Below are positions 1 through 64,000 of a DNA stretch of 64,000 nt, piece by piece. The notes beneath the pieces are model-generated. The model saw only the letters and a list, made by a program, of their open reading frames with translations. It ran no database searches and was not told the origin of the DNA. The position numbers and the translations under genes were made by a program. The DNA is from Epibacterium ulvae (GTDB taxonomy: Bacteria; Pseudomonadota; Alphaproteobacteria; Rhodobacterales; Rhodobacteraceae): assembly GCF_018678075.1 (NCBI RefSeq), contig NZ_JAHHIR010000081.1:1-64000 (forward strand), written 5' to 3'. Position 1 is the first letter of the stretch. Every line of letters starts with the position of its first letter.

Positions 1-318
1 GATGCCGGGACTGAACAAGTAGCTGAACGTCCGTTCGATATTGGCGGCAGTGTCCCGCCGCGGACCTTCTACCAGGTCTCCCATGCTCTCAAATCGCGTG
101 GACGGGACCGGCGCCGAAATCGCATGCATTCCGCCATCCCAGTCGTTAAAGGCAAATCCAATCGCCGAGATCCCGTTGGCGTGTTCATCCCAGTCATAGG
201 CCAAATCATGCCGGCGCACATTGGCCAACTCTTTGAGAAACGAGGGCAAATCCCCATTCACTCCGTTGCGTTCCCAATCGCTGTTGATCAACTTCAGGGC
301 AGCCTTCTCGTCCAGCGC
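1..318 (-). pseudogene. IclR-family regulator, C-terminal fragment
   Basis: One minus-strand frame stays open from about 318 to the window edge and reads like the effector-binding end of an IclR regulator. It contains LAYDWDEHANGISAIGFAF followed by AISAPVPSTRF, the pattern that closes this domain in the family. The N-terminal helix-turn-helix half is missing: the frame stops making sense at the end of the IS5-type element that starts at 319. The gene therefore looks 5'-truncated by that insertion. It would have been divergent from the livH/livM remnant at 1086-2101 and probably regulated it. The fragment continues beyond the window start. Confidence 0.7.
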
Positions 319-1085
319 GGCTTCGTTGCACAAATCGGGTGAGGGTCGGACGTCGCCTTTTCCCAGAGGAACTTATCCTACGGCCTCTGTGAGAAGTACG
401 CCAAGGGCCGTGTATTGATTGAGGACGGCGATGCGGATTGGGATCTCCGCGACCTGCCTGTCGAAGTCCTTGGCCATCAGCGATTGACCGAGCAGTTTTA
501 TACAATGCATCTTGGTTTCGACACGGCTTCGGCGGTGGTATCCGCCGGAGCCGTCGCCACAGAGTGCGGCCTAGAAACCGCTGCGCATTGACGGCCTCGT
601 TTCGGGCGGAGGCACTGGCGCTTGTGGGCTTCCATGGCTTGGCATTCTTGCGCGGTGGGCTGACAGCATGGGCATTGCGAGCGGCAATCACCTCGTGACA
701 TTTTCGAGTGTCATACGCCCCGTCTGCTGTGACACTGCCGATGTTCTGATCGGGTGGAATTTGATCCAGAAATTCTGGCAGCTTCGGCGCATCACCAATA
801 TCGCAGGTGGTGACCTCGCCCCTCGGCAGATTTCTACGCAATCGCCTGTCGGGCAATGGGACGGCAAAGGGTGCTAAAATCAGGTGCCGCCGTGTCCAGT
901 CCGACCAGTCAGCAGGCTTTGCACAAAGCCAGTGGTCTGCCGTAATGGGAGCCCGAACAGGACCTTCAAAGTCAGGCACGTCTATCGCCGCGTCGCTGAA
1001 ACTCTGTTATCGACCGCGCTTGCCGCTTGGCGGTGGCACCCAGGCCATCGGTGCCAAAATCGGTCCCGGTTGGAAGCTCTTGGCA
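319..1085 (-). mobile_element. Decayed IS5-family insertion sequence (transposase remnant)
   Basis: Pieces of an IS5-family DDE transposase can be read on the minus strand in several frames. In order they are PSGKRGR then a stop, TCLTLKVLFGLPLRQTTGF, VGLDTAAPDFSTLCR, SVTADGAYDTRKCHE with PPRKNAKPWKP, and finally FDRQVAEIPIRIAVLNQYTA. The region between DFSTLCR and the DIGDAPKLPEFLDQIPPDQ block, which in intact members holds the first catalytic Asp area, is deleted. The left boundary at 319 carries GGCTTCGTTGCACAAATC, very like the terminal inverted repeat of IS5/IS903-type elements. No matching right repeat is recognisable, so the right boundary is approximate. The element separates an IclR fragment from a livH tail and cannot encode an active transposase. 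Confidence 0.75.
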
Positions 1086-1154
1086 AGCCATATCGCCTTT
1101 CTGGTTATCCTTGCCATTCGTCCGAACGGCCTTTTCCCGAGGATTTCAGCATGA
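1086..1154 (+). pseudogene. livH-like permease, 3' end only
   Basis: The last two dozen codons before the livM pseudogene read LLASHIAFLVILAIRPNGLF and stop at 1154. This hydrophobic run ending in RPxGLF is how LivH-type branched-chain amino acid permeases usually end. The stop overlaps the livM start in an ATGA arrangement, as expected for a livH-livM pair. The rest of the gene has been replaced by the IS5-type remnant. The call rests on a short match and on context. Confidence 0.5.
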
Positions 1155-2101
1155 ACATTCGAGATTACGCCGTCACCCGTACGTCAAACACCGCCCGTGC
1201 TTCTGCCATCCTTGGGTCTGCGGCACCCTACTGGGCCGGACGTGCCGATCTGCGCCTAATGGGAGAGCTATGCCTTTACTTCGCCCTCGCTTCCCTTTGG
1301 AAACTGATGGCGGGCTATGCCGGGCTGGATTCGGTCGGACAGCGAGCATTCGTAGGCTTTGGCGACTATATGCTGTTTGCCCTGACGATGTTTGGGGGCC
1401 TGCATCCCATCGCCGCAATTGGCGCTGCCGGCGTCCTTGGCGCGTTGATCTCAGTCCCTGTCGCCTTTTTGATCTTCCGCCTGCCTTTTGCCCAGATCAG
1501 TTCACTTGGCGGTGGCTCCGGATCCTCGCTGCCGATTGCCATTGTCTAATCCCTGGCGGGGTCGCACAGCGCACGGGAAAGTCTCAGCTACTGGTGGGCG
1601 CTTGGGTCTGCGGTCTTGGTTGTTGTATCGGTCTATGCCTTCCTGCGGTCCCGCAAAGGGCTGGCGCTGACCGCAATCCGTGACAACGAGCTGGCGGCAG
1701 GCTCGCTGGGTATCGACATCTGGCGCACCAAATTCGTCGTCTACGTCGTGACATCCGCTCTGGCCGCGATGATCGGTGCGCTTATTTTTCTGCAAAAACT
1801 ATGGATTTCGCCCGATGCGGCCTTCAGCGTCAATGACTGGGCCGCTTTTGTGATCTTCACCGTGGTGATCGGCGAGATCGGCACTATCGAGGGGCCCATC
1901 ATCGGCACGCTTGTGGTCTTTGCACTGCGCGAAACGGTGGCCGATCTAGGCACCATCTACCTGCTGGTTTTGGGCGTCGTTGCCATCGTCATGATGCTCA
2001 AATTCCCCAAAGGTGTTTGGGGCTTCATCCGACAACGCTTTGATCTGCAAATCTTCCCGCTCGCCTACCGTGTGGTGCGACGCGACAAAAAAGGATCCTA
2101 A
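1151..2101 (+). pseudogene. livM-type branched-chain ABC permease, frameshifted
   Basis: The frame starting at 1151 reads as a LivM permease (membrane segments, then VAFLIFRLPFAQISSLGGGSG) and hits a TAA at 1547-1549. The family resumes in another frame from about 1560 with LVVVSVYAFLRSRKGLALT, then GTIEGPIIGTLVVFALRET, to the stop at 2101. Between FLIFRL and FAQISSL the conserved stretch of about 18 residues (GAYFAIGTWVVAEVF-like in relatives) is missing, so there is an in-frame deletion as well as the nonsense change and frameshift. LivM would form the inner-membrane channel with LivH. An intact copy of the same transporter type lies at 3901-7261, which may have relaxed selection on this one. 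Confidence 0.82.
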
Positions 2102-2104
2102 TCC

Positions 2105-2964
2105 ATGGCACGCCAGAAGAAGACCGTCCTCACCTGCGCGATCACCGGGGCAATTCATACGCCCACAATGTCAGACGCGCTGCCCTACGCCGCAGATGAC
2201 ATCGCAGCCCAAGCCGTCGCCGCGTCCGAGGCCGGCGCGTCGGTCCTGCATCTCCATGCCCGCAATCCGCAAAACGGATCTGTGTCCATCAACCCGGACG
2301 ATTTCGCAGCCTTCCTGCCGCGGATCAAACAATCGACCGATGCGGTTGTGAACATCTCGACCGACGGCAGCCTGAACAACACAATCGAAGAACGCATTGC
2401 CCCAGCCCTGCGTTTTTCGCCCGAGATGTGTTCGATGAACATGGGCTCAATGAACTTCTCGTTCCACCCGCTGGCGGGAAAACACGATGAGTTCAAATTC
2501 GACTGGGAACGCGACTATATCGCCAACTCAGACAGCTATATCTTCCGCAACACATTCGCCGACATCAAGAACGCAGCCACACAGCTGGCCCCACACGGCA
2601 TCAAGTTCGAACATGAATGCTACGACGTCGGCCATCTTTATAACCTGAAGTTCTGCATGGGCATCGGCCTGTTCAAAGCGCCCATCTTTATCCAGTTCAT
2701 TTTTGGCATCCTTGGCGGAATTGGCCCGGACGTCGAAAACCTAGTCTTTATGAAGCGCACGGCGGACAAGCTGTTTGGCGACAATTACCGCTGGTCAGAT
2801 TGGAAGACAGCTTGTTCATTTCCCGCGGCAAACTGGCGGAAAGCAACGCCCAACAGGTGCAAAAAATCCGCCGCATTGTTGAGGATCTGGGCTGTGAAGT
2901 TGCAACCCCGGATGAGGCCCGCAACATTCTTGACCTCAAGGGCGGCGATCAGGTCAATTTTTGA
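2105..2964 (+). pseudogene. BKACE family (DUF849) beta-keto acid cleavage enzyme, frameshifted
   Basis: The first 230 or so codons match a 3-keto-5-aminohexanoate cleavage (BKACE) enzyme. These acetyl-CoA-dependent, Zn-binding TIM-barrel enzymes cleave beta-keto acids. Visible landmarks are CAITGAIHTP near the start, the metal-binding LHLHARNP around residues 48-55, and MKRTADKLFGDNYRWS. After RWS about 25 residues are deleted with a frameshift, and the C-terminus (LEDSLFISRGKLAESNAQQV to GGDQVNF) continues in another frame to a TGA at 2962-2964. The unshifted frame runs on to 3073 as nonsense. It starts 3 bp after the livM remnant, so the pair was probably an operon for uptake and cleavage of a beta-keto or betaine-like acid. 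Confidence 0.85.
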
Positions 2965-2986
2965 CGCGCCTCACGTAGCGCACGGA

Positions 2987-3018
2987 TCCTTCCCCAATCT
3001 TGGGGAAGGACCCTTTTT
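2987..3018 (+). terminator. Rho-independent terminator
   Basis: A perfect 9-bp stem (TCCTTCCCC / GGGGAAGGA) with a 6-base loop is followed by CCCTTTTTCG. It sits 22 bp after the genuine end of the BKACE pseudogene and before the convergent hydrolase gene. The T-run favours plus-strand termination. Confidence 0.75.
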
Positions 3019-3032
3019 CGAACGACCGACGA

Positions 3033-3797
3033 TCAGGCGCTTTGCGCGGTCAGATAGGCATCGAGCTTGGTGAAAAACTCCATCGGCGTTTCCAGCATTG
3101 GATAGTGCCCGGCGCCCTCGATCACCTCAAGACGGGCGTCTTTCAACTGGATCATATAGGTTTCCCGCATATGATCCGGACCCAGCGCCCCGTCATGGGC
3201 GCCGGCCAGAACCAGGATCGGTGCTTTTATGGCCGCAACATCTTCGGAGAAATCAGTGTTGGTCCAGGTGTTCAGGTAGCCAAGGTAGGCCGCTTTGCTG
3301 GTGCCCGCACGTGCGCGTTCGACCAGGACATTCATCACCGACGATGCATGCAGCTTGCCGGTCAGAATGTTGAAAATCTCCGCCAATGCGGCGTCATCAT
3401 CGCCAGACGACTGGAAGAACGCAGCCGTATCCGCATCCAGACCAAAGCCAGACGCAGGCACAGGTGCCGCAGCCACACCCGAGATCACCCGCTCAGGTGC
3501 GAGCAGCGCGATCTTTTGCATGACCATCCCACCCATCGAGTGGCCGACGACGTGGAATTTATCCCAGCCAACGTGATCCACCACAGACAAGGCGTCTTGG
3601 GCAATTTCGTCGACGGAATAGTCGCCTGTAAACTCCTCGGACAGTCCGTAGCCCCGGAAGTCCATGAAAATCAGGCTGTATTTTGCGGGGTCAAAGAACG
3701 GTTTGACCTGATCGTATACGCCTGAATCGCTCAACCAACCGTGCAGTACGAGCACGCGGATCGGCCCGTCTCCGATTGTGGAAAATCCTACATTCAT
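3033..3797 (-). CDS. Alpha/beta hydrolase
   Basis: This 254-residue protein has the alpha/beta-hydrolase layout. It shows an HGW oxyanion-hole motif near residue 20 (VLVLHGWLSDSG), the nucleophile elbow GHSMGG, the acid region LAGAHDGALGPDH, and the C-terminal histidine in GAGHYP. It is cytoplasmic by the absence of a signal peptide. The substrate cannot be read; relatives include esterases and C-C bond hydrolases. It lies downstream of, and on the same strand as, the livMHFG cluster with about 100 bp between, so it may be the last gene of that unit. Confidence 0.85.
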   Translation of the reverse strand: MNVGFSTIGDGPIRVLVLHGWLSDSGVYDQVKPFFDPAKYSLIFMDFRGYGLSEEFTGDYSVDEIAQDALSVVDHVGWDKFHVVGHSMGGMVMQKIALLAPERVISGVAAAPVPASGFGLDADTAAFFQSSGDDDAALAEIFNILTGKLHASSVMNVLVERARAGTSKAAYLGYLNTWTNTDFSEDVAAIKAPILVLAGAHDGALGPDHMRETYMIQLKDARLEVIEGAGHYPMLETPMEFFTKLDAYLTAQSA

Positions 3798-3900
3798 TGC
3801 ATTACTCCTCTAATGCGGTGTTAGTTTGCGCGGCGGTGGCAACAGCGCGTGTCACAGACATCACGCGCACCAACCGGCCCCGAATTGAAACCGAGGTGGC

Positions 3901-4872
3901 CTAAGGGGCCTTCGAAAACTTTTGAAACACACCCACAATACCCTTGCGAAACAGCAGAACGCTTATCACAAAAACCACGCCGATGACTACGTTCACCGGG
4001 ACCGAGGTGGCGGCAAGATAATTCTGCATCGTCACGATCACAGTTGCGCCAGCTGCCGGTCCGGTCAACGTGCCCAATCCCCCCAACAAAGCCATCAAGA
4101 TCGCCTCACCGGACATTTGCCAGGACACATCCGTCAGCGTTGCGATCTGAAAAACCAGGGCCTTGGTTGACCCAGCAAGCCCTGCCAGCGCCGCAGACAC
4201 CGTGAACACAGATAGCTTGTAACGGTTCACATTATAGCCAAGGGAAATCGCGCGCTGTTCGTTTTCGCGGATCGCTTTGACCACCTCACCAAAGGGCGAT
4301 GTGACGATCCGCCAGATGGTAAACATGCCAATCGCAAAAACCGTCAGAACAAAGAAATACATCGTGACGTGATCTGTCAGATCAAAGATCCCAAGCAGCG
4401 TGCCACGGGGCACATTCTGGATGCCGTCCTCGGCGTTGGTGAACGGTGCGCGCAGAAAACAGAAATAGGCGAGTTGCGACAGAGCCAGCGTTGTCATCGC
4501 AAAATAGATACCCTGGCGACGAATGGCGATAACACCAATGGCCAGGCCCAAAACAGCCGCTCCGCCAACACCGATCAAGATCCCAGTCAGCGGTCCAACA
4601 TCCAGAATCTTGACGCAATAGGCGGTGAAATAGGCCCCGCCGCCAAAGAACGTCGCGTGACCAAAGGACAGCAGACCTGTGTATCCCAGCAGCAGGTTCA
4701 AGGCGCTGGCGAACAAGGCAAAACACAGGATCTTCATCAAAAACACAGGGTAGAGAACGGCCGGCGCCACCAGCAGCACCACCGCCAGGATAGCAAATGC
4801 TGCAAGCTTTAGAACTCGCGCGCTTGGCAGGCTTTGCGCCGGTCCCGGCACATGTGTGGTTGTGTTGGACAT
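3901..4872 (-). CDS. livM: Branched-chain amino acid-type ABC permease LivM
   Basis: This inner-membrane permease of the HAAT (branched-chain amino acid/amide) ABC class has about 323 residues. Typical LivM segments are LNLLLGYTGLLSFGHATFFGGGAY, read here in part as YTGLLSFGHATFFG, the cytoplasmic-loop motif AIRENEQRAISLGYNVNRYK, and GGLGTLTGPAAGA near the C-terminus. The ATG at 4872 is preferred because GGAAAGGA lies a normal distance upstream, whereas the upstream ATGs abut it. It overlaps the end of livH by translational coupling range. The transported compound is probably an amino acid, amide or related carboxylate; the sequence does not say which. Confidence 0.9.
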   Translation of the reverse strand: MSNTTTHVPGPAQSLPSARVLKLAAFAILAVVLLVAPAVLYPVFLMKILCFALFASALNLLLGYTGLLSFGHATFFGGGAYFTAYCVKILDVGPLTGILIGVGGAAVLGLAIGVIAIRRQGIYFAMTTLALSQLAYFCFLRAPFTNAEDGIQNVPRGTLLGIFDLTDHVTMYFFVLTVFAIGMFTIWRIVTSPFGEVVKAIRENEQRAISLGYNVNRYKLSVFTVSAALAGLAGSTKALVFQIATLTDVSWQMSGEAILMALLGGLGTLTGPAAGATVIVTMQNYLAATSVPVNVVIGVVFVISVLLFRKGIVGVFQKFSKAP

Positions 4873-4873
4873 G

Positions 4874-5758
4874 CTATGCATCCTTTCCAAAAAGACCCGC
4901 CGGGCGGAAGTAGAGAACGATTGCCATGATCACAAAGACCACCACGTTGGACGCCTCGGAATAGATGACCTTGGTCAACCCTTCGACCAAACCCAGTGCA
5001 AAGCCCGAGATGATGGCGCCCATGATCGAGCCCATGCCGCCAATGACGACCACCGCAAAGACCACGATGATCAGGTTCGACCCCATATAGGGGCTCACCT
5101 GAAACACCGGCGCCGCCATGATGCCTGCGATGCCTGCAAGCGCTGCACCAAAGGCGTAAGTGGCTGTAATCAATACCGGAACATTCAGGCCAAAAACCTC
5201 GCTCAGGGACGGATTTTCAGTTGCAGCACGCAGGATCGACCCGATCTTGGTCCGCTCGATCAAAAGCCAGGTGCCAAAACACACGATCAGCGACACCACG
5301 ATCACAAAGGCGCGGTAGTGCGGCATGAACATAAAGCCAAGGTTGCTGGCACCGGACAAGGACGCCGGCGGCGAATAGGGCTGCCCCGCAACGCCAAAGA
5401 CATATTGCATGCCCCCTTCCAGGATCAACGCAAACCCAAAGGTCAGCAACAATCCATACAGCGGATCCAACCCGGCCAGACGCTGCAACATCGATCGCTC
5501 CAAAACGGCCGCCAAAGCCGCCAGAATCAACGGAACGATCAACAAGGAGACCCAAAACGACGCCTCCAGATAGGCCGACAACATATAGGCCGAAAAGGCA
5601 CCCAGCATGTAAAACGCACCATGGGCAAAATTGATGATCCGCAGCATGCCAAAAATGACCGCCAGCCCGAGGCTCAGCAGCGCGTAAAAGGCGCCGTTAA
5701 AAAGACCAATCAACAACTGGCCCGCCAGCGCAGGCACTGAAATTCCAAAGATTTCCAT
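4874..5758 (-). CDS. livH: Branched-chain amino acid-type ABC permease LivH
   Basis: A 294-residue, strongly hydrophobic permease with LivH hallmarks: GLFNGAFYALLSLGLAVIFG, RIINFAHGAFYMLGAF, and GGMGSIMGAIISGFALGLVEG, ending RPAGLFGKDA. It would pair with LivM to form the membrane channel. The ribosome-binding site GGCGGAGGAAATATA directly precedes the ATG. It follows livF by 14 bp on the same strand, in the order livG-livF-livH-livM. Confidence 0.92.
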   Translation of the reverse strand: MEIFGISVPALAGQLLIGLFNGAFYALLSLGLAVIFGMLRIINFAHGAFYMLGAFSAYMLSAYLEASFWVSLLIVPLILAALAAVLERSMLQRLAGLDPLYGLLLTFGFALILEGGMQYVFGVAGQPYSPPASLSGASNLGFMFMPHYRAFVIVVSLIVCFGTWLLIERTKIGSILRAATENPSLSEVFGLNVPVLITATYAFGAALAGIAGIMAAPVFQVSPYMGSNLIIVVFAVVVIGGMGSIMGAIISGFALGLVEGLTKVIYSEASNVVVFVIMAIVLYFRPAGLFGKDA

Positions 5759-5772
5759 TATATTTCCTCCGC

Positions 5773-6480
5773 CTAGACCCCAAGAACCCGGCTGATAAGC
5801 TCTTCGTTTTCCGACAGTTCCTCGGCAGGGAAATCGGCCACGACTAGGCCGTTCTCGATCATGTAAAAATGATCCGCCAACTTGCGGGTAAAGAGCATGT
5901 TTTGTTCGACTAAAAGAATGGTGAGCCCACGTTTTTTCAGGTCCTGCAGCAGTTCAGCGATCTTTTGTACAAAAACCGGTGCCAGCCCTTCGGTAGGCTC
6001 GTCCAACAAGATCAAGTCCGGCCCCGCCAACAACACCCGCGCCATGGCCAGCATCTGCTGTTCGCCACCAGACAGGGTGCCCGCAGGCGCGTGACGGCGT
6101 TCCTGGATATTGGGGAAAAAGCTGTGCAGCTCATCAATGCTCATGCCGCTGTTGCCAACCTTGGGCAGCAGCTTCAGATTTTCCTGAACGCTCAAGCTGT
6201 TATAGGTTCCGCGGTCTTCGGGGACAAAGCCTATACCCTTGTAGGCCAGCTTGTGACGCGGCACCGCGCTGATGTCCTGCCCGTCCTTTGTGATCGACCC
6301 TTCGGTCCGCGTCAGCTGCCGGGTGATCGCACGCAGGGTCGTGGTTTTCCCCGCCCCATTGCGCCCCATCAAGGCGACGGTTTGGCCGCGTTTGACGTTG
6401 ATCTCGATACCATGCAGCGCTTTGCTTTCACCGTACCACCCGTGGATGTCCGAGAGCGCGAGACAGTTTTCTTCAATCAT
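5773..6480 (-). CDS. livF: ABC transporter ATP-binding protein LivF
   Basis: A 235-residue ATPase with Walker A GRNGAGKTT, the LivF-typical GFVPEDRGTYNSLSV, signature LSGGEQQMLAMARVL, Walker B LILLDEPTEGLAP and the switch region LLVEQN. The start at 6480 (MIEENCLAL) is chosen because the domain begins there. A longer frame to 6600 would add 40 residues unlike the family and overlap livG heavily. The remaining 8-bp overlap with livG suggests translational coupling. Confidence 0.92.
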   Translation of the reverse strand: MIEENCLALSDIHGWYGESKALHGIEINVKRGQTVALMGRNGAGKTTTLRAITRQLTRTEGSITKDGQDISAVPRHKLAYKGIGFVPEDRGTYNSLSVQENLKLLPKVGNSGMSIDELHSFFPNIQERRHAPAGTLSGGEQQMLAMARVLLAGPDLILLDEPTEGLAPVFVQKIAELLQDLKKRGLTILLVEQNMLFTRKLADHFYMIENGLVVADFPAEELSENEELISRVLGV

Positions 6481-7261
6481 AATCTGTTCCAATATATGCG
6501 CGCCGCACTTCGCTGTCGTTTCGGATTTCTGAAAACGTCCCCTTTGCCACAATCTCACCACGTGCCAGAACGGTTGCGGTGTCACACAGATCTTCAACAA
6601 CGTTCAGATTGTGCTCCACCATCAGCGTGGTGCGATCTTGGGAGATCTCTTTGATCAGCGCCGACACCATGCCGATGTCTTCGATCGCCATGCCCGCCAT
6701 GGGTTCATCCAGTAAAATCACCTTTGGATCGAGCGCGAGTGTTGTGGCGATCTCCAACGTGCGTTTGCGCCCATAGGACAGGTCTGCCGCGCGTTTGTCG
6801 GCAAGATCGGCAATGCCAACCCGGTCCAACAGATACATCGCCTCGTCCCGCAGGCTGTCCAACAAGCCCAATCCGCACCAGAATTGAATGTCGCGTCCGG
6901 TGCGCCGTTGCAGGGCCACACGCACATTTTCCAGCACCGTCATTTCCGGAAACACGGCTGAGATCTGAAACGACCGCACCATACCCATCCGCACAACCTT
7001 CTCGGGTCGTATCCGTGTAATATCCTGGCCCGCCAGTGAAATTGTACCCGATGTCGGTTCATGGAATTTGCTGAGCAGCGAGAAAAACGTGGACTTGCCC
7101 GCACCGTTCGGCCCGATCAGCGCATGAATTTGACCAGGTTGAAAATCAACATCTACATTCTTAACCGCATGAAATCCGCCGAAGCTTTTGCACAGACCTC
7201 GTACGGAGAGAACGGGCGTGTCCGACACCGCCTGCCCGTCATTCACAAGCTCCTGGATCAT
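6473..7261 (-). CDS. livG: ABC transporter ATP-binding protein LivG
   Basis: A 262-residue ATPase of the LivG type, with Walker A GPNGAGKST near residue 52, Q-loop followed by MVRSFQISAVFPEMTVLENV, signature LSYGRKRTLEIATTLA (the variant found in LivG proteins), Walker B VILLDEPMAGMA and the H-loop VEHNL. It carries the usual LivG C-terminal extension for coupling to the permease. It overlaps the GST-like gene upstream by 4 bp and livF downstream by 8 bp, so the three are probably one transcript. Confidence 0.92.
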   Translation of the reverse strand: MIQELVNDGQAVSDTPVLSVRGLCKSFGGFHAVKNVDVDFQPGQIHALIGPNGAGKSTFFSLLSKFHEPTSGTISLAGQDITRIRPEKVVRMGMVRSFQISAVFPEMTVLENVRVALQRRTGRDIQFWCGLGLLDSLRDEAMYLLDRVGIADLADKRAADLSYGRKRTLEIATTLALDPKVILLDEPMAGMAIEDIGMVSALIKEISQDRTTLMVEHNLNVVEDLCDTATVLARGEIVAKGTFSEIRNDSEVRRAYIGTDYD

Positions 7262-7869
7262 TGGAACACCGTTGATGCCAAGGACGGCCGCTGCGTCAGC
7301 TGTTCGGACAGTGTGTTGAGAGCCGGAACCCGCGCATGCCAGGCAGCATCCGCAAATCGGAACTGGGTGTAGTTCAGCGCGTTCACAACCGCGATGCCAA
7401 CAAACCGCTCGGTCAGGACGGCAGCGTTGGACTGCGCGATCTTCTCCAACGCCATCAACAGATCATCAATCGCTTGAAACCGCCGCTGACCCATTTCCGT
7501 TTTGTCAAAACTCGGATCCGCTGGATTCCCCGTCGATGCCTTGCGGCTTATGATAATATTCACGGACAGATCGACAACGCTTGCCGCCAGCGACAGCGCC
7601 TCAAGCTCTGGGTCACCGGTCGCAAAATACTGCGGATCCGACTTTGTGTTCTCTTTGGCGTATTGCACAATCAACAGCGCTTCTGAGATCGCATGCCCCG
7701 CGTCCGTCACCAGAACAGGAACCCGGCGGGCGGGATGCACCTCGGTCAATTCTTTCGGGTCAGACCAGGGATCGACGATTTCAAGTTTCAGATCATCATA
7801 GCCAGCTTCGACAAGCGCAGCATGTGCCAGACGACCATAGGGAGAGGTCGGGCTTTTTATCAGCAACAT
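7258..7869 (-). CDS. Glutathione S-transferase-like protein
   Basis: A 203-residue protein with an N-terminal thioredoxin-fold half (LLIKSPTSPYGRLAHAALVEAG, given here only in outline, then PARRVPVLVTDAG and HAISEALLIVQY). The Val-Pro-Val and Glu-Ala pair is how GSTs hold glutathione. An all-helical C-terminal half follows. The start at 7869 is used because the frame above it has no GST-like sequence. It is embedded between the binding-protein gene and livG. The reaction is unknown; in such catabolic clusters these proteins often act in isomerisation or detoxification of an intermediate. Confidence 0.8.
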   Translation of the reverse strand: MLLIKSPTSPYGRLAHAALVEAGYDDLKLEIVDPWSDPKELTEVHPARRVPVLVTDAGHAISEALLIVQYAKENTKSDPQYFATGDPELEALSLAASVVDLSVNIIISRKASTGNPADPSFDKTEMGQRRFQAIDDLLMALEKIAQSNAAVLTERFVGIAVVNALNYTQFRFADAAWHARVPALNTLSEQLTQRPSLASTVFQ

Positions 7870-7907
7870 GGGGGAGTTTCTTTCGATGGATTTGCAGCGA
7901 CAAGACA

Positions 7908-7933
7908 GCGCCACACCTCATGCGGTGTGGCGC
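7908..7933 (-). terminator. Intra-operon hairpin after binding-protein gene
   Basis: A perfect 10-bp stem (GCGCCACACC / GGTGTGGCGC) with a 6-base loop lies just after the stop of the substrate-binding protein gene. There is no good T-run on the minus strand. It may be a partial terminator or an mRNA-stabilising hairpin that keeps the abundant binding protein above the membrane components. Confidence 0.6.
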
Positions 7934-7939
7934 CTATCA

Positions 7940-9139
7940 TCAATTGACGAGCGGGCAGCCACTTTCGGCCGCAGACAGGAAGAAATCCGACCCATCAATG
8001 CGCGACAGAATTTTATACAGATCCGTGGGACCTGTGGATTCTGATGGCGCCTTCACCTCGGCCAGCAGCATGTCATAAACCACGCGGCCATTTTCTTGGA
8101 TGCTTGCGTTCTCAAGAATTCCGGCGTCGACGGGCAAGGAATGCATCATCGCCGTGACCTCAGCCGCGTCTTGCGATTTGGCGGCAGCAACGCTTTTGAG
8201 GTAATGCGTGGTCGCGGCATAGGCATTTGCATGCCCCATGGTCGGAACCTGGCCACCATTGCGCTCCATGAACCGTTCGGCCCAGGCTGTGGTGGTGTCA
8301 TTCATGTTCCAATAAAACGAGGTGCTGACCCGGATGCCCTGCGCCACGTCCAGCGTCAAAGCCTGCGCATTGTTGGAAAAGAACAACAGCGCCGCCAGCT
8401 TGTCGCCAACCCCAAAGGATCGCGCCTGTTTGATCGCGGTTTCGGTGTCAGACCCGGCATTGGCAAGCCCCACAACATCCGCCCCAGACGCCTGAGCCGC
8501 CAACAGGGCCGACGCCATATCATTGGTGTTGAGCGGGTGCAGCGTCTCGCCTTTCATACCACCGCCGGCATCGACAACGGCATCGGCGGCATCTGTCGAC
8601 AAGGCGCGGCCAAACACATAATCCGCCGTGATGAAATACCAATCCTTCAAGCCCTGATCGACCAAAGTGCCCGCAACCCCGCGCGCCAATTCACGCGTCG
8701 TAGGAGCCCATTGGGTGCCATAGGGGGAGCATTGATCGCCCACAAAATTGGGCGCATAGCCCCCTGTTGTCATGGTGATCACTTTGGATTCTGCCGCACG
8801 CCCCTGCACCGCAAGGCCAACCGCGCTGGAGCCGCCAAAGGTGATCGCATCGACGCCTTGTTCATCAATGAAACGCTGCGCGAGGGATGATCCAACGTCG
8901 GCTTTGTTCTGGTGATCGGCGCTCAGAACCTCAACCGTGGTTCCCAGGGACGAGGTGTCAAAATCCTCGACAGCCATTTGCACCGCCAGCAGCGTGTTTG
9001 GCCCACCATTGCCCGAGAAAATGCCGCGCATGTCGTCCAGAACCAGGATCTTGACCGGGTCCTCAGCAGCGAAAACCGTTTGCGACGTTGCGAGACAGGT
9101 CGCAAAAGCGACAGATGTGAGTTTTGATAACGTGCTCAT
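7940..9139 (-). CDS. Periplasmic substrate-binding protein of branched-chain amino acid type
   Basis: This 399-residue protein begins with a signal peptide ending near VFAAED. The mature part has the type I periplasmic-binding fold, with VKILVLDDMRGIFSGNGGPN near the N-terminus, given here in outline, the hinge-region sequence DWYFITADYVFGRAL and ANAYAATTHYLKSV. Sister proteins in roseobacters are Leu/Ile/Val-type (LivK) receptors linked to livHMGF. It would deliver ligand to the LivHM channel encoded downstream. The ligand is not evident. The nearby semialdehyde dehydrogenase hints at a compound degraded through a semialdehyde, but that is inference. Confidence 0.88.
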   Translation of the reverse strand: MSTLSKLTSVAFATCLATSQTVFAAEDPVKILVLDDMRGIFSGNGGPNTLLAVQMAVEDFDTSSLGTTVEVLSADHQNKADVGSSLAQRFIDEQGVDAITFGGSSAVGLAVQGRAAESKVITMTTGGYAPNFVGDQCSPYGTQWAPTTRELARGVAGTLVDQGLKDWYFITADYVFGRALSTDAADAVVDAGGGMKGETLHPLNTNDMASALLAAQASGADVVGLANAGSDTETAIKQARSFGVGDKLAALLFFSNNAQALTLDVAQGIRVSTSFYWNMNDTTTAWAERFMERNGGQVPTMGHANAYAATTHYLKSVAAAKSQDAAEVTAMMHSLPVDAGILENASIQENGRVVYDMLLAEVKAPSESTGPTDLYKILSRIDGSDFFLSAAESGCPLVN

Positions 9140-9261
9140 AAGTATCCTCCCAGATTGAGCAAAGTTTTATGGGGCACGCGTGGCCTTTTGATGGGACCCT
9201 CGCGCGCCGTGCAAACTCGACAGACCTCCTCCAGCCCGCCGAATTTGCAATCTGCCGCCGG

Positions 9262-10713
9262 TTAGACTGACATGCAGACGTATTTCAGTTCGAGATATTC
9301 ATCGATGCCGTATTTAGAGCCTTCCCGACCCAGGCCCGACATCTTGCTGCCGCCAAAGGGCGCTTCGGCGGTGGAAATCAGACCGGTGTTCACCCCGATC
9401 ATGCCGCTTTCGATCGCCTCCATCACACGGGTGATCCGCGAGATGTCTTTGGCGTAGAAATAACTCGCCAGACCGAACTCAGACGCATTGGCCAGCTTGA
9501 TAACTTCTTCTTCGGTTTCAAACCGGAAGACGGGCGCCAGCGGGCCAAAGGTTTCCTCGTCGGCCAGCAACATATCGGGCGTGGCATTGGTCAAAACCGT
9601 GGGGTTCAGGAACAAATCACCGGCGTCAGAACGCTTGCCGCCCACCGTGACCGCAGCGCCTTTTGACAGGGCGTCCTGCAGGTGGCTTTCGACCTTGTCC
9701 CGCGCGCTGGAGGTGATCATCGGGCCGATTTCCACACCCGCCTCGGTGCCGTCGCCAACCTTCAATTTCGCCACACGGGCGCTCAGCTTGTCGACAAATG
9801 CATCGTGAATGCCCGCTTGAGCGTAGATCCGGTTGGCGCAGACACAGGTTTGACCGGCGTTGCGGAATTTCGCAATGATCGCGCCCTCGACTGCCTCATC
9901 CAGATCCGCGTCGTCGAACACAATGAACGGCGCGTTGCCGCCAAGTTCCAGGCTGACCTTCTTAATTTGCGGCGCCGCATTGGCCATTAGGATCTGACCC
10001 ACACGGGTGGACCCGGTAAAGCTCAGCTTGCGCACAGCAAAGTTTTCGCAAAACTCTTGGCCAATGTCGGCCGCATGGGTCGACGGCACCACGTTGAACA
10101 CGCCATCCGGAATGCCCGCTTGGCGACCCAATTCCGCCATCGCCAGCGCCGAAAGCGGCGTCAGCTCGGACGGGCGCGCAACAAAGGTACAGCCCGCCGC
10201 CAACGCAGGCGCAACCTTGCGTGCGATCATCGCATTGGGAAAGTTCCAGGGGGTGATCGACGCCGCAACACCAATCGGCTGTTTCAGGACGTGAATACGT
10301 TTGTCGGGCTGGTGACCGGGAATGATATCACCATACACCCGGCGCGCTTCTTCGGCGAACCAGTGAATGAACGACGCACCATAGGCGATCTCGCCTTTGG
10401 CTTCCGCCAGAGGTTTGCCCATTTCAGCCGTCAACAAGGCCGCCAGCACGTCAGAGTTCGCCAACATCAGATCGCCCCAACGGCGCATGATGTCGCTGCG
10501 GCTTTTGGCGGTCAGCGCGGACCAGGCAGGAAAGGCTGCCTCGGCTGCGGCAATCGCTTTTGCCACTTGGGCGCGCGTCAGATCGGCAACCTCGGCGATC
10601 ACCTCACCTGTGGCCGGGTTTGTCACCTCAAACCGGGTCTCTCCCTCGACCCATTGCCCATCAACAAATGCGCGATCTTTAAAAAGACCTGACTCCGCGA
10701 TCTGGCTCAACAT
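9262..10713 (-). CDS. gabD: NAD(P)-dependent succinate-semialdehyde dehydrogenase-type aldehyde dehydrogenase
   Basis: This is an aldehyde dehydrogenase of about 483 residues resembling GabD. With residues counted from the ATG at 10719, the catalytic Glu is E258 in SLELGG and the nucleophile C292 in FRNAGQTCVCANR. ITPWNFP and FTGSTRVGQ form the cofactor region. The ATG at 10713 is preferred because GAGAAGG lies 7 bases before it, while the ATG at 10719 nearly touches it. It is the first gene of a minus-strand series running to livM, with a divergent IclR regulator. Succinate semialdehyde is the best guess; methylmalonate or glutarate semialdehyde are not excluded. Confidence 0.85.
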   Translation of the reverse strand: MLSQIAESGLFKDRAFVDGQWVEGETRFEVTNPATGEVIAEVADLTRAQVAKAIAAAEAAFPAWSALTAKSRSDIMRRWGDLMLANSDVLAALLTAEMGKPLAEAKGEIAYGASFIHWFAEEARRVYGDIIPGHQPDKRIHVLKQPIGVAASITPWNFPNAMIARKVAPALAAGCTFVARPSELTPLSALAMAELGRQAGIPDGVFNVVPSTHAADIGQEFCENFAVRKLSFTGSTRVGQILMANAAPQIKKVSLELGGNAPFIVFDDADLDEAVEGAIIAKFRNAGQTCVCANRIYAQAGIHDAFVDKLSARVAKLKVGDGTEAGVEIGPMITSSARDKVESHLQDALSKGAAVTVGGKRSDAGDLFLNPTVLTNATPDMLLADEETFGPLAPVFRFETEEEVIKLANASEFGLASYFYAKDISRITRVMEAIESGMIGVNTGLISTAEAPFGGSKMSGLGREGSKYGIDEYLELKYVCMSV

Positions 10714-10719
10714 ATTCAT

Positions 10720-10928
10720 TCCTTCTCAAAATCGCCGCATAGCACCGTGGACAAATGCGAACCACGTGCTTTATTGTGATTATCGTTCTGTATATCGAAC
10801 ACCATTCGTTTATATTCTTGATTTACGCTTGTCAACGCTTCGGGTCAGACGACATCACCCGCCCGGCATTTGCAGTTGACAAAGCAAGATTATTTCGGTG
10901 GTACAGAGAGACCTTGCAGGGAGCCTAG
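10720..10928. promoter_or_regulatory. Divergent promoter region between gabD-like gene and iclR-like gene
   Basis: This AT-richer stretch separates two divergent genes. GTTCTGTATATCGAAC at 10785-10800 is an inverted repeat (GTTC...GAAC) of the size IclR-family proteins bind. TTGACA at 10876-10881 could be the -35 of the regulator promoter, although a good -10 is not obvious. The arrangement suggests autoregulation and control of the catabolic cluster by the IclR protein. Confidence 0.45.
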
Positions 10929-11741
10929 ATGCGGAAGCCCATGACAAAACCGGGATCAAAAAGCCAAGCACCAGCCGTTGTTAAGTCCGTGACCATATTG
11001 GATTTGGTTGCGGCCTCGCCGGACGAACTGACGCTTGCGGAACTGTCCCGGCGCATGGACATCGCAAAAAGCTCTGTCTTTTCAGTCTGTTCGACCCTGG
11101 TTGAACTGGGTGTTCTGACGCGCAATCCGGATCAGACCTATGCCATTGGCCCCCATGTGATGCGGTGGGCCACGTCGTTTACCCGCCGCAATGATTTGGC
11201 AACGGAATTTGCCCGTATCTGGGACGAAAGCACGGTAGAACTGAGCGGTGCGACCATCACGTTGACCGTCCTTGACGGTAATGAGGTGGTCTATATCGCC
11301 GCGCGAAACTCTAGCAAGACGGCGTGGTTCACCTATCGCATCGGCATGCGGCTGCCCGCGCCCTTCACCTCAACCGGTCATGCATTTTTGGTTCAGGAAT
11401 CAGATGCCGCCATTCGCCACCGCTTCAAAGATGGCTTTCCGGAACCACTGACAGGCAACTCTCCCAAAGATGTGGAAGAACTCGTCGCACTGCTGCATGA
11501 GGCCCACGAACGCGGCTTTACCCAAGATCGGGAGTATGTGTCGGAAGGCAAAACCTGTTTCGGCGCCCCCATCCACGGCGTCGCAAACGAGGTGATCGCG
11601 GCCATTGCGGTCAGCGTTCCAACACCCGAAGTCACGCCCGAGTTTGCAACCGATGTCGTTGATACCCTGCGTCGCCTGTCCGAAGCGATATCTGAACGAA
11701 TGGGCGCGGAAATCGAAGAACGGTCCAAGATCGGCTCGTAA
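10929..11741 (+). CDS. IclR-family transcriptional regulator
   Basis: A 270-residue regulator with the N-terminal winged helix (VVKSVTILDLVAASPDELTLAELSRRMDIAKSSVFSVCSTL, residues 15-55, given in outline) and the C-terminal GAF-like effector domain, with TGHAFLVQ and GKTCFGAPIHGVANEVIAAIAVSVP. It is divergent from the gabD-liv cluster and so is its most likely regulator, responding to the transported compound or a metabolite. It appears complete. The 3' end is 20 bp from the convergent lysR gene. Confidence 0.88.
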   Translation: MRKPMTKPGSKSQAPAVVKSVTILDLVAASPDELTLAELSRRMDIAKSSVFSVCSTLVELGVLTRNPDQTYAIGPHVMRWATSFTRRNDLATEFARIWDESTVELSGATITLTVLDGNEVVYIAARNSSKTAWFTYRIGMRLPAPFTSTGHAFLVQESDAAIRHRFKDGFPEPLTGNSPKDVEELVALLHEAHERGFTQDREYVSEGKTCFGAPIHGVANEVIAAIAVSVPTPEVTPEFATDVVDTLRRLSEAISERMGAEIEERSKIGS

Positions 11742-11761
11742 AACAGCAAAACGACCTTGCG

Positions 11762-12661
11762 CTATGGCACAAGCCCCGTCTCGGACATGGTCTCGACAAT
11801 CGCCAGAATGTCCTTTTCAAATTGCCGCGCGGCGGGCGATAGCTCTGTGTCCGCCTTGCGCAGCAGATGAATGTCGCGTTTCGCCGAGGTATCCGCCAGT
11901 GGGCGCACCAACAATCCCGATGACCTGACGGATTTCACCGCAATCTCCGGCAACAAGGTGACCCCGCATCCCGCATGCACCATTGCGATGATGGACGTGA
12001 TGTTATGGGCCATCAGGCGTGATTTGGCGTGGAGCGCGCGCGATGCCTCACTGTTTATGATCTCGGACAGGCTATTGGCGATCAGGCGCACGTCCTGCAA
12101 ATCGCCCCAGTCCACCGGGGTATCCGATTGGGCAAAGGGATGCGCGGGGTCAAACAGAACAAAAAACCGGTCCGAAAGCAAAGGCAGGCTCTCCATACCC
12201 GACACGTTCCCGCTTTTGGTTGCGATGCCAATATCCACCCGACCGCGTGACAATTCATGCAAGATCGAACGGGAGTCCATGTCCCGCAACTCGATACTGA
12301 CATTGGCGTAAGCCTCTGCACGCAGGGACATAACCTGCGGAATAATGGTGCCCGCAACCGACGGCACCGTGGCAATCCTGACATGACCCAGGGTCGCATT
12401 GGCAAAACCGGTAATCGTGCGCACGGTATTGTCAAAATGCTGCACCTCCGCCTCTGACTGTTCCAGCACAAACTCGCCAAGCGGCGTCAGCTTGTTCTTG
12501 CGGTCCGTTTCAAACAGACGCTCGCCAAGGTGGTCTTCAAACTGGCTCAGCATCATGGACACCGCCGACGGGGTCCGGCCCAGGATCTCTGCCGCGTCCC
12601 GCAGATTTCCGGTCCGTGCAACCGCAGCAAAGCCGCGCAGCATGTCGATCTTCAGCGCCAT
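11762..12661 (-). CDS. LysR-family transcriptional regulator
   Basis: A 299-residue LysR protein with the HTH at residues 3-60 (IDMLRGFAAVARTGNLRDAAEILGRTPSAVS, outlined) and the effector-binding domain afterwards (LGHVRIATVPSVAG, AGCGVTLLPEIAV). The start at 12661 is used because LysR proteins begin at this point; the frame extends upstream without family similarity. It faces the decayed operon starting at 12764 across about 100 bp, the classical LysR arrangement, yet the regulator itself carries no visible lesion. Confidence 0.88.
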   Translation of the reverse strand: MALKIDMLRGFAAVARTGNLRDAAEILGRTPSAVSMMLSQFEDHLGERLFETDRKNKLTPLGEFVLEQSEAEVQHFDNTVRTITGFANATLGHVRIATVPSVAGTIIPQVMSLRAEAYANVSIELRDMDSRSILHELSRGRVDIGIATKSGNVSGMESLPLLSDRFFVLFDPAHPFAQSDTPVDWGDLQDVRLIANSLSEIINSEASRALHAKSRLMAHNITSIIAMVHAGCGVTLLPEIAVKSVRSSGLLVRPLADTSAKRDIHLLRKADTELSPAARQFEKDILAIVETMSETGLVP

Positions 12662-12763
12662 GATTTCAATTTTCCTGAAGCAAAGTTCAATAACTTTAGT
12701 TTGATTGAATTCAAGATTCATGTCCATACATATTTGACACATGCGAAAAGGGACGAGATTGCC
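12662..12763. promoter_or_regulatory. LysR-type divergent control region
   Basis: The 102 bp between lysR and the ALDH pseudogene are AT-rich and contain the perfect 10-bp palindrome TTGAATTCAA at 12705-12714, a plausible LysR binding site. GGACGAG at 12751-12757 is the ribosome-binding site of the pseudogene start. Confidence 0.4.
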
Positions 12764-13780
12764 ATGTCTGACACCCAACGAAACCTGATCGCGGGCGAGT
12801 GGCTCGCAGGCGAAGGTGAAATCGAAAACCGCAACCCATCCGATTTGAGCGATCTGGTCGGCATGTTTGCCCAGGCCAGCGCCGACCAATTGGACGCAAC
12901 CCTCGCACAGGCCAAAGTGGCACAGGCACAATGGGCGACCTATGGCATTGAACGCAAACAGGCCGTTTTGAATGCCATCGGCACCGAGCTGATCGCCCAC
13001 TGCGAAGAGCTCGGCACGCTGTTGTCGCGCGAAGAGGGCAAACCCTTTGCAGAAGGCAAAGGCGAAGTCTATCGCGCCGGCTAGTTTTTCACCTATTACG
13101 CCGCCGAATGTCTGCGCCAGATCGGTGAAAACGCGGGTTCCGTGCGCCCAGACATTGAAATCGACGTGCGCCGCGAGCCGATTGGCACCGTTGCGATCAT
13201 CTCTCCGTGGAATTTCCCCACCGCAACCGCCTCGTGAAAAATTGCGCCGACCCTGTGCTAAGGCAACGCTGTGGTCTGGAAACCGGCCAATGTCACCCCG
13301 GCCTCGGCGGTGGCACTGGCAGAGATCATCAACCGTCGGGACATCCCCAAGGGGCTGTTCTCACTCGTCATGGGTGCCGGGCGCAGCATTGGCCAACGGC
13401 TGGTCGAAAGCCCGGACATTGACGCGATCTCCTTTACCGGTTCTGTCCCTGTGGGCAAAGGCATCGCCACCGCCGCCATCCAGAACCTGACCAAAGTGCA
13501 GATGGAGATGGGGTCGAAAAACGCATTGGCCACAGTGAATGACACCAATTTCGGCCAGACCTCTGGCATCGTGACCAAATCCCTGGCCCGCGCCACCCAT
13601 TTCCGCCGCAATGCACGCACGGGCGTTGTCACCGTCAATCGGACCACCGCGGGCACCGACTATCACGTGCCGTTTGGCAGACGCGGCGACAGCTCCTATA
13701 GGTCACGCGAACAAGGCAAAGCGGCAGCGGAGTTCTACACCACCGTCAAAACCGCCTATATCAGCGCCGGTCCGGTCTGA
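12764..13780 (+). pseudogene. Aldehyde dehydrogenase (ketoglutarate-semialdehyde type) with three stops and a large deletion
   Basis: The reading frame from ATG 12764 (ribosome-binding site GGACGAG) matches an ALDH of the alpha-ketoglutaric semialdehyde type throughout, but is broken. TAG at 13081-13083 falls where relatives have Gln before FFTYYAAECLRQ. TGA near 13237 replaces the Trp before KIAPTLC. TAA at about 13258 follows. After MEMGSKNALATVND at about 13545 the frame jumps to the far C-terminus (GQTSGIVTKSLARATHFRRN, then FYTTVKTAYISAGP), so roughly 150 residues with the catalytic Cys are gone. The stop overlaps the next gene (TGATG). Confidence 0.92.
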
Positions 13781-14420
13781 TGCGTATCGACGGTCTGCAA
13801 TATGCAAATTGGTCCGAGAAGATCTTTCGCCAACTGCGCGAAGGCGGTCTGGACGCGACCCATGTCACCATCGCCTATCACGAGAGCTTTCGCGAAACCG
13901 TTCTGAACTTTGAAAAATGGAACCGCTGGCTCGAGCAGTTCCCCGATCTGATCATGAAGGGGCAATGGGCCTCGGACATCGACATTGCGCGCGAAACCGG
14001 GCGCACGGCCGTGTTCTTTGGCTTTCAAAACTCCTCACCCATCGAAGACGACATCGGCCTGGAGGTGGATATGAGCCATTCCGCCGACCGCTCCACGATT
14101 GAGGCGGCCGAGTTCTCCGAACGCCCCATCGCAATCACCCATGCCAACCCCTATGACTGGTCGCCCGCACTGCGCAACAAGAAGGATCCGGTCATTCAAG
14201 CCGTCGTCGACAATGGCGGCATGCTGGGGTTCTCGGTCTATCCGCATCATCTCAAGGATAAATCGAACTGCACCCTGCACAGCTTTTGCGAAATGATCGC
14301 CCGCGCGGCCGACACATACGGCGTGCAAAATCTCGCGATAGGTTCGGACCTGTGTCAGGACCAGCCTGACAGCATCGTCGAATGGATGCGCACTGGGCGC
14401 TGGACCAAGGAAATTGACAC
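13780..14420 (+). pseudogene. Membrane dipeptidase (M19) family, internally deleted and truncated
   Basis: The frame from 13780 reads as a roseobacter M19-type dipeptidase: MRIDGLQYANWSEKIF, then GRTAVFFGFQNSSPIEDDIG, ITHANPYDW, LGFSVYPHHLKD and GSDLCQDQPDSIVEWMRTGRW. Between DDIG and VDMSHSADRS about 40 residues are missing. After RWTKEID the protein runs into an unrelated membrane-protein sequence, so the C-terminal third is gone. The frame formally stops at 14433. The active-site dinuclear Zn centre could not be complete. It was translationally coupled to the preceding ALDH. Confidence 0.88.
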
Positions 14421-15006
14421 TTTATCGCGGTGACGCCGCTGTCTTTGGCGCACCTGGATGGTTGGGCTGGTGGACCGTGTTCTTTTGGGGGTGGTTCATG
14501 GGCTACGGCCCGTTGATGGCAATGTTCATTGCCCGCATTTCTCGGGGACGTTCGATCATCATTATGCTGTCGGTCATCGCCCCGATTGTCACCAACTTCT
14601 GGTTCACCATCATCGGCGGCACCGGAATCGCGATGGAACTGTCGGAACCTGGCACGATCTCAACGGCATTCGAAGGCTTCAACCTGCCCGCCGCGCTCCT
14701 GGCGATCACCCAGAACCAGCCAATGGGCTTTGTGATCTCACTCCTGTTCCTGATCCTCACGACAATCTTCGTGGCGACAACCGGGGACTCGATGAGCTAT
14801 GTTGTCTCAGCAACCATGAGCTCTGAGGGCACGCCGCCAACCGCAATCCGCATTTTCTGGGGGGCTGCGATGGGGGTCATGGCCGTGATCTTGATCTCGG
14901 TCGGATCGGGCGGCGCCTCCAAGCTGCAAAGCTTCATTGTCGTCACCGCCGTGCCGGTCTCGCTCATCCTGCTGCCATCACCTTGGCCAAGGGCAAAGAC
15001 AGCTAA
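14419..15006 (+). pseudogene. BCCT-family (betaine/carnitine/choline) transporter, N-terminal half missing
   Basis: Following directly on the dipeptidase fragment is GWWTVFFWGWFMGYGPLMAM, the conserved central membrane segment of BCCT sodium- or proton-coupled transporters for quaternary ammonium compounds. FIARISRGRSI, VIAPIVTNFWFTIIGG and TTGDSMSYVVS follow. Only about 190 of the usual 500 or more residues remain. The last codons (ITLAKGKDS, stop at 15004-15006) are in a different frame from the main part. A single deletion appears to have fused the dipeptidase and transporter genes. Confidence 0.88.
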
Positions 15007-15011
15007 GAAAC

Positions 15012-15040
15012 CATTGGGCACCCTACCCCGGCGCCCAATG
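15012..15040 (+). terminator. Hairpin after the transporter remnant
   Basis: CATTGGGC and GCCCAATG form an 8-bp stem immediately after the BCCT stop at 15006. No T-run follows, so it may be a processing or attenuation hairpin inside the former operon. Confidence 0.45.
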
Positions 15041-15112
15041 CTTCGCCGCATATTCTGGTTGCGTCACGCAGCAACCGATTTGCACCTGTTTCGTCAGCAA
15101 AGGCTTATTGGA

Positions 15113-16775
15113 ATGACTGACATTCTCTGCCGCGATCCAAACACAGTCATGCGCCTTGCGCGACTTGACTCGATGCACCAATCCTGCCTGTCCTTTATGC
15201 GCGTTCTGACCCGCCGCTTGGCACGGGACAACTGGCGCTTTGAACAAACCGCGTTTGAGATCAACGACAACGGCGAAGGGCACGCGGTCTATACTGCGCA
15301 TGGCCCCCACCGCACCTATTCACTGATCGCATTTGCGCATAATCTCCCCGCTGAGAAGCGATCAGACCGGGTCATTGCCGACGCCTGGGACGCGACGTTT
15401 ACACTGTTTGACGGGGTGCCAACCCCCTCGGACATCGAACGTATGTCACAGAATATTCCGGTTCAAGAAGCCGGGCGCGTGACATCCAGTGAACTGTCGG
15501 TGTCGCGCGATTGGCCGCAGGGCAACAGCCCCACCGTGACCAGATCGATGCGGTCGGTTATCTGATGCGCACCACTGCCGTCTATGGCTCCGGAAAACTC
15601 GGGGCCGCCGATCGGGAAATGATTGCCGATCGCCCCGAATTCGCAGTGCCTTTCCAGGTTGAGATGCTGTCAGTCTACCTGACCCGCTGGTTCGTGGTCG
15701 ATCTGGTGCAATTCATGGCCGACCGTCGCGCTGCCGCAAACGGCGACATGGCCGCGCGGTTGGATCCCGACATCGCCCGCAGTCTTGCATCGGGAATTCC
15801 ACCGGCCTTGGCATGGCGCCATTTCTGTTGAACCACTCGGTTTTGTTGAACAATTGGATCGCCGCGCGTGAAAACGCCACCCAGACCGTGCGCAGCCTCG
15901 ACCAGGCGCAACCGGCGCAGATCGAATTCTTTCATGATCAGGTCGCCCGCAGCAAAATCACCATCCAACGTTGGACAACCAGCCACCCTGTTCAGTTGAA
16001 AAAGCTCGATGCGTTGCAAACGGATGTCGCCCTGCTCGATGCCTATCTGCGCGACAATGCTCTGACCGCCCCCCGACCCTGGGACGCGCTCTATCGTTGG
16101 GCCGAGGCCGAGCTGTCGCTTGAAGGTCAGGAATGGATCGCCTCGCTGATCCTTGAACCCTATGGTGGGCGCGTCGATCATTTTGCCGAGGACATGGCCG
16201 CAGACAACACCGCCACCTTTCGGATCGCAGGCGCTATGCAGATCAAAGACCTGCGTCAGCTGCTGAAATCCATCTACGCCTGGGCCATCGAAACCGATTG
16301 GAGCGCGCCAGAAAACCGGGCGTGGGCCTGGTATGTGTCCGAGGAAAAGCTTGAACCTCGTCTCGGCGAACGTTTTGAAGAACTTATTGAGGACTACGAT
16401 CAACCCCTCGCCCCCGGTCGCGATGCCGCCCGTCTGTATCACGCGCTGACCCATTGGCCCGATGATGCCCAGGCTTCGGAATTCCTCCTGCGCCACTCAG
16501 AACATCGCCACGTCCTGCGCCGGGCGCAAATCGTCAACCGCGCGCCCTATGCGGAAATCCGCGACAATACGATCTCGGACCAGGTGCTGCCCATCGACAT
16601 GCTGCGGTGCAAGCTGTCCTTCTTTGGTGCCACCCAATTTGACCCGCGCTCTGACCGTTGGGTACGTATCTGCATGTATGGCATTGCCCCGCTGCCCAAG
16701 GACCTCACACCCGAGAACGCTGACTTCTGGATCTACCCGCAGGCATCCGGACCATCAGGGGAGACCCGCACATGA
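15113..16775 (+). pseudogene. Conserved hypothetical protein of about 550 residues, two frameshifts
   Basis: Three consecutive reading frames together make one long protein. The first starts at ATG 15113 (MTDILCRDPNTVMRLARLDS) and runs to about 15512. The second carries LAAGQQPHRDQIDAVGYLMR and runs to about 15795. The third starts around 15796 with GNSTGLGMAPFLLNH and runs to the stop at 16775. Homologues known to me in roseobacters are single proteins always placed before a DUF3726 gene; their function is unknown. The first break also removes some residues after SELSVSR, while the second looks like a single-base shift. The end overlaps DUF3726 by 4 bp. Confidence 0.8.
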
Positions 16776-17422
16776 GCTTTTCTCTGAACGAAATCGAAGC
16801 CATGGTCAAACGCGCAGCACGCGGAGCCGGTCTGTCGTGGGGCCTGGCTGAAGAGGCCGCCAAAGGCACCCGCTGGCTCTCCGCCTTTGGCTATCCGGGT
16901 GCCGAGATGTTGGTCAAACCGTTGCATCTAAACGACCGAGTGCCCTCCATCGATGTCTCCCCTGTCTCATTGCGCGCCGCCGTTTGGCACGCACCTGCCC
17001 GCCGGATGAGCCCGCTGATCGCCGGTGCCGCGCTGAGCGATTGCGCCACGCGTCTGCTGGATCGCAGCGCCATCACCATGGAAGGCGTGAGCTTTCCGCT
17101 TTTGGCGGTCCCCTTTATGGGCGGCGCGGCGCTTCGCCTTGGCGTGCCTGTGGCCGCCGAATGGATGGGCGTGCGGATGGCCACCGATGGCAGCCAGCTT
17201 TGCGTCACCGGCGACACGGACGCCCTGTCCAGCGCCACCATCGAACAGATGATATTCTTTGCACCGGCTGTGATGTCCCAGCATTGCACCCCGGTGATGC
17301 GCGCCCAGATCTCAAACACATGCTGGTCCGCGCTTGGCGCATTTGCCCATCGCTACTTTGCACCCGCCACCGAAGAAAGCCGCAAACGCGGCGCAGGCGC
17401 GGGTCAAGGCGACAACGACTGA
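16772..17422 (+). CDS. DUF3726 domain protein
   Basis: A 216-residue protein with the DUF3726 pattern: N-terminal LNEIEAMVKRAARGAGLSWG, a central SPLIAGAALSDCATR, and C-terminal FAHRYFAPATEESRKRGAGAG. No signal peptide or membrane segment is visible. The function is unknown. It is the only gene of the operon between 12764 and 18478 without an obvious lesion, and its ATG overlaps the preceding pseudogene stop. Translation by coupling would no longer work, so it may be silent despite being intact. Confidence 0.75.
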   Translation: MSFSLNEIEAMVKRAARGAGLSWGLAEEAAKGTRWLSAFGYPGAEMLVKPLHLNDRVPSIDVSPVSLRAAVWHAPARRMSPLIAGAALSDCATRLLDRSAITMEGVSFPLLAVPFMGGAALRLGVPVAAEWMGVRMATDGSQLCVTGDTDALSSATIEQMIFFAPAVMSQHCTPVMRAQISNTCWSALGAFAHRYFAPATEESRKRGAGAGQGDND

Positions 17423-17469
17423 ACCGGTCGATCATTTACTCTAAGATCTTGAACAGACGGAAAAATAAT

Positions 17470-18478
17470 ATGGTGGCAACCTAAGCCCTCTCCCTTTTTG
17501 ATATCGAAGACCTGGCCTTTCGCGCGCGGGTCAAGGTCGGGACATCCGACGTCAACGCACGCCCGGTTGCGGTTGCCACGGCGATGACCGAAGCCGACGG
17601 CGCATCCTCGCACGGTCTGGCCTATGTGCCAACCTACGTGCAGCATGTCCTCTGCGGCAAGGTCGATAGCCAGGCGCAGCCGCAAATGTCACAGCCGCGC
17701 GCATCGGTTTTGACGGTGGATGCCGCCACGGGCTTTGCCCACAGTGCCATTGACCTGGGGTTCGCATCCCTCGTTCCATTGGCCAAAGAGATGGGCGTCG
17801 CCGTCTTGGCCGTCAACAACTCCTACAACTGCCGCGTCCTCGGCGTGCACACGCAACGCCTCGCCCAGGCTGGGCTGGTGGGGATCGGCGTTACCAACGC
17901 ACCGGCCTCGATCGCGCCCTCTTGCGGTGCAAAGCCCGTGCTTGGCACCAACCCGTTTTCCATCGCAGCCCCCGACGCACAGGGCAAAGCCGCGGTGCTC
18001 ATCGACCAATCCGCCAGTGTGATCGCAAAAAAGCGAGGTGATGAAACACGCCCGCGAAGGTCAATCGGTGCCGGTCGGCTGGGTCCTGGATGCCAACGGA
18101 CAGCCCACAACCGATCCAAATGTGGGCTTACAAGGCTCCATGGTGCCGTCCGGCAACTACAAAGGTGTGGGCATCGCTTTGATGGTCGAACTCCTGGCCG
18201 CCGCGATGGCAGGCGCGACGTTGGGCACAGCCGCAAGCCCGTTTTCCGGCACCGCCGGTGGGCCACCCAAAACCGGTCAGTTCTTTATCGCGATTGACCC
18301 CCAGGCCACATCAGGCGGTCTGTTCCAGGACAGGCTGGCAGATCTCACTGCCTCGATCCGCGACCAGACCAACGCCCGCGTTCCCGGCGATGGACGTCGC
18401 AGCTGTCGTGAAAAAGCCGCACTGGACGGCGTGGCGGTGAATACAGCCGTCCTGGAAAAAGTCAGAGCGCTTGTCTAA
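17470..18478 (+). pseudogene. Ldh-family (malate/L-lactate/sulfolactate dehydrogenase type) oxidoreductase, nonsense and frameshift
   Basis: The frame from ATG 17470 meets TAA at codon 5 (17482-17484), then continues as a type-2 malate/lactate dehydrogenase, with DGASSHGLAYVPTYVQHVLCG in outline, VGIGVTNAP and GTNPFSIAAPD. At a run of six A residues (18027-18032) an extra base shifts the frame. The true sequence resumes as VMKHAREGQSVPVGWVLDANG and GNYKGVGIALMVELLA, through to the stop at 18478. These NAD(P)-dependent enzymes oxidise 2-hydroxy acids. A single A-insertion and one nonsense change make this the mildest lesion after DUF3726. Confidence 0.9.
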
Positions 18479-18497
18479 CCCAAACAACCGGCCCCTG

Positions 18498-19724
18498 TCA
18501 TGCGTGCGACCACAGGCATGACAGCGGGGCCGCAAACATATTCTCACCAAATGGCACAACCTGGTCATGGTCATAGAGCACCAGACCTTGCACGAATTTC
18601 TCACCACAGGCATCGGCGAGCTTGCGCATGCCAGAAAAATCACTTGCCGAAACCGTGGCCGAGGATTTGACCTCAATCCCAATGACGTCGCCGCGTCGGT
18701 TCTCCAACACGATGTCGACCTCGTTCTTGTCCTTGTCCCGAAAATGGGAGAACGTGCAGTTCTGATCGCTCCACGTCTCAATCTTGCGCAATTCGCTGAA
18801 CACAAATGTCTCAAGTATCGCGCCAAATTGGGTTTTATCCGTGCGCACTGTGTCCGGCGTGACATCGCGCATCGCAGCCAACAGACCCGCATCCAAAAAG
18901 TGAAGTTTGGGAGATTTGGTCAATCGTTTCAGCCGGTTCGTGAACCACGGCCGCAGGGTATGCACCAGATAGAGGCTTTCAAAAACACTGACATATTTCT
19001 GCGTGGTCACATGGTTGAGACCAAGACCAGTGCCGATGCGGGAGTAATTCACCAGCTGCCCCGCATGTTCAGCCAGCACCGACAGCAGTTTCGGCATGAT
19101 CGCAAGCTTTTCGATCTGGGCGACATCTCGCACGTCGCGCTGGACGATTGCATCCAGATAGCTGTGATACCAATCCTGTTTTCGCGACCACCGCGCCCGG
19201 CCAAGCGCTTCTGGATATCCCCCCGACAGCACATTCTGAATCAGATCGTCGCCCACAATCATCTGGCGTGCCATCGGTGTCTTTGCGGCAAATGCCCGAT
19301 CGATCAGGTTTGACTGGGTGCCCTGTATTTCTGCCTGCGCAAGCGGCAGCAGGCGGACAATTTCCATTCGGCCGGCCAGTGAATCCGCCACTTTTGGAAT
19401 GGTCATCAGATTGGCAGAGCCCGTCAGTAGAAACCGTCCGGGTGTTTTATCGTCATCCACCAGGTTCTTAATCGCCAGCAACAGGTCGGGCGCGCGCTGG
19501 ATCTCATCGATCACCGCACGATCCAAGCCACGCACAAACCCTACCGGATCATTGACCGCTGCCCGCAAAACGTTCGCATCGTCCAGGGTCAGAAACGGCG
19601 TCTTGCCCGCTGCGATCTCGGTCGCAAGCGTCGTCTTCCCGGACTGACGCGGCCCCGCAATAAGAACCACGCGCGTGTCCTGCAGCGCTTCTTCCACGCG
19701 GATCTTGGCAAACCTTGGGTACAT
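18498..19724 (-). CDS. AAA ATPase with DUF4143 domain
   Basis: A 408-residue ATPase with Walker A GPRQSGKT at residues 24-31, Walker B AVIDEIQRAPDLL at about 70, sensor-like LLTGSANL, then the DUF4143 part. The C-terminal sequence NEVDIVL...GDVIGIEVKSS resembles a PD-(D/E)xK nuclease fold active site. The start at 19724 (MYPRFAKIRV) is where family members begin; upstream frame sequence is the repeat region. Such genes are widespread and mobile, and their biological role is unclear. It stands alone between a decayed operon and a sugar dehydrogenase gene, consistent with acquisition. Confidence 0.85.
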   Translation of the reverse strand: MYPRFAKIRVEEALQDTRVVLIAGPRQSGKTTLATEIAAGKTPFLTLDDANVLRAAVNDPVGFVRGLDRAVIDEIQRAPDLLLAIKNLVDDDKTPGRFLLTGSANLMTIPKVADSLAGRMEIVRLLPLAQAEIQGTQSNLIDRAFAAKTPMARQMIVGDDLIQNVLSGGYPEALGRARWSRKQDWYHSYLDAIVQRDVRDVAQIEKLAIMPKLLSVLAEHAGQLVNYSRIGTGLGLNHVTTQKYVSVFESLYLVHTLRPWFTNRLKRLTKSPKLHFLDAGLLAAMRDVTPDTVRTDKTQFGAILETFVFSELRKIETWSDQNCTFSHFRDKDKNEVDIVLENRRGDVIGIEVKSSATVSASDFSGMRKLADACGEKFVQGLVLYDHDQVVPFGENMFAAPLSCLWSHA

Positions 19725-19734
19725 CGTCGCATAT

Positions 19735-19800
19735 CCTCTTTCGACCAGTTGAAAGTACGATGCCGACGGATTGAAAGTCAACGTTCGACCAATTGAAAGT
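19735..19800 (-). repeat. Three 22-bp tandem direct repeats upstream of the DUF4143 ATPase
   Basis: Read on the minus strand, ACTTTCAA begins each of three consecutive 22-base units (19800-19779, 19778-19757, 19756-19735). Units 1 and 3 also share TGGTCGAA. The array ends 10 bp before the ATPase start codon. The exact two-helical-turn spacing suits side-by-side protein binding. An operator, possibly for autoregulation, is the likeliest role. Confidence 0.7.
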
Positions 19801-19808
19801 GAGGAAAC

Positions 19809-19851
19809 GGCGTGCGCAAGGGCGCCGCCGATATGCGCCCTTGCGCACGCC
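19809..19851 (-). terminator. Strong hairpin terminator of the Gfo/Idh gene
   Basis: A 17-bp perfect stem (GGCGTGCGCAAGGGCGC and its complement) with a 9-base loop begins 5 bp after the dehydrogenase stop. The minus strand continues CGTTTCCTC, a weak T-tract. It also insulates the downstream ATPase repeat region. Confidence 0.7.
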
Positions 19852-19855
19852 CTAT

Positions 19856-20854
19856 CTACAAAAACGCATCCAGCTTGACGGGCAGTCCGGTCTGCGCGGA
19901 TTGCGTGGCAGCCTCGGCCATCGCCAATGCGGTCACCCCATCCGCCAAGGTGACCGGCAGCGCCGCCCCACCTGACAACGCATTTGCAAAGGCATCCCAC
20001 TCCGCGCGGAACGCCGCCATGTAACGTTCCAGGAAGAAATAGGTCGGCCTGGCTCCAACCACACCCGCCTCCGTCGATTTGACCACGGTGTTCTCCAACA
20101 TGTTCTGCGCCTGCAACAGACCCTTGGAGCCCAGCAGCTCCACACGCTGATCATAGCCATAGGCCGCACGGCGGGAGTTTTTGATCACCGCAATCCGCCC
20201 ATCCGCATAAGTCATTGTGATCACGGCCATATCCACATCACCGGCCGCTGCAATCTCGGCCGAGACAACCGACGCGCCATGGGCAGAAATCATCACCGGC
20301 GTCTCCCCCATAAAGAAATTCGCCATGTCAAAATCATGGATCGTCATGTCCCGGAACATACCGCCAGAGGTTTTGACATAAGACGTCGGAGGCGGCGCGG
20401 GGTCAAAAGACGTGATCGACAGCAGCTCGGGCTTGCCCACTTCGCCCGCATCCAACGCCTGTTTCAAGGCGGCGAAATTCGGGTCAAACCGACGGTTGAA
20501 GCCCACCATAACGGGCTGTCCGGTCTCGGCCACGGTCTGCGCACAGGCGCGTGCGCGCTCCAGGTTCAAATCCACCGGTTTTTCGCACAACACCGCCTTG
20601 CCTGCCGCGGTGGCGCGTTCGATCAAGTCGGAATGGGTGTCCGTCGGCGTGGCAATCAGAACCACATTGATGTCCGGGTCCATCAAGATTTCCTCGGTGG
20701 TTGCAACCGTGCTGTTGAACGCATCCGCCAGTTTCTCAGCGTTCTCAACAAAGACATCCGCCACGGCGGTCAATTCACTGCCCGCATGCGCGGCAATCGC
20801 ACGTGCATGCACAATGGCAATGCGCCCTGCCCCCAACAATCCAACTTTAATCAT
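19856..20854 (-). CDS. iolG: Gfo/Idh/MocA oxidoreductase, inositol 2-dehydrogenase-like
   Basis: A 332-residue dehydrogenase with the N-terminal NAD-binding GLLGAGRIAIVHA, the family signature CEKPVDLN (catalytic Lys in EKP), and the C-terminal substrate segment GGMFRDMTIHDFDMANFF, which carries the Asp and His used by inositol dehydrogenases. The start at 20854 has the ribosome-binding site GGGAGGGAAGG. It is controlled from a region with two LacI-type operators shared with a divergent lacI gene. Myo-inositol or a related polyol/sugar is the likely substrate, but no other inositol catabolic genes are in the window. Confidence 0.8.
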   Translation of the reverse strand: MIKVGLLGAGRIAIVHARAIAAHAGSELTAVADVFVENAEKLADAFNSTVATTEEILMDPDINVVLIATPTDTHSDLIERATAAGKAVLCEKPVDLNLERARACAQTVAETGQPVMVGFNRRFDPNFAALKQALDAGEVGKPELLSITSFDPAPPPTSYVKTSGGMFRDMTIHDFDMANFFMGETPVMISAHGASVVSAEIAAAGDVDMAVITMTYADGRIAVIKNSRRAAYGYDQRVELLGSKGLLQAQNMLENTVVKSTEAGVVGARPTYFFLERYMAAFRAEWDAFANALSGGAALPVTLADGVTALAMAEAATQSAQTGLPVKLDAFL

Positions 20855-20900
20855 GACCTTCCCTCCCGAATCTCCATCGTCGACCACAGGCTTACTATCT

Positions 20901-20939
20901 TTGCACACGGGTGCAAGTCTCATGTGCACACGGGTGCAA
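20901..20939. promoter_or_regulatory. Two LacI-type operators
   Basis: TTGCACACGGGTGCAA at 20901-20916 and GTGCACACGGGTGCAA at 20924-20939 are nearly identical palindromes with half-site TTGCAC and a central CGG, spaced 23 bp. They lie between the divergent dehydrogenase and lacI starts, where a LacI dimer on each site could repress both genes. Confidence 0.75.
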
Positions 20940-21001
20940 AACGAATGGCAATGCGACCCCTTTTCCGCTATGCAGGCGGCACGGAACGACATGAGAGCGA
21001 C

Positions 21002-22009
21002 ATGAGCATTGATCCCAAAACCGCCATGGCTACGGCAGATGATGTCGCCAAACTGGTTGGCGTGTCGCGCTGGACGGTGAACCGCGCGTTCAAACCCAAT
21101 GCCTCGATCTCACCCAAGTCCCGCGCCAAGGTGATGGCCGCTGCCGAAGAGCTTGGATATGCGCCGGATCTATTGGCCGCCAGCCTCGCCTCGGACCGCA
21201 GCAATCTGGTGGCGTTGTTGATCGACGACTTCGCGAACCCGCATAAATTGCAGATCATCGAACAGCTGACCCGTATCCTGCGCGGCCATGGTTGGGACAC
21301 GTTGTTGGTCAATACGTTGAACGCCGCCGACGCGCCCTCTGCCCTGTTGACCGCGAGCCAGCGCCGGGTTGATGCTGCCGTTCTGATCGGGGTGCAATTC
21401 AACGACCAAGAGCTGGAATCCGCCCTTGGTGCGCGGCGGGTGCGCAAATTGATCCTCTTTGCTCGCCAGTCCGAAAACCCCAACACAATCTCCATCTGCT
21501 GCGACGACCAGGCCGCGATGACGACACTCACCGACTATGTTGGGGAACAGGGCTACACACGCCCGCTCTTTGTGGCCGGGCCGCAGACAACCTCGGCTCA
21601 TCTGTTGCGGAAAGAGACGTTTGTGTCCCGGTGGCAGCAAGTTCACGCCCAGCAACTGCCCTTTGTCGCGGTCCCCGCCTATGACCCGCAGCTGTCCTAT
21701 CAGGCCGTTGCCGACCACCTCCGCACGGACGGTGAACGCCCCGATATCTTGGTTTGTGAAAATGACGCGCTGGCGATGGGGGCAATGGATGCCTTGCGAT
21801 TTGAATTCAACCTCCGCACCCCGGACGATATCGCCGTGATTGGCTTTGACGACGTCCCCCAGGCCGCAACGCCGCAATACCAGCTGACCACCTACCGCCA
21901 ACCCATCGCCGAAATGGTCAACGCGCTGGTCGATGTGCTCAAAGGCACCGCCGACATGGAAACGCTCAACCAATTCTCCGGCCAGCTGGTGGTGCGCGCC
22001 AGCGCCTGA
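21002..22009 (+). CDS. LacI-family transcriptional repressor
   Basis: A 335-residue regulator. The HTH is at residues 10-35 (TADDVAKLVGVSRWTVNRAF), followed by the hinge helix (SRAKVMAAAEELGYAPDLLAASL, outlined) and a type I periplasmic-binding-like effector domain with DDIAVIGFDDVPQA near the end. The ATG at 21002 is used because the HTH begins immediately after it; the frame remains open for 700 bp upstream across the divergent gene, which is a shadow. It probably represses itself and the dehydrogenase through the two palindromes at 20901-20939. Confidence 0.88.
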   Translation: MSIDPKTAMATADDVAKLVGVSRWTVNRAFKPNASISPKSRAKVMAAAEELGYAPDLLAASLASDRSNLVALLIDDFANPHKLQIIEQLTRILRGHGWDTLLVNTLNAADAPSALLTASQRRVDAAVLIGVQFNDQELESALGARRVRKLILFARQSENPNTISICCDDQAAMTTLTDYVGEQGYTRPLFVAGPQTTSAHLLRKETFVSRWQQVHAQQLPFVAVPAYDPQLSYQAVADHLRTDGERPDILVCENDALAMGAMDALRFEFNLRTPDDIAVIGFDDVPQAATPQYQLTTYRQPIAEMVNALVDVLKGTADMETLNQFSGQLVVRASA

Positions 22010-22228
22010 TCTGCGAACGCGCGCGCGCCCTCGAAAAGGCCCCTGCGTTCCTGAGCGCAAAAACGGCCCACGGCACCCATACATTGGCACCTCTTGCAGT
22101 GAGCAACCCCATAATTTAAATTCCATGAACAAAGACGGTCACAATGACCCGCAACTCTGACGAGTTGGTGTCAGGGGCCAAAGGCTCAACAGCGTCCTGA
22201 AACACAATAGAACAAGGAACGACCCTTA

Positions 22229-22699
22229 ATGATCACCGACGTTGATTTACAGAACGCCCTCACCAAATGGGGTAACGGAAAAGTCGCCATTTCAAAGGCA
22301 TTTGAGGACGACGGCATTGAGAAAGCGCGCGAAATCGCCTCTGCCAATCTCGATCATTACTACGGCTATAATCTTGGACCGGTTCTGTTCAAACCAACCA
22401 TGGCCAGCGGCGCGCAAACATTCCGCCCCACAAAAGACGGCGCGTTGGCCTATTTCTGCGGCCACTCGGACGAATACCCCCTGGACAACGGCTTCGCGAT
22501 CATGGGCTGGCGTTCAATGGAAAGCGTCACCTCGGCCACCTTTATCCAAGGCGACGTGGCCATGTGGATGGGCTGGGTCAAACTGACCAACAAGGATGGC
22601 TCTGTCACCACAGTGGACAAGAGTTTCGGATACAAGCAAGACGCAAACGGCGACCTGCGCATCGTGCTGCACCACTCCTCGTTGCCGTTTCAGCCTTAA
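22229..22699 (+). CDS. NTF2/SnoaL-like small protein
   Basis: A 156-residue protein with the alpha+beta cone pattern of NTF2-like proteins: helices in the first 50 residues, then alternating strands such as GALAYFCGH, GFAIMGWRSMESVTSATFI, VAMWMGWVKLT and LRIVLHHSSLPF. The C-terminal VLHHSSLP resembles the end of calcium/calmodulin kinase association-domain relatives. Roseobacter homologues are often labelled phosphoribosyl-AMP cyclohydrolase, but no HisI motif is present. It appears monocistronic, with AAGGAACG 8 bp before the start. Function unknown. Confidence 0.65.
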   Translation: MITDVDLQNALTKWGNGKVAISKAFEDDGIEKAREIASANLDHYYGYNLGPVLFKPTMASGAQTFRPTKDGALAYFCGHSDEYPLDNGFAIMGWRSMESVTSATFIQGDVAMWMGWVKLTNKDGSVTTVDKSFGYKQDANGDLRIVLHHSSLPFQP

Positions 22700-23173
22700 C
22701 CACCTGGCAAAGGAGACTGTTGCATCATGTGACAAGTTTGGCCGCGCTCTGGATCTCGACAAACCTACGCAACAGTCCCCTTTCGTTGGCGCCATAAACG
22801 CCGCGCGCGTCGATCTCCTGCTCGGTGCTGCTTTGCTGGAAAATCCAGGCTCCGGAATCCTCGGCGTTGAGTGCTCCAATAGGGGTATCTGTGCGATCTG
22901 CGCCGTCAATCTTATCGAAAAATTGCACTGATCGAAAAACGCGCGTTTGGCTCGCGAATGCCCAAGATCTGTGAAACATGCGCGAAATCTGCGGCGCGGG
23001 GCAAAATTTGGAATTGATGATCGTTACGTTATAACGTAGCTAATGATTCAAATTGAGCCCCCCCCGCAAGACCTCAATGGCGATGCGTCGCCCCCACAGG
23101 TCACCACAGATCCACGCCAAAGCCGCAGCGTACCGCTGCATCCATTGCCATTGTTTATAGACGAGCCATCGCC
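22700..23173. other. Gene-free stretch with an inverted repeat and Zur box
   Basis: No convincing gene is present in 474 bp. GACTGTTGC at 22715-22723 is repeated in reverse complement at 22769-22777. GGAGACTGTTGC resembles IS6-family termini, and minus-strand frames here are open but unrecognisable, so a mobile-element scar is possible though not shown. The right part holds the Zur-like box and promoter of the COG0523 gene. Confidence 0.4.
23023..23040. promoter_or_regulatory. Candidate Zur box
   Basis: GTTACGTTATAACGTAGC contains a perfect 14-bp palindrome, TACGTTATAACGTA, around the core GTTATAAC. Alphaproteobacterial Zur boxes have this core. It lies 134 bp upstream of a COG0523 GTPase, a class often controlled by Zur, so zinc-starvation induction is likely. 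Confidence 0.75.
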
Positions 23174-24388
23174 ATGAAAGACTTCGACCCCACAGATACC
23201 CGCCTTCCCGTGACTGTCCTTTCCGGCTTTTTGGGCGCGGGCAAAACCACGCTTTTGAACCGTGTGCTCAACAATCGCGAAGGCCGCCGTGTGGCGGTGA
23301 TTGTCAATGACATGTCCGAAGTGAACATTGACGCCGATCTGGTGCGCGACGGCACGGAATTGTCCCGTTTCGAAGAGACTTTGGTAGAGATGTCAAACGG
23401 TTGCATCTGCTGCACCCTGCGCGATGATCTGCTGAAAGAGGTGCGTAAACTGTCCGAAGAGGGGCGGTTTGACTATCTGCTGATCGAATCCACCGGCATC
23501 TCTGAACCGCTGCCCGTGGCGGCGACCTTTGATTTTCGCGATGAAGACGGCGACAGCCTGTCGGATGTGGCGCGTCTGGATACGATGGTCACGGTTGTCG
23601 ATGCGGTCAATCTGCTGGAGGATTTCTCCAGCCATGATTTCCTGACAGATCGCGGCGAATCCCTTGGCGAAGAGGATGATCGCAGCCTCGTCAGCCTGCT
23701 CACAGAACAGATCGAATTTGCCGACGTGGTGATCTTGAACAAGGTCGACGATGCGGGCCGTGAACGCACTGATACCGCGCGCAAGATCATTCGTGCGCTC
23801 AACGCAGATGCCAAAATTGTTGAGACGAACCATTCGGATGTCTCGGCGGATACGATTTTGGACACCGGCCTGTTTGACTTTGAAACCGCCCATGAACACC
23901 CCATGTGGGCCAAGGAGCTCTATGGCTTTGCCAACCACACGCCGGAGGACGAGGAATACGGTATTTCCTCCTTTGTCTACCATGCCCGCGCGCCTTTTGA
24001 TCCGCAGAAACTGCACAAGGTTCTGAACGGAACCCTGCCCGGTGTGATCCGCGCCAAGGGCCATTTCTGGCTGGCAACCCAGCCACAATGGGCCGCCGAA
24101 TTCAACCTCGCCGGGGCGCTGTCCTCGGTCAAAGCTTTGGGGTTCTGGTGGGCGTCGGTTCCCGAAGATCGCCTGCCAACCCATCCAGAAGCCCAGGCCG
24201 AAATCGCCAAAAATTGGGCGGAACCCTGGGGAGATCGCCGCCAAGAGCTGGTCTTTATCGGTGTCGGACTTGAGCGTGAGACGATCTGCGCCCGCCTGAA
24301 TGCAGCACTTTTGGACGTTGAGGAATTCACCCCCGAAGCCTGGACAGACCTGCCCGACCCCTTCCCGCGTTGGGGCCAGCGTTCGTGA
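23174..24388 (+). CDS. COG0523 (CobW-like, ZigA-type) GTPase, putative zinc chaperone
   Basis: A 404-residue G3E-family GTPase. Walker [10 protein letters not shown] is at residues 15-23, the metal-binding CxCC motif ([11 protein letters not shown]) at about 76, Walker [13 protein letters not shown] for guanine recognition, and the CobW C-terminal domain follows. The acidic and histidine-containing ETAHEHPMW segment may bind metal. The Zur-like box upstream and the DUF1826 partner favour zinc delivery under zinc limitation over a cobalamin role. It precedes the DUF1826 gene by 2 bp. Confidence 0.85.
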
Positions 24389-24390
24389 CT

Positions 24391-25026
24391 ATGGCCACTC
24401 AAATCTCTGATTTTGCCACCGCGCCCGGCTTGAAAAGCGTGGCCGTTGTCGAGGGCAGGCCTGGCTTGTCCGCGATCCGGGATCCGGGTTGTGCGGCCGT
24501 CATCTGGCAACGCCAGCTTGGGGCGAATGTGACCGATTGGCTCGGCGCGCTCTCTCCCGATCAACTGCCGCGGGCACGGGCGATTCTGTTGCCCAACCGG
24601 GTGGCAGAGGCGGTTGACCAGATTTGCGATACCTGCGGCACGCCCGAAGGACCACAGCGCACCACATTAACAGATGACATCGCCGCGCTCTCTGCGCAAT
24701 TTGCCGAGATGATGGCGGCGCCCTATCTGCGTCTGGATGTTGTCACCACCAATGCCTGTCGCAAATTTCACATCGATGCGGTGACCGCGCGGCTTGTCTG
24801 TACCTATCGCGGTCAAGCCACCCAATTTGGTGAGGCGGATCAAGGGCATGACCCGGACATGATCCTGTCAGCCCCCTTGGCCTGCCCCGCCGTGTTGCGC
24901 GGCACCAAATGGGCAGGCGACGCCCCACCCCGGTTGCGCCATCGCTCACCGCCAATCGAAGGCACCGGTGAGACACGGCTCGTTCTGGTGTTGGACCCGA
25001 TCTATGACATGGAGGAAGAGGTCTGA
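24391..25026 (+). CDS. DUF1826 domain protein
   Basis: A 211-residue protein of the DUF1826 family, recognised by FHIDAVTARLVCTYRGQATQ (outlined), the LRGTKWAG motif and the preceding APYLRLDVVTTNACRK. The FHxD pattern recalls metal-coordinating residues of 2-oxoglutarate oxygenase-like folds. DUF1826 genes commonly follow COG0523 GTPases; here the ATG is 2 bp past that gene's stop, so the two are co-transcribed and probably share Zur control. It may be a client enzyme or partner in the zinc response; this is inferred. Confidence 0.7.
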   Translation: MATQISDFATAPGLKSVAVVEGRPGLSAIRDPGCAAVIWQRQLGANVTDWLGALSPDQLPRARAILLPNRVAEAVDQICDTCGTPEGPQRTTLTDDIAALSAQFAEMMAAPYLRLDVVTTNACRKFHIDAVTARLVCTYRGQATQFGEADQGHDPDMILSAPLACPAVLRGTKWAGDAPPRLRHRSPPIEGTGETRLVLVLDPIYDMEEEV

Positions 25027-25073
25027 ATTTCACCTCTGTCTCGGTTCCCAGCTTGACAGAGCGTTCATGAATA

Positions 25074-25272
25074 GGCAGGTCTGAGGGCGATGGTTCCCGG
25101 AACGCCAAAGGTTATACGGGATGAAAAGGGAACACGGTGAGGCGTAGCCATAAGGCACCAAACCCGTGACTGCCCCCGCAACTGTGAACGGCATATGCGT
25201 TGTCAAAACCACTGGCCCTGTTTGGGTCGGGAAGGGACCACGCTGACGACGCCGTAAGTCAGGAGACCTGCC
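25074..25272 (+). ncRNA. Cobalamin (adenosylcobalamin-class) riboswitch
   Basis: The conserved blocks are present in order: GGGATGAAAAGGGAACACGG (outlined at about 25119), ACTGCCCCCGCAACTGT with its B12-box neighbour near 25169, GGGAAGG, and GTAAGTCAGGAGACCTGCC at the 3' end. GGCAGGTCT at 25074 pairs with AGACCTGCC at 25264-25272 as P1. A downstream CCCGG...CCGGG hairpin (25291-25309) may be the expression platform. It would shut off the DUF1636 and ABC genes when cobalamin is plentiful. Confidence 0.92.
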
Positions 25273-25391
25273 ATCCATATACACTTTTAACCCGGGCGAG
25301 GAGTCCGGGCGAATCACAGCTACGCCTTGGCTTGATCCATGGTGTGCGGTGACATTTCGCCCAGGATCCTTGCCCTTCTGCGGAGGGCGGA

Positions 25392-25796
25392 ATGGTCGAA
25401 CGAAAGACGTGCAGAATTGCTGTATGCACCAGCTGCAAGGACAAGCAGACGGGCCAGAACCCCGGCTACCGGATGATTCATGCCCTGCGCGATGCGCTGA
25501 ACGCCGATACGTGCATCGCCGCAGAGTTTCAGGTCATGGGTGTCGCCTGTATGGCCGGATGTAATCACCCCTGCACGGTTGGCTTTCATGGCCAGGGCAA
25601 AGCCAGCTACCTGTTTGGCGACAAACAAGCCCCCGATGACATTACCGATCTTGCGCGTTTTGCCGAACAGTACGCGGCGCTGCACGATGGTTGGTGCTCC
25701 TCGGTGGACCGGCCTGGTAAGCTGCGCAAGACCACGCTTGCCCGCATTCCCGCCACGCTGTTTGCAGAAGCCCCATCTGTGGAGGCCGCCGAATGA
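25392..25796 (+). CDS. DUF1636 metal-binding protein
   Basis: A 134-residue protein with CTSCKDK at the N-terminus and CMAGCNHPC in the middle, the cysteine set of DUF1636, resembling a thioredoxin-like [2Fe-2S] ferredoxin. It is the first gene behind the cobalamin riboswitch and overlaps the ABC ATPase by 4 bp. A role in cobalamin or cobalt metabolism is likely from context; its reaction is not known. The ribosome-binding site is GGAGGGCGGA. Confidence 0.85.
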   Translation: MVERKTCRIAVCTSCKDKQTGQNPGYRMIHALRDALNADTCIAAEFQVMGVACMAGCNHPCTVGFHGQGKASYLFGDKQAPDDITDLARFAEQYAALHDGWCSSVDRPGKLRKTTLARIPATLFAEAPSVEAAE

Positions 25797-26581
25797 GCGC
25801 TGCTGATCTCACCGTCACCTCCGTCAGCTGGGGCAAGGGGCGCACGCAGCCTCTGATCCTCCATCCAACCTCCTTTCACCTCAAGGCGGGGCGCGTCATG
25901 GGGGTCGTTGGTGCCAATGGCGCGGGCAAAACCACCCTGCTGCGGATGATCTACCGCCACGCCCGCCCGCTGTCTGGGTCGGTTCAGGTTGGCGGCGATG
26001 ACATCTGGTCGATGTCGCCGCGCAGATGCGCCCGTAAAATCGCCGCCGTCCTGCAGGAACAGCCCACCGATTTTGCCCTCACAGTGCGCGATATCGTGGC
26101 CCTAGGACGGATACCCCACAAACAGGGATTCTCGGCCCTCAGCACCAATTGCGTCACTGTGATCGAGGCAAGCTTGCGCCGCATGGAACTGTTGAACTTT
26201 GCCGACCGCGAATTCGGCACCCTATCGGGGGGCGAACGTCAGCGCGTCATGGTGGCCCGCGCCATCGCGCAGGAGCCGCAAATCCTGGTGTTGGACGAGC
26301 CCACCAACCACCTGGATATCCGCAACCAGTTGGAAGTGCTGAAACTAATCAACGATCTGGACATCACGATTGTCACCTCGCTGCATGATCTCAACATGGC
26401 GGCCAGCGTCTGTGACGACGTTCTGCTGCTGCACAAGGGTCGCCAAATGGCCTTTGGTTGCCCGACTGAGGTCCTGTCGTCTGACCGCGTCTCGGACGCC
26501 TTTGGGGTGCGCGCCGAAGTGGACTGGCTGTCCCGTCGCGATCACCAACATCTCACCTTTGCTCTTCATTCCTCTGACTAG
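25793..26581 (+). CDS. btuD: ABC transporter ATPase, BtuD/FecE type
   Basis: A 262-residue ATPase with Walker A GANGAGKTT, the class-II importer FALTVRDIVALGR, signature LSGGERQRVMVARAIA, Walker B ILVLDEPTNHLD and H-loop SLHDLNMA. This subtype energises vitamin B12, heme or siderophore import. Control by the cobalamin riboswitch favours a corrinoid substrate. It is translationally coupled to DUF1636 upstream and to the binding protein 9 bp downstream. Confidence 0.88.
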   Translation: MSAADLTVTSVSWGKGRTQPLILHPTSFHLKAGRVMGVVGANGAGKTTLLRMIYRHARPLSGSVQVGGDDIWSMSPRRCARKIAAVLQEQPTDFALTVRDIVALGRIPHKQGFSALSTNCVTVIEASLRRMELLNFADREFGTLSGGERQRVMVARAIAQEPQILVLDEPTNHLDIRNQLEVLKLINDLDITIVTSLHDLNMAASVCDDVLLLHKGRQMAFGCPTEVLSSDRVSDAFGVRAEVDWLSRRDHQHLTFALHSSD

Positions 26582-26590
26582 GACACGACC

Positions 26591-27535
26591 ATGAAACACC
26601 TGCTTTGCTCCTGCGCCCTTGTGGCCCTCTCTGGCGCGGCATTTGCTGAAACCACCGTCGACAGCTGCAACCGGACCGTCACTTTTGACACGGTGCCCAC
26701 GGCCGCCGTCTCTAACGATGTGAACCTGACCGAGATGATGCTGGTTCTGGGGCTCGCCGATCACATGGTGGGCTACACCGGGATCTCTGGCTGGAAAACC
26801 CTCGACGAAGAGATGCGCGCAGGCGTCAAAGAACTGCCCGAGCTGAGCGCCAAATACCCAACCAAAGAAGTCCTTTTGGGCGCGGATGCCGATTTCTACT
26901 TTGCCGGTTGGAACTATGGCATGAAGGTCGGCGGCGAAGTGACGCCAGAAACGCTCGAACCCTTTGGCATCAACGTCTATGAGCTGACCGAAAGCTGCGT
27001 CCACATCGCGGACAAACCCAAAGTATCCATGGAGGACATGTACAATGATATCGCCAACCTCGGCCGTATCTTTGACGTCGAAGATAAAGCCAGCGCGCTG
27101 ATCGACGGCTACAAAGCCGATCTGGCAGCGTTCTCGGCCGACCTCAACACCCAAGGCACCGCCCCGCGCGTCTTTGTCTATGACAGCGGCGAAGAAAGCC
27201 CCTTTACCGCAGGGCGTTACGCGATGCCCACCGCATTGATCGAAGCGGCCGGCGGCAAAAACATCATGGATGATTTTGAAAAAAGCTGGGCCACTGTGAC
27301 CTGGGAAGAAGTTGTCGAACGCAACCCCGAGGTCATCGTGATCGTGAACTACGGCTCGGTCACCGCAGAAGAAAAGCGCGCCTTCATGCTGAACAACCCG
27401 GCCTTTGCCAGCCTTGATGCGGTGAAAAACGACCGCTTTGTCACTCTGGAATATGTCGAGGCCACACCTGGCCCGCGCAACATCCAAGCGATCAAAACCC
27501 TAGCCTCGGCCTTTTGGCCGCAACCTGTGAACTGA
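26591..27535 (+). CDS. btuF: Periplasmic binding protein, BtuF-like
   Basis: A 314-residue protein with a signal peptide (LLCSCALVALSGAAFAE) and the type III binding-protein fold with a rigid helix. Recognisable are the N-terminal TVTFDTVPTAAVSND and ELTESCVHI, and the C-terminal EVIVIVNYGS. A pair of cysteines (CNRT, ESCV) may form a disulphide. It probably binds cobalamin or cobinamide in the periplasm and docks on the permease encoded next. An iron siderophore cannot be excluded from sequence alone. Confidence 0.82.
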   Translation: MKHLLCSCALVALSGAAFAETTVDSCNRTVTFDTVPTAAVSNDVNLTEMMLVLGLADHMVGYTGISGWKTLDEEMRAGVKELPELSAKYPTKEVLLGADADFYFAGWNYGMKVGGEVTPETLEPFGINVYELTESCVHIADKPKVSMEDMYNDIANLGRIFDVEDKASALIDGYKADLAAFSADLNTQGTAPRVFVYDSGEESPFTAGRYAMPTALIEAAGGKNIMDDFEKSWATVTWEEVVERNPEVIVIVNYGSVTAEEKRAFMLNNPAFASLDAVKNDRFVTLEYVEATPGPRNIQAIKTLASAFWPQPVN

Positions 27536-27554
27536 TCGCAGGCGGTTTGACACC

Positions 27555-28613
27555 ATGACGGACGCCAGCGCCCAAAGGTCCACCGCGACCCGCAAACGCC
27601 CCATGCATCTTGTGTGGGGGGCCGCGGGCGGTGTGGCATTGCTGGCGTCCATCAGCTTTGCGGTCTCGGTGGGGGCGGTGCCGGTTCCCCTGGCCACGGT
27701 CTGGGGCGTGTTGCTGGACCATATCCTGCCCGGCAGTATTGAACCCTCTTGGTCCAAAGGCCGCGCCGCCATCGTCTGGGACATCCGCTTTCCCCGTGCC
27801 TTGCTGGCGGCATTGGTGGGGGCCGGGCTTGCGGTTGTTGGGGCCGCGCTGCAGGCGGTGACCCGCAATCCGCTGGCGGATCCGCATCTCCTTGGCATCT
27901 CATCAGGAGCCGCCTTTGGCGCGATCCTTGCATTGCTGCACACCGGGCTGTTTCTGGGCCTGTTGACCGTGCCTTTGATGGCATTCGCCGGCGCTTTGGC
28001 GGCAACGGCAGTGGTGCTGGCAGTCATCGGCTTTACCTCCGCCTCCAGCGCAGATCGCCTTGTGCTGGTCGGGGTTGCGGTGTCCTTCATCGTGATGGCC
28101 GGAGCCAACCTGTTGATTTTTCTTGGCGATCCAAAGGCCGCCCATACGGTTGTGTTCTGGATGCTAGGCGGGCTTGGCCTCGCACAATGGAGCCACCTGA
28201 TCTATCCGCTGGTGGTTCTGGTGCCCTGTGCCATCTGGATCTGGCTGCGCAGCGCCGATTTGAATGCCATGACCATAGGAGATGAGACCGCCACCACTTT
28301 GGGCATCCCGGTCAAACGGTTCCGCTTGCAGATCTTTGTGCTGGGCGCGTTGATCACCGGGACCCTTGTGGCCTTTTCCGGGATCATCAGCTTTGTGGGC
28401 CTGATGGTGCCCCATATTGTGCGCCTAGTGGTCGGCGGCGACTACACCCGCGTGCTTCCGGCCTCGGCGCTCTGCGGCGCGCTGTTTCTGATCTGGGCCG
28501 ACATCCTGGCCCGCACCGTCATGGCACCAGAAGACATGCCCATCGGCATCGTCACCGGGCTAATCGGCGGCGTCTTCTTTATCTGGCTCTTGGGCAAAGA
28601 CCGAAGAACATAA
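27555..28613 (+). CDS. btuC: ABC permease, BtuC/FecCD family
   Basis: A 352-residue permease with about ten membrane segments and FecCD landmarks: IVWDIRFPRALLAALVGAGLA (outlined), RNPLADPHLLGISSGA, and FVGLMVPHIVRLVVGGDY near the C-terminus. It forms the inner-membrane channel with the ATPase and binding protein upstream. It is the last gene of the riboswitch-controlled unit. The start is 20 bp past the binding-protein stop. Confidence 0.88.
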   Translation: MTDASAQRSTATRKRPMHLVWGAAGGVALLASISFAVSVGAVPVPLATVWGVLLDHILPGSIEPSWSKGRAAIVWDIRFPRALLAALVGAGLAVVGAALQAVTRNPLADPHLLGISSGAAFGAILALLHTGLFLGLLTVPLMAFAGALAATAVVLAVIGFTSASSADRLVLVGVAVSFIVMAGANLLIFLGDPKAAHTVVFWMLGGLGLAQWSHLIYPLVVLVPCAIWIWLRSADLNAMTIGDETATTLGIPVKRFRLQIFVLGALITGTLVAFSGIISFVGLMVPHIVRLVVGGDYTRVLPASALCGALFLIWADILARTVMAPEDMPIGIVTGLIGGVFFIWLLGKDRRT

Positions 28614-28694
28614 GGCATCCCCCCTGTATCGGGCATTAGCACGTGGTGAAAATACGGCGCCTTCTACCACAACAACCGCCCCCTGATCGTGATC

Positions 28695-28709
28695 TGACAG
28701 GATCTGTCA
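28695..28709. promoter_or_regulatory. Inverted repeat upstream of speA
   Basis: TGACAGGATCTGTCA is a perfect 6-bp inverted repeat around GAT, about 140 bp before the arginine decarboxylase start, in a 232-bp gene-free stretch. It may be an operator; no regulator is adjacent. Confidence 0.35.
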
Positions 28710-28845
28710 AATCACCCTTCATCACGCTTGCCAACGCCCGCGCCCGCGCGTAAATACTGCGCAAAGCGCGGTAGTGTGCGCGGTGAATCGGTTTTGTCTG
28801 ACCCATCGCGCCTCATCCTAGCCCAAATCTGGCAAGGAATTCTCT

Positions 28846-30759
28846 GTGACATCCCAATCCAAACCTGACCCTCATTCTGTTCCATCGCACCATGGTGATC
28901 TCTATGGGATCAACAATTGGGGCAATGATATGCTCTGTGTTGATGGCAGCGGCGCAGTTGCTTTGCGTCTGCCGCTGGAACCCGACAGCACCCCGACCCC
29001 ATTGCCACAGGTGATGGACGCGATTGAGACGCGCGGTATTTCGGCCCCCGTATTGTTGCGGGTGCAGCAGTTTCTGGACCAGTCGCTGACCCAGCTGCAT
29101 GATGCGTTCAACAACGCCATCCGGACCGCCGAATACAAAGGTGCATATCGCGGCGTCTTCCCGATCAAGGTCAACCAACAGGCCGAGGTGATCAGCCATC
29201 TGATGACCGCCGGGCAAAAGTACAACTACGGGCTGGAAGCGGGCTCGAAACCCGAGTTGGTGATTGCCCTGTCACAGCCCCTGCCCGAAGACGCGCTGCT
29301 GATCTGCAACGGCTCCAAGGATGAGGCCTTTGTCCGTCTCGCCATCCTGTCGCGGAAACTGGGTCATAACACGGTTCTGGTCATTGAAACGCTGGACGAA
29401 TTTGACATCATCCGCCGCGTCGCCACGGAACTTGGCATCCGCCCACTGTTGGGCATCCGGGTCAAGCTGACGGAACGGGTGACCGGCAAATGGCAGGAAA
29501 GCTCGGGCGATCGCTCCACCTTTGGTCTGGGCGCCCATGATCTGGTGACGCTGATGGGCAGGCTGCGCGACAGCGGGTTCCTGGACTGTCTGGTGCTGCA
29601 ACACAGCCACCTGGGCAGCCAAGTGCCCGATATCATCGACCTGCGCCGCGCCGCAGCCGAGGCCTGCCGGTTCTTTGTCGAACTGACCGCCATGGGCGCG
29701 CCGCTGACCCATATGGATCTGGGCGGTGGTCTGGGCGTGGATTACACCGGTGAACGCCGCTCCGAGGAGAACTCGGTCAACTACACCGTCACCGAATACA
29801 GCACCAATATCGTCGAAACCATCCGCTATGCGCTGGATGAAGCCGGGATCCCGCACCCGACCATTGTCACCGAAAGCGGCCGCTTTGTGGTTGCCCATTC
29901 CTCGATCTTCATTTTCGAGGTGCTCGGCGCCACGCTGTATGACGCGCCGCAAAAGCCCGAAATCAAAGACGACGACTACCACCTGATGACCGATCTGATG
30001 GCGGTGGAAAACTATATCTCTGGCCCCCGTTTCCAGGAGGCGTTGAACGATGCGGTCTATTACCGCGATGAGCTGCGCGCCCTGTTCCGTCGCGGCCAGA
30101 TCGGTCTGGATCAGCTGTCGCGCGCCGAACAGGGGTTCCTCTATCTGGCCGGCCTGTTCAAATCCGCCCTACGTCAGGATCCCAACCTGAACGAGGTCGC
30201 AGAACCGCTCGCCGCTTTCACCGACCATTACTACGGCAACTTCTCCCTGTTCCAGTCGCTGCCGGATGTCTGGGCTATTGACCAACTGCACCCGATCATT
30301 CCGCTGCAACGCTTGAACGAAGAACCCACCCGCCAGGCGATTTTCAGCGACATTACCTGTGACAGCGACGGCAAGATCGACAAATTCGTCCTCGCCGATG
30401 GCGCCGCCGACGCGCTGCCGGTGCATGATCTAAAAGAGGGCGAGCCCTATCACATCGGCGTCTTTTTCGTCGGTGCCTATCAGGAAACGCTGGGCGATCT
30501 GCACAACCTCTTTGGCGATGCCAATGTGGTCACCATCTCGCTGGATGGTCACGGTGGCTTTGACATCGAGCATGAGACCGAGGCCGATACAATTGCCGAA
30601 GTTTTGTCCTATGTGGAGTATGACCCCCGCGATTGTCTGGACGCTTTCCGCAAACGGGTGGAACGCGCGCTCAAGGCGGGTAGGGTCAACGCCAGCGAAC
30701 GCCGCCAGATGATCACCGCCTACAAGGACAGTCTGGCAGGCAGCACCTATTTTGACTAA
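28846..30759 (+). CDS. speA: Biosynthetic arginine decarboxylase
   Basis: A 637-residue PLP-fold III arginine decarboxylase, close to the usual 630-660. PLP binds K108 in GVFPIKVNQQ. HSHLGSQ and HMDLGGGLGVDY line the cofactor, and the C-terminal domain has GEPYHIGVFFVGAYQETLGDLHNLFGD (outlined). It turns arginine into agmatine. The start is GTG at 28846 with AAGGAAT upstream. It begins a run with carboxyspermidine dehydrogenase, decarboxylase and agmatinase, which can complete the route to spermidine. Confidence 0.93.
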   Translation: MTSQSKPDPHSVPSHHGDLYGINNWGNDMLCVDGSGAVALRLPLEPDSTPTPLPQVMDAIETRGISAPVLLRVQQFLDQSLTQLHDAFNNAIRTAEYKGAYRGVFPIKVNQQAEVISHLMTAGQKYNYGLEAGSKPELVIALSQPLPEDALLICNGSKDEAFVRLAILSRKLGHNTVLVIETLDEFDIIRRVATELGIRPLLGIRVKLTERVTGKWQESSGDRSTFGLGAHDLVTLMGRLRDSGFLDCLVLQHSHLGSQVPDIIDLRRAAAEACRFFVELTAMGAPLTHMDLGGGLGVDYTGERRSEENSVNYTVTEYSTNIVETIRYALDEAGIPHPTIVTESGRFVVAHSSIFIFEVLGATLYDAPQKPEIKDDDYHLMTDLMAVENYISGPRFQEALNDAVYYRDELRALFRRGQIGLDQLSRAEQGFLYLAGLFKSALRQDPNLNEVAEPLAAFTDHYYGNFSLFQSLPDVWAIDQLHPIIPLQRLNEEPTRQAIFSDITCDSDGKIDKFVLADGAADALPVHDLKEGEPYHIGVFFVGAYQETLGDLHNLFGDANVVTISLDGHGGFDIEHETEADTIAEVLSYVEYDPRDCLDAFRKRVERALKAGRVNASERRQMITAYKDSLAGSTYFD

Positions 30760-30832
30760 AATTACCCCTCGGAAAACACCCCAGGGGCAGATCGGAACAG
30801 CGGGGCACAGCCCCATCAAGAGGATGACAACA

Positions 30833-32044
30833 ATGGAAAAGGTTCTGGTTGTTGGCGCAGGCGGAGTTGGCTCTGTCGCGGTGACAAAAATGGCAATGCA
30901 TGCTGAGATCTTTCAGGAGATCACACTGGCCAGCCGCACGGTCTCCAAATGCGAAGACATCGCTAAAAACGTCAAGGAACGCACTGGCGTCACCATTCGC
31001 ACCGCTCAGCTGGATGCGATGAATGTGGCCGACACGGTTGCGCTGATCCGCGAAACCGGTGCCGAGCTTCTGGTCAACCTCGCGCTGCCTTACCAGGATC
31101 TGGTGCTGATGGACGCCTGTCTGGAAGCGGGCATTCACTACCTCGACACTGCCAATTACGAGCCCGAGGATGAGGCCAAATTCGAATACAGCTGGCAATG
31201 GGCCTATCAGGAGCGCTTCAAAGCGGCCGGTCTGACCGCCATCCTCGGCTCTGGTTTTGATCCGGGCGTGACGTCGATCATGGCGACCTGGGTGCGCAAG
31301 CACAAACTGGACGGCATCCGCCTGATCGACATTCTGGACTGCAACGGCGGCGACAACGGCAAAGCCTTTGCCACCAACTTCAACCCGGAAATCAACATCC
31401 GCGAAGTGACCGCCCCGGTCCGTCACTGGGAAAACGGCGCATGGATTGAATCCCCGGCGATGACCCAGAAGTATGAGTTCGACTTCCCCGCCGTGGGCAA
31501 AAAGAACATGTATCTGATGTATCACGAGGAACTGGAGTCGCTGTCGACCCACTTCCCCGAGATTGAGCGCGCGCGCTTTTGGATGACCTTTGGCGATGCC
31601 TATATCAACCACGTCACCGTGTTGCAGAACATCGGCATGACCGGCATCGAACCGGTGATGCACGAAGGCGTCGAAATTATCCCGCTGCAGTTCCTGAAAA
31701 CAGTCCTGCCCGACCCATCTGACCTGGGCGAGCTGACCAAGGGCAAGACCTGTATCGGCGACATCATCACCGGTCCGGCCAAGGACGGCGGGGATGAAAA
31801 GACCTATTACATCTACAACATCTGCGACCACGAAGAATGCTACACCGAGGTCGGCAGCCAAGCGGTGGCCTATACCACCGGCGTGCCCGCCATGATCGGC
31901 GCGGCCATGGTGATGAAAGGGATCTGGCTGGAACCGGGTGTGTGGAACACCGAACAGCTGGACCCGGATGGGTTTATGGACATGCTCAACACCGACGGCC
32001 TGCCCTGGCAGGTTGTGGAACTCGACGGTCATCCTGAGTTCTGA
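30833..32044 (+). CDS. Carboxynorspermidine/carboxyspermidine dehydrogenase
   Basis: A 403-residue protein of the saccharopine-dehydrogenase-like family. NADPH binding is by VLVVGAGGVGSVAV, followed by LASRTVSKC and the conserved DTANYEPEDEAKFEY segment. It reductively condenses putrescine (or diaminopropane) with aspartate semialdehyde to carboxyspermidine (or carboxynorspermidine). The ATG at 30833 is chosen because AAGAGG lies 9 bases before it. It is 73 bp past speA and followed by the matching decarboxylase. Confidence 0.9.
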   Translation: MEKVLVVGAGGVGSVAVTKMAMHAEIFQEITLASRTVSKCEDIAKNVKERTGVTIRTAQLDAMNVADTVALIRETGAELLVNLALPYQDLVLMDACLEAGIHYLDTANYEPEDEAKFEYSWQWAYQERFKAAGLTAILGSGFDPGVTSIMATWVRKHKLDGIRLIDILDCNGGDNGKAFATNFNPEINIREVTAPVRHWENGAWIESPAMTQKYEFDFPAVGKKNMYLMYHEELESLSTHFPEIERARFWMTFGDAYINHVTVLQNIGMTGIEPVMHEGVEIIPLQFLKTVLPDPSDLGELTKGKTCIGDIITGPAKDGGDEKTYYIYNICDHEECYTEVGSQAVAYTTGVPAMIGAAMVMKGIWLEPGVWNTEQLDPDGFMDMLNTDGLPWQVVELDGHPEF

Positions 32045-32088
32045 TCAGTTCAGCACCTCAAGACAAACCGCCGGTCGCGCCAGCGACT

Positions 32089-32123
32089 GGCACGCGCCTG
32101 CCCGCCCCACGGCGGGCGCGTGC
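32089..32123 (+). other. Large GC hairpin between the dehydrogenase and decarboxylase genes
   Basis: GGCACGC pairs with GCGTGCC and, inside it, GCCCGCC with GGCGGGC, leaving a small bulge and a CCAC loop. No T-run follows, so it is unlikely to be a full terminator. It may tune expression between the two polyamine genes. Confidence 0.5.
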
Positions 32124-32187
32124 CGCACCCGCCCGGGCAGCCGCTCAACGCTCGTGCATAAACTGGGGACTTGGATCTATTGCACCC

Positions 32188-33360
32188 ATGGACATAAAAG
32201 CGCTCTCCACCAAAAGCTTCGCCACATTTGACCTAACCCGGGTGCCGTCGCCCTGTTTCGTGGTGGATGAGGTCGCGGTGGAACGCAATCTGCGCATCCT
32301 GCGTGACGTCGCTGACCGCTCGGGCGCCAATGTCCTGCTGGCGCTCAAAGCGTTCTCGATGTTCGCGCTGGCCCCATTGGTGCGCCAATACCTCGCCGGG
32401 ACGTGTGCGTCCGGTATCTATGAGGCCCGGCTGGCGCGGGAAAAATTCGGCGGTGAGGTCACAACCTATTCCGCCGGATTCAAAGCTGCGGATCTGCCCG
32501 AGATCATCGAGCTGTCGGACCACCTGATCTTTAACGCGCCCAACCAGCACCGACGCTTTACGCCGCTGATCAACGAGGCCCGCGCCAAGGGTGAACAGAT
32601 CAGCATCGGCCTGCGCATCAACCCGGAACATTCTGAGGGCTGGAACGAGAAATACGACCCCACCGCGCCCTGCTCGCGCCTGGGAACCCCGATTTCACAG
32701 ATCACGACGGCGGACTGGGATGGCGTCGAAGGCCTCCATATGCACACCCTCTGCGAACAGGGGTTTGAACCGCTGCAGCGCACTTGGGCGGTGTTGGAGC
32801 CCAAGATCGCGGACCTGCTGCCCCACCTCAAATGGATCAACCTCGGCGGCGGCCACCATATCACTCAACCGGATTACAACCGCGACGGTCTGGTTGAGAT
32901 GATCCGCGACATCCGCAGCCGCCACGGGGTTGAGGTCTTTATTGAACCCGGCGAGGCCTGCGCCCTGCATTCCGGCATTCTGGTGGGCGAAATCCTCGAT
33001 GTGGCCGAAAACCACATGCCGCTGGCAATCACCGATATCTCAGCCACCTGCCACATGCCCGACGTGTTAGAGGCCCCCTATCGCCCGGATCTGTTGGGAG
33101 AGATCGACAGCGATCACAAACACCGTCTTGGTGGGCCGTCCTGTTTGGCGGGCGACGTGATCGGCGATTACGCCTTTGCGACACCACCCCAGCCGGGGGA
33201 TCGTTTCGCATTCCTTGACCAGTCCCATTACTCGATGGTTAAAACCAATACATTCAACGGCGTACCGCTGCCCGCAATCGCGCTGTGGAACTCTGACACC
33301 GACGCGCTGACCCTGCTGCGCAAAGCCAAATACAGTGATTTTCTGGACCGCCTGTCATGA
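32188..33360 (+). CDS. nspC: Carboxynorspermidine/carboxyspermidine decarboxylase
   Basis: A 390-residue alanine-racemase-fold decarboxylase. The PLP Lys is K54 in LLALKAFSMF. GVEGLHMHTLCEQG, NLGGGHHI and EPGEACALHSG are conserved cofactor and substrate segments. It decarboxylates carboxyspermidine to spermidine, or carboxynorspermidine to norspermidine. Its stop overlaps the agmatinase start (ATGACC at 33357), so the two are co-translated. Confidence 0.92.
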   Translation: MDIKALSTKSFATFDLTRVPSPCFVVDEVAVERNLRILRDVADRSGANVLLALKAFSMFALAPLVRQYLAGTCASGIYEARLAREKFGGEVTTYSAGFKAADLPEIIELSDHLIFNAPNQHRRFTPLINEARAKGEQISIGLRINPEHSEGWNEKYDPTAPCSRLGTPISQITTADWDGVEGLHMHTLCEQGFEPLQRTWAVLEPKIADLLPHLKWINLGGGHHITQPDYNRDGLVEMIRDIRSRHGVEVFIEPGEACALHSGILVGEILDVAENHMPLAITDISATCHMPDVLEAPYRPDLLGEIDSDHKHRLGGPSCLAGDVIGDYAFATPPQPGDRFAFLDQSHYSMVKTNTFNGVPLPAIALWNSDTDALTLLRKAKYSDFLDRLS

Positions 33361-34223
33361 CCTATTTCCTCCAAGGGGAGCTGTCCCCACAAGAACGCGA
33401 CGCTGCAACCGCCCGGTTCCGCGTGATCCCGGTGCCATTGGAGCGCACCGTCTCCTATGGCGCAGGCACCAAGGGCGGACCGGAGGCCATTCTGGAGGCC
33501 AGCGTTGAACTCGAACGCCTGTGGGAGGGCGGCGAACCCTGCGCCCAAGGCATCGCATCCGAGGAGCCCGTCGATTGCAACGGCCCCTTGCCCGAGGTGA
33601 TGGAACGTATCGCCACCCGCACCGAAGCCGCCGTCACCGCGGGTGCAATCCCGGTCACTCTGGGCGGTGAACATGCGCTGTCTTATGGGGCCGTGCGCGG
33701 CGTCGCCCGCGCTTTGGGCCGTCCCGTGGGTATCGTTCAGATCGACGCCCACGCCGACCTGCGCAAGTCCTATCAGGGAGAACGCCATTCCCACGCCTCG
33801 GTCATGCAATTGCTGGCCGAAGAAGACGGCATCCGCATCGCCCAGTTTGGTGTGCGCGCCATGTCCCAGGAAGAGGTCGACCGCCGCGCCGCCTGCGACG
33901 TCTTTGCGGTGGATGCGCGCGAACTCGTCACTAAGGGCTTGAATGCAGTCGATCTGCCCGCAGACTTCCCTGACGATATCTACGTCAGCTTTGATGTTGA
34001 CGGGCTGGACCCCGCGATCTTGCCCGACACCGGCACCCCCGTCCCCGGCGGCCTTGGCTATTACCAGGCGCTGGATCTGGTGGCACACGCCCTAGCCGGG
34101 CGGCGGTTGGTGGGCTGCGATGTGGTGGAGCTTGCGCCAACCCCCACCAGCACTGTGTCAGATTTCACCACGGCCCAGATCACCTATGCGCTGATGGCGA
34201 TGGCGATGGCGCGCGCGACGTAG
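33357..34223 (+). CDS. speB: Agmatinase (ureohydrolase family)
   Basis: A 288-residue ureohydrolase with the binuclear Mn-binding motifs GGEHALS, DAHADLR and SFDVDGLDP, plus the substrate loop GERHSHASVMQ. It splits agmatine into putrescine and urea, linking SpeA with the carboxyspermidine branch. Arginase is unlikely because SpeA is in the same cluster. A small CTGTGC/GCACAG hairpin follows at 34241-34258. Confidence 0.9.
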   Translation: MTYFLQGELSPQERDAATARFRVIPVPLERTVSYGAGTKGGPEAILEASVELERLWEGGEPCAQGIASEEPVDCNGPLPEVMERIATRTEAAVTAGAIPVTLGGEHALSYGAVRGVARALGRPVGIVQIDAHADLRKSYQGERHSHASVMQLLAEEDGIRIAQFGVRAMSQEEVDRRAACDVFAVDARELVTKGLNAVDLPADFPDDIYVSFDVDGLDPAILPDTGTPVPGGLGYYQALDLVAHALAGRRLVGCDVVELAPTPTSTVSDFTTAQITYALMAMAMARAT

Positions 34224-34295
34224 ACCGCGATCCACAGATGCTGTGCGGCTGAGCACAGGACGCCGCCTTGTTCCACCGGGGCGCGTCGCTAGATT

Positions 34296-34328
34296 GGAGA
34301 AACCTGAGTGAAAAAATAAGGTTTCTCC
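34296..34328 (+). promoter_or_regulatory. Hairpin covering the ribosome-binding site of the DUF2218 gene
   Basis: GGAGAAACC at 34296-34304 is exactly complementary to GGTTTCTCC at 34320-34328, which ends at the base before the ATG. The AAGG Shine-Dalgarno sits at the foot of the right arm, so the mRNA could fold its own ribosome-binding site. It could equally be a DNA operator. Confidence 0.5.
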
Positions 34329-34661
34329 ATGTCAACCCTGTCCAACCCTTCCAGCCTGTCCGACACCGGCACCTTTGCCACGCCCCATGCGGCGAAATAC
34401 CTGCGGCAATTGTGCAAACACTTCGCCCACAAGACCGAAGTCACCCAAGACGACAGCACCCCCGACGCGCCAACCGCCGCGATCCGCTTTGATTTTGGCA
34501 CCGCGCATCTGACAACCTCTGCCGACATGTTCACGGCTCAGGTCGCCGCCACGGATACGGCGACACTGACCAAGATGCGCTTTGTCATCGACAAACATCT
34601 GGAACGCTTTGCCTTTCGCGAAGACTTCACCACGCTGACCTGGCAAACTCCCGCGTCCTGA
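34329..34661 (+). CDS. DUF2218 small protein
   Basis: A 110-residue protein of the DUF2218 family, recognised by ATPHAAKYLRQLCKHFAHK near the start and ERFAFREDFTTLTWQ at the end. DUF2218 proteins often lie beside heme or siderophore genes. Here the gene converges with hmuV, with stops adjacent, and stands between the polyamine and heme loci. It is probably cytosolic and iron-related; no reaction is known. Confidence 0.75.
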   Translation: MSTLSNPSSLSDTGTFATPHAAKYLRQLCKHFAHKTEVTQDDSTPDAPTAAIRFDFGTAHLTTSADMFTAQVAATDTATLTKMRFVIDKHLERFAFREDFTTLTWQTPAS

Positions 34662-35444
34662 TCACCCCGCCGCATGGGGCAGCATAAACCAGGCCCCCGG
34701 CACCGGGGCCTGATTGGCGCGCACCCGACAGCCATAGACCGAGGTTAAGAGATCGTCGCCCAGGGTCTCTTGCACCGGACCATCCGCCACCAGACGCCCG
34801 CCCTGCATCACCAGAATGCGGTCGCCGAACATGGCGCTCAGGTTTAGGTCGTGCATCACCACCAAAACCCCACCGCCGTGATCGGCAAAATCGCGGGCGA
34901 TCTGCATCACTTGCAGCTGATGGGCAATGTCCAGACTGGCGACGGGTTCATCCAGAAACAACCAGCGCCCGGACATATTCGCCCCCGCCTGCCAGCCAGC
35001 CTGACACAGCACCCGCGCCAATTGGCAACGTTGTTGTTCGCCGCCGGACAGCTCTTGATAGAACCGATTGGCATAGCCCCCAAGCCCGACCCGCTCCAAT
35101 GCGGCTAAGGCAGGTGCGTCATTGCCCTGCCCGTCGTGACTTTGGACCAGGCCCATGCGCACCACTTCGATCACCTGAAACGGAAACGAAAGCGGCACGG
35201 ATTGCGGCAGCACCGCGCGCAGCTCGGCCAGCGCCCAGGGTTTCGCGCTTGCCACGTCCAGCCCGTTCAGGGTGACGGCCCCGGAATAGGCATGTTCACC
35301 GGTGACCGCCTTCATCAGCGTGGATTTGCCCGATCCGTTGGGACCCACGATGGCCGCAACGGTTCCGGGTTTCAGCAAAAACGAAACATCCGTCAGGATC
35401 GGCTTGCGTCGGATGGCGACGCCGATGTTTTCAACGTTCAACAT
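34662..35444 (-). CDS. hmuV: Heme ABC transporter ATPase HmuV
   Basis: A 260-residue ATPase with Walker A GPNGSGKST, signature LSGGEQQRCQLARVL, Walker B WLFLDEPVASLD and H-loop VMHDLNL. The layout hmuS-hmuT-hmuU-hmuV is that of bacterial heme importers. It powers transfer of heme from HmuT through HmuU into the cytoplasm. It starts 1 bp after the hmuU stop and is the last gene of its operon. Confidence 0.92.
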   Translation of the reverse strand: MLNVENIGVAIRRKPILTDVSFLLKPGTVAAIVGPNGSGKSTLMKAVTGEHAYSGAVTLNGLDVASAKPWALAELRAVLPQSVPLSFPFQVIEVVRMGLVQSHDGQGNDAPALAALERVGLGGYANRFYQELSGGEQQRCQLARVLCQAGWQAGANMSGRWLFLDEPVASLDIAHQLQVMQIARDFADHGGGVLVVMHDLNLSAMFGDRILVMQGGRLVADGPVQETLGDDLLTSVYGCRVRANQAPVPGAWFMLPHAAG

Positions 35445-35445
35445 G

Positions 35446-36516
35446 TTACAGATCCACCACCGATTGATTGCGCAACAAAATCCACAGAAAGGCCGGCGCG
35501 CCCAGAACGGCAGTCACAATGCCAATCGGCAGATCCGCCGGCGCCACCACCAGCCGCGCCACAATGTCCGCAGCCACCAACAGGGTCGCGCCCAACAGCG
35601 CGGCATTCAGCAACAGACCGCGATGATCCGGCCCCCACAACAGACGCAGCAGATGCGGCACCACAATGCCGATAAAGCCAATGCCACCGGAAATCGCCAC
35701 CGCCGCCCCGACCGAGGCTGAGACCGACAGGATCGCCCCCATCTTGACCCGCTGCACGTCGATGCCCATGTGGTGGGCCGCCGCCTCTCCCAATGCCAAA
35801 CCATTCAGGCCCCGCGCCAAGGTCAGGCTAAACAGGCACGCCAGGACGATCACCGGCCCCGCGATCATCAGTTTGACCCAGCTCGCGCCCGCAAGGGATC
35901 CCATCCCCCAAAAGGTCAGCTCGCGCAGTTGCAGATCATCCGCCATATAGACCAGAACCCCCGCCACCGCGCCCATCAACGCGCCCATGACAATGCCCGC
36001 CAACAACATTGTGGCCACCGATGTGCGCCCAGACCGGGTGGCGACTTTGAACAGCACCATCATCGCAACCCAGGCCCCAACAAAGGCAAAGACCGGCAAC
36101 ATGGCACGTCCCAAAAACGCACCAATGCCCCAGGGCAGAACCCCGCCCAGCACAATAGCCACCAATGCGCCCAGCCCTGCTCCGGCGCTGACGCCCAGAA
36201 TACCCGGATCCGCCAAAGGGTTGCGAAACAACCCCTGCATCACCGCGCCCGAGATCCCCAATGCAGCCCCCACCAACAGACCCATCACTGTGCGCGGCGC
36301 GCGAATATCGCTCAGAATGAGCGCCTCAACTCGGTCCAGCGGCTGCCCCTGCGCCAGGCTCCACAGCGCCGACCACAATGAGGTGCCCGATGGCCCCGCC
36401 GCCAGGCTGGTCACCGCAACCACGCCCATCACCACGGCCAGAATCACATGCCCTTTGCGCGCCAAGGCCCGGCGGTCGGAAACCTGCGTGCCCCGCTGTT
36501 CGTCAATCGCAACCAT
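35446..36516 (-). CDS. hmuU: Heme ABC permease HmuU
   Basis: A 356-residue FecCD-type permease with RAPRTVMGLLVGAALGISGAVMQ (outlined), FRNPLADPGILGVSAGA, and FIGIVVPHLLRLLWGPDHR. The ATG at 36516 overlaps the hmuT stop. It forms the heme channel in the inner membrane with HmuV. Hydrophobic throughout, with about ten membrane segments. Confidence 0.92.
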   Translation of the reverse strand: MVAIDEQRGTQVSDRRALARKGHVILAVVMGVVAVTSLAAGPSGTSLWSALWSLAQGQPLDRVEALILSDIRAPRTVMGLLVGAALGISGAVMQGLFRNPLADPGILGVSAGAGLGALVAIVLGGVLPWGIGAFLGRAMLPVFAFVGAWVAMMVLFKVATRSGRTSVATMLLAGIVMGALMGAVAGVLVYMADDLQLRELTFWGMGSLAGASWVKLMIAGPVIVLACLFSLTLARGLNGLALGEAAAHHMGIDVQRVKMGAILSVSASVGAAVAISGGIGFIGIVVPHLLRLLWGPDHRGLLLNAALLGATLLVAADIVARLVVAPADLPIGIVTAVLGAPAFLWILLRNQSVVDL

Positions 36517-37355
36517 CAACCCGCCTCGGCCAGGGCTTGATGCAGACGCAAGACCGCATCCGCAACCCGTGGACCAAAGCCCAGCAACAGTTGCCCATCC
36601 ATCCGCACCACCGCATCGGCGGCGGCGGCGGGTGTCTCAGTCAACGCCGGCATCGACCACAATTCTGCGTTGGACCCGCCGTGATCTCCACCGCGATCCA
36701 TCATCACAATCACGTCCGGCGCGGCGGCTGCCACCGCCTCATTGGTGACCGCTTTATAGCCCTTGAAGCTCTGCATCACATTCTTACCACCGGCCATGGC
36801 AATGATCGCATCGGCCGAGGTCCCCTGACCGCCCGCCATGATCCGCCCGCCTTGGGTGGACAACACAAACATCACCCGTTTGGGGTCTGTGGTCTGCGCC
36901 GCGACCTCGGCCGCGACAGTGTTCAACTGTGCCAAAACATCCGCCGCCAGCGCCTCAGCCTTGTCCTCAACCCCAAGGGCCGCGCCCACGGCCAGGATTT
37001 TCGCACCAACCCCGTCGACAGTATAGTCTTCGGGAATTTCCACATAAGCGACCGAGGCCGCTTTGAGCAGATCAACCGCCTCTGCAGGGCCTGCCCCTTC
37101 GGCGGCGACAATCAGTTTGGGCCCAATCGACAACACGCCTTCGGCTGACAGCGCCCGGATATAGCCCACATCGGGCAAACCCTCGGCCGCCGCCGGAAAT
37201 CTCGACGTCGTGTCCCGCGCCAACAGGCGGTCTTCTTCACCCAAGGCATAGATAATCTCGGTCACCGCGCCGCCAACCGACACCACATCGCCCGCCAGTG
37301 TCATCTGACCAAAACCGGCCAGCAAAGCTGCGGATAGAACTGTTCGAAACCCCAT
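36516..37355 (-). CDS. hmuT: Periplasmic heme-binding protein HmuT
   Basis: A 279-residue protein with a short signal peptide (VLSAALLAGFGQMTLAGD) and the type III binding fold. VVSVGGAVTEIIYALG at the mature start and RDTTSRFPAAAEGLPDVGYIR (outlined) match HmuT proteins, where the Tyr of the latter region ligates heme. The start at 37355 is used because the signal peptide begins there. It lies between hmuS and hmuU with coupled stops and starts. Confidence 0.9.
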   Translation of the reverse strand: MGFRTVLSAALLAGFGQMTLAGDVVSVGGAVTEIIYALGEEDRLLARDTTSRFPAAAEGLPDVGYIRALSAEGVLSIGPKLIVAAEGAGPAEAVDLLKAASVAYVEIPEDYTVDGVGAKILAVGAALGVEDKAEALAADVLAQLNTVAAEVAAQTTDPKRVMFVLSTQGGRIMAGGQGTSADAIIAMAGGKNVMQSFKGYKAVTNEAVAAAAPDVIVMMDRGGDHGGSNAELWSMPALTETPAAAADAVVRMDGQLLLGFGPRVADAVLRLHQALAEAG

Positions 37356-37357
37356 GA

Positions 37358-38410
37358 TCACGCCTCCACCAATGCGTGGCGTGGCAAGGTGGCCACCAGA
37401 TCGTTCCACTGCGGCCTGCACGCCATTTCACCGCGTCCCACGCCAAAGGCCTGGAAGATCACGCCGCCGTCAGCGTCAAACGCCTCAACCGAAATGGCCG
37501 GCCCGTCACGGGTGGGTTTGTCCACCGCCCAGACCTCGGCGATGTGATCCATCCGCAGATGCAGGTTGAAACCGGGATCCAGAACATTCAGCCACGGCCC
37601 CATGGGTTTTAACGTATGGATCGGCCCGGAATGGATCTGGATGCAGCCCATATTGCCAACAAACACCATAATCGCGAGACCCTGCGCCTGGGTCGCGGCA
37701 AACATCTGCGCCACCGCACCCACGTCTAGCTGCTGCACAAAGGGTTCGCCCGCAATGTGATAGGCCCCCAACCGGTTCATTTTCAGACGTGACATCAGCC
37801 CCATGAATTGATGGGTGTCGGTCAAATTGGTCCATTCTTCGCGTATAATCTCAGCCTTGGCGGGATCGCCCTTGGGGGCGGGGGTGGGTGTGCGCGGCGT
37901 AACCTCCAGATGGTCCACCGGATCCGGCAACGCATTGCGACGCTTGGCCTGCTCCCAGGCATCCACATAGGCCTCATCGCGCAGGAAAATCTTGTGCACC
38001 GCGTCGCCCGCCGCATCAAAGATCTGTAACGAACGGCGCAACCCGCCCTCAACCGCGCGCTCCACCATAAAGGCATGCTGCCAGTGTTTCGGGAACATCC
38101 GCAGATCAATATCGCCGTTAAAGATCATCCCCGCATGCGGCCCATTACGATAGTTGCCGTAGACGCCGACCTTCTCATGCACACAGGATTCGTTGCGCGT
38201 CAGCGCCATGACCTCTCCCAGATCCATCGCAATGGACATGGTTGCATCCAGATCGGCCAGAACCGGCGTCACACCGTGACCCACATGGGCAGCCACCAGC
38301 TGCGCCTCGGAAATCCCTAGGGTGGCGGCGAAATCACGGTCGCGGGTTTTGGGAGTATCCGCGCGGCGGGCCCGAATCTCTTCGGGGGATAAAGTCAGCA
38401 AAGCAGCCAT
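37358..38410 (-). CDS. hmuS: Hemin-degrading factor HmuS
   Basis: A 350-residue protein with the two tandem HmuS/ChuS half-domains: the first about residues 15-165 with VMALTRNESCVHEKVG and YGNYRNG, the second about 190-345 with VGAVAQMFAATQAQGLAIMVFVGN (outlined). Family members bind heme in the cytoplasm and release its iron or pass it to an oxygenase. First gene of the hmuSTUV operon, divergent from the receptor gene across a region with a candidate iron-responsive box. Confidence 0.9.
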   Translation of the reverse strand: MAALLTLSPEEIRARRADTPKTRDRDFAATLGISEAQLVAAHVGHGVTPVLADLDATMSIAMDLGEVMALTRNESCVHEKVGVYGNYRNGPHAGMIFNGDIDLRMFPKHWQHAFMVERAVEGGLRRSLQIFDAAGDAVHKIFLRDEAYVDAWEQAKRRNALPDPVDHLEVTPRTPTPAPKGDPAKAEIIREEWTNLTDTHQFMGLMSRLKMNRLGAYHIAGEPFVQQLDVGAVAQMFAATQAQGLAIMVFVGNMGCIQIHSGPIHTLKPMGPWLNVLDPGFNLHLRMDHIAEVWAVDKPTRDGPAISVEAFDADGGVIFQAFGVGRGEMACRPQWNDLVATLPRHALVEA

Positions 38411-38489
38411 TGAGTGCCCTTTTTCTTTGGGAACTTCTGGCTGCCGTGGAGAGTTCGCGTGGCTGAAGTTAACAGGTTGTAATATTTGT

Positions 38490-38504
38490 TGACAATATTA
38501 ATCA
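38490..38504. promoter_or_regulatory. Candidate Iron-Rhodo-box in the hmuS/hmuR intergenic region
   Basis: TGACAATATTAATCA fits the TGA-N9-TCA pattern I recall for the rhodobacterial iron-responsive motif. It overlaps a TTGACA hexamer (38489-38494) that could be the receptor promoter -35, with TTAATC at 38511-38516 as a weak -10. A bound iron repressor would block both divergent promoters. Confidence 0.55.
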
Positions 38505-38591
38505 GCTTTATTAATCGCTGCAACCCATAACACTCAAAAACATCCAGGCCAGCACGCCGCAAGCACAGGATTCGGAATAAAGGAGCCTCCT

Positions 38592-40616
38592 GTGCTCAAG
38601 ACACTCACCCGCCGCGCGGCCTTGGTCGCTTCGACCGCTTTGGTCTCCGCTCACACTGCCCAAGCGCAAGACAACGCCATCGCATTTGATGACAGCGCCT
38701 ATTTGGGCGAATTGGTCCTGGGCGAAAGCAAACGCGAAGTCGCAACCGAGACCGCGATCCCCACAACCATCATCGACGCCGCCGAAATCCAGGACCGTCA
38801 GGCCGGCACAATTGCCGAGCTGATCGACTCGGTCCCCGGCGTCAATCTGGTCAACGGCTCAACGGCCGCCGGATCGGGCATCAACATTCGCGGCTTTGGC
38901 GCCAACTCCACCTTTGGCACCGACCAAAAGGTGCTGATCCAGGTCGACGGCGCCACCAAAGGCAGCGAAGAGCTGTATCGCATCGGCTCGCAGCTCTACA
39001 CCGACCCTCATTTGTACCGCGAAATCGAAGTGCTGCGCGGCACCATCGGCTCGTTTGAATTTGGCTCCGGCGTGTTTGGCGGTGTTGTCCGGCTCGAAAG
39101 CATCAATGCTTCCGACCTCACACAGGGTGAGATTGGCACCCGCGTGCGCCAGACCCTGCAGGCCAGCAGCAATGGCAACGGGTTGGTGTCGTCCACAACT
39201 GTCGCCTGGCAGCCGACCAAAAACGCCGAATTCCTCGCCAATTACACCTATCGCAAACTGGACGTGCGCGAGGATGGCGACGGCAATGAAATCAACCCGG
39301 ATGGCGGCGACATCGGCGATCCCTCCTGGCTGGTCAAAGGGCGCTTTACCTTTGGTGAGGCATTGGACCAGTCCCTGACCCTCAGCTATTCCGAGACCAA
39401 TCAACAAAGCGACGACGTGCCCTATGACACCTTTGGCACCGCCGATTTTGGCAATGTCGATCGTGAGATCAGCAACAATGTCGCCACCGCGCAATACAAT
39501 TGGAACCCCGCCGACAAAAGCTGGCTGAACCTCACGGCGGAACTCACCTATTCCGACGAAGAGGTCATCAGCCAGGCCATCGACCGCACCGCCAGCGCCG
39601 GCACGCTTGCGCTGCTTGATGCGGACAACCGCTATCAAACCACCACCCTGCGCCTGAAAAACGAAGCACTGTTCAACACCGGGCTACTGGACCACACGCT
39701 GCGCACCGGGGTGGAATGGATCAAACGGGAACGCCAGGACGCCACCGCAGGCTCGGCCCCCGGTGGTGAAAAAGACGTCTTTGCCATCTACGCAGTGGAC
39801 GCGGTTCAGATCGGCGACGCCTGGACCGTAACCCCTGCGGTTCGCTACGAATCCCAAACCATCACCCCGGACGCGGCCACCGGTCTGGCGGGGCAAGAAT
39901 TCGATGCGGACGCGTTGATGGGCGGCCTTGCCCTGCGTTACGCCTTTGCCAATGGCATCGCGGTCTTTGGCTCGGCGTCCTACACCGAAAACCTGCCGAT
40001 CATCGACGATCTGTTCAGCACCGACCTGATCAACCAATCCGAAAAAGGCACAACCTACGAGATCGGCGTCTCGTATGAGGGCGACAGCATCTTTAACGAC
40101 GGCGACACATTGGCGCTCAAGCTGAACTACTATGACCAGTCCCTGCGCGATCTGACCACCTATCGCAGCTTTACCCCCGGCAATTCCATCGTGAACGTCG
40201 ACCGCCAAGGTTACGAGCTGGAGGCATCCTACTCCATGGCCAGCGGCATCTATGTCGATTTCAACGGTCACATCTCGGACGGCACATCAACCACCGAAGG
40301 CGGCACCGTGGCCGACTGGCGTCAAAACCCAGCCGACAATCTGCGCCTGACCCTCGGCAAAAAGATCAACAAAAGCGTCGATCTCAGCTGGGAGCTGGAA
40401 GCCGCCAAACGCTATGACCGCGATGCAACCGACATCAGCCCCGGCTACGGCGTGCACAACATCCGCGCCACCTTCCTGCCGCAACAGGGCGTGTTTGAAG
40501 GCACCGAAGTCCGCGTCAGTCTCGAGAACGTCTTTGACAAACAATACACCCCGCGCCTGTCCACCCGCGCCGCCACCGGTCGCAACCTGACCGTCGCCGT
40601 CTCCAAGGTGTTTTGA
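38592..40616 (+). CDS. hmuR: TonB-dependent heme receptor
   Basis: A 674-residue outer-membrane receptor. The signal peptide ends near AHTAQAQ. The plug domain (about 50-170) has AGTIAELIDSVPGVNLVNG (outlined) and NIRGFGANSTFG, followed by a 22-strand barrel ending in AVSKVF with the terminal Phe. The GTG start at 38592 has AGGAGCC upstream. It imports heme using energy from ExbB-ExbD-TonB encoded in the same operon. The heme assignment comes from the divergent hmuSTUV. Confidence 0.88.
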   Translation: MLKTLTRRAALVASTALVSAHTAQAQDNAIAFDDSAYLGELVLGESKREVATETAIPTTIIDAAEIQDRQAGTIAELIDSVPGVNLVNGSTAAGSGINIRGFGANSTFGTDQKVLIQVDGATKGSEELYRIGSQLYTDPHLYREIEVLRGTIGSFEFGSGVFGGVVRLESINASDLTQGEIGTRVRQTLQASSNGNGLVSSTTVAWQPTKNAEFLANYTYRKLDVREDGDGNEINPDGGDIGDPSWLVKGRFTFGEALDQSLTLSYSETNQQSDDVPYDTFGTADFGNVDREISNNVATAQYNWNPADKSWLNLTAELTYSDEEVISQAIDRTASAGTLALLDADNRYQTTTLRLKNEALFNTGLLDHTLRTGVEWIKRERQDATAGSAPGGEKDVFAIYAVDAVQIGDAWTVTPAVRYESQTITPDAATGLAGQEFDADALMGGLALRYAFANGIAVFGSASYTENLPIIDDLFSTDLINQSEKGTTYEIGVSYEGDSIFNDGDTLALKLNYYDQSLRDLTTYRSFTPGNSIVNVDRQGYELEASYSMASGIYVDFNGHISDGTSTTEGGTVADWRQNPADNLRLTLGKKINKSVDLSWELEAAKRYDRDATDISPGYGVHNIRATFLPQQGVFEGTEVRVSLENVFDKQYTPRLSTRAATGRNLTVAVSKVF

Positions 40617-41089
40617 TGCGACATATTCCGATGATGAACGCCCTGCGCGCCGTTGTCACCGCAACAGCAGTGATGCCCCTCACCTTTGGGGCATCCTCTG
40701 CTTGGGCCGGGGAAAACGAGACCCTCAACATGCCTTCCCCGGCCCCTCTTTCACTGGAACTCAACGCGGCGGATAATTTTGGCGAATCCTGCCGCCTGTC
40801 GTTCCTTTTGCGCAATGAGACCGCCAGCGAAATCACGTCCTTTGTCGCGGAAACGGTGTTGTTCTCGGACCAGGGTCAGGTGGCATTGCTGACGCTGTTT
40901 GACTTTGGCCTCCTGCCCAAGGGACGCCCCCGCGTGCGCCAGTTTCAGGTCCCCGATATCTCATGCGATCGGCTGTCCATGGTGTTGATCAACGGCGCCG
41001 ACACCTGCACCGGCGGCGCGCACACAGCGCAAAGCTGCGCCGCCGCCCTCTCCCTGACCAGCCGTGTCAAAATCCAACTGGAAGGATAA
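40616..41089 (+). CDS. Secreted small protein in the heme uptake operon
   Basis: A 157-residue protein with a signal peptide cut after SSAWA. The mature domain, about 120 residues, has four cysteines (ESCRLSF, DISCDRL, DTCTGG, QSCAAAL) that could form disulphides in the periplasm. Its ATG overlaps the receptor stop (TGATG), so it is translationally coupled. Similar proteins occur between receptor and exbB in roseobacter heme loci. The role is unknown; it may be a periplasmic accessory of the receptor or TonB complex. Confidence 0.7.
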   Translation: MRHIPMMNALRAVVTATAVMPLTFGASSAWAGENETLNMPSPAPLSLELNAADNFGESCRLSFLLRNETASEITSFVAETVLFSDQGQVALLTLFDFGLLPKGRPRVRQFQVPDISCDRLSMVLINGADTCTGGAHTAQSCAAALSLTSRVKIQLEG

Positions 41090-41092
41090 GCG

Positions 41093-41746
41093 ATGTTCAC
41101 CCTCGACCCGATCCTGCATCTGCTGGACCTTGGCGGCCCGGTGGTCTCCCTGCTCGCCGCGCTTTCGGTCCTGTCGCTGGCGGTGGTTTTGTTCAAGCTT
41201 TGGCAATTCTCCGCCGTGGGCGTCGGCCGTCACGCGGCCCTACGTCAGGCCTTGGGCGAATGGGACCGGGGCCACCGCGATGCCAGCGCCAATACACTGA
41301 CGCTGTCCGACGGCTACCTCTCCCCCCTGGTTGCCCGCGCCATGAGCGCACCCCATTCCGACGACCTCCTCTTTCGCTGCGAGGCTGAGGCCGAGGAGCA
41401 ATTCCTGAAACTCGAACGCGGCTTTCGCATCCTCGACAGTATCGCGCAGATGTCGCCGCTTTTGGGTCTGTTTGGCACGGTTCTCGGCATGATCGACGCC
41501 TTCCAAGCCCTGCAAGAGGCCGGAGCTGCCGTGGATCCCTCCCTGCTTGCCGGCGGTATTTGGGTCGCGCTTTTGACCACCGCCGTTGGACTGGCCGTTG
41601 CCATGCCCACCGCGCTTGCGCTGTCGTGGCTCGATGCCCGTATGGAGGCCGAGCGCAGCTTTGCCGAAACCGCCTGGACCACCATCCTCAACCCGCGCCA
41701 ATCGCCGCTGACCGTGATGCCCCAGACCCATGCCGTCGCGTCCTAA
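41093..41746 (+). CDS. exbB: ExbB/TolQ-type proton channel protein
   Basis: A 217-residue protein with an N-terminal membrane segment (VVSLLAALSVLSLAVVLF) and the conserved pair SPLLGLFGTVLGMIDAF and WVALLTTAVGLAVAMPTALAL. It forms the proton-conducting complex that energises TonB with ExbD. It begins 3 bp after the secreted-protein stop and overlaps exbD by 17 bp. Confidence 0.92.
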   Translation: MFTLDPILHLLDLGGPVVSLLAALSVLSLAVVLFKLWQFSAVGVGRHAALRQALGEWDRGHRDASANTLTLSDGYLSPLVARAMSAPHSDDLLFRCEAEAEEQFLKLERGFRILDSIAQMSPLLGLFGTVLGMIDAFQALQEAGAAVDPSLLAGGIWVALLTTAVGLAVAMPTALALSWLDARMEAERSFAETAWTTILNPRQSPLTVMPQTHAVAS

Positions 41747-42116
41747 GAAAACCCGGCGCGCGCTGTCCGTCACCTCGCTGATCGACGTGATCTTTCTGTT
41801 GTTGCTGTTCTTCATGCTGTCATCGACCTTCACCAAATTCAGTGAGGTCGCACTGATGACCAGTGGCCAGGGCGACAGCGTCGCGCCAAGCGACCGCACC
41901 GTGATGTTCCTGCGCCTCAACGGCGATCAGATGTCGCTCAACGGTCAACCGCTGGCACCCGATACGCTGGGCAGCGCGCTCCAAACCCCAGACCAGAAAC
42001 CACCCTCGGTCCTGATCAGCCTGACGTCCGCAACATCCGCCCAGCACTTGACCGATGCGCTGGTGATCCTGCGCGCCCTGCCCGATCTGTCGCTCACCGT
42101 ATTGGACCCCACTTGA
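41730..42116 (+). CDS. exbD: ExbD-type biopolymer transport protein, first copy
   Basis: A 128-residue ExbD/TolR protein. After PKKTRRALSVTSLIDVIFLLLLFFML (outlined) comes a single membrane helix bearing the conserved Asp (LIDVIFLLL), then a periplasmic domain. Its stop overlaps the start of the second ExbD gene (TGATG). Confidence 0.9.
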   Translation: MPSRPKKTRRALSVTSLIDVIFLLLLFFMLSSTFTKFSEVALMTSGQGDSVAPSDRTVMFLRLNGDQMSLNGQPLAPDTLGSALQTPDQKPPSVLISLTSATSAQHLTDALVILRALPDLSLTVLDPT

Positions 42117-42517
42117 TGCGCCGCCGCTCCATCACCCCCCCCCGTCGCAAGCCCGAACCGACGATTGCCCTGATCAATATTGTCTTTCTGATGCTGGTTT
42201 TCTTTCTGGTCGCGGGCACCCTGACCCAACCGTTGGAGCCCGAGTTGGAGCTGATCGACACCGCAACCCTGGACGGGGCAGAGCCACCGGATGCGCTGGT
42301 GATCACAGCCCAAGGCGCGCTGCGCTTTCGCGGTGCGCATCTCACGGATAGTCAAGCTTATATGGACACGCTGACCGATGACGCCCCCGCCCGCATCCTG
42401 CCGGACCGCGCCGCCCCTGCCGTTACTCTGGTCGCTGTCGCGCAGGACCTACGCAATCGCGGCGCCACGGACGTGTTGATCATCACCCAGCGCAGCCCAA
42501 ATGAGGCGGCCCAATGA
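42116..42517 (+). CDS. ExbD-like protein, second copy lacking the conserved Asp
   Basis: A 133-residue ExbD-like protein with the membrane helix PTIALINIVFLMLVFFLVAG. The essential membrane Asp of ExbD is replaced by Asn (LINIVF), so it probably cannot take part in proton transfer by itself. It may be a structural partner of the first ExbD. It is coupled to its neighbours: its ATG overlaps the preceding stop and its stop overlaps tonB. Confidence 0.85.
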   Translation: MRRRSITPPRRKPEPTIALINIVFLMLVFFLVAGTLTQPLEPELELIDTATLDGAEPPDALVITAQGALRFRGAHLTDSQAYMDTLTDDAPARILPDRAAPAVTLVAVAQDLRNRGATDVLIITQRSPNEAAQ

Positions 42518-43482
42518 GCACTGCATTAACCGCCAAGGCCCCGATGGCCGGTCTTGCGGCCCTGTCCCTGTCGTTCCTGTTACATTTGGGTGGCGGTCTG
42601 CGGCTGGCTTTGCCCGATCCACAGGTCGAAATTGCCGGCGGTGCTCCCACCACCATCGCGCGGCTTGGCAACAGCTTTCGTGACGTGGCCCAAGGGAGCA
42701 CCCAATCTGCGCCGCCCACGCCTCTGCAGCAAGTTACGCCAGAGAAAACCCAACAGGTGCCGCACCAACCGCCCCTGCAAACGACCACAACTGCGCTCGT
42801 CGAACAGGTGCAACGGACCAAGGTGGCCCAACCTGCCCCATCGCAGCAACCACCCCCGCCCCTTCCGCTGCTGTCGCCCAGCAAAACAGCAACAATCACC
42901 GCGCCATCACCGACCCCCACAACGACACAGCCACCCACAACAACGGCTTTGACACCTGTTGCAATTGAAACCGTCCCGCCAACGCAAGTAGAACAACCCC
43001 TGACGGCAACACCTCCAACAACGCGGATCGCGGCCCTGCCAGAGCCAAAGCCCGCGCCAAAACCGACCCCTGCGCCGCCGAAACCACAGACGCAGGCCCA
43101 AAATCCACCCTCTGCCCAAGGGGCCGAACGCGCCGAACGCCAAGGCAGCGCCGATGGGCAACGCGCAGCTTCGGCCAACGCGGCCGCCAAACAACCAGCG
43201 GCAAAAGCCGCCGCCTCTGGCAATGCGGAACTGACCAACTACGCAGGCAAAGTCTGGCGCAAGATCCAACGCGCCCGCCCCAACAGCTCCCTCAAAGGGA
43301 CCACAGTGATTGCCATCGCCATCTCGGATCGGGGGCGGTTGACGTCGGTCTCGGTCGCGCGCAGCTCAGGCTCGGCGCAATTGGACCAACTCGCCCTGCG
43401 CGCCGCCCGCAAAGCCGCTCCCTTTCCCGCGCCCCCCGACCGCAAAGCGCATCGCTTTACGTTCAAGGTCCGGGGCCAATAG
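42514..43482 (+). CDS. tonB: TonB energy-transducing protein
   Basis: A 322-residue TonB. The N-terminal signal anchor is LAALSLSFLLHLGGGL. The long Pro/Gln/Thr-rich spacer covers about 55-210 (for example PPPLPLLSPSK, PEPKPAPKPTPAPPKPQ). The C-terminal domain contains NYAGKVWRKIQRARPNS and SGSAQLDQLALRAARKAAPFP. It carries energy from ExbBD to the heme receptor. Dedicated to this system by its position as the last gene of the operon. Confidence 0.9.
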   Translation: MSTALTAKAPMAGLAALSLSFLLHLGGGLRLALPDPQVEIAGGAPTTIARLGNSFRDVAQGSTQSAPPTPLQQVTPEKTQQVPHQPPLQTTTTALVEQVQRTKVAQPAPSQQPPPPLPLLSPSKTATITAPSPTPTTTQPPTTTALTPVAIETVPPTQVEQPLTATPPTTRIAALPEPKPAPKPTPAPPKPQTQAQNPPSAQGAERAERQGSADGQRAASANAAAKQPAAKAAASGNAELTNYAGKVWRKIQRARPNSSLKGTTVIAIAISDRGRLTSVSVARSSGSAQLDQLALRAARKAAPFPAPPDRKAHRFTFKVRGQ

Positions 43483-43490
43483 GCCGCCCT

Positions 43491-44438
43491 TCAGTTGGTG
43501 ATCCCACCACATTGCGGCGTCTCAAGGTACTGCCGCAGTGCCGCCCCCTCATACCGGGTCAGGCCCAGCATCAATTTGGCATAAGCCGCCTCCAAGGTCA
43601 TATCTTTGCCGTCGATCGCGCGCGCTTCCGCCAAGGCAGCACCGGCGCTATAGGTGCCCATCACCATGCCACCCGCCGCACATTGGCTGATCGCCAGCAC
43701 CGGTAGATCGCGCGCGGCCAGATCCTGTAAAAAAGCACGAAACGCCGCATCCCCAGGCACATTGCCGGACCCAAAACAGCGCAGGATCACGCCGTCGGCG
43801 CGGGCGCACATATCCCGCAGCATCGCCGCCTGAATGCCCGGCGTTAGGGTGATCACTGCAATCGACTGGGATGCAAAGATCTGCTGGCGAAACACATCCG
43901 CCACGACTGCAGGCACCACATCACGTCGATCCGCATCAAAGGCATCGCGCGCCACCGAATGCACCTTTTGCACCCGCGTCCCCGGCAACAGCTGCCCGGC
44001 AAATTGCACCCAGACCCCGGGCGCGGCGCTACAGGCCGCCGCCATCGCCTCCACCAGATTGCGCGCACCGTCATTTCCCGCAACGCTTAGCGGCACCATG
44101 GATCCGGTCACCACCACGGGTTTTGCCAGACCTTCCAACGCCAGCGCCAGTGCCGCCGCTGCGTAACACATGGAATCGGTGCCGTGGATCACTACAAACC
44201 CATCGTGGCTATCGTGACGCGCGGCAATCTCCCCCGCGATCCAGTTCCAATCGGCGACCTGCGCCTGCGAGCTGTCAATCAACGGATCGGCCAGAACCAT
44301 GTCATAGGCCACCTGCACCTCACCTGCCTCCACCAACCGAGTCAAAGTCTCCTCAACCAACCCCGGTTTCGGTGCAAACCCGGTTGGCGTCATAGTGCTG
44401 CCAATGGTGCCCCCAGTGTGAATAACGCACAGCCGCAT
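43491..44438 (-). CDS. ansA: L-asparaginase (type I)
   Basis: A 315-residue asparaginase with both catalytic threonine regions: VIHTGGTIGS at residues 4-13 and FVVIHGTDSMCYAA at about 85. VTGSMVPL is also family-typical. The absence of a signal peptide points to a cytoplasmic enzyme hydrolysing asparagine to aspartate and ammonia. The start at 44438 has the ribosome-binding site GGGAGAGGACG. It converges with tonB, with stops 8 bp apart. Confidence 0.88.
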   Translation of the reverse strand: MRLCVIHTGGTIGSTMTPTGFAPKPGLVEETLTRLVEAGEVQVAYDMVLADPLIDSSQAQVADWNWIAGEIAARHDSHDGFVVIHGTDSMCYAAAALALALEGLAKPVVVTGSMVPLSVAGNDGARNLVEAMAAACSAAPGVWVQFAGQLLPGTRVQKVHSVARDAFDADRRDVVPAVVADVFRQQIFASQSIAVITLTPGIQAAMLRDMCARADGVILRCFGSGNVPGDAAFRAFLQDLAARDLPVLAISQCAAGGMVMGTYSAGAALAEARAIDGKDMTLEAAYAKLMLGLTRYEGAALRQYLETPQCGGITN

Positions 44439-44754
44439 CGCGTCCTCTCCCTGCATTAAATGATCTCACAGCCATGCCCCCAGCCCCGCAACAGGTCAAG
44501 CTCAGCCGAGAATCTCCAAGATACGATCAATTATCGTTATCGCCTCTTCACGCGATGCAAATACACCCCTTCCCAAATCACGCAACCTGCGCTAACTGGC
44601 AAAAAGCGGCACATTAAATTCCACTTGCGTCACTTTTTGGACTTTCGACCTTTGCGATGTTCGATAACCTGTTGCTAATGGGGAATTTGTTTCCTATAGG
44701 AAACTTATATCGCCCCTTGGCGGCGCAACCCCTTCTCATTGCAAAGGCCTCATG
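44439..44754. promoter_or_regulatory. gcvT upstream region with a perfect 16-bp palindrome
   Basis: 316 bp without a gene separate the divergent asparaginase and gcvT. GTTTCCTATAGGAAAC at 44689-44704 is a perfect 16-bp palindrome 50 bp before the gcvT start, the right place for an operator overlapping the promoter. No glycine riboswitch elements are visible. Confidence 0.55.
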
Positions 44755-45849
44755 ATGACCGACGCTGCACGCAAGACACCGCTGTATGATCTCCACCTCG
44801 AACTGGGGGCCAAAATGGTCGATTTCGCCGGTTGGATGATGCCTGTGCAATATCCGGGCGGGATCATGGCCGAACACGCCCAATGCCGCGACAAGGCGGC
44901 GCTGTTTGACGTCTCCCATATGGGTCAGGTCACGCTCACCGGCGACAATCCGGCCGCAGCACTCGAAACCCTGGTGCCCGCAGCACTGACCACCCTGCCC
45001 GCAGGCAAGGCCCGCTATACAATGTTCACCAACGACGCAGGCGGCATTCTGGACGATCTGATTGTATCAAACGCCGTTGACCACCTGTTTCTGGTGGTCA
45101 ACGCCTCGATGCGCGACCAGGACATCCCGCTGATGGCCGCCCTGCCCGGCGTAGATCTGGTGGAAATCACCGACCACGCGCTGATCGCGCTCCAAGGACC
45201 CAAGGCCGAAAGCATCCTCGCCCCGCTCTGCCCCGCCGCTGCCACGCTCAAGTTCATGGAAACCACCACCGCCACGCTGATGGACACGCGCGTGCGGATT
45301 TCGCGCCTGGGCTACACCGGCGAAGACGGCTACGAAATCTCGATCCCCCAGGACAAAGCCGCCGACATCTGCCGCGCCCTTCTCGCCCATGAGGACTGCG
45401 CCCCCGCCGGTCTGGGCGCCCGCGACTCCCTCCGGCTCGAGGCCGGACTGTGCCTCTATGGCAACGAAATCACGCCGGAAACCTCTCCGATCGAGGCAGG
45501 CCTCATCTGGTCAATCCAGAAAAAGCGCCGTGAAACCGGCGGCTTCCCCGGTGCCGCCCGCATCCTGGATGAGATTGCCAATGGCCCAAGCCGAAAACTG
45601 GTCGGCATCCAACCCGCAGGCCGTGCCCCCGCCCGCCAAGGGGTCGAGATCCAGTCCGACAGCGGCACCCCCCTGGGCCAGATTACATCCGGCGGCTTTG
45701 GCCCCACAATCGGCGGCCCGGTTGCGATGGGATATGTGGCACTTGACCACGCCGCCCCCGGAACCGCCGTCAATCTGATCATTCGCGGCAAAAGCCAACC
45801 CGCAACGGTTGTCGCCCTGCCCTTTGTTACGCAAAACTACAAACGCTAA
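44755..45849 (+). CDS. gcvT: Glycine cleavage system T-protein (aminomethyltransferase)
   Basis: A 364-residue T-protein, normal length. Folate and lipoyl-arm contacts are recognisable in MVDFAGWMMPVQYPGGI, LFDVSHMGQV and SRLGYTGEDGYEI, with the C-terminal GPVAMGYVALDHA barrel. It transfers the methylene group from aminomethyl-lipoyl-GcvH to tetrahydrofolate. The ATG at 44755 has AAAGG 7 bases before it; 44752 is an alternative. First gene of gcvT-gcvH-gcvP, giving an operon for glycine breakdown. Confidence 0.93.
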   Translation: MTDAARKTPLYDLHLELGAKMVDFAGWMMPVQYPGGIMAEHAQCRDKAALFDVSHMGQVTLTGDNPAAALETLVPAALTTLPAGKARYTMFTNDAGGILDDLIVSNAVDHLFLVVNASMRDQDIPLMAALPGVDLVEITDHALIALQGPKAESILAPLCPAAATLKFMETTTATLMDTRVRISRLGYTGEDGYEISIPQDKAADICRALLAHEDCAPAGLGARDSLRLEAGLCLYGNEITPETSPIEAGLIWSIQKKRRETGGFPGAARILDEIANGPSRKLVGIQPAGRAPARQGVEIQSDSGTPLGQITSGGFGPTIGGPVAMGYVALDHAAPGTAVNLIIRGKSQPATVVALPFVTQNYKR

Positions 45850-45892
45850 TCCCAGCATCTCTCTGCCCATATTTCTCTGCAAGGAGCGCCCC

Positions 45893-46258
45893 ATGACCAC
45901 ATATTACTCCGAAGAACACGAATGGCTCACCGTCGAAGGCGACGTGGCGACCATCGGCATCACCCAACACGCCGCCGACCAGCTGGGCGACATCGTGTTC
46001 ATCGAACTGAAAGAAGAAGGCGACAGCTTCGCCCAAGGCGACGACCTGGGCGTCATCGAAAGCGTCAAAGCCGCCTCCGAAGTCTACGCCCCTGTCGACG
46101 GCGAAGTGGTGGAAGCCAACGAAACCCTCGCCGACAACCCCGGATCCCTGAACGAACAACCCGAGGCCGACGCCTGGATCTACAAGATCAAACTGTCCAA
46201 CCCCTCCCAGCTCGAAGAGCTGATGGATCTGGCCGGCTACAAAGACTTCATCGGCTAA
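45893..46258 (+). CDS. gcvH: Glycine cleavage system H-protein
   Basis: A 121-residue lipoyl carrier. The lipoylated Lys is K59 in VIESVKAASEVYAPVDGE. The start at 45893 has AAGGAGCG upstream; the frame above it is not GcvH-like. It shuttles the aminomethyl group between GcvP and GcvT. It is 43 bp after gcvT. Confidence 0.95.
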   Translation: MTTYYSEEHEWLTVEGDVATIGITQHAADQLGDIVFIELKEEGDSFAQGDDLGVIESVKAASEVYAPVDGEVVEANETLADNPGSLNEQPEADAWIYKIKLSNPSQLEELMDLAGYKDFIG

Positions 46259-46285
46259 GCCCTCACACACATGATCCCGGAAATG

Positions 46286-46304
46286 GGCGCCCGCCGCCCT
46301 TTTC
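46286..46304 (+). terminator. Small hairpin with T-run between gcvH and gcvP
   Basis: GGGCG and CGCCC flank a 5-base loop and are followed by TTTTCATCTTTTT. The short stem suggests partial termination that lowers gcvP relative to gcvH. The following CCAAATACTTCCGCCGGAGGC resembles a sequence I recall as frequent between roseobacter genes. Confidence 0.45.
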
Positions 46305-46379
46305 ATCTTTTTCCAAATACTTCCGCCGGAGGCTCCCACACCTTCGTTTCGCGCTGCCCTTCATGACCGGAGCACCCAG

Positions 46380-49226
46380 ATGGCGTTCACACTCACCGAT
46401 TACCAAGCCTATGATTTTGCCAACCGTCGCCACATCGGCCCCTCGCCGCAAGAAATGGCCGATATGTTGCAGGTGATCGGCTTCAAAACGCTCGATGATC
46501 TGATCGACGCCACGGTGCCCGAAAGCATCCGCCAGAAACAGCCGCTGGACTGGGGCCGCGCCCTGTCGGAACGCGACGCGCTGCATCATATGCGGGCCGT
46601 GGCCGACAAGAACACCGTGCTGCGCTCCCTCATTGGTCAGGGTTACTATGGCACCGCGACGCCCGCGCCAATCCTGCGCAACATTCTGGAAAACCCCGCC
46701 TGGTACACCGCCTATACCCCCTATCAGCCGGAGATTTCCCAGGGCCGCCTGGAGGCGCTGCTGAACTACCAAACCATGGTCTCCGACCTCACCGGGCTTG
46801 ATATCGCCAATGCCTCGCTCTTGGACGAATCCACCGCCGCAGCCGAGGCGATGACCATGGCGAAACGCTCCGCCAAATCCAAAGCCAACAGCTTCTTTGT
46901 TGATGAAAACTGCCATCCTCAAAACATTGCGGTGATTAAGACCCGCGCCCAACCGTTGGGGATCAATGTGGTCGTGGGCTGTCCGGATACAATGGAGGCA
47001 TCCAGCGTCTTTGGCGCGATCTTCCAGTATCCGGGCACATATGGCCATGTGCGCGATTTCACCCCCCAGATGCAGGCGCTGCACGACAACAAGGCGCTTG
47101 GCATTGTCATCGCCGACCCGCTGGCGCTGACCCTGTTGAAATCACCCGGTGAAATGGGCGCGGATATCGCCGTCGGCTCCACCCAACGGTTCGGGGTTCC
47201 CATGGGATATGGCGGACCGCACGCCGCCTATATGGCCACCCGCGATGCCTTCAAACGCGCGATGCCGGGCCGGATCATTGGCGTCTCTGTCGATGCACAA
47301 GGCAATCAGGCCTACCGTCTGGCGCTGCAAACCCGCGAACAGCACATCCGCCGCGAAAAAGCCAATTCCAACGTCTGCACCGCGCAGGCGCTGCTGGCGG
47401 TCATGGCCTCGATGTATGCGGTCTATCACGGCCCCGATGGGATCAAAGCGATTGCCCAAACCGTCCACCGCCGCGCCGCTCGTCTCGCCAATGGGCTGGA
47501 AGAAAACGGCTTTATGGTCGAACCCGCCGTCTTCTTTGACACCATCACGGTTGAGGTCGGCGCGCTGCAACGCACCGTTATGGACGCCGCCATCGCCCAG
47601 GGCATCAACCTGCGCAAAGTCGGCGACACCAAAGTCGGCATTTCCGTCGATGAGATGACCCGTTTTGACACGATCGAGGCCGTCTGGCGCGCCTTTGGCA
47701 TCGACCGCAAGGCCGACCGCGAACCGGCATACCGCCTGCCCGACAGCCTATTGCGCACCTCCCAATACCTGACGCATCCGACCTTCCACCGCAACCGGGC
47801 CGAGGCCGAGATGACGCGCTATATGCGCCGTCTCGCCGACCGCGATCTGGCGTTGGACCGCGCGATGATCCCGCTGGGCTCGTGCACCATGAAACTGAAC
47901 GCCACGATCGAAATGATCCCCGTCACCTGGGCCGAGTTTGCCGATCTGCACCCCTTTGTGCCCAAGGATCAGGCCGAAGGGTACTATGAAATGATCGAGG
48001 ATCTGAGCGACAAACTCTGCCAGATCACCGGCTATGACGCGATCTCCATGCAGCCCAATTCGGGCGCACAGGGCGAATACGCGGGCCTGATGACCATCCG
48101 CAACTACCACGAATCCCGCGGTGACGCTGACCGTACGGTTTGCCTGATCCCCACCTCGGCCCATGGCACCAATCCCGCCACCGCCCAGATGGTGGGATAC
48201 AAGGTTGTGCCGGTCAAAGCCGACGATGACGGCAATATCGACATCAGTGATTTCCGCGCCAAGGCGGAGAAATTCGCCGACACGCTGGCGGCCTGTATGA
48301 TCACCTACCCGTCGACCCACGGTGTGTTTGAAGAAACCGTGCAAGAAGTCTGCGACATCACCCATGAATTTGGCGGTCAGGTCTATATTGACGGCGCCAA
48401 TATGAACGCCATGGTGGGCCTGTCGCGCCCCGGTGACATCGGCGGCGATGTCAGCCACCTGAACCTGCACAAGACCTTCTGCATTCCCCACGGCGGCGGC
48501 GGCCCCGGCATGGGCCCGATCGGTGTGAAATCCCACCTGACGCCCTATCTGCCCGGCCACCCGGAACACGACGACGCAGTCGGCCCGGTCTCGGCAGCGC
48601 CCTTTGGCTCGCCTTCAATTCTGCCGGTCTCCTGGGCCTATGTTTTGTTGATGGGCGGCGAAGGTCTGACGCAAGCGACCAAAGTGGCGATCCTGAACGC
48701 CAACTACATCGCAGCCCGGCTCAAGGACGCCTACCCGATCCTCTATACATCCACCACGGGTCGTGTGGCGCATGAATGCATCCTCGACACCCGCCCCTTG
48801 AACGAGGCGGGCAATGTCAGCGTCGATGATGTGGCCAAACGTCTGGTGGATTCGGGCTTTCACGCGCCCACCATGTCCTGGCCTGTCGCTGGCACGCTGA
48901 TGGTAGAGCCCACGGAATCTGAACCCCAAGCCGAGCTTGACCGGTTCTGCGACGCCATGCTTTCGATCCGGGCCGAGGCGCAGGCAGTTATCGACGGTGA
49001 GATCGACGCCGAAAACAACCCGCTGAAAAACGCCCCACACACGGTGCGCGATCTGGTGGGCGACTGGGACCGACCCTACAGCCGCGATCAGGCCTGTTTC
49101 CCCCCTGGCTCTCTGGGCGTGGACAAATATTGGCCACCGGTGAACCGAGTCGACAACGCTTATGGCGACCGAAATCTGGTCTGCACCTGCCCGACCATGG
49201 ACGCTTATGACGAAGACGGCGCCTAA
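46380..49226 (+). CDS. gcvP: Glycine dehydrogenase (decarboxylating), P-protein
   Basis: A 948-residue full-length fused P-protein. PLP binds K698 in [14 protein letters not shown]. The glycine-binding regions include the N-terminal [20 protein letters not shown] (outlined) and [12 protein letters not shown]. It decarboxylates glycine and passes the aminomethyl group to GcvH. No sign of decay. A 9-bp hairpin terminator follows at 49255. Confidence 0.95.
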
Positions 49227-49254
49227 ACGTCGGTTGTATTCAATGCAAAAATCA

Positions 49255-49280
49255 ACTCAGGGCTGCATATCGCCCTGAGT
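49255..49280 (+). terminator. Terminator of the gcv operon
   Basis: ACTCAGGGC and GCCCTGAGT form a perfect 9-bp stem with an 8-base loop, 29 bp past the gcvP stop. The downstream T-tract is weak. Confidence 0.6.
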
Positions 49281-49397
49281 ATGTCATTTACGTGATAAAA
49301 CGTATCCATACTGCACAAAGTGCTTCGCGGTTGCAGCATTTGTCCGGTAAAATTTAAGGAATTGAATACCCCCAGTTCTTTAACCCGGTCTTGTTGT

Positions 49398-50306
49398 ATG
49401 TCAGCCAAAGTCAGTCTCAAACAGCTTCAAGCTCTTGAAGCGGTGGCACGCAATGGCAGTTTCACCCAGGCCGCGCGTGAACTCGGGGTCTCACAACCCA
49501 CTGTTTCCAATCTGATTTACACGCTCGAGCGGCAATTCAACTGCCGCATGTTGGATCGCAGCGGCAACACCATCACCCCCACCGAACAATTCACCGAAAT
49601 CGGTGGCCATATCAAATCGGTTTTGGCACTCAGTGACACGATCACCCGCCATCTGACCTCGGGGCGCGATTTGGTGACGGGCCGGTTTGAAATCGGCTAT
49701 TCCGTGCATCAGATCGCCATTCCCATTATCGCCGATTTTGTCCGCAGCTACCCCGATCTTCAGGTCAACGCTTGCGGAGATTCTGCCCAGGATCTGCTGC
49801 AGGATCTGCGCAACGGCCAGCTCGACGTGGCCTTTGTCACCGCGCAGGAACTGCCGGTGGATCTGGCCGGCGTGGAAATCTGTGAGACCCGGATCGGCCT
49901 TGCAGTGCCCATCTCGGATCCTTTGTCCCAGAAGCCGTCGTTCAACTGGCATGACGTGGCCAATCTGCCGTTGATCCTGCGCATGCCCGGATCCGGCTCC
50001 CAAAAGATCTTTGACGCCACCGCCCGCCGCCGGGGCTTGCCACCCGCCCGCGGGCTCAGATTTGGCGCATGGTGTTCGGCCCTGTCTTTGGTGCAACAAA
50101 AGGTCGGGCTGGCAATTTCACTGGAACGCGAATGCGAGGGTGAAACCGATGTGCGGTTTGTGCCCATCAATGACCCGTTGTTGATGGCCAAACAATTTCT
50201 GGTCTGCCAACAGGCCTTGCGCGACACCGCACCCATCCAACGATTTTTGGAAACCGCCAGCGCCCACGCCAAAGGTCAGGCCGAAAAAGCGGCGCAGATG
50301 GCCTAA
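49398..50306 (+). CDS. LysR-family transcriptional regulator
   Basis: A 302-residue LysR protein. The HTH is at residues 6-60, with LKQLQALEAVARNGSFTQAA and LGVSQPTVSNLIYTLE, and the effector domain follows with GRFEIGYSVHQIAIPIIADF (outlined) and DVAFVTAQELPVDL. The start at 49398 is where the HTH sequence begins. It converges with the glucokinase gene with a 4-bp overlap of ends. Regulation of gcv is possible but not shown. A phosphonate-catabolism or nitrogen type LysR cannot be excluded. Confidence 0.85.
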   Translation: MSAKVSLKQLQALEAVARNGSFTQAARELGVSQPTVSNLIYTLERQFNCRMLDRSGNTITPTEQFTEIGGHIKSVLALSDTITRHLTSGRDLVTGRFEIGYSVHQIAIPIIADFVRSYPDLQVNACGDSAQDLLQDLRNGQLDVAFVTAQELPVDLAGVEICETRIGLAVPISDPLSQKPSFNWHDVANLPLILRMPGSGSQKIFDATARRRGLPPARGLRFGAWCSALSLVQQKVGLAISLERECEGETDVRFVPINDPLLMAKQFLVCQQALRDTAPIQRFLETASAHAKGQAEKAAQMA

Positions 50307-51265
50307 TCCAAGTGCTGCGCACAGTTGCGCGCGCCAATCAGGCCGAAATTCTCATTCTCATACAGATACACCGGCACGTTCTGCCGCCAGCCCTGATACC
50401 GCCCGCCCGCATTGAACGCTGCCAAAAACGCCGCGTCCAGGATATGGGGGTTCTTATGCACCACGCCGCCGGTGACAAAAACACCGCCCAAGGCCTTGAC
50501 CGTCACCGCCAGATCCCCGGCCACGGCGCCCAGGTATTCGCCAAACAACGCCACGGTGCGCCGGGCAACCGGATCGCTCTGCGCCGAAGCCGCGGCAAAG
50601 ATCTGCGGTCCCTCCAACGACTGCACCGCCTGCCCCATCGCCTGCGCCACCGCGCGGTAGAAATACGGAAGGCCCGTGCCGGACAAAACCGCCTCCGCCT
50701 CAACCGTCAGATCTGACATCGCAACCTCGGGCCAAAGCGCCACCAGCGCCTCAAACACGGGAACCAGATCAGCGCGGCGCGGTCCAATACCCACGTGGCC
50801 GCCCTCACCGGGGACCGCAACCGGACGCGCGCCGTCCATCGCCAATGCGCCAACTCCCAAACCAGTGCCGGGACCAATGATCAACCGCGCGCCGGGTGGG
50901 AAATCCCCCTGCCCCTGTAGGACTTTGACCTCGCGTGCGGTCACCGTCTCCAGCGACCAAGCCGCCGCCTCGAAATCGTTCAGGATTTTCGCCGACTGCG
51001 CACCGCACGCCGCAATCAACCCCGGCTCACTGGCGCTTTGGTCTGCATTGGTCAGCGTCACATGCCCGTTGGCCACAATGCCCGCCGCCGCAATCACCAC
51101 ATGGCGCGGCGCGGAGCCTTCGGTTGTTGCAAACGCACCGCAGGCCGCTTCCAACCCGACCTCACCCTTGCTGGGCAGCGTCTGGTTACGCAGCATCCGC
51201 CCATCCTCCGCAACCGAGGCCAGACGCATATTGGTGCCACCAACATCGGCGATCAAATTCCACAT
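50303..51265 (-). CDS. glk: Glucokinase
   Basis: A 320-residue glucokinase of the bacterial Glk type. IADVGGTNMRLA is the phosphate-1 loop, NDFEAAAW supplies the catalytic Asp, IIGPGTGLGVGAL is the adenosine region, and GEGGHVGIGPR binds sugar. It phosphorylates glucose to glucose-6-phosphate, which phosphoglucomutase (59334) can convert further. The start at 51265 is used because the ATP-binding motif follows immediately. Confidence 0.92.
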   Translation of the reverse strand: MWNLIADVGGTNMRLASVAEDGRMLRNQTLPSKGEVGLEAACGAFATTEGSAPRHVVIAAAGIVANGHVTLTNADQSASEPGLIAACGAQSAKILNDFEAAAWSLETVTAREVKVLQGQGDFPPGARLIIGPGTGLGVGALAMDGARPVAVPGEGGHVGIGPRRADLVPVFEALVALWPEVAMSDLTVEAEAVLSGTGLPYFYRAVAQAMGQAVQSLEGPQIFAAASAQSDPVARRTVALFGEYLGAVAGDLAVTVKALGGVFVTGGVVHKNPHILDAAFLAAFNAGGRYQGWRQNVPVYLYENENFGLIGARNCAQHLD

Positions 51266-51455
51266 GACGCCACTCCCAAAACCGCAATTGTTAACGCTAC
51301 CATTACATAGTCGAAGGCCGCGCTTCGGTAAACCTCCAGAAATGCGCTCAGGCTGACAATTCATCCAAGGCACCCGCTCGCGACGGGACTATCCATTGAT
51401 TTAAACCCAAACACTCCACCGGGCCGCGATCACCATCCGAGTGTAGGAAACGTCA

Positions 51456-51481
51456 ACACCCGCGCCGAACGGCACGGGTGT
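51456..51481 (-). terminator. Hairpin after the DUF1217 gene
   Basis: ACACCCG-GCCG and CGGC-CGGGTGT pair with one mismatch and a 2-base loop, 25 bp beyond the DUF1217 stop on the minus strand, followed by TTGACGTTT. Confidence 0.5.
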
Positions 51482-51505
51482 CCATCGCAAAACCGCGTTG
51501 ATGTA

Positions 51506-53197
51506 TCAGGCAAACAGGCTCAACAACACACTGTTGGTTCCTGCACCGCTACCTGTCGCGCTCAGCGACAGATAGCGATCTCGAATAGTCTCGATGGTTT
51601 CGTCTTCCAGCAGCTCGGAAACGATGGATGTTCCAAAAAACGCCTCAGTACGTTCTTGAAGATCACTGGACTGACGGTCGATATCCAACGCGCCAAACGA
51701 GTTTGGCAGGTTCAAAACCACTTCAAACACTTCACGCAACGGGTTCGAGGCGATTACAGAGAACCAATTGGCTTCGTTCGTGCCGCCTGCCTGAACAATG
51801 CTTTCCAATCCTGTCTCAAAACCCAATGCAAACCGCATGGTTGGATCCACGTTACCAACCGATTCCAAGAATTCCTGATCCAAATAACGGTCTACAAGTG
51901 CCTGTGCAAAGCCATCGGGATACTCAATCACCTCTTCCTCAACGGGTTGAGGAATATTAAACGCACGGGCGAAGTTTTCGAACCTTGGATCACGCTGGCT
52001 GACGAAATTCGCAAACGAGTTCGGGTCGCTCAGATCCGATTCTAGGATCCGCCGCAAATAGTCCTGCTCGTAGGTATTTTGGGTGGCGTCAGTGCCGTCG
52101 GTATTGATCTGGAAGAATTCAAGGCCAAAGAAATCCGGCGCGTTCAGCAAGAAGCCAAAATTACCGAAATAATCGCCCGCCTCTTCCAGCGGTTCACCCG
52201 CCGCCGCAATCATATCTTCCAACAGACCTTCAAACGGCTCGGGCGGCTCGTCGCCCTCGGGCGTGGCGGCGATCAGCGCCGCGCGCTCAACACGGTCTGG
52301 GAATTCAAATGCATTGGCAAGTGCCGCGAACCGCTTGTCCTCCTCGAGGTTTGCAACAGAGTTTTCGTCATCCAGGTCGGAATTCAGCACCTCGCGCAGA
52401 TAGTCGAGATCATCCTCAGCTGCACCATCCAGCCCAAACAAACCCAGCGCCGCCTGCAACATATCCGGACGATCAAACAGATCATCCACGGATTGCAGCT
52501 CTACGACCTCATCACCGAACACATTCGCAAACCCATAGATCGTACTTGCATCTTCAAGCGCAGCGGCCTGTTTGCCTTGCAGGTCAAAGGCTTCCGCAAA
52601 TCTCACCAGGTTTTCGTTGTTCATCCGGTTCACAAAGGACGTCGGATCAGACAGGTCGGACTCCAGCACGCTTTTTAGAAACGAGGTGTTATTCTCAAAT
52701 TGCTCAATGCCGTAAAGAGCCAGTGCTTCGCGCAACACCAGGCGATCCTGCGACCGCTCCCCGGCGAGGAACTCATCAACATCATCGTAGTTCGCAAGCT
52801 CTTCCACAACTGGTTCACTGGCAACAAAGCTGCTGAGCCGTGGCCCGCCCGCGCCCCCAAAGTTAAACGCGGTTGCCAGTTCCAGATAACGCGAGTCAGA
52901 CAACCGGTTCGGCAGCGAGTCGCTGTCAAACGGGTCAGACTCAAGCACTTGGCGGATCAGCCCGGTATTGCCGATTTCATCCTGCAGACCAAAGGCGCCC
53001 AGAACCACAGCCAACACATCGCGATCCGCCATCAGATCGTCAACGGATTGAACCTCGTTGAGCTTCTCCACAAAACCATCGGTTTCCCGTTGTACAACAG
53101 AGGAGTTCGCCAGCCGCTCTGTCTGCTCTTCGCGGGTATCAACAAGATACTGATATCCAGTCAGACCAGTACCGATAAGAATAGGGGAGAAAATCAT
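51506..53197 (-). CDS. DUF1217 protein with four internal repeats
   Basis: A 563-residue acidic protein. Four repeats are visible at about residues 50-113, 138-206, 234-299 and 345-415. Each ends in a pattern like VLxSDLxDxxSFxNRxxDxRFxxLAxAFxF. A different C-terminal part follows (WFSVIASNPLREVFEVVLNL). DUF1217 proteins are usually found near flagellar genes in Rhodobacteraceae, but none are in this window. The gene sits 143 bp from the replication initiator and no signal peptide is clear. Function unknown. Confidence 0.8.
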   Translation of the reverse strand: MIFSPILIGTGLTGYQYLVDTREEQTERLANSSVVQRETDGFVEKLNEVQSVDDLMADRDVLAVVLGAFGLQDEIGNTGLIRQVLESDPFDSDSLPNRLSDSRYLELATAFNFGGAGGPRLSSFVASEPVVEELANYDDVDEFLAGERSQDRLVLREALALYGIEQFENNTSFLKSVLESDLSDPTSFVNRMNNENLVRFAEAFDLQGKQAAALEDASTIYGFANVFGDEVVELQSVDDLFDRPDMLQAALGLFGLDGAAEDDLDYLREVLNSDLDDENSVANLEEDKRFAALANAFEFPDRVERAALIAATPEGDEPPEPFEGLLEDMIAAAGEPLEEAGDYFGNFGFLLNAPDFFGLEFFQINTDGTDATQNTYEQDYLRRILESDLSDPNSFANFVSQRDPRFENFARAFNIPQPVEEEVIEYPDGFAQALVDRYLDQEFLESVGNVDPTMRFALGFETGLESIVQAGGTNEANWFSVIASNPLREVFEVVLNLPNSFGALDIDRQSSDLQERTEAFFGTSIVSELLEDETIETIRDRYLSLSATGSGAGTNSVLLSLFA

Positions 53198-53340
53198 TCC
53201 GACACCTATGAGATCTCATTTAAAATGGCGCAATTGCGTTGCGTTCGCTTCAAAAGGTCCGCGTTGCATATCTGCAATTCACACACCCCTCGGTCGATAA
53301 CGCTACACAAAACTGCCTAAAAAGAGATTAAGCGCGACGC

Positions 53341-54612
53341 TCACGCGGCCAGATCTTCAAAGGCCCCGGGCATCATTTCGCTCCAGAACTCCACCATTTC
53401 ACGTTCAAGCAGTGCCGCGGCCCACCCCGCCCGGCGAAACTCACCGCGTTCCAGCTCATCTTCCAGACGGCTCAGGAACAGGCGTTTGTCCGCATCGCGT
53501 TGGGTTGGCGACCGCTCGGCTGCCAGATCGCGGATCCGCTCAAGACGCGCCGCCCGCAGACCGCGCTCACGCTGTTTGATCTGATCGCGCGCAGCCTCAC
53601 GGCGGGCGGTCTCGGAACGTTCGGCCTCCAGACGGGCCGCGACCTCTGGATCGACCTTGGGCTTCACCGGCGCCTCGTCTTTGTAATCATCGCGCAAAGC
53701 CGCTGTCAGGTAGCGCACCGGGCTTTCGATGCCAGATCGTCCACCAAGATAGTCGAGCTTTTCGGCCACGTAATCCTCACCATGTTCGGCGATCCACTGG
53801 CGCGCCAGCCGGTCCGACACGCCAACCGCCAACAGCCGCTGGTAAATCGCCCCCTGGCGCACCCCTGCCCCGTCATCAATGTCCAGCATCGCCAGCTGCG
53901 GGTTTTCCTTGATCAGAAACCGCACCTCGGCCACCTGCCGGCCCATCTTCTTGAACTCGGGCGTCAGAATAATGTTCGAGGTCTTGTTGACCTCGGTCAC
54001 CGCCGGTTTGATCACCTTGGCGTTCAAATGTTTGAAACTCTCATAATAGGCGCTGCCCTCGACCCCCATCAGGCGACGAAACAGATCAATAGGCCACCAC
54101 CCGGTCGACCCGGTCCGCACAAAGCGATAGCAGTTCTCATACAAGGCCAGCGCATGACCACTGGTGAACCGCCGCTGGATGTTGAGGTTGATCAGGGCGA
54201 ATACCTTGGGGTCGTGCAGCTTTTCCGCCAGCGCCGGGGAATAGGCATACTCACAAATCCCCCCCGCCAGTTTCGCATAGGACAGCAACGACGACACACC
54301 CCATTCCTGTCGCCCTTCGGCGTCCAACATATCCCACTCGGCCACGGTTTCCGCCAGCGAGCGCAGCGACTGTTTCAGCGTTTCCATATCGTTGGAATTG
54401 TAGCCGACCATCATGCACAGGGTGCGCGCATCGATCTGGTGCTTCTGCTTGGTGGTCAGCGCGTCATAGGCATTGAGCAACAACACATTCGACAGCTTGC
54501 GCTGCAACAGCGTCAGCTTGCCGGAAATGTGGATCGCCGCCACGTTCTTCTTCACCGACTGACGCCGCAGGGGGCCGGTCAATTGCGTATGGGGAATGTC
54601 GCTCTGCGCCAT
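53341..54612 (-). CDS. repB: Plasmid replication initiator, Rep_3 (RepB) type
   Basis: A 423-residue initiator. Residues about 15-240 look like tandem winged helices of the Rep_3 family, with GKLTLLQRKLSNVLLLNAYD (outlined) at the start and SGHALALYENCYRFVRTGSTGWWPIDLFRRLMG in the middle, given here as landmarks. A Lys/Arg/Glu-rich coiled stretch (about 310-380) follows. It is divergent from parA across a 614-bp region with 22-bp iteron-like repeats, the usual target of Rep_3 proteins. Rhodobacteral extrachromosomal replicons of the RepB class have this composition. Confidence 0.82.
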   Translation of the reverse strand: MAQSDIPHTQLTGPLRRQSVKKNVAAIHISGKLTLLQRKLSNVLLLNAYDALTTKQKHQIDARTLCMMVGYNSNDMETLKQSLRSLAETVAEWDMLDAEGRQEWGVSSLLSYAKLAGGICEYAYSPALAEKLHDPKVFALINLNIQRRFTSGHALALYENCYRFVRTGSTGWWPIDLFRRLMGVEGSAYYESFKHLNAKVIKPAVTEVNKTSNIILTPEFKKMGRQVAEVRFLIKENPQLAMLDIDDGAGVRQGAIYQRLLAVGVSDRLARQWIAEHGEDYVAEKLDYLGGRSGIESPVRYLTAALRDDYKDEAPVKPKVDPEVAARLEAERSETARREAARDQIKQRERGLRAARLERIRDLAAERSPTQRDADKRLFLSRLEDELERGEFRRAGWAAALLEREMVEFWSEMMPGAFEDLAA

Positions 54613-54908
54613 CGCCTGTCCTATATGGTCTGCTCCCCACCGATTCTGTGCGGCAGGTGTGTTATGGGCTGACTATGCCACAAAAAGGCACCCACGCTCA
54701 ATCCTGTCTTGGGAACCCTTCATAGGAACCCGTTTGCAGGATACCCTCTTCCCGTAGATGGGTTCCTTTGGCATCCTGCCTGTGGAAAACTCTGTCCCCT
54801 TGCGCGAATTCAAGGTATCAAGAACCGCAAACGGAGTCTTAAAGCCGCTATTTAGAGCCAAACCGGGAATCGGCACCCCTCTTCCTGAGAATCGGACCCC
54901 TTCCCCCT

Positions 54909-54974
54909 GCATGCGGGTGCCACCGGTCCTGCATCCGGGTACCCCAATAACTGGAAACGGGTACCCAATGGGCC
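54909..54974 (+). repeat. Three 22-bp iteron-like direct repeats
   Basis: Units 54909-54930, 54931-54952 and 54953-54974 are contiguous and share the core (C/A)CGGGT(G/A)CC preceded by GCAT or GAAA. The last two have GGGTACCC. The two-turn periodicity is typical of Rep_3 iterons bound on one DNA face. Confidence 0.7.
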
Positions 54975-55082
54975 GTTAGGCATTGATATATAATAATAAT
55001 CCTGACGCAAAGATTCTAAAGTAATTACAAGAAATACAAGTTTTATGCAGCCCGTCGTCGTTTCTTTTTGAAGGAATACAGG

Positions 55083-55099
55083 GGTTTCGCTGCGAAACC
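55083..55099. repeat. Candidate parS copy 1 (inverted orientation)
   Basis: GGTTTCGCTGCGAAACC, a near-perfect palindrome with a single central base, 128 bp before the parA start codon at 55227. Its central T means it is the reverse complement of the other four copies. Confidence 0.75.
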
Positions 55100-55226
55100 T
55101 CCCCGAATTGGCCCAGAACGGCTAAATCACATTCGCTGCAATTCTCCGATTCACAGCCATGCCAAGATGTGCGATGATTTGCACGATAACGCCACAAACA
55201 GGCGATCTGACCGAGGCACAGCACAC

Positions 55227-56651
55227 ATGGCTAAGAAACCCGATACCCCCTTGCCGCCCTATTTCAATTTGGACCCAGAAGCCGCCGCTGGCAAGCTTGG
55301 ACCATTGGTGGACACCGCACGATTTGCCAAAGCCGCCGCACTCGCCGGGCGCGGACGTGATGATTTGGCCAAACGTGGTTATTCTCCGGATGGCCAGAAA
55401 CGGCTGCGCAAATTCTCCACCTGGGAGATCTGCCGCTACCTGATCCCCGTCCAGGCCGCCCACCTGCGGCGCGTGTTGAACAAACATCCCGAGCTGCCCC
55501 AGGGCGAAGGCAGCGCAGGCTCACGCTGGTTCACCCTCGAAGAGGTGCTGAAACTGCGCGACCATTTCGCCGAAGAAGGCGTCAGCACCAAGGAGTATCG
55601 CCCCTATCGTCCACAAAACCTTAACGCCAAGACCGTAGCGGTTGCGAATTTTAAAGGGGGCGTTGGTAAAACCTCTACCGCGGCGCATCTGGCGATGTCT
55701 GCGGCGCTGGACGGCTACAAGGTTCTGGTGGTGGATCTGGACAGCCAGGGCTCGATGACATCGATCATGGGCGGCGATGTGCCGGATGAATGGAGCACGG
55801 TCTTCCCCCTGCTCGCCCGTGATTACGCCGAACATCTACAGGCAGAGAACAAGATCCGCGCCGCTGCCGGTGACTCGGAATTGCCGCTGGATGAGACCCT
55901 AACAGAGGCTTTGCAGGTTTCGTTGCGCGATGTGGTGCAGAAAACCCATTGGCCCAATATCGATCTGATCGGCGCCCAGCTGAACCTCTATTGGGCCGAA
56001 TTCCAGATCCCGGTCTGGCGCATGGGACTGCGCAATTGGCCCCTGTGGGACGCGCTCACCGGCGCATTGGAGAAAGGAGGCGCTTTGGACGACTATGACA
56101 TCATCCTGCTCGATACGCCTCCGGCGCTTGGCTATCTGACGATCAACGCGCTGGCCGCCGCCGATATCCTGATGGTACCGCTTGGGGCGTCGTTCCTTGA
56201 ATTTGACTCTACGGGTCGGTTCTTTGACATGCTCTACTCCACCTTTGCCTCGATCGAGGATGGTGAAAACGCAGGCCGCCGCCGCGCGGGCCTGCCGGAG
56301 ATGAAGTTTGAATGGGACGTGGTACGCGCCCTGATCACCCGTTTTGACGCCAGCCAACAAGCGGATCTGGCCAATGTGATCCAGGCCTATTTCGGCGATT
56401 TCATGAACGCGCACCGCCAGGACTATACCGCGCTGGTGGGTCAGGCGGGCGAAAGCGTGTCCGGCATCTACGAGGCGGATTACCGCAATTTCAACCGTGA
56501 GACCTACACCCGGGGCCGCGAGGTGTTCGACCGCACCTACGCCGAATTCAAAGAGCTGTTGATCGGAGCCTGGTGGCGCGATGCACAGATGGCTGAGGCT
56601 GAAGGTGACATGGGAGGTTTCGCAGCGAAACCTCAGGAGGAGGCAGAGTAA
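55227..56651 (+). CDS. parA: ParA partition ATPase
   Basis: A 474-residue type Ia ParA. An N-terminal DNA-binding region of about 130 residues with an HTH-like stretch (FSTWEICRYLIP) precedes the deviant Walker A FKGGVGKTS at 142-150. Walker A' and B are VVDLDSQGS and IILLDTPPALGYLT. It moves plasmid copies apart together with ParB. The ATG at 55227 gives the normal start before the N-terminal domain. The last coding part contains candidate parS copy 2. parB begins at the base after its stop. Confidence 0.9.
   Translation: MAKKPDTPLPPYFNLDPEAAAGKLGPLVDTARFAKAAALAGRGRDDLAKRGYSPDGQKRLRKFSTWEICRYLIPVQAAHLRRVLNKHPELPQGEGSAGSRWFTLEEVLKLRDHFAEEGVSTKEYRPYRPQNLNAKTVAVANFKGGVGKTSTAAHLAMSAALDGYKVLVVDLDSQGSMTSIMGGDVPDEWSTVFPLLARDYAEHLQAENKIRAAAGDSELPLDETLTEALQVSLRDVVQKTHWPNIDLIGAQLNLYWAEFQIPVWRMGLRNWPLWDALTGALEKGGALDDYDIILLDTPPALGYLTINALAAADILMVPLGASFLEFDSTGRFFDMLYSTFASIEDGENAGRRRAGLPEMKFEWDVVRALITRFDASQQADLANVIQAYFGDFMNAHRQDYTALVGQAGESVSGIYEADYRNFNRETYTRGREVFDRTYAEFKELLIGAWWRDAQMAEAEGDMGGFAAKPQEEAE
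56616..56632. repeat. Candidate parS copy 2, inside parA
   Basis: GGTTTCGCAGCGAAACC lies within the final codons of parA, encoding GFAAKP in the reading frame. Its retention inside a gene suggests the DNA sequence itself is selected. Confidence 0.75.
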
Positions 56652-57740
56652 ATGGCACGACGCAGACAATTAGAGGCCCCATCCGCCGAAGCCCTGAAAG
56701 AGATCGAAGCAGGCATCGACCAAGAGCTGAGCCGCACCGCCGTGCGCCCACCAATTGCCGATGTGGTGGCGGACGCCGCCATGCGTGCCTCTCCCCTGCC
56801 CCAGGCCGATCGGGAAGCGTACGCCAAAGATAAAGCCGACGCCGAACGCCTGCGCGAGGCCGAGGGCAAAGGCCTGGTGGCGGTAGAAATTCCCATTCAC
56901 CAGATCACCGCCGACGCGTTGTCGCGGGACCGGATGGAGTTGAACGAGGATGAGATGCAGGAGCTGATGACCTCCATCTCCGTCAACGGGCTGCGCCTGC
57001 CGATTGAGGTCTATGTGCCGCAACATGTCGAAGACGGCGCACAATACGGGCTGATCTCAGGCTACCGTCGACTGGCCGCGATCCGCCGTCTGAACGCGAT
57101 GAGCGGTGGCGAACGCTTCCCCACCATCGCCGCCTTTGTCCGTGATCCCGGCGGTGTCAAAGAAGCGCTGGTAGCGATGATCGAAGAAAATGAGGTCCGC
57201 GCGGGCCTCAGCCAATATGAACGCGGCCGCGCGGCGGCAATGGCGGTTTATGACGGCGTGTTCACCAGCGTGGACGAGGCGGTTGCGGTTCTGTTTTCCA
57301 CCGCCTCCAAAGCCAAACGCTCCAAGATCCGGTCGTTTGCGCTGGTGCATGAGGACCTCGGCGATCTTTTGTCCCACGCAATTGCCTATAGCGAACGCCA
57401 GTGTTTGCGGCTGGCCACCGCCTTGCGTGCGGGGCTGACCGAAGACATCCGCGCAGCGCTGGAACGTGCGGACCCCCGCGATGGCGAGGAAGAATGGCTG
57501 GTGATGCTGCCCTTGGTCGAACAGGCCGAAGGTGCCGCGCCTGATCCCGCCCGTGGCGGACGTCCCAAAGTGAAGGAAAAGCCGGTGGTCACCGGGCGCG
57601 AAAAGATGGCCAACGGCATCGAGATCGCGCGCGAAAGTGGACCCAACGGATATGCAATCCGGTTCTACGGCAAGGAAGTCACCGCCGATCTGGTCGACAC
57701 GGTGATGGATAGCGTGCGCCATCTGTTGGAACCAAAGTAA
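56652..57740 (+). CDS. parB: ParB partition protein
   Basis: A 362-residue ParB-family protein. The N-terminal CTPase-type box contains LMTSISVNGLRLPIEVYVPQ (outlined), then GYRRLAAIRRL and MIEENEVRAGLSQYERGR, and the central HTH covers about 190-260. It should bind the 17-bp palindromes around it. Its ATG is adjacent to the parA stop. Confidence 0.9.
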   Translation: MARRRQLEAPSAEALKEIEAGIDQELSRTAVRPPIADVVADAAMRASPLPQADREAYAKDKADAERLREAEGKGLVAVEIPIHQITADALSRDRMELNEDEMQELMTSISVNGLRLPIEVYVPQHVEDGAQYGLISGYRRLAAIRRLNAMSGGERFPTIAAFVRDPGGVKEALVAMIEENEVRAGLSQYERGRAAAMAVYDGVFTSVDEAVAVLFSTASKAKRSKIRSFALVHEDLGDLLSHAIAYSERQCLRLATALRAGLTEDIRAALERADPRDGEEEWLVMLPLVEQAEGAAPDPARGGRPKVKEKPVVTGREKMANGIEIARESGPNGYAIRFYGKEVTADLVDTVMDSVRHLLEPK

Positions 57741-57763
57741 GCGGCAGCTGTTGCTAAGATGAA

Positions 57764-57792
57764 AAAGGCCCGGTCTAACGCCCGGGCCTTTT
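57764..57792 (+). terminator. Rho-independent terminator of parAB
   Basis: AAAAGGCCCGG and CCGGGCCTTTT form an 11-bp stem with a 7-base loop, 24 bp past the parB stop. The stem ends in TTTT. Confidence 0.85.
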
Positions 57793-57810
57793 GCTGTTTG
57801 AGCCCATTGA

Positions 57811-57827
57811 GGTTTCGCAGCGAAACC
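57811..57827. repeat. Candidate parS copy 3
   Basis: GGTTTCGCAGCGAAACC, identical to copies 2, 4 and 5, just after the parAB terminator. Confidence 0.75.
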
Positions 57828-57943
57828 TATTGAGGCGGATGGCAGAGGCGTTTCGGGGGTTTCATATTTCTGTGCAGCACCTATGACAGAAGCAATGTTT
57901 TTACTGGGCCGAAGACTGCGCGGCCAAAAGAATGGATTGTGCC

Positions 57944-58738
57944 ATGACCGATCGTACCGAATTTATCCGAGACCTTGCCGAAGAAGCGGCCGCGTTGGGG
58001 CTGAAGCTGCGTCGCGAACAAGGGGCGGATTTTGTCCAGACCAAGGGGCATCAGGACTTTGTTACCTTTGCCGACCGCGCAGTCGAAGAGCTGATCCGCG
58101 CCAGAATCGCGGAGCAGTTTCCGGGCGAGGATGTCTTGGGCGAAGAAGAAGGGCAGACCGGTGATGGGCCCAAACTTTGGGTGGTGGACCCGATCGACGG
58201 CACGGCCAACTATATGCGTGGTGGCGCGGATTGGGCGGTCTCAATCGCTTATGTCGAAGACGGGGTGCTGAGCCACGCGGCGATCTGCGCGCCGGAATTG
58301 GACGTCACGCTGTGGGCGGCAAACGGGCAGGGCGCACAGGTGCGTTATGATGGCGCGGTCAACGCGGTGAAACTGTCGGATTGCACCGACCCAAAGGCCG
58401 CGATGTTAATGCTGGGCTGGTCCGGACGCCAGCCGGTTCCTAGCCATGTTGAAACCATCCTGAATGCGTTGGCTGCGGGCATGGAATATCGTCGCAACGG
58501 CTCTGCTGTCATCAGCCTGTTGGCGGTCGCGATGGGCCGGGCCGAAGGCTATTGGGAGCGCTACGTCAATGCGTGGGACGTCTTTGCCATGTGGTTGATC
58601 CTTGAGGAAGCAGGTGCGGTGATCGAGACCCTGCCGCCGCTGGATTTCATCGGATCGCCCAAGCATTTTCTCGCCATGGTGCCCGCCTTGGAAGCGGATC
58701 TGCGCGCCGTTGTCGGGACCTTGCCGCCGGTTGATTGA
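57944..58738 (+). CDS. Inositol monophosphatase-family phosphatase
   Basis: A 264-residue phosphatase with the metal-binding GEEEG, VVDPIDGTANYMRG and the C-terminal YVNAWDVFAMWLILEEAG (outlined) with the WDxxA motif. Members hydrolyse inositol phosphates, fructose bisphosphate, histidinol phosphate or PAP; the substrate is not assigned. The start at 57944 is one choice and 57932 another, as neither has a strong ribosome-binding site. It lies between candidate parS copies 3 and 4. Confidence 0.85.
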   Translation: MTDRTEFIRDLAEEAAALGLKLRREQGADFVQTKGHQDFVTFADRAVEELIRARIAEQFPGEDVLGEEEGQTGDGPKLWVVDPIDGTANYMRGGADWAVSIAYVEDGVLSHAAICAPELDVTLWAANGQGAQVRYDGAVNAVKLSDCTDPKAAMLMLGWSGRQPVPSHVETILNALAAGMEYRRNGSAVISLLAVAMGRAEGYWERYVNAWDVFAMWLILEEAGAVIETLPPLDFIGSPKHFLAMVPALEADLRAVVGTLPPVD

Positions 58739-58749
58739 TCGACAGGGGA

Positions 58750-58766
58750 GGTTTCGCAGCGAAACC
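58750..58766. repeat. Candidate parS copy 4
   Basis: GGTTTCGCAGCGAAACC, extended on both sides by GGGA and TCCC, 11 bp after the phosphatase stop. Confidence 0.75.
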
Positions 58767-59163
58767 TCCCGATGCCCACAGAGAAATTTCCTCCGAATGT
58801 GCCACTCAAACAGCTAAAACTGTCTGAAATAAAACCAACGTTGCCTTTGGTGGTTTTGTGCGGTTCCGGCGCTAAGACCTTGGGAAATTAGGCACAATTT
58901 GGCGTGATGATATTATGCATACTTGGTCTATCTAACTGAAATACATAAATAATTTGACGTTTTGCAAGTTTGAAGTCGCCGATCTTTCGCGCCATAGTCA
59001 GGGGGCGGGTTGATGCGGCCCAATTAAGGTCATCATCTTGCTGGTCGGTGGGACCGGAGGGAAGGGTTGGCGCGGTGCCTTGGGGGAGGCACCCGCCAGC
59101 ACTTTGACGGTTTTCCTTTGTTGAAAAGATCAACAGGGTCGCAACTCGCCTGCGCTCATGCCC

Positions 59164-59180
59164 GGTTTCGCAGCGAAACC
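59164..59180. repeat. Candidate parS copy 5
   Basis: GGTTTCGCAGCGAAACC, about 150 bp upstream of pgm. It is the last copy seen in the window. Confidence 0.75.
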
Positions 59181-59324
59181 TGCCTCAATGCGACTCGGCG
59201 GCTTTGCGCTTGCAGCATCGCGTTGTCATCTAAGCACCATGAATCTACATTACATCGCGACCGGTCGGCAGTCCCGGCACGCGTTCGTGAGTGAGGGGCG
59301 GCCACAGCCGCATGTTTAAATTAG

Positions 59325-60962
<1,638 letters not shown>

Positions 60963-60984
60963 ACCGATGTGAGGTTGGGAGGGG

Positions 60985-63357
60985 TCAGAAGCCGCTGACC
61001 TCTCTCTGCTCATCGCGTCTGGCCCAAGTGGCAATCGCCTTGATCACCACCTGTTTGCGCACCGGTTTGGTGAGGAAATCCATCATGCCTGCTTCGCGGC
61101 AGGCGTCCTCATCCGTGTCCATGACATTGGCGGTGAGCGCCACGATGGGGCAGGGGGGGTGGTTCCTGTCACTCTCGATCTTGCGGATCATCCGGGTCGC
61201 TTGCAACCCGTCCATGATTGGCATCGACATATCCATCAACACCATGTCGAACACGCCGGAGCGATAGGCGTCCACGGCGGCCTGACCGTCGTTGCAAAAG
61301 GTCATCTGCACACCGGTCGAGGCGAGCATTTTGCGCAGGACCAATTGGTTGGTGCGATTGTCCTCGGCAATGAGAATATTATAGGCGGATAGGTTCGCCT
61401 CATCCTTGGGGGTGCGCGCGCTGCGGGCCTGGCTGATGCGATCCGGGTAGAGCGCGCCGATCATGGCTTGCATCAAGGCACCATTGCGGGGTGGTTTCAT
61501 CAAAGCGGTCACCGATCCGCGTGCCTTTAGGGATTGCAGCGCGGTGACATGCTGGGCATCGGTGGCGAAAATGATCGGCACTGACGCGCGTCCCGCGCTT
61601 TGCCATAGCATCATCGAGAAATGCTCAGCAGCTTCGGCGTCCATGCCGGATTCGACAAGCACTAGATCGATATCGGGAGGTAAATCCGGTAGTGCTTTCA
61701 ACGCACTATCGCAACCGTCGTACCAATGGACGGTGACACCCCAACTGGCCAACAAACGGCTGCGCAGATCGCGGGCAAAGGGTTGGTGGGCGATCAGGAG
61801 GATCGACTTTCCAGCCAGGTCATCGCCATATTTAACAAGACGCGGCGACGGCACAAAGGCGTCCTCGGTCAGTGGCAGGCCAAGATGCAGGGTGAAACAG
61901 GAGCCATCGCCCAAAGTGGAGGTCGCGGTGATCTGGCCTTGCATGGCCTCGACTAGATGGGTGGAGATCGCCAGCCCCAGACCCGTGCCCTCAAACCGGC
62001 GCGCGGTGGTGCTTTCGACCTGCTCAAAGGCCTTGAAAATATGATCCAATTGTTCGGCCGGAATGCCGACGCCGGTGTCGCAAATCGTGACTGTCAGCGG
62101 CAGCTCCTGATCGGCGTCGTAAGAGACCGTGATGCCGACGAACCCTTCGGTGGTGAATTTAACCGCGTTGCCGATCAGGTTCATCAGGACCTGGCGAATG
62201 CGCCCATTGTCGCCGATGAATTGGCGCGGCGTGTCGTCGGGCACGTCGATGCAGATCTCAATCCCCTTGGCGGCTGCATTGGGGGCGACCAGGGTGGCAA
62301 CGTCAAACACCACATCGCGCAGGTTGAACGGCTGTTGCAGCAGAACGGTTTTTCCAGCCTCCAGTTTGGAGAAATCAAGGATGTCATTAACGATCCGCAA
62401 CAGCGCCTCAGAGGAGGCGAGGATAGTTTCAGAATAAGATCGTTGCTCGCTGCTGAGGGGGCTTTCGTGCAGCAGTTCGGCCATGCCAAGGACCCCGTTG
62501 ATGGGGGTGCGGATTTCATGGCTCATTGTCGCCAGGAAGCGAGATTTTGTTTCTGTCGCCGCCTCAGCCCGGGTTTTTTCGGCCCGCAGGGTGCATTCCA
62601 TCCGGCGTTTTTCCTGCAACGCCTCATCCAACTGGTTCAGCGCCTGATGCACGGCTTCCAATTCATTTTTGGTGTTGTCGACCTCTGCGGTATCGCGGCG
62701 TGCAAGGCTCAGCAGGCGGGTCGAAATGCCAAGAACTGACTGCGACATCTCAGAGGCGCGGCGATAGGCAAAGAGCACCGCGAGGCCCAGAATGGCCAAT
62801 GTGCTGACCATAGCGACGCCAAAGATGCTCAAAATACGGTGGCGAACGTTTTCAATCACTTGACTGACGAATTCAGCAGAGGTTGCGGCCAGGGACCGGG
62901 TGGTCAGGATGACCGTGTTGGCCTGTTGATCCAGCACCAGACGGGTGGGAATATCCGGCCTGCCCGACAGGCCAAGCCGTTGCATCAACAGGGCTTCCCA
63001 GCTGTTGAATTCGTGTCGCAACAGATCAATATGCGCCGACAGATGCGGCGGCAGATTCCGGGCAGCGATAACGTTCAGGCTGTTGTGAATGCTGGAGGTG
63101 TGGTTGTGGAGGTCCTTTTCCAGCACGCTTGCTTCGACGAAATGGGTCATATCGAGGACTTGGTTCAGATATTCCTGCGCATGTTGCATTTGCGTGCTAA
63201 GCCGTTGCGTCTCCCGCGTGATTGTGAGCGCTTCTCGGGCACCGGCATTGGTGCGGGTACTGGCCACGATCACTGTGCCCGACACAACCAGACCACCGCA
63301 AAAAATTGCGACGGCCAGGATCATGACGGGTCTTACGATGGATTGTTTGATGCTCAT
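60985..63357 (-). CDS. Hybrid sensor histidine kinase with degenerate first receiver
   Basis: A 790-residue protein. Membrane segments lie at about 11-32 and 177-198, with a periplasmic sensor domain between. The HisKA box has H280 in MSHEIRTPING. The ATPase domain shows NLIGNAVKFT and GTGLGLA. A receiver-like domain at about 510-625 lacks a clear phosphorylatable Asp (VLVESGMD). The C-terminal receiver has D709 in VLMDMSMPIMDG. The start at 63357 is the first ATG with family sequence, without an obvious ribosome-binding site. Follows the peroxidase gene by 23 bp. Confidence 0.88.
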   Translation of the reverse strand: MSIKQSIVRPVMILAVAIFCGGLVVSGTVIVASTRTNAGAREALTITRETQRLSTQMQHAQEYLNQVLDMTHFVEASVLEKDLHNHTSSIHNSLNVIAARNLPPHLSAHIDLLRHEFNSWEALLMQRLGLSGRPDIPTRLVLDQQANTVILTTRSLAATSAEFVSQVIENVRHRILSIFGVAMVSTLAILGLAVLFAYRRASEMSQSVLGISTRLLSLARRDTAEVDNTKNELEAVHQALNQLDEALQEKRRMECTLRAEKTRAEAATETKSRFLATMSHEIRTPINGVLGMAELLHESPLSSEQRSYSETILASSEALLRIVNDILDFSKLEAGKTVLLQQPFNLRDVVFDVATLVAPNAAAKGIEICIDVPDDTPRQFIGDNGRIRQVLMNLIGNAVKFTTEGFVGITVSYDADQELPLTVTICDTGVGIPAEQLDHIFKAFEQVESTTARRFEGTGLGLAISTHLVEAMQGQITATSTLGDGSCFTLHLGLPLTEDAFVPSPRLVKYGDDLAGKSILLIAHQPFARDLRSRLLASWGVTVHWYDGCDSALKALPDLPPDIDLVLVESGMDAEAAEHFSMMLWQSAGRASVPIIFATDAQHVTALQSLKARGSVTALMKPPRNGALMQAMIGALYPDRISQARSARTPKDEANLSAYNILIAEDNRTNQLVLRKMLASTGVQMTFCNDGQAAVDAYRSGVFDMVLMDMSMPIMDGLQATRMIRKIESDRNHPPCPIVALTANVMDTDEDACREAGMMDFLTKPVRKQVVIKAIATWARRDEQREVSGF

Positions 63358-63380
63358 ATCGGCGTTCTGGTCTTGGCCCC

Positions 63381-64000
63381 TCAATTGGAGGGGAGAATGG
63401 GAGCTTGCGACACCGAATTGGTGGCGGTCAGCGTGTTAAGAAAGGCGACGATCTCGTTAACTTCACTCTCACTGATCTCAAACGGTTCGATTTCAGTGCG
63501 GCGGTTGATCCAGATGGAGCCCCCATTGGCGTAGTGGAGGATGACCCCGCGCAGGTCCGGAATGGATCCGTTGTGCATATAGGGCGCGCGCATTGCGATA
63601 TTGCGCAGTCCCGGCGTTTTGAACCGAAACTCGGCCTCGGGCGGCTGGCCCGGCAGCTCCCCCTGGCCACGGTCTACGCCGCTGAGGCCGATGTCATGCA
63701 TGCCGTTGTTGGTGAACAGCCAGCCTTCGTGACATTCGATGCATTTCGCACGACCCCGAAATAGGGCGAAACCGCGCTTGGCCTGTTCAGAAATGGCTTG
63801 GGGGTCACCGGCAAGCCATTGATCAAATGGGGAAATGCCGCTGACGATTGTCCGTTGATAGGTGGCGAGGGCTGCGACAATCGTAGCCTCGCTAATCCCT
63901 TCATCGGGAAAGGACGCATCGAACCATTCGCGGTAATTTCGTACTTTGTGCAGACGGCGAATGATCGTGTCGAAGTTGGACGCCATCTCATTCGGGTCTT
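63381..64000 (-). CDS. Di-heme cytochrome c peroxidase/MauG family, partial
   Basis: A frame open past the window end. The visible C-terminal 200 or so residues include the c-type heme motif CIECH, FRFKTPGLRNIAMRAPYMHNG (outlined) and a region with IPDLRGVILHYANGG. MauG/CcpA-type proteins are periplasmic di-heme peroxidases. The N-terminal heme is beyond the window. Its neighbour is a hybrid histidine kinase. Confidence 0.85.
   Translation of the reverse strand, partial: DPNEMASNFDTIIRRLHKVRNYREWFDASFPDEGISEATIVAALATYQRTIVSGISPFDQWLAGDPQAISEQAKRGFALFRGRAKCIECHEGWLFTNNGMHDIGLSGVDRGQGELPGQPPEAEFRFKTPGLRNIAMRAPYMHNGSIPDLRGVILHYANGGSIWINRRTEIEPFEISESEVNEIVAFLNTLTATNSVSQAPILPSN

Follow-up and report, generated by a model that had tools for sequence, protein, structure and literature searches.

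The five palindromes around parA and parB in the window, as we call the whole 64,000-nucleotide stretch of Epibacterium ulvae DNA analysed here, are very probably the parS sites of the adjacent type-I parAB on a RepB-I (Rep_3) replicon of the Rhodobacteraceae, as sequence comparison indicates. Across the family of related sites the half-sites are constant, and the gap that separates them, 1 or 2 bp long, has changed length several times. A parS role had been proposed in the first-pass annotation of this DNA, and it was supported by a word-only scan of other genomes, by loci chosen for their ParB (82 of 92) and by closed plasmids (12 of 12). The features of the region are given below; every candidate parS copy is an exact match and, like the repeats, has no strand assigned.

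53341..54612, minus strand: Rep_3 replication initiator (RepB-I type; Rep3_N 2.4e-20, Rep3_C 2.9e-14)
54700..54970: repeats in the rep-parA interval, both direct and inverted, all imperfect
55083..55099: candidate parS copy 1, with a central T, some 130 bp ahead of the parA start
55227..56651, plus strand: parA, ParA ATPase of 474 aa with the deviant Walker A motif KGGVGKT
56616..56632: candidate parS copy 2, in the last parA codons (G-F-A-A-K-P), 19 bp before the parB start codon
56652..57740, plus strand: parB, ParB of 362 aa with an N-domain, an HTH domain and a C-terminal strand-strand-strand-helix domain
57811..57827: candidate parS copy 3, 70 bp 3' of parB, past a terminator-like hairpin
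58750..58766: candidate parS copy 4, between an inositol-monophosphatase-family gene (11 bp 3' of it) and pgm
59164..59180: candidate parS copy 5, about 150 bp 5' of pgm, the phosphoglucomutase gene

Our exact-match scan located GGTTTCGCWGCGAAACC in the window at 55083, 56616, 57811, 58750 and 59164, with spacings of 1533, 1195, 939 and 414 bp, which bears out the earlier description of five exact, unevenly spaced copies and no further one; these are also all the exact matches in the organism's own genome (4,092,871 bp in 107 contigs). Allowing up to three mismatches added a single window match, at 44365, where 0.27 would be expected by chance, and none of 100 shuffled windows reached six matches. 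Chance palindromes were ruled out by these shuffles, by the genome-wide count and by the half-site gap counts given below. The first copy had been called inverted relative to the others, which holds for its central base only (T where the others have A), since each 8-bp arm is the perfect inverted repeat of the other. The copies do surround the partition genes as described, copy 1 lying 5' of parA, copy 2 within parA and copy 3 3' of parB, and those past parB do flank unrelated genes, copies 4 and 5 being near the inositol-monophosphatase-family gene and pgm. The slot of copy 2 at the end of parA is common to the closest relatives (L018, L078 and L080), which also carry copies in the region downstream of parB, as with copy 4. 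The terminator-like hairpin before copy 3 (57772-57788) is a consensus match only, and such matches in this region are not above shuffled expectation.

Profile searches matched ParA to AAA_31 (2e-30), CbiA (7.3e-16) and TIGR03453 (4.7e-64, below that model's cut-off), and ParB to ParB_N, TIGR00180 (1e-9) and TIGR03454 (1.2e-11), all below cut-off. The AlphaFold model of ParB (pLDDT 88.6) had Noc and KorB as its best Foldseek matches (E 3e-7 to 1e-4, with low TM-scores). The hallmarks of a type-I ParABS system are present in that ParA is an ATPase with a deviant Walker A motif, the modelled ParB combines an N-domain and an HTH domain with a predicted C-terminal dimerisation domain, and a repeated candidate cognate site is linked to parAB. 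The Rep_3 initiator with adjacent parAB places the 79.5-kb replicon contig, by its gene content, in the RepB-I type of the Petersen scheme, and RepB-I plasmids and chromids of Rhodobacterales share this kind of initiator and this order of parAB. The initiator shares 78% identity with a Marinovum algicola FF3 protein (L065), and ParB matches include M. algicola pMaD9, whose initiator is annotated as RepB-I, and a 72-kb record of Dinoroseobacter shibae. A 72,296-bp contig (L136) with a ParB in the window's clade matches the 72-kb chromid of D. shibae, which is RepB-I according to excerpts of PMC9426580, where at least one RepB-I replicon is termed a chromid.

For linkage of the site to parAB elsewhere, 92 loci were picked by ParB similarity before their DNA was inspected: 30 clade-I ParB matches (window excluded), 22 weaker matches, one of them on own-genome contig C14, and 40 from a ParB search of 394 genomes, with the weaker matches of both lists left out. 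At least one exact half-site pair occurred in 82 of the 92, comprising 66/69 clade-I loci, 16/18 clade-II loci and 0/5 loci with odd ParBs (L160-L162, L166 and L188). These odd ParBs, of unusual composition or on a long branch, fell inside clade I in a quick tree, and counting them there gives 66/74; the careful tree, the site-slot counts and the clade counts do not include them, and L204 (ParB shorter than 240 aa) is in no tree. The three clade-I loci with no exact pair are L141, L142 and L157, the first two of which carry GGTTTCGTGACGAAACC. Among 12 closed plasmids, hand-picked from 60 listed, every one carried the pair, and all 37 pairs lay within about 5 kb of parAB (coordinates read by eye). 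As outer bases, 119 of 162 clade-I sites have G..C and 28 of 36 clade-II sites have T..A; no clade-I site has T..A and no clade-II site G..C. The half-site pattern is a practical marker in draft genomes for RepB-I and clade-II replicons, the latter probably being RepA-I.

A scan for the 17-bp palindrome alone, a set biased to that word and kept out of the gap counts, returned at least 117 stretches. Homologues of Rep_3, ParA or ParB were present in 58 of the 117 listed, including 20 of the 21 listed with two or more copies; the other 59, of which 28 were labelled Rhodobacterales, lacked any such homologue, and one of them among the matches listed (L093) held three copies. A chromosomal element carrying the word recurs in Leisingera among the listed stretches lacking these genes. 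The first-pass annotation had named copies on chromosomes without parAB as evidence against its reading; the 59 stretches and the Leisingera element supply such evidence in part, but nothing of the kind was found in the window's own genome. The palindromes could instead lack a centromere role and be operators for a transcription factor, through autoregulation by ParB or ParA or through an unrelated repressor. In favour of this, the chromosomal copies in Leisingera sit in the recurrent element together with a CtrA-like box. A similar 18-mer is also repeated on contigs of the window's genus, and copies 1, 3, 4 and 5 are intergenic, with copy 5 some 150 bp 5' of pgm. However, the outer base varies with the ParB clade, no half-site pair on the 12 closed plasmids lies farther than about 5 kb from parAB, and 78 of 161 clade-I sites fall in the coding sequence of parA or parB, so that we regard operators as very unlikely.

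Site positions also bear on a role in the replication origin, as Rep_3 binding sites or in copy-number control, rather than in partition. The 161 clade-I sites include 22 located 5' of parA, 24 in parA, 48 inside the 5' part of parB and 34 just 3' of parB. The rep gene adjoins and 20 of these sites are on the rep side of parA, as an origin would have it, but 119 are in parA, in parB or 3' of parB, and clade-II loci, where no homologue of the window's Rep was found, have the same half-sites beside parAB. The repeats at 54700..54970 are more iteron-like and might, on weak grounds, be iterons or the replication origin; an origin role for the palindromes is extremely improbable. A copy sits within parB in 48 loci, and there the word is encoded in three different ways (GFAAKP, EFRRET and GFARET), which argues that what is conserved is the DNA and not the peptide.

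Candidate parS sites of this form differ from those of the systems with which they might be confused. RepABC replicons also have palindromes around parAB-like genes, in several copies and sometimes kilobases away (excerpts of PMC9040568 and PMC5613091), and the family models that fit the window's ParA and ParB best, at scores below cut-off, are those of the partition proteins RepA and RepB. As the first-pass annotation had stated, the palindrome is unlike the RepABC parS, whose consensus in the excerpt of PMC9040568 is GTTNNNNGCNNNNAAC, 16 bp with contiguous halves. RepABC sites, with diagnostic 14-bp palindromes per compatibility group, have contiguous halves and an even length and set the group by their bases, whereas the half-site here is constant and the length 17 or 18 bp; a RepABC-type parS was accordingly rejected, the arms GTTTCGC/GCGAAAC being 1 or 2 bp apart and not contiguous as in GTTNNNNGCNNNNAAC. 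The initiator differs too, RepC in RepABC and a Rep_3 protein here. The chromosomal parS of ParB/Spo0J is TGTTTCACGTGAAACA, and its half-site TGTTTCAC is near-identical to GGTTTCGC/TGTTTCGC; its gap is 0 as against 1-2 bp in the window family, and the outer and seventh half-site bases differ. The window copies are not this site, from which they differ in sequence; two exact TGTTTCACGTGAAACA copies occur in the own genome, on contig C31 and not on the window contig. Site parS2 of Vibrio cholerae chromosome II resembles the window site as an odd-length inverted repeat in several copies (15 bp, ten binding-competent sites), but its AT-rich half-site TGTAAA is unrelated, and the excerpts of PMC3688505 make no mention of a gap polymorphism. 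Bsr systems of Burkholderiales, in excerpts of PMC5450999, pair related ParBs with related palindromes, a 16-bp parS of two contiguous 8-bp arms that is fixed in length and differs in its bases.

In the literature searched, partition palindromes were described for RepABC types and none for RepB-I, nor was a description of a RepB-I centromere found (excerpts of PMC9025767, PMC5613091, PMC9044938, PMC9426580, PMC3832669, PMC7383237, PMC3910554, PMC3688505, PMC5450999, PMC3910702, PMC4572655, PMC4148953 and PMC9040568); the original classification papers, Petersen 2009 and 2011, entered through citations only. Within that coverage, the kind of system is known, and the centromere family and its gap switch are apparently unreported.

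In the mechanism that we infer, each HTH domain of a ParB dimer would contact one 8-bp half-site, GGTTTCGC and GCGAAACC, after which ParB would close as a CTP clamp and load onto flanking DNA, and ParA would move the resulting ParB-DNA complexes away from each other. With multiple copies in a span of about 4 kb, ParB could load at more than one point; one copy is within parA, and two lie among metabolic genes nearby. ParB residues G137, R139, R140, E179, N180 and R183 are invariant across 97 aligned sequences and resemble the CTPase motifs GxRR and ENxxR. The term recognition helix is used here for model residues 220-236, which presumably read the DNA. Within it, K220 versus R220 tracks outer G versus T, a match that comes down to a single division between clades and is proof of nothing.

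With both arms exact, the 92 loci contained 132 sites with a 1-bp gap and 66 with a 2-bp gap, and none with gaps of 0 or 3-6 bp; a reversed control gave none. One extra base pair between half-sites corresponds to a turn of about 34 degrees. The best tree of the window's ParB clade requires six gap changes, four of them forced by supported branches. A single origin of the 18-bp state in clade I was not supported, as it occurred in 0% of 200 bootstrap trees and at least four changes are forced. The gap was uniform in 50 of 53 multi-site clade-I loci and mixed in 3, where 22.6 mixed loci would be expected if sites were dealt at random, a control that ignores descent. Lineages that switched have every exact site in the new state (3/3 each in L132, L134 and L192; 2/2 in L210). 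Because the gap is mostly uniform per locus yet has changed repeatedly within the clade, ParB would, on balance, seem to prefer one spacing, set by dimer geometry and not by the recognition helix.

These data must be weighed against the possibility that the sites are parS and ParB does not distinguish a 1-bp from a 2-bp gap, which would then drift, with loci uniform only through common descent and the copying of sites. Both gap classes have a similar presumed recognition helix (ASKAKRSKIRSFA), as indifference would predict, and a search for a gap-setting ParB residue gave no column that separates the classes (best difference 0.66, in the last residues), in a comparison that drew 6 of 58 '17' rows and 3 of 6 clade-I 'mixed' rows from the word-only scan. 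Mixed loci exist in the window's own subclade (L131, L190 and L191), on two (W06 and W07) of the 11 closed plasmids that have more than one site, and in at least seven further loci of the set chosen by the 17-bp word. Indifference sits less easily with the shortage of mixed loci relative to the control, even one that ignores descent, with the complete switches in L132, L134, L192 and L210, and with the absence of gaps 0 and 3-6 between exact arms; we give it a little short of an even chance.

A broader proposal is that half-sites are frozen and spacing evolvable. Within one putative plasmid compatibility group the gap would have switched repeatedly from one length to the other while the recognition helix was unchanged, the sites of most replicons would have switched jointly, and paired indels in parB would have left the palindrome intact without breaking the reading frame. 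Together with the gap-0 chromosomal site, spacing would then insulate co-resident ParBs that read near-identical half-sites. We put this proposal forward only tentatively, with clearly less than even confidence; its weight was lowered because 2 of the 11 multi-site closed plasmids are mixed. Constant half-sites with a 1- or 2-bp gap amount to a natural experiment on the way in which a ParB dimer gauges its site ahead of CTP-clamp closure, and the question is directly testable because the window's subclade includes members with 17-bp sites, with 18-bp sites and with a mixture.

RepB-I replicons are common in Rhodobacteraceae, and with the best five candidates per genome scored, the 394 genomes yielded 70 clade-I ParB matches in 70 different genomes. 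By our own Poisson arithmetic about 6.6 genomes with two clade-I systems would be expected, and none was counted, whatever the gap, a pattern that also fits indifference to spacing. A role for gap length as a clade-I compatibility switch is unsupported because 17-bp and 18-bp clade-I systems were never seen together among these candidates; the coexistence pattern could reflect exclusion via Rep or via parS. One of the genomes (G091) also carries an odd ParB (L161), placed in clade I by the quick tree, and one plasmid record (H20) has two ParB places.

The palindrome GGTTTCGCWGCGAAACC was found exactly at 55083, 56616, 57811, 58750 and 59164, as the first-pass annotation had claimed, and its statement that there is no further copy holds across the entire own genome (4.09 Mb, 107 contigs), which contains no other exact one. 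Copy 1, described there as inverted, does differ from the other four, but the central base is the sole difference. Six matches occur at up to three mismatches, against a shuffled mean of 0.27, and none of 100 shuffles reached six. The window is a portion of a 79,525-bp contig, and the locus is arranged as follows:

53341-54612, minus strand: Rep_3 initiator gene
55083: palindrome copy 1, 5' of parA
ATG at 55227, plus strand: parA, 474 aa, directly joined to parB
56616: palindrome copy 2, in the final parA codons, encoding G-F-A-A-K-P
56652-57740, plus strand: parB, 362 aa
57811: palindrome copy 3, after parB and a terminator-like hairpin (consensus match only)
Downstream of parB: inositol-monophosphatase-family gene, then phosphoglucomutase gene
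58750 and 59164: palindrome copies 4 and 5, between the phosphatase and phosphoglucomutase genes

Imperfect direct and inverted repeats between rep and parA (54700-54970; GGAACCC- and GGGTACC-containing) are possible Rep_3 iterons.

Because of three tests, namely a word scan, ParB-similar loci and closed plasmids, we conclude from sequence comparison that the palindrome is the putative parS of the window's ParB family. Scanning species genomes with the exact 17-bp word alone returned at least 117 stretches; among the 117 listed, a ParA, ParB or Rep homologue was present in 58 and absent from 59, and 20 of the 21 multi-copy stretches (two or more copies) among the matches listed had a homologue. 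Those without one, again among the matches listed, were labelled Rhodobacterales in 28 of 59 cases and were elsewhere or unplaced in 31. The lone homologue-free multi-copy stretch among the matches listed (L093, Rhodobacteraceae) has the exact word at 702, 1981 and 2782, three within 2.1 kb, and no homologue of the window ParA, ParB or Rep.

The 92 loci retrieved by ParB similarity contained the exact half-sites GTTTCGC and GCGAAAC 132 times at a gap of 1 bp (17-bp site) and 66 times at 2 bp (18-bp site), and no exact pair had a gap of 0 or 3-6 bp; the reversed sequences gave no exact pair at all. With one mismatch allowed, a few matches appeared at other gaps (three at 3 bp, one at 5 bp), and the control behaved likewise. 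Of the 92 loci, 82 held one or more exact pairs: 66/69 of clade I, which includes the window's ParB, 16/18 of its sister clade II and 0/5 of those with odd ParBs; a quick tree nests these five in clade I, and the count would then be 66/74. On 12 closed plasmids (2.56 Mb in total), hand-picked among the 60 matches listed of 606 found, all 37 sites lay within about 5 kb of parAB, with coordinates read by eye. Related replicons, where the first-pass annotation had proposed looking for the motif near parAB, carry the half-site pair both in the ParB-similar loci and on closed plasmids.

A type-I ParABS partition system is the best-supported reading of the palindromes and parAB, in which each helix-turn-helix (HTH) of a ParB dimer would read one half-site. 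The predicted ParB structure (mean pLDDT 88.6) has three parts, namely the N-domain, the HTH domain and a C-terminal domain with a strand-strand-strand-helix fold; the top solved-structure matches to this model were Noc and KorB, at low TM-scores that indicate domain-level likeness only. The residues that fit the ParB CTPase motifs are invariant in the aligned sequences, and ParB therefore likely forms a CTP clamp. Since the putative recognition helix ASKAKRSKIRSFA is common to both gap classes and no ParB alignment column distinguishing 17-bp from 18-bp owners was found, half-site spacing is probably measured, if at all, by domain geometry. That ParB accepts both gaps is a somewhat less favoured possibility, supported by two closed plasmids with mixed sites (W06, W07).

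On a careful ParB tree omitting the odd ParBs, the 69 clade-I rows including the window comprised 52 with only 17-bp sites, 11 with only 18-bp sites, three mixed and three without an exact site. Six changes of state were required, four of them forced by well-supported branches alone, and the 18-bp rows formed one group in none of 200 bootstrap trees. Of the 53 clade-I loci that hold two or more exact sites, only 3 were mixed, where random dealing, a control that ignores common descent, expects 22.6 (2000 shuffles, minimum 15). Two of the 11 closed plasmids with at least two sites were mixed, which counts against uniformity; seven mixed loci occurred in the set selected by the 17-bp word, a selection that favours them. 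The window clusters (support 100/100) with the 18-bp locus L130 and with L131, L190 and L191, all three of which are mixed. The exact window-type word was found in 4 of 198 family genomes, own included, and is rare because relatives mostly have the C/G-centred or 18-bp form.

The 5' portion of parB itself contains an exact site in 48 clade-I loci; 46 have it at nucleotide 60 or 61 (codons 21-26), and the other two at 58 or 64. Three coding solutions were identified: in frame 0 the 17-bp site encodes GFAAKP or something close to it (19 loci), in frame 1 the 17-bp site encodes EFRRET, EFRSET or something close to these (20 loci), and in frame 0 the 18-bp site encodes GFARET or GFACET (9 loci). 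Phenylalanine is common to all three and most other residues differ, while the DNA site is constant. A gap change inside parB would require a nearby compensating indel to hold the frame. The window parB has no internal site; the GFAAKP coding sits instead in the parA tail (copy 2).

Among 394 family genomes, 70 clade-I ParB matches fell in 70 separate genomes (best five candidates per genome; hand count), 69 being retrieved loci and the remaining one the window, where a Poisson expectation gives about 6.6 genomes with two. One of the genomes (G091) additionally has an odd ParB (L161) placed in clade I by the quick tree, and one plasmid record (H20) has two ParB places. A single clade-I ParB per genome would fit one incompatibility group that includes 17-bp and 18-bp members, and argues against a role of the gap as a compatibility switch within clade I; it may be owed to the Rep protein.

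Clade-I relatives include the Dinoroseobacter shibae 72-kb chromid, classed as RepB-I in excerpts of PMC9426580. Marinovum algicola pMaD9, a ParB match, has an initiator annotated RepB-I. Clade II is probably of RepA-I type, because it contains a 152,970-bp contig of a genome (G035) that also has a 72,296-bp contig, equal in length to the D. shibae 72-kb plasmid, and the D. shibae 153-kb chromid is given as RepA-I in the same excerpts. Outer bases were G..C at 119 of 162 clade-I sites and T..A at none, and T..A at 28 of 36 clade-II sites and G..C at none. The own genome has a second ParB, of clade II (C14:19436-20233), with an 18-bp site TGTTTCGCATGCGAAACA at C14:20653; the cell thus seems to have a pair of related partition systems whose sites are unlike in outer bases and gap.

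ParABS with multi-copy palindromic parS is already known, as are, in excerpts of the respective papers, odd-length sites (V. cholerae parS2, 15 bp; PMC3688505) and parS copies kilobases away (PMC9040568). The halves of the RepABC parS consensus are contiguous in the excerpted PMC9040568, whereas the half-sites here are 1-2 bp apart. No report of RepB-I parS or gap switching was found in the excerpted literature searched, a scope outside which the original classification papers fall.

Related words occur elsewhere. At L011:7205, L054:6046, L037:7238 and relatives (Leisingera plus Rhodobacteraceae L068 and L106), the exact 17-bp word forms part of a conserved element some 40 bp long, ordered as a CtrA-like TTAA-N7-TTAA box, aacaa, the palindrome and ccttttca; at three or more loci its flanks are dissimilar, in stretches without a ParA, ParB or Rep homologue. 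An 11.9-kb own-genome contig (C91; L170) has near copies at 5895, 6624 and 6802, within less than 1 kb and with 0-1 mismatches in the 7-bp arms, and no homologue of the window ParA, ParB or Rep on the contig. The word TGTTTCGCACGCGAAACA has seven dispersed own-genome copies (C2:27088, C20:114134, C20:123937, C45:54998, C56:17087, C70:1893, C97:21408), all with an AC centre and four beside TTGAYC-N4-GGWCAA-like repeats, and was found in 14 of the 18 genomes from the window's genus versus 2 of 43 others searched. It matches the clade-II parS pattern, yet none of the seven copies is on the contig of either known own-genome ParB; they may be a regulator site or a chromosomal ParB site.
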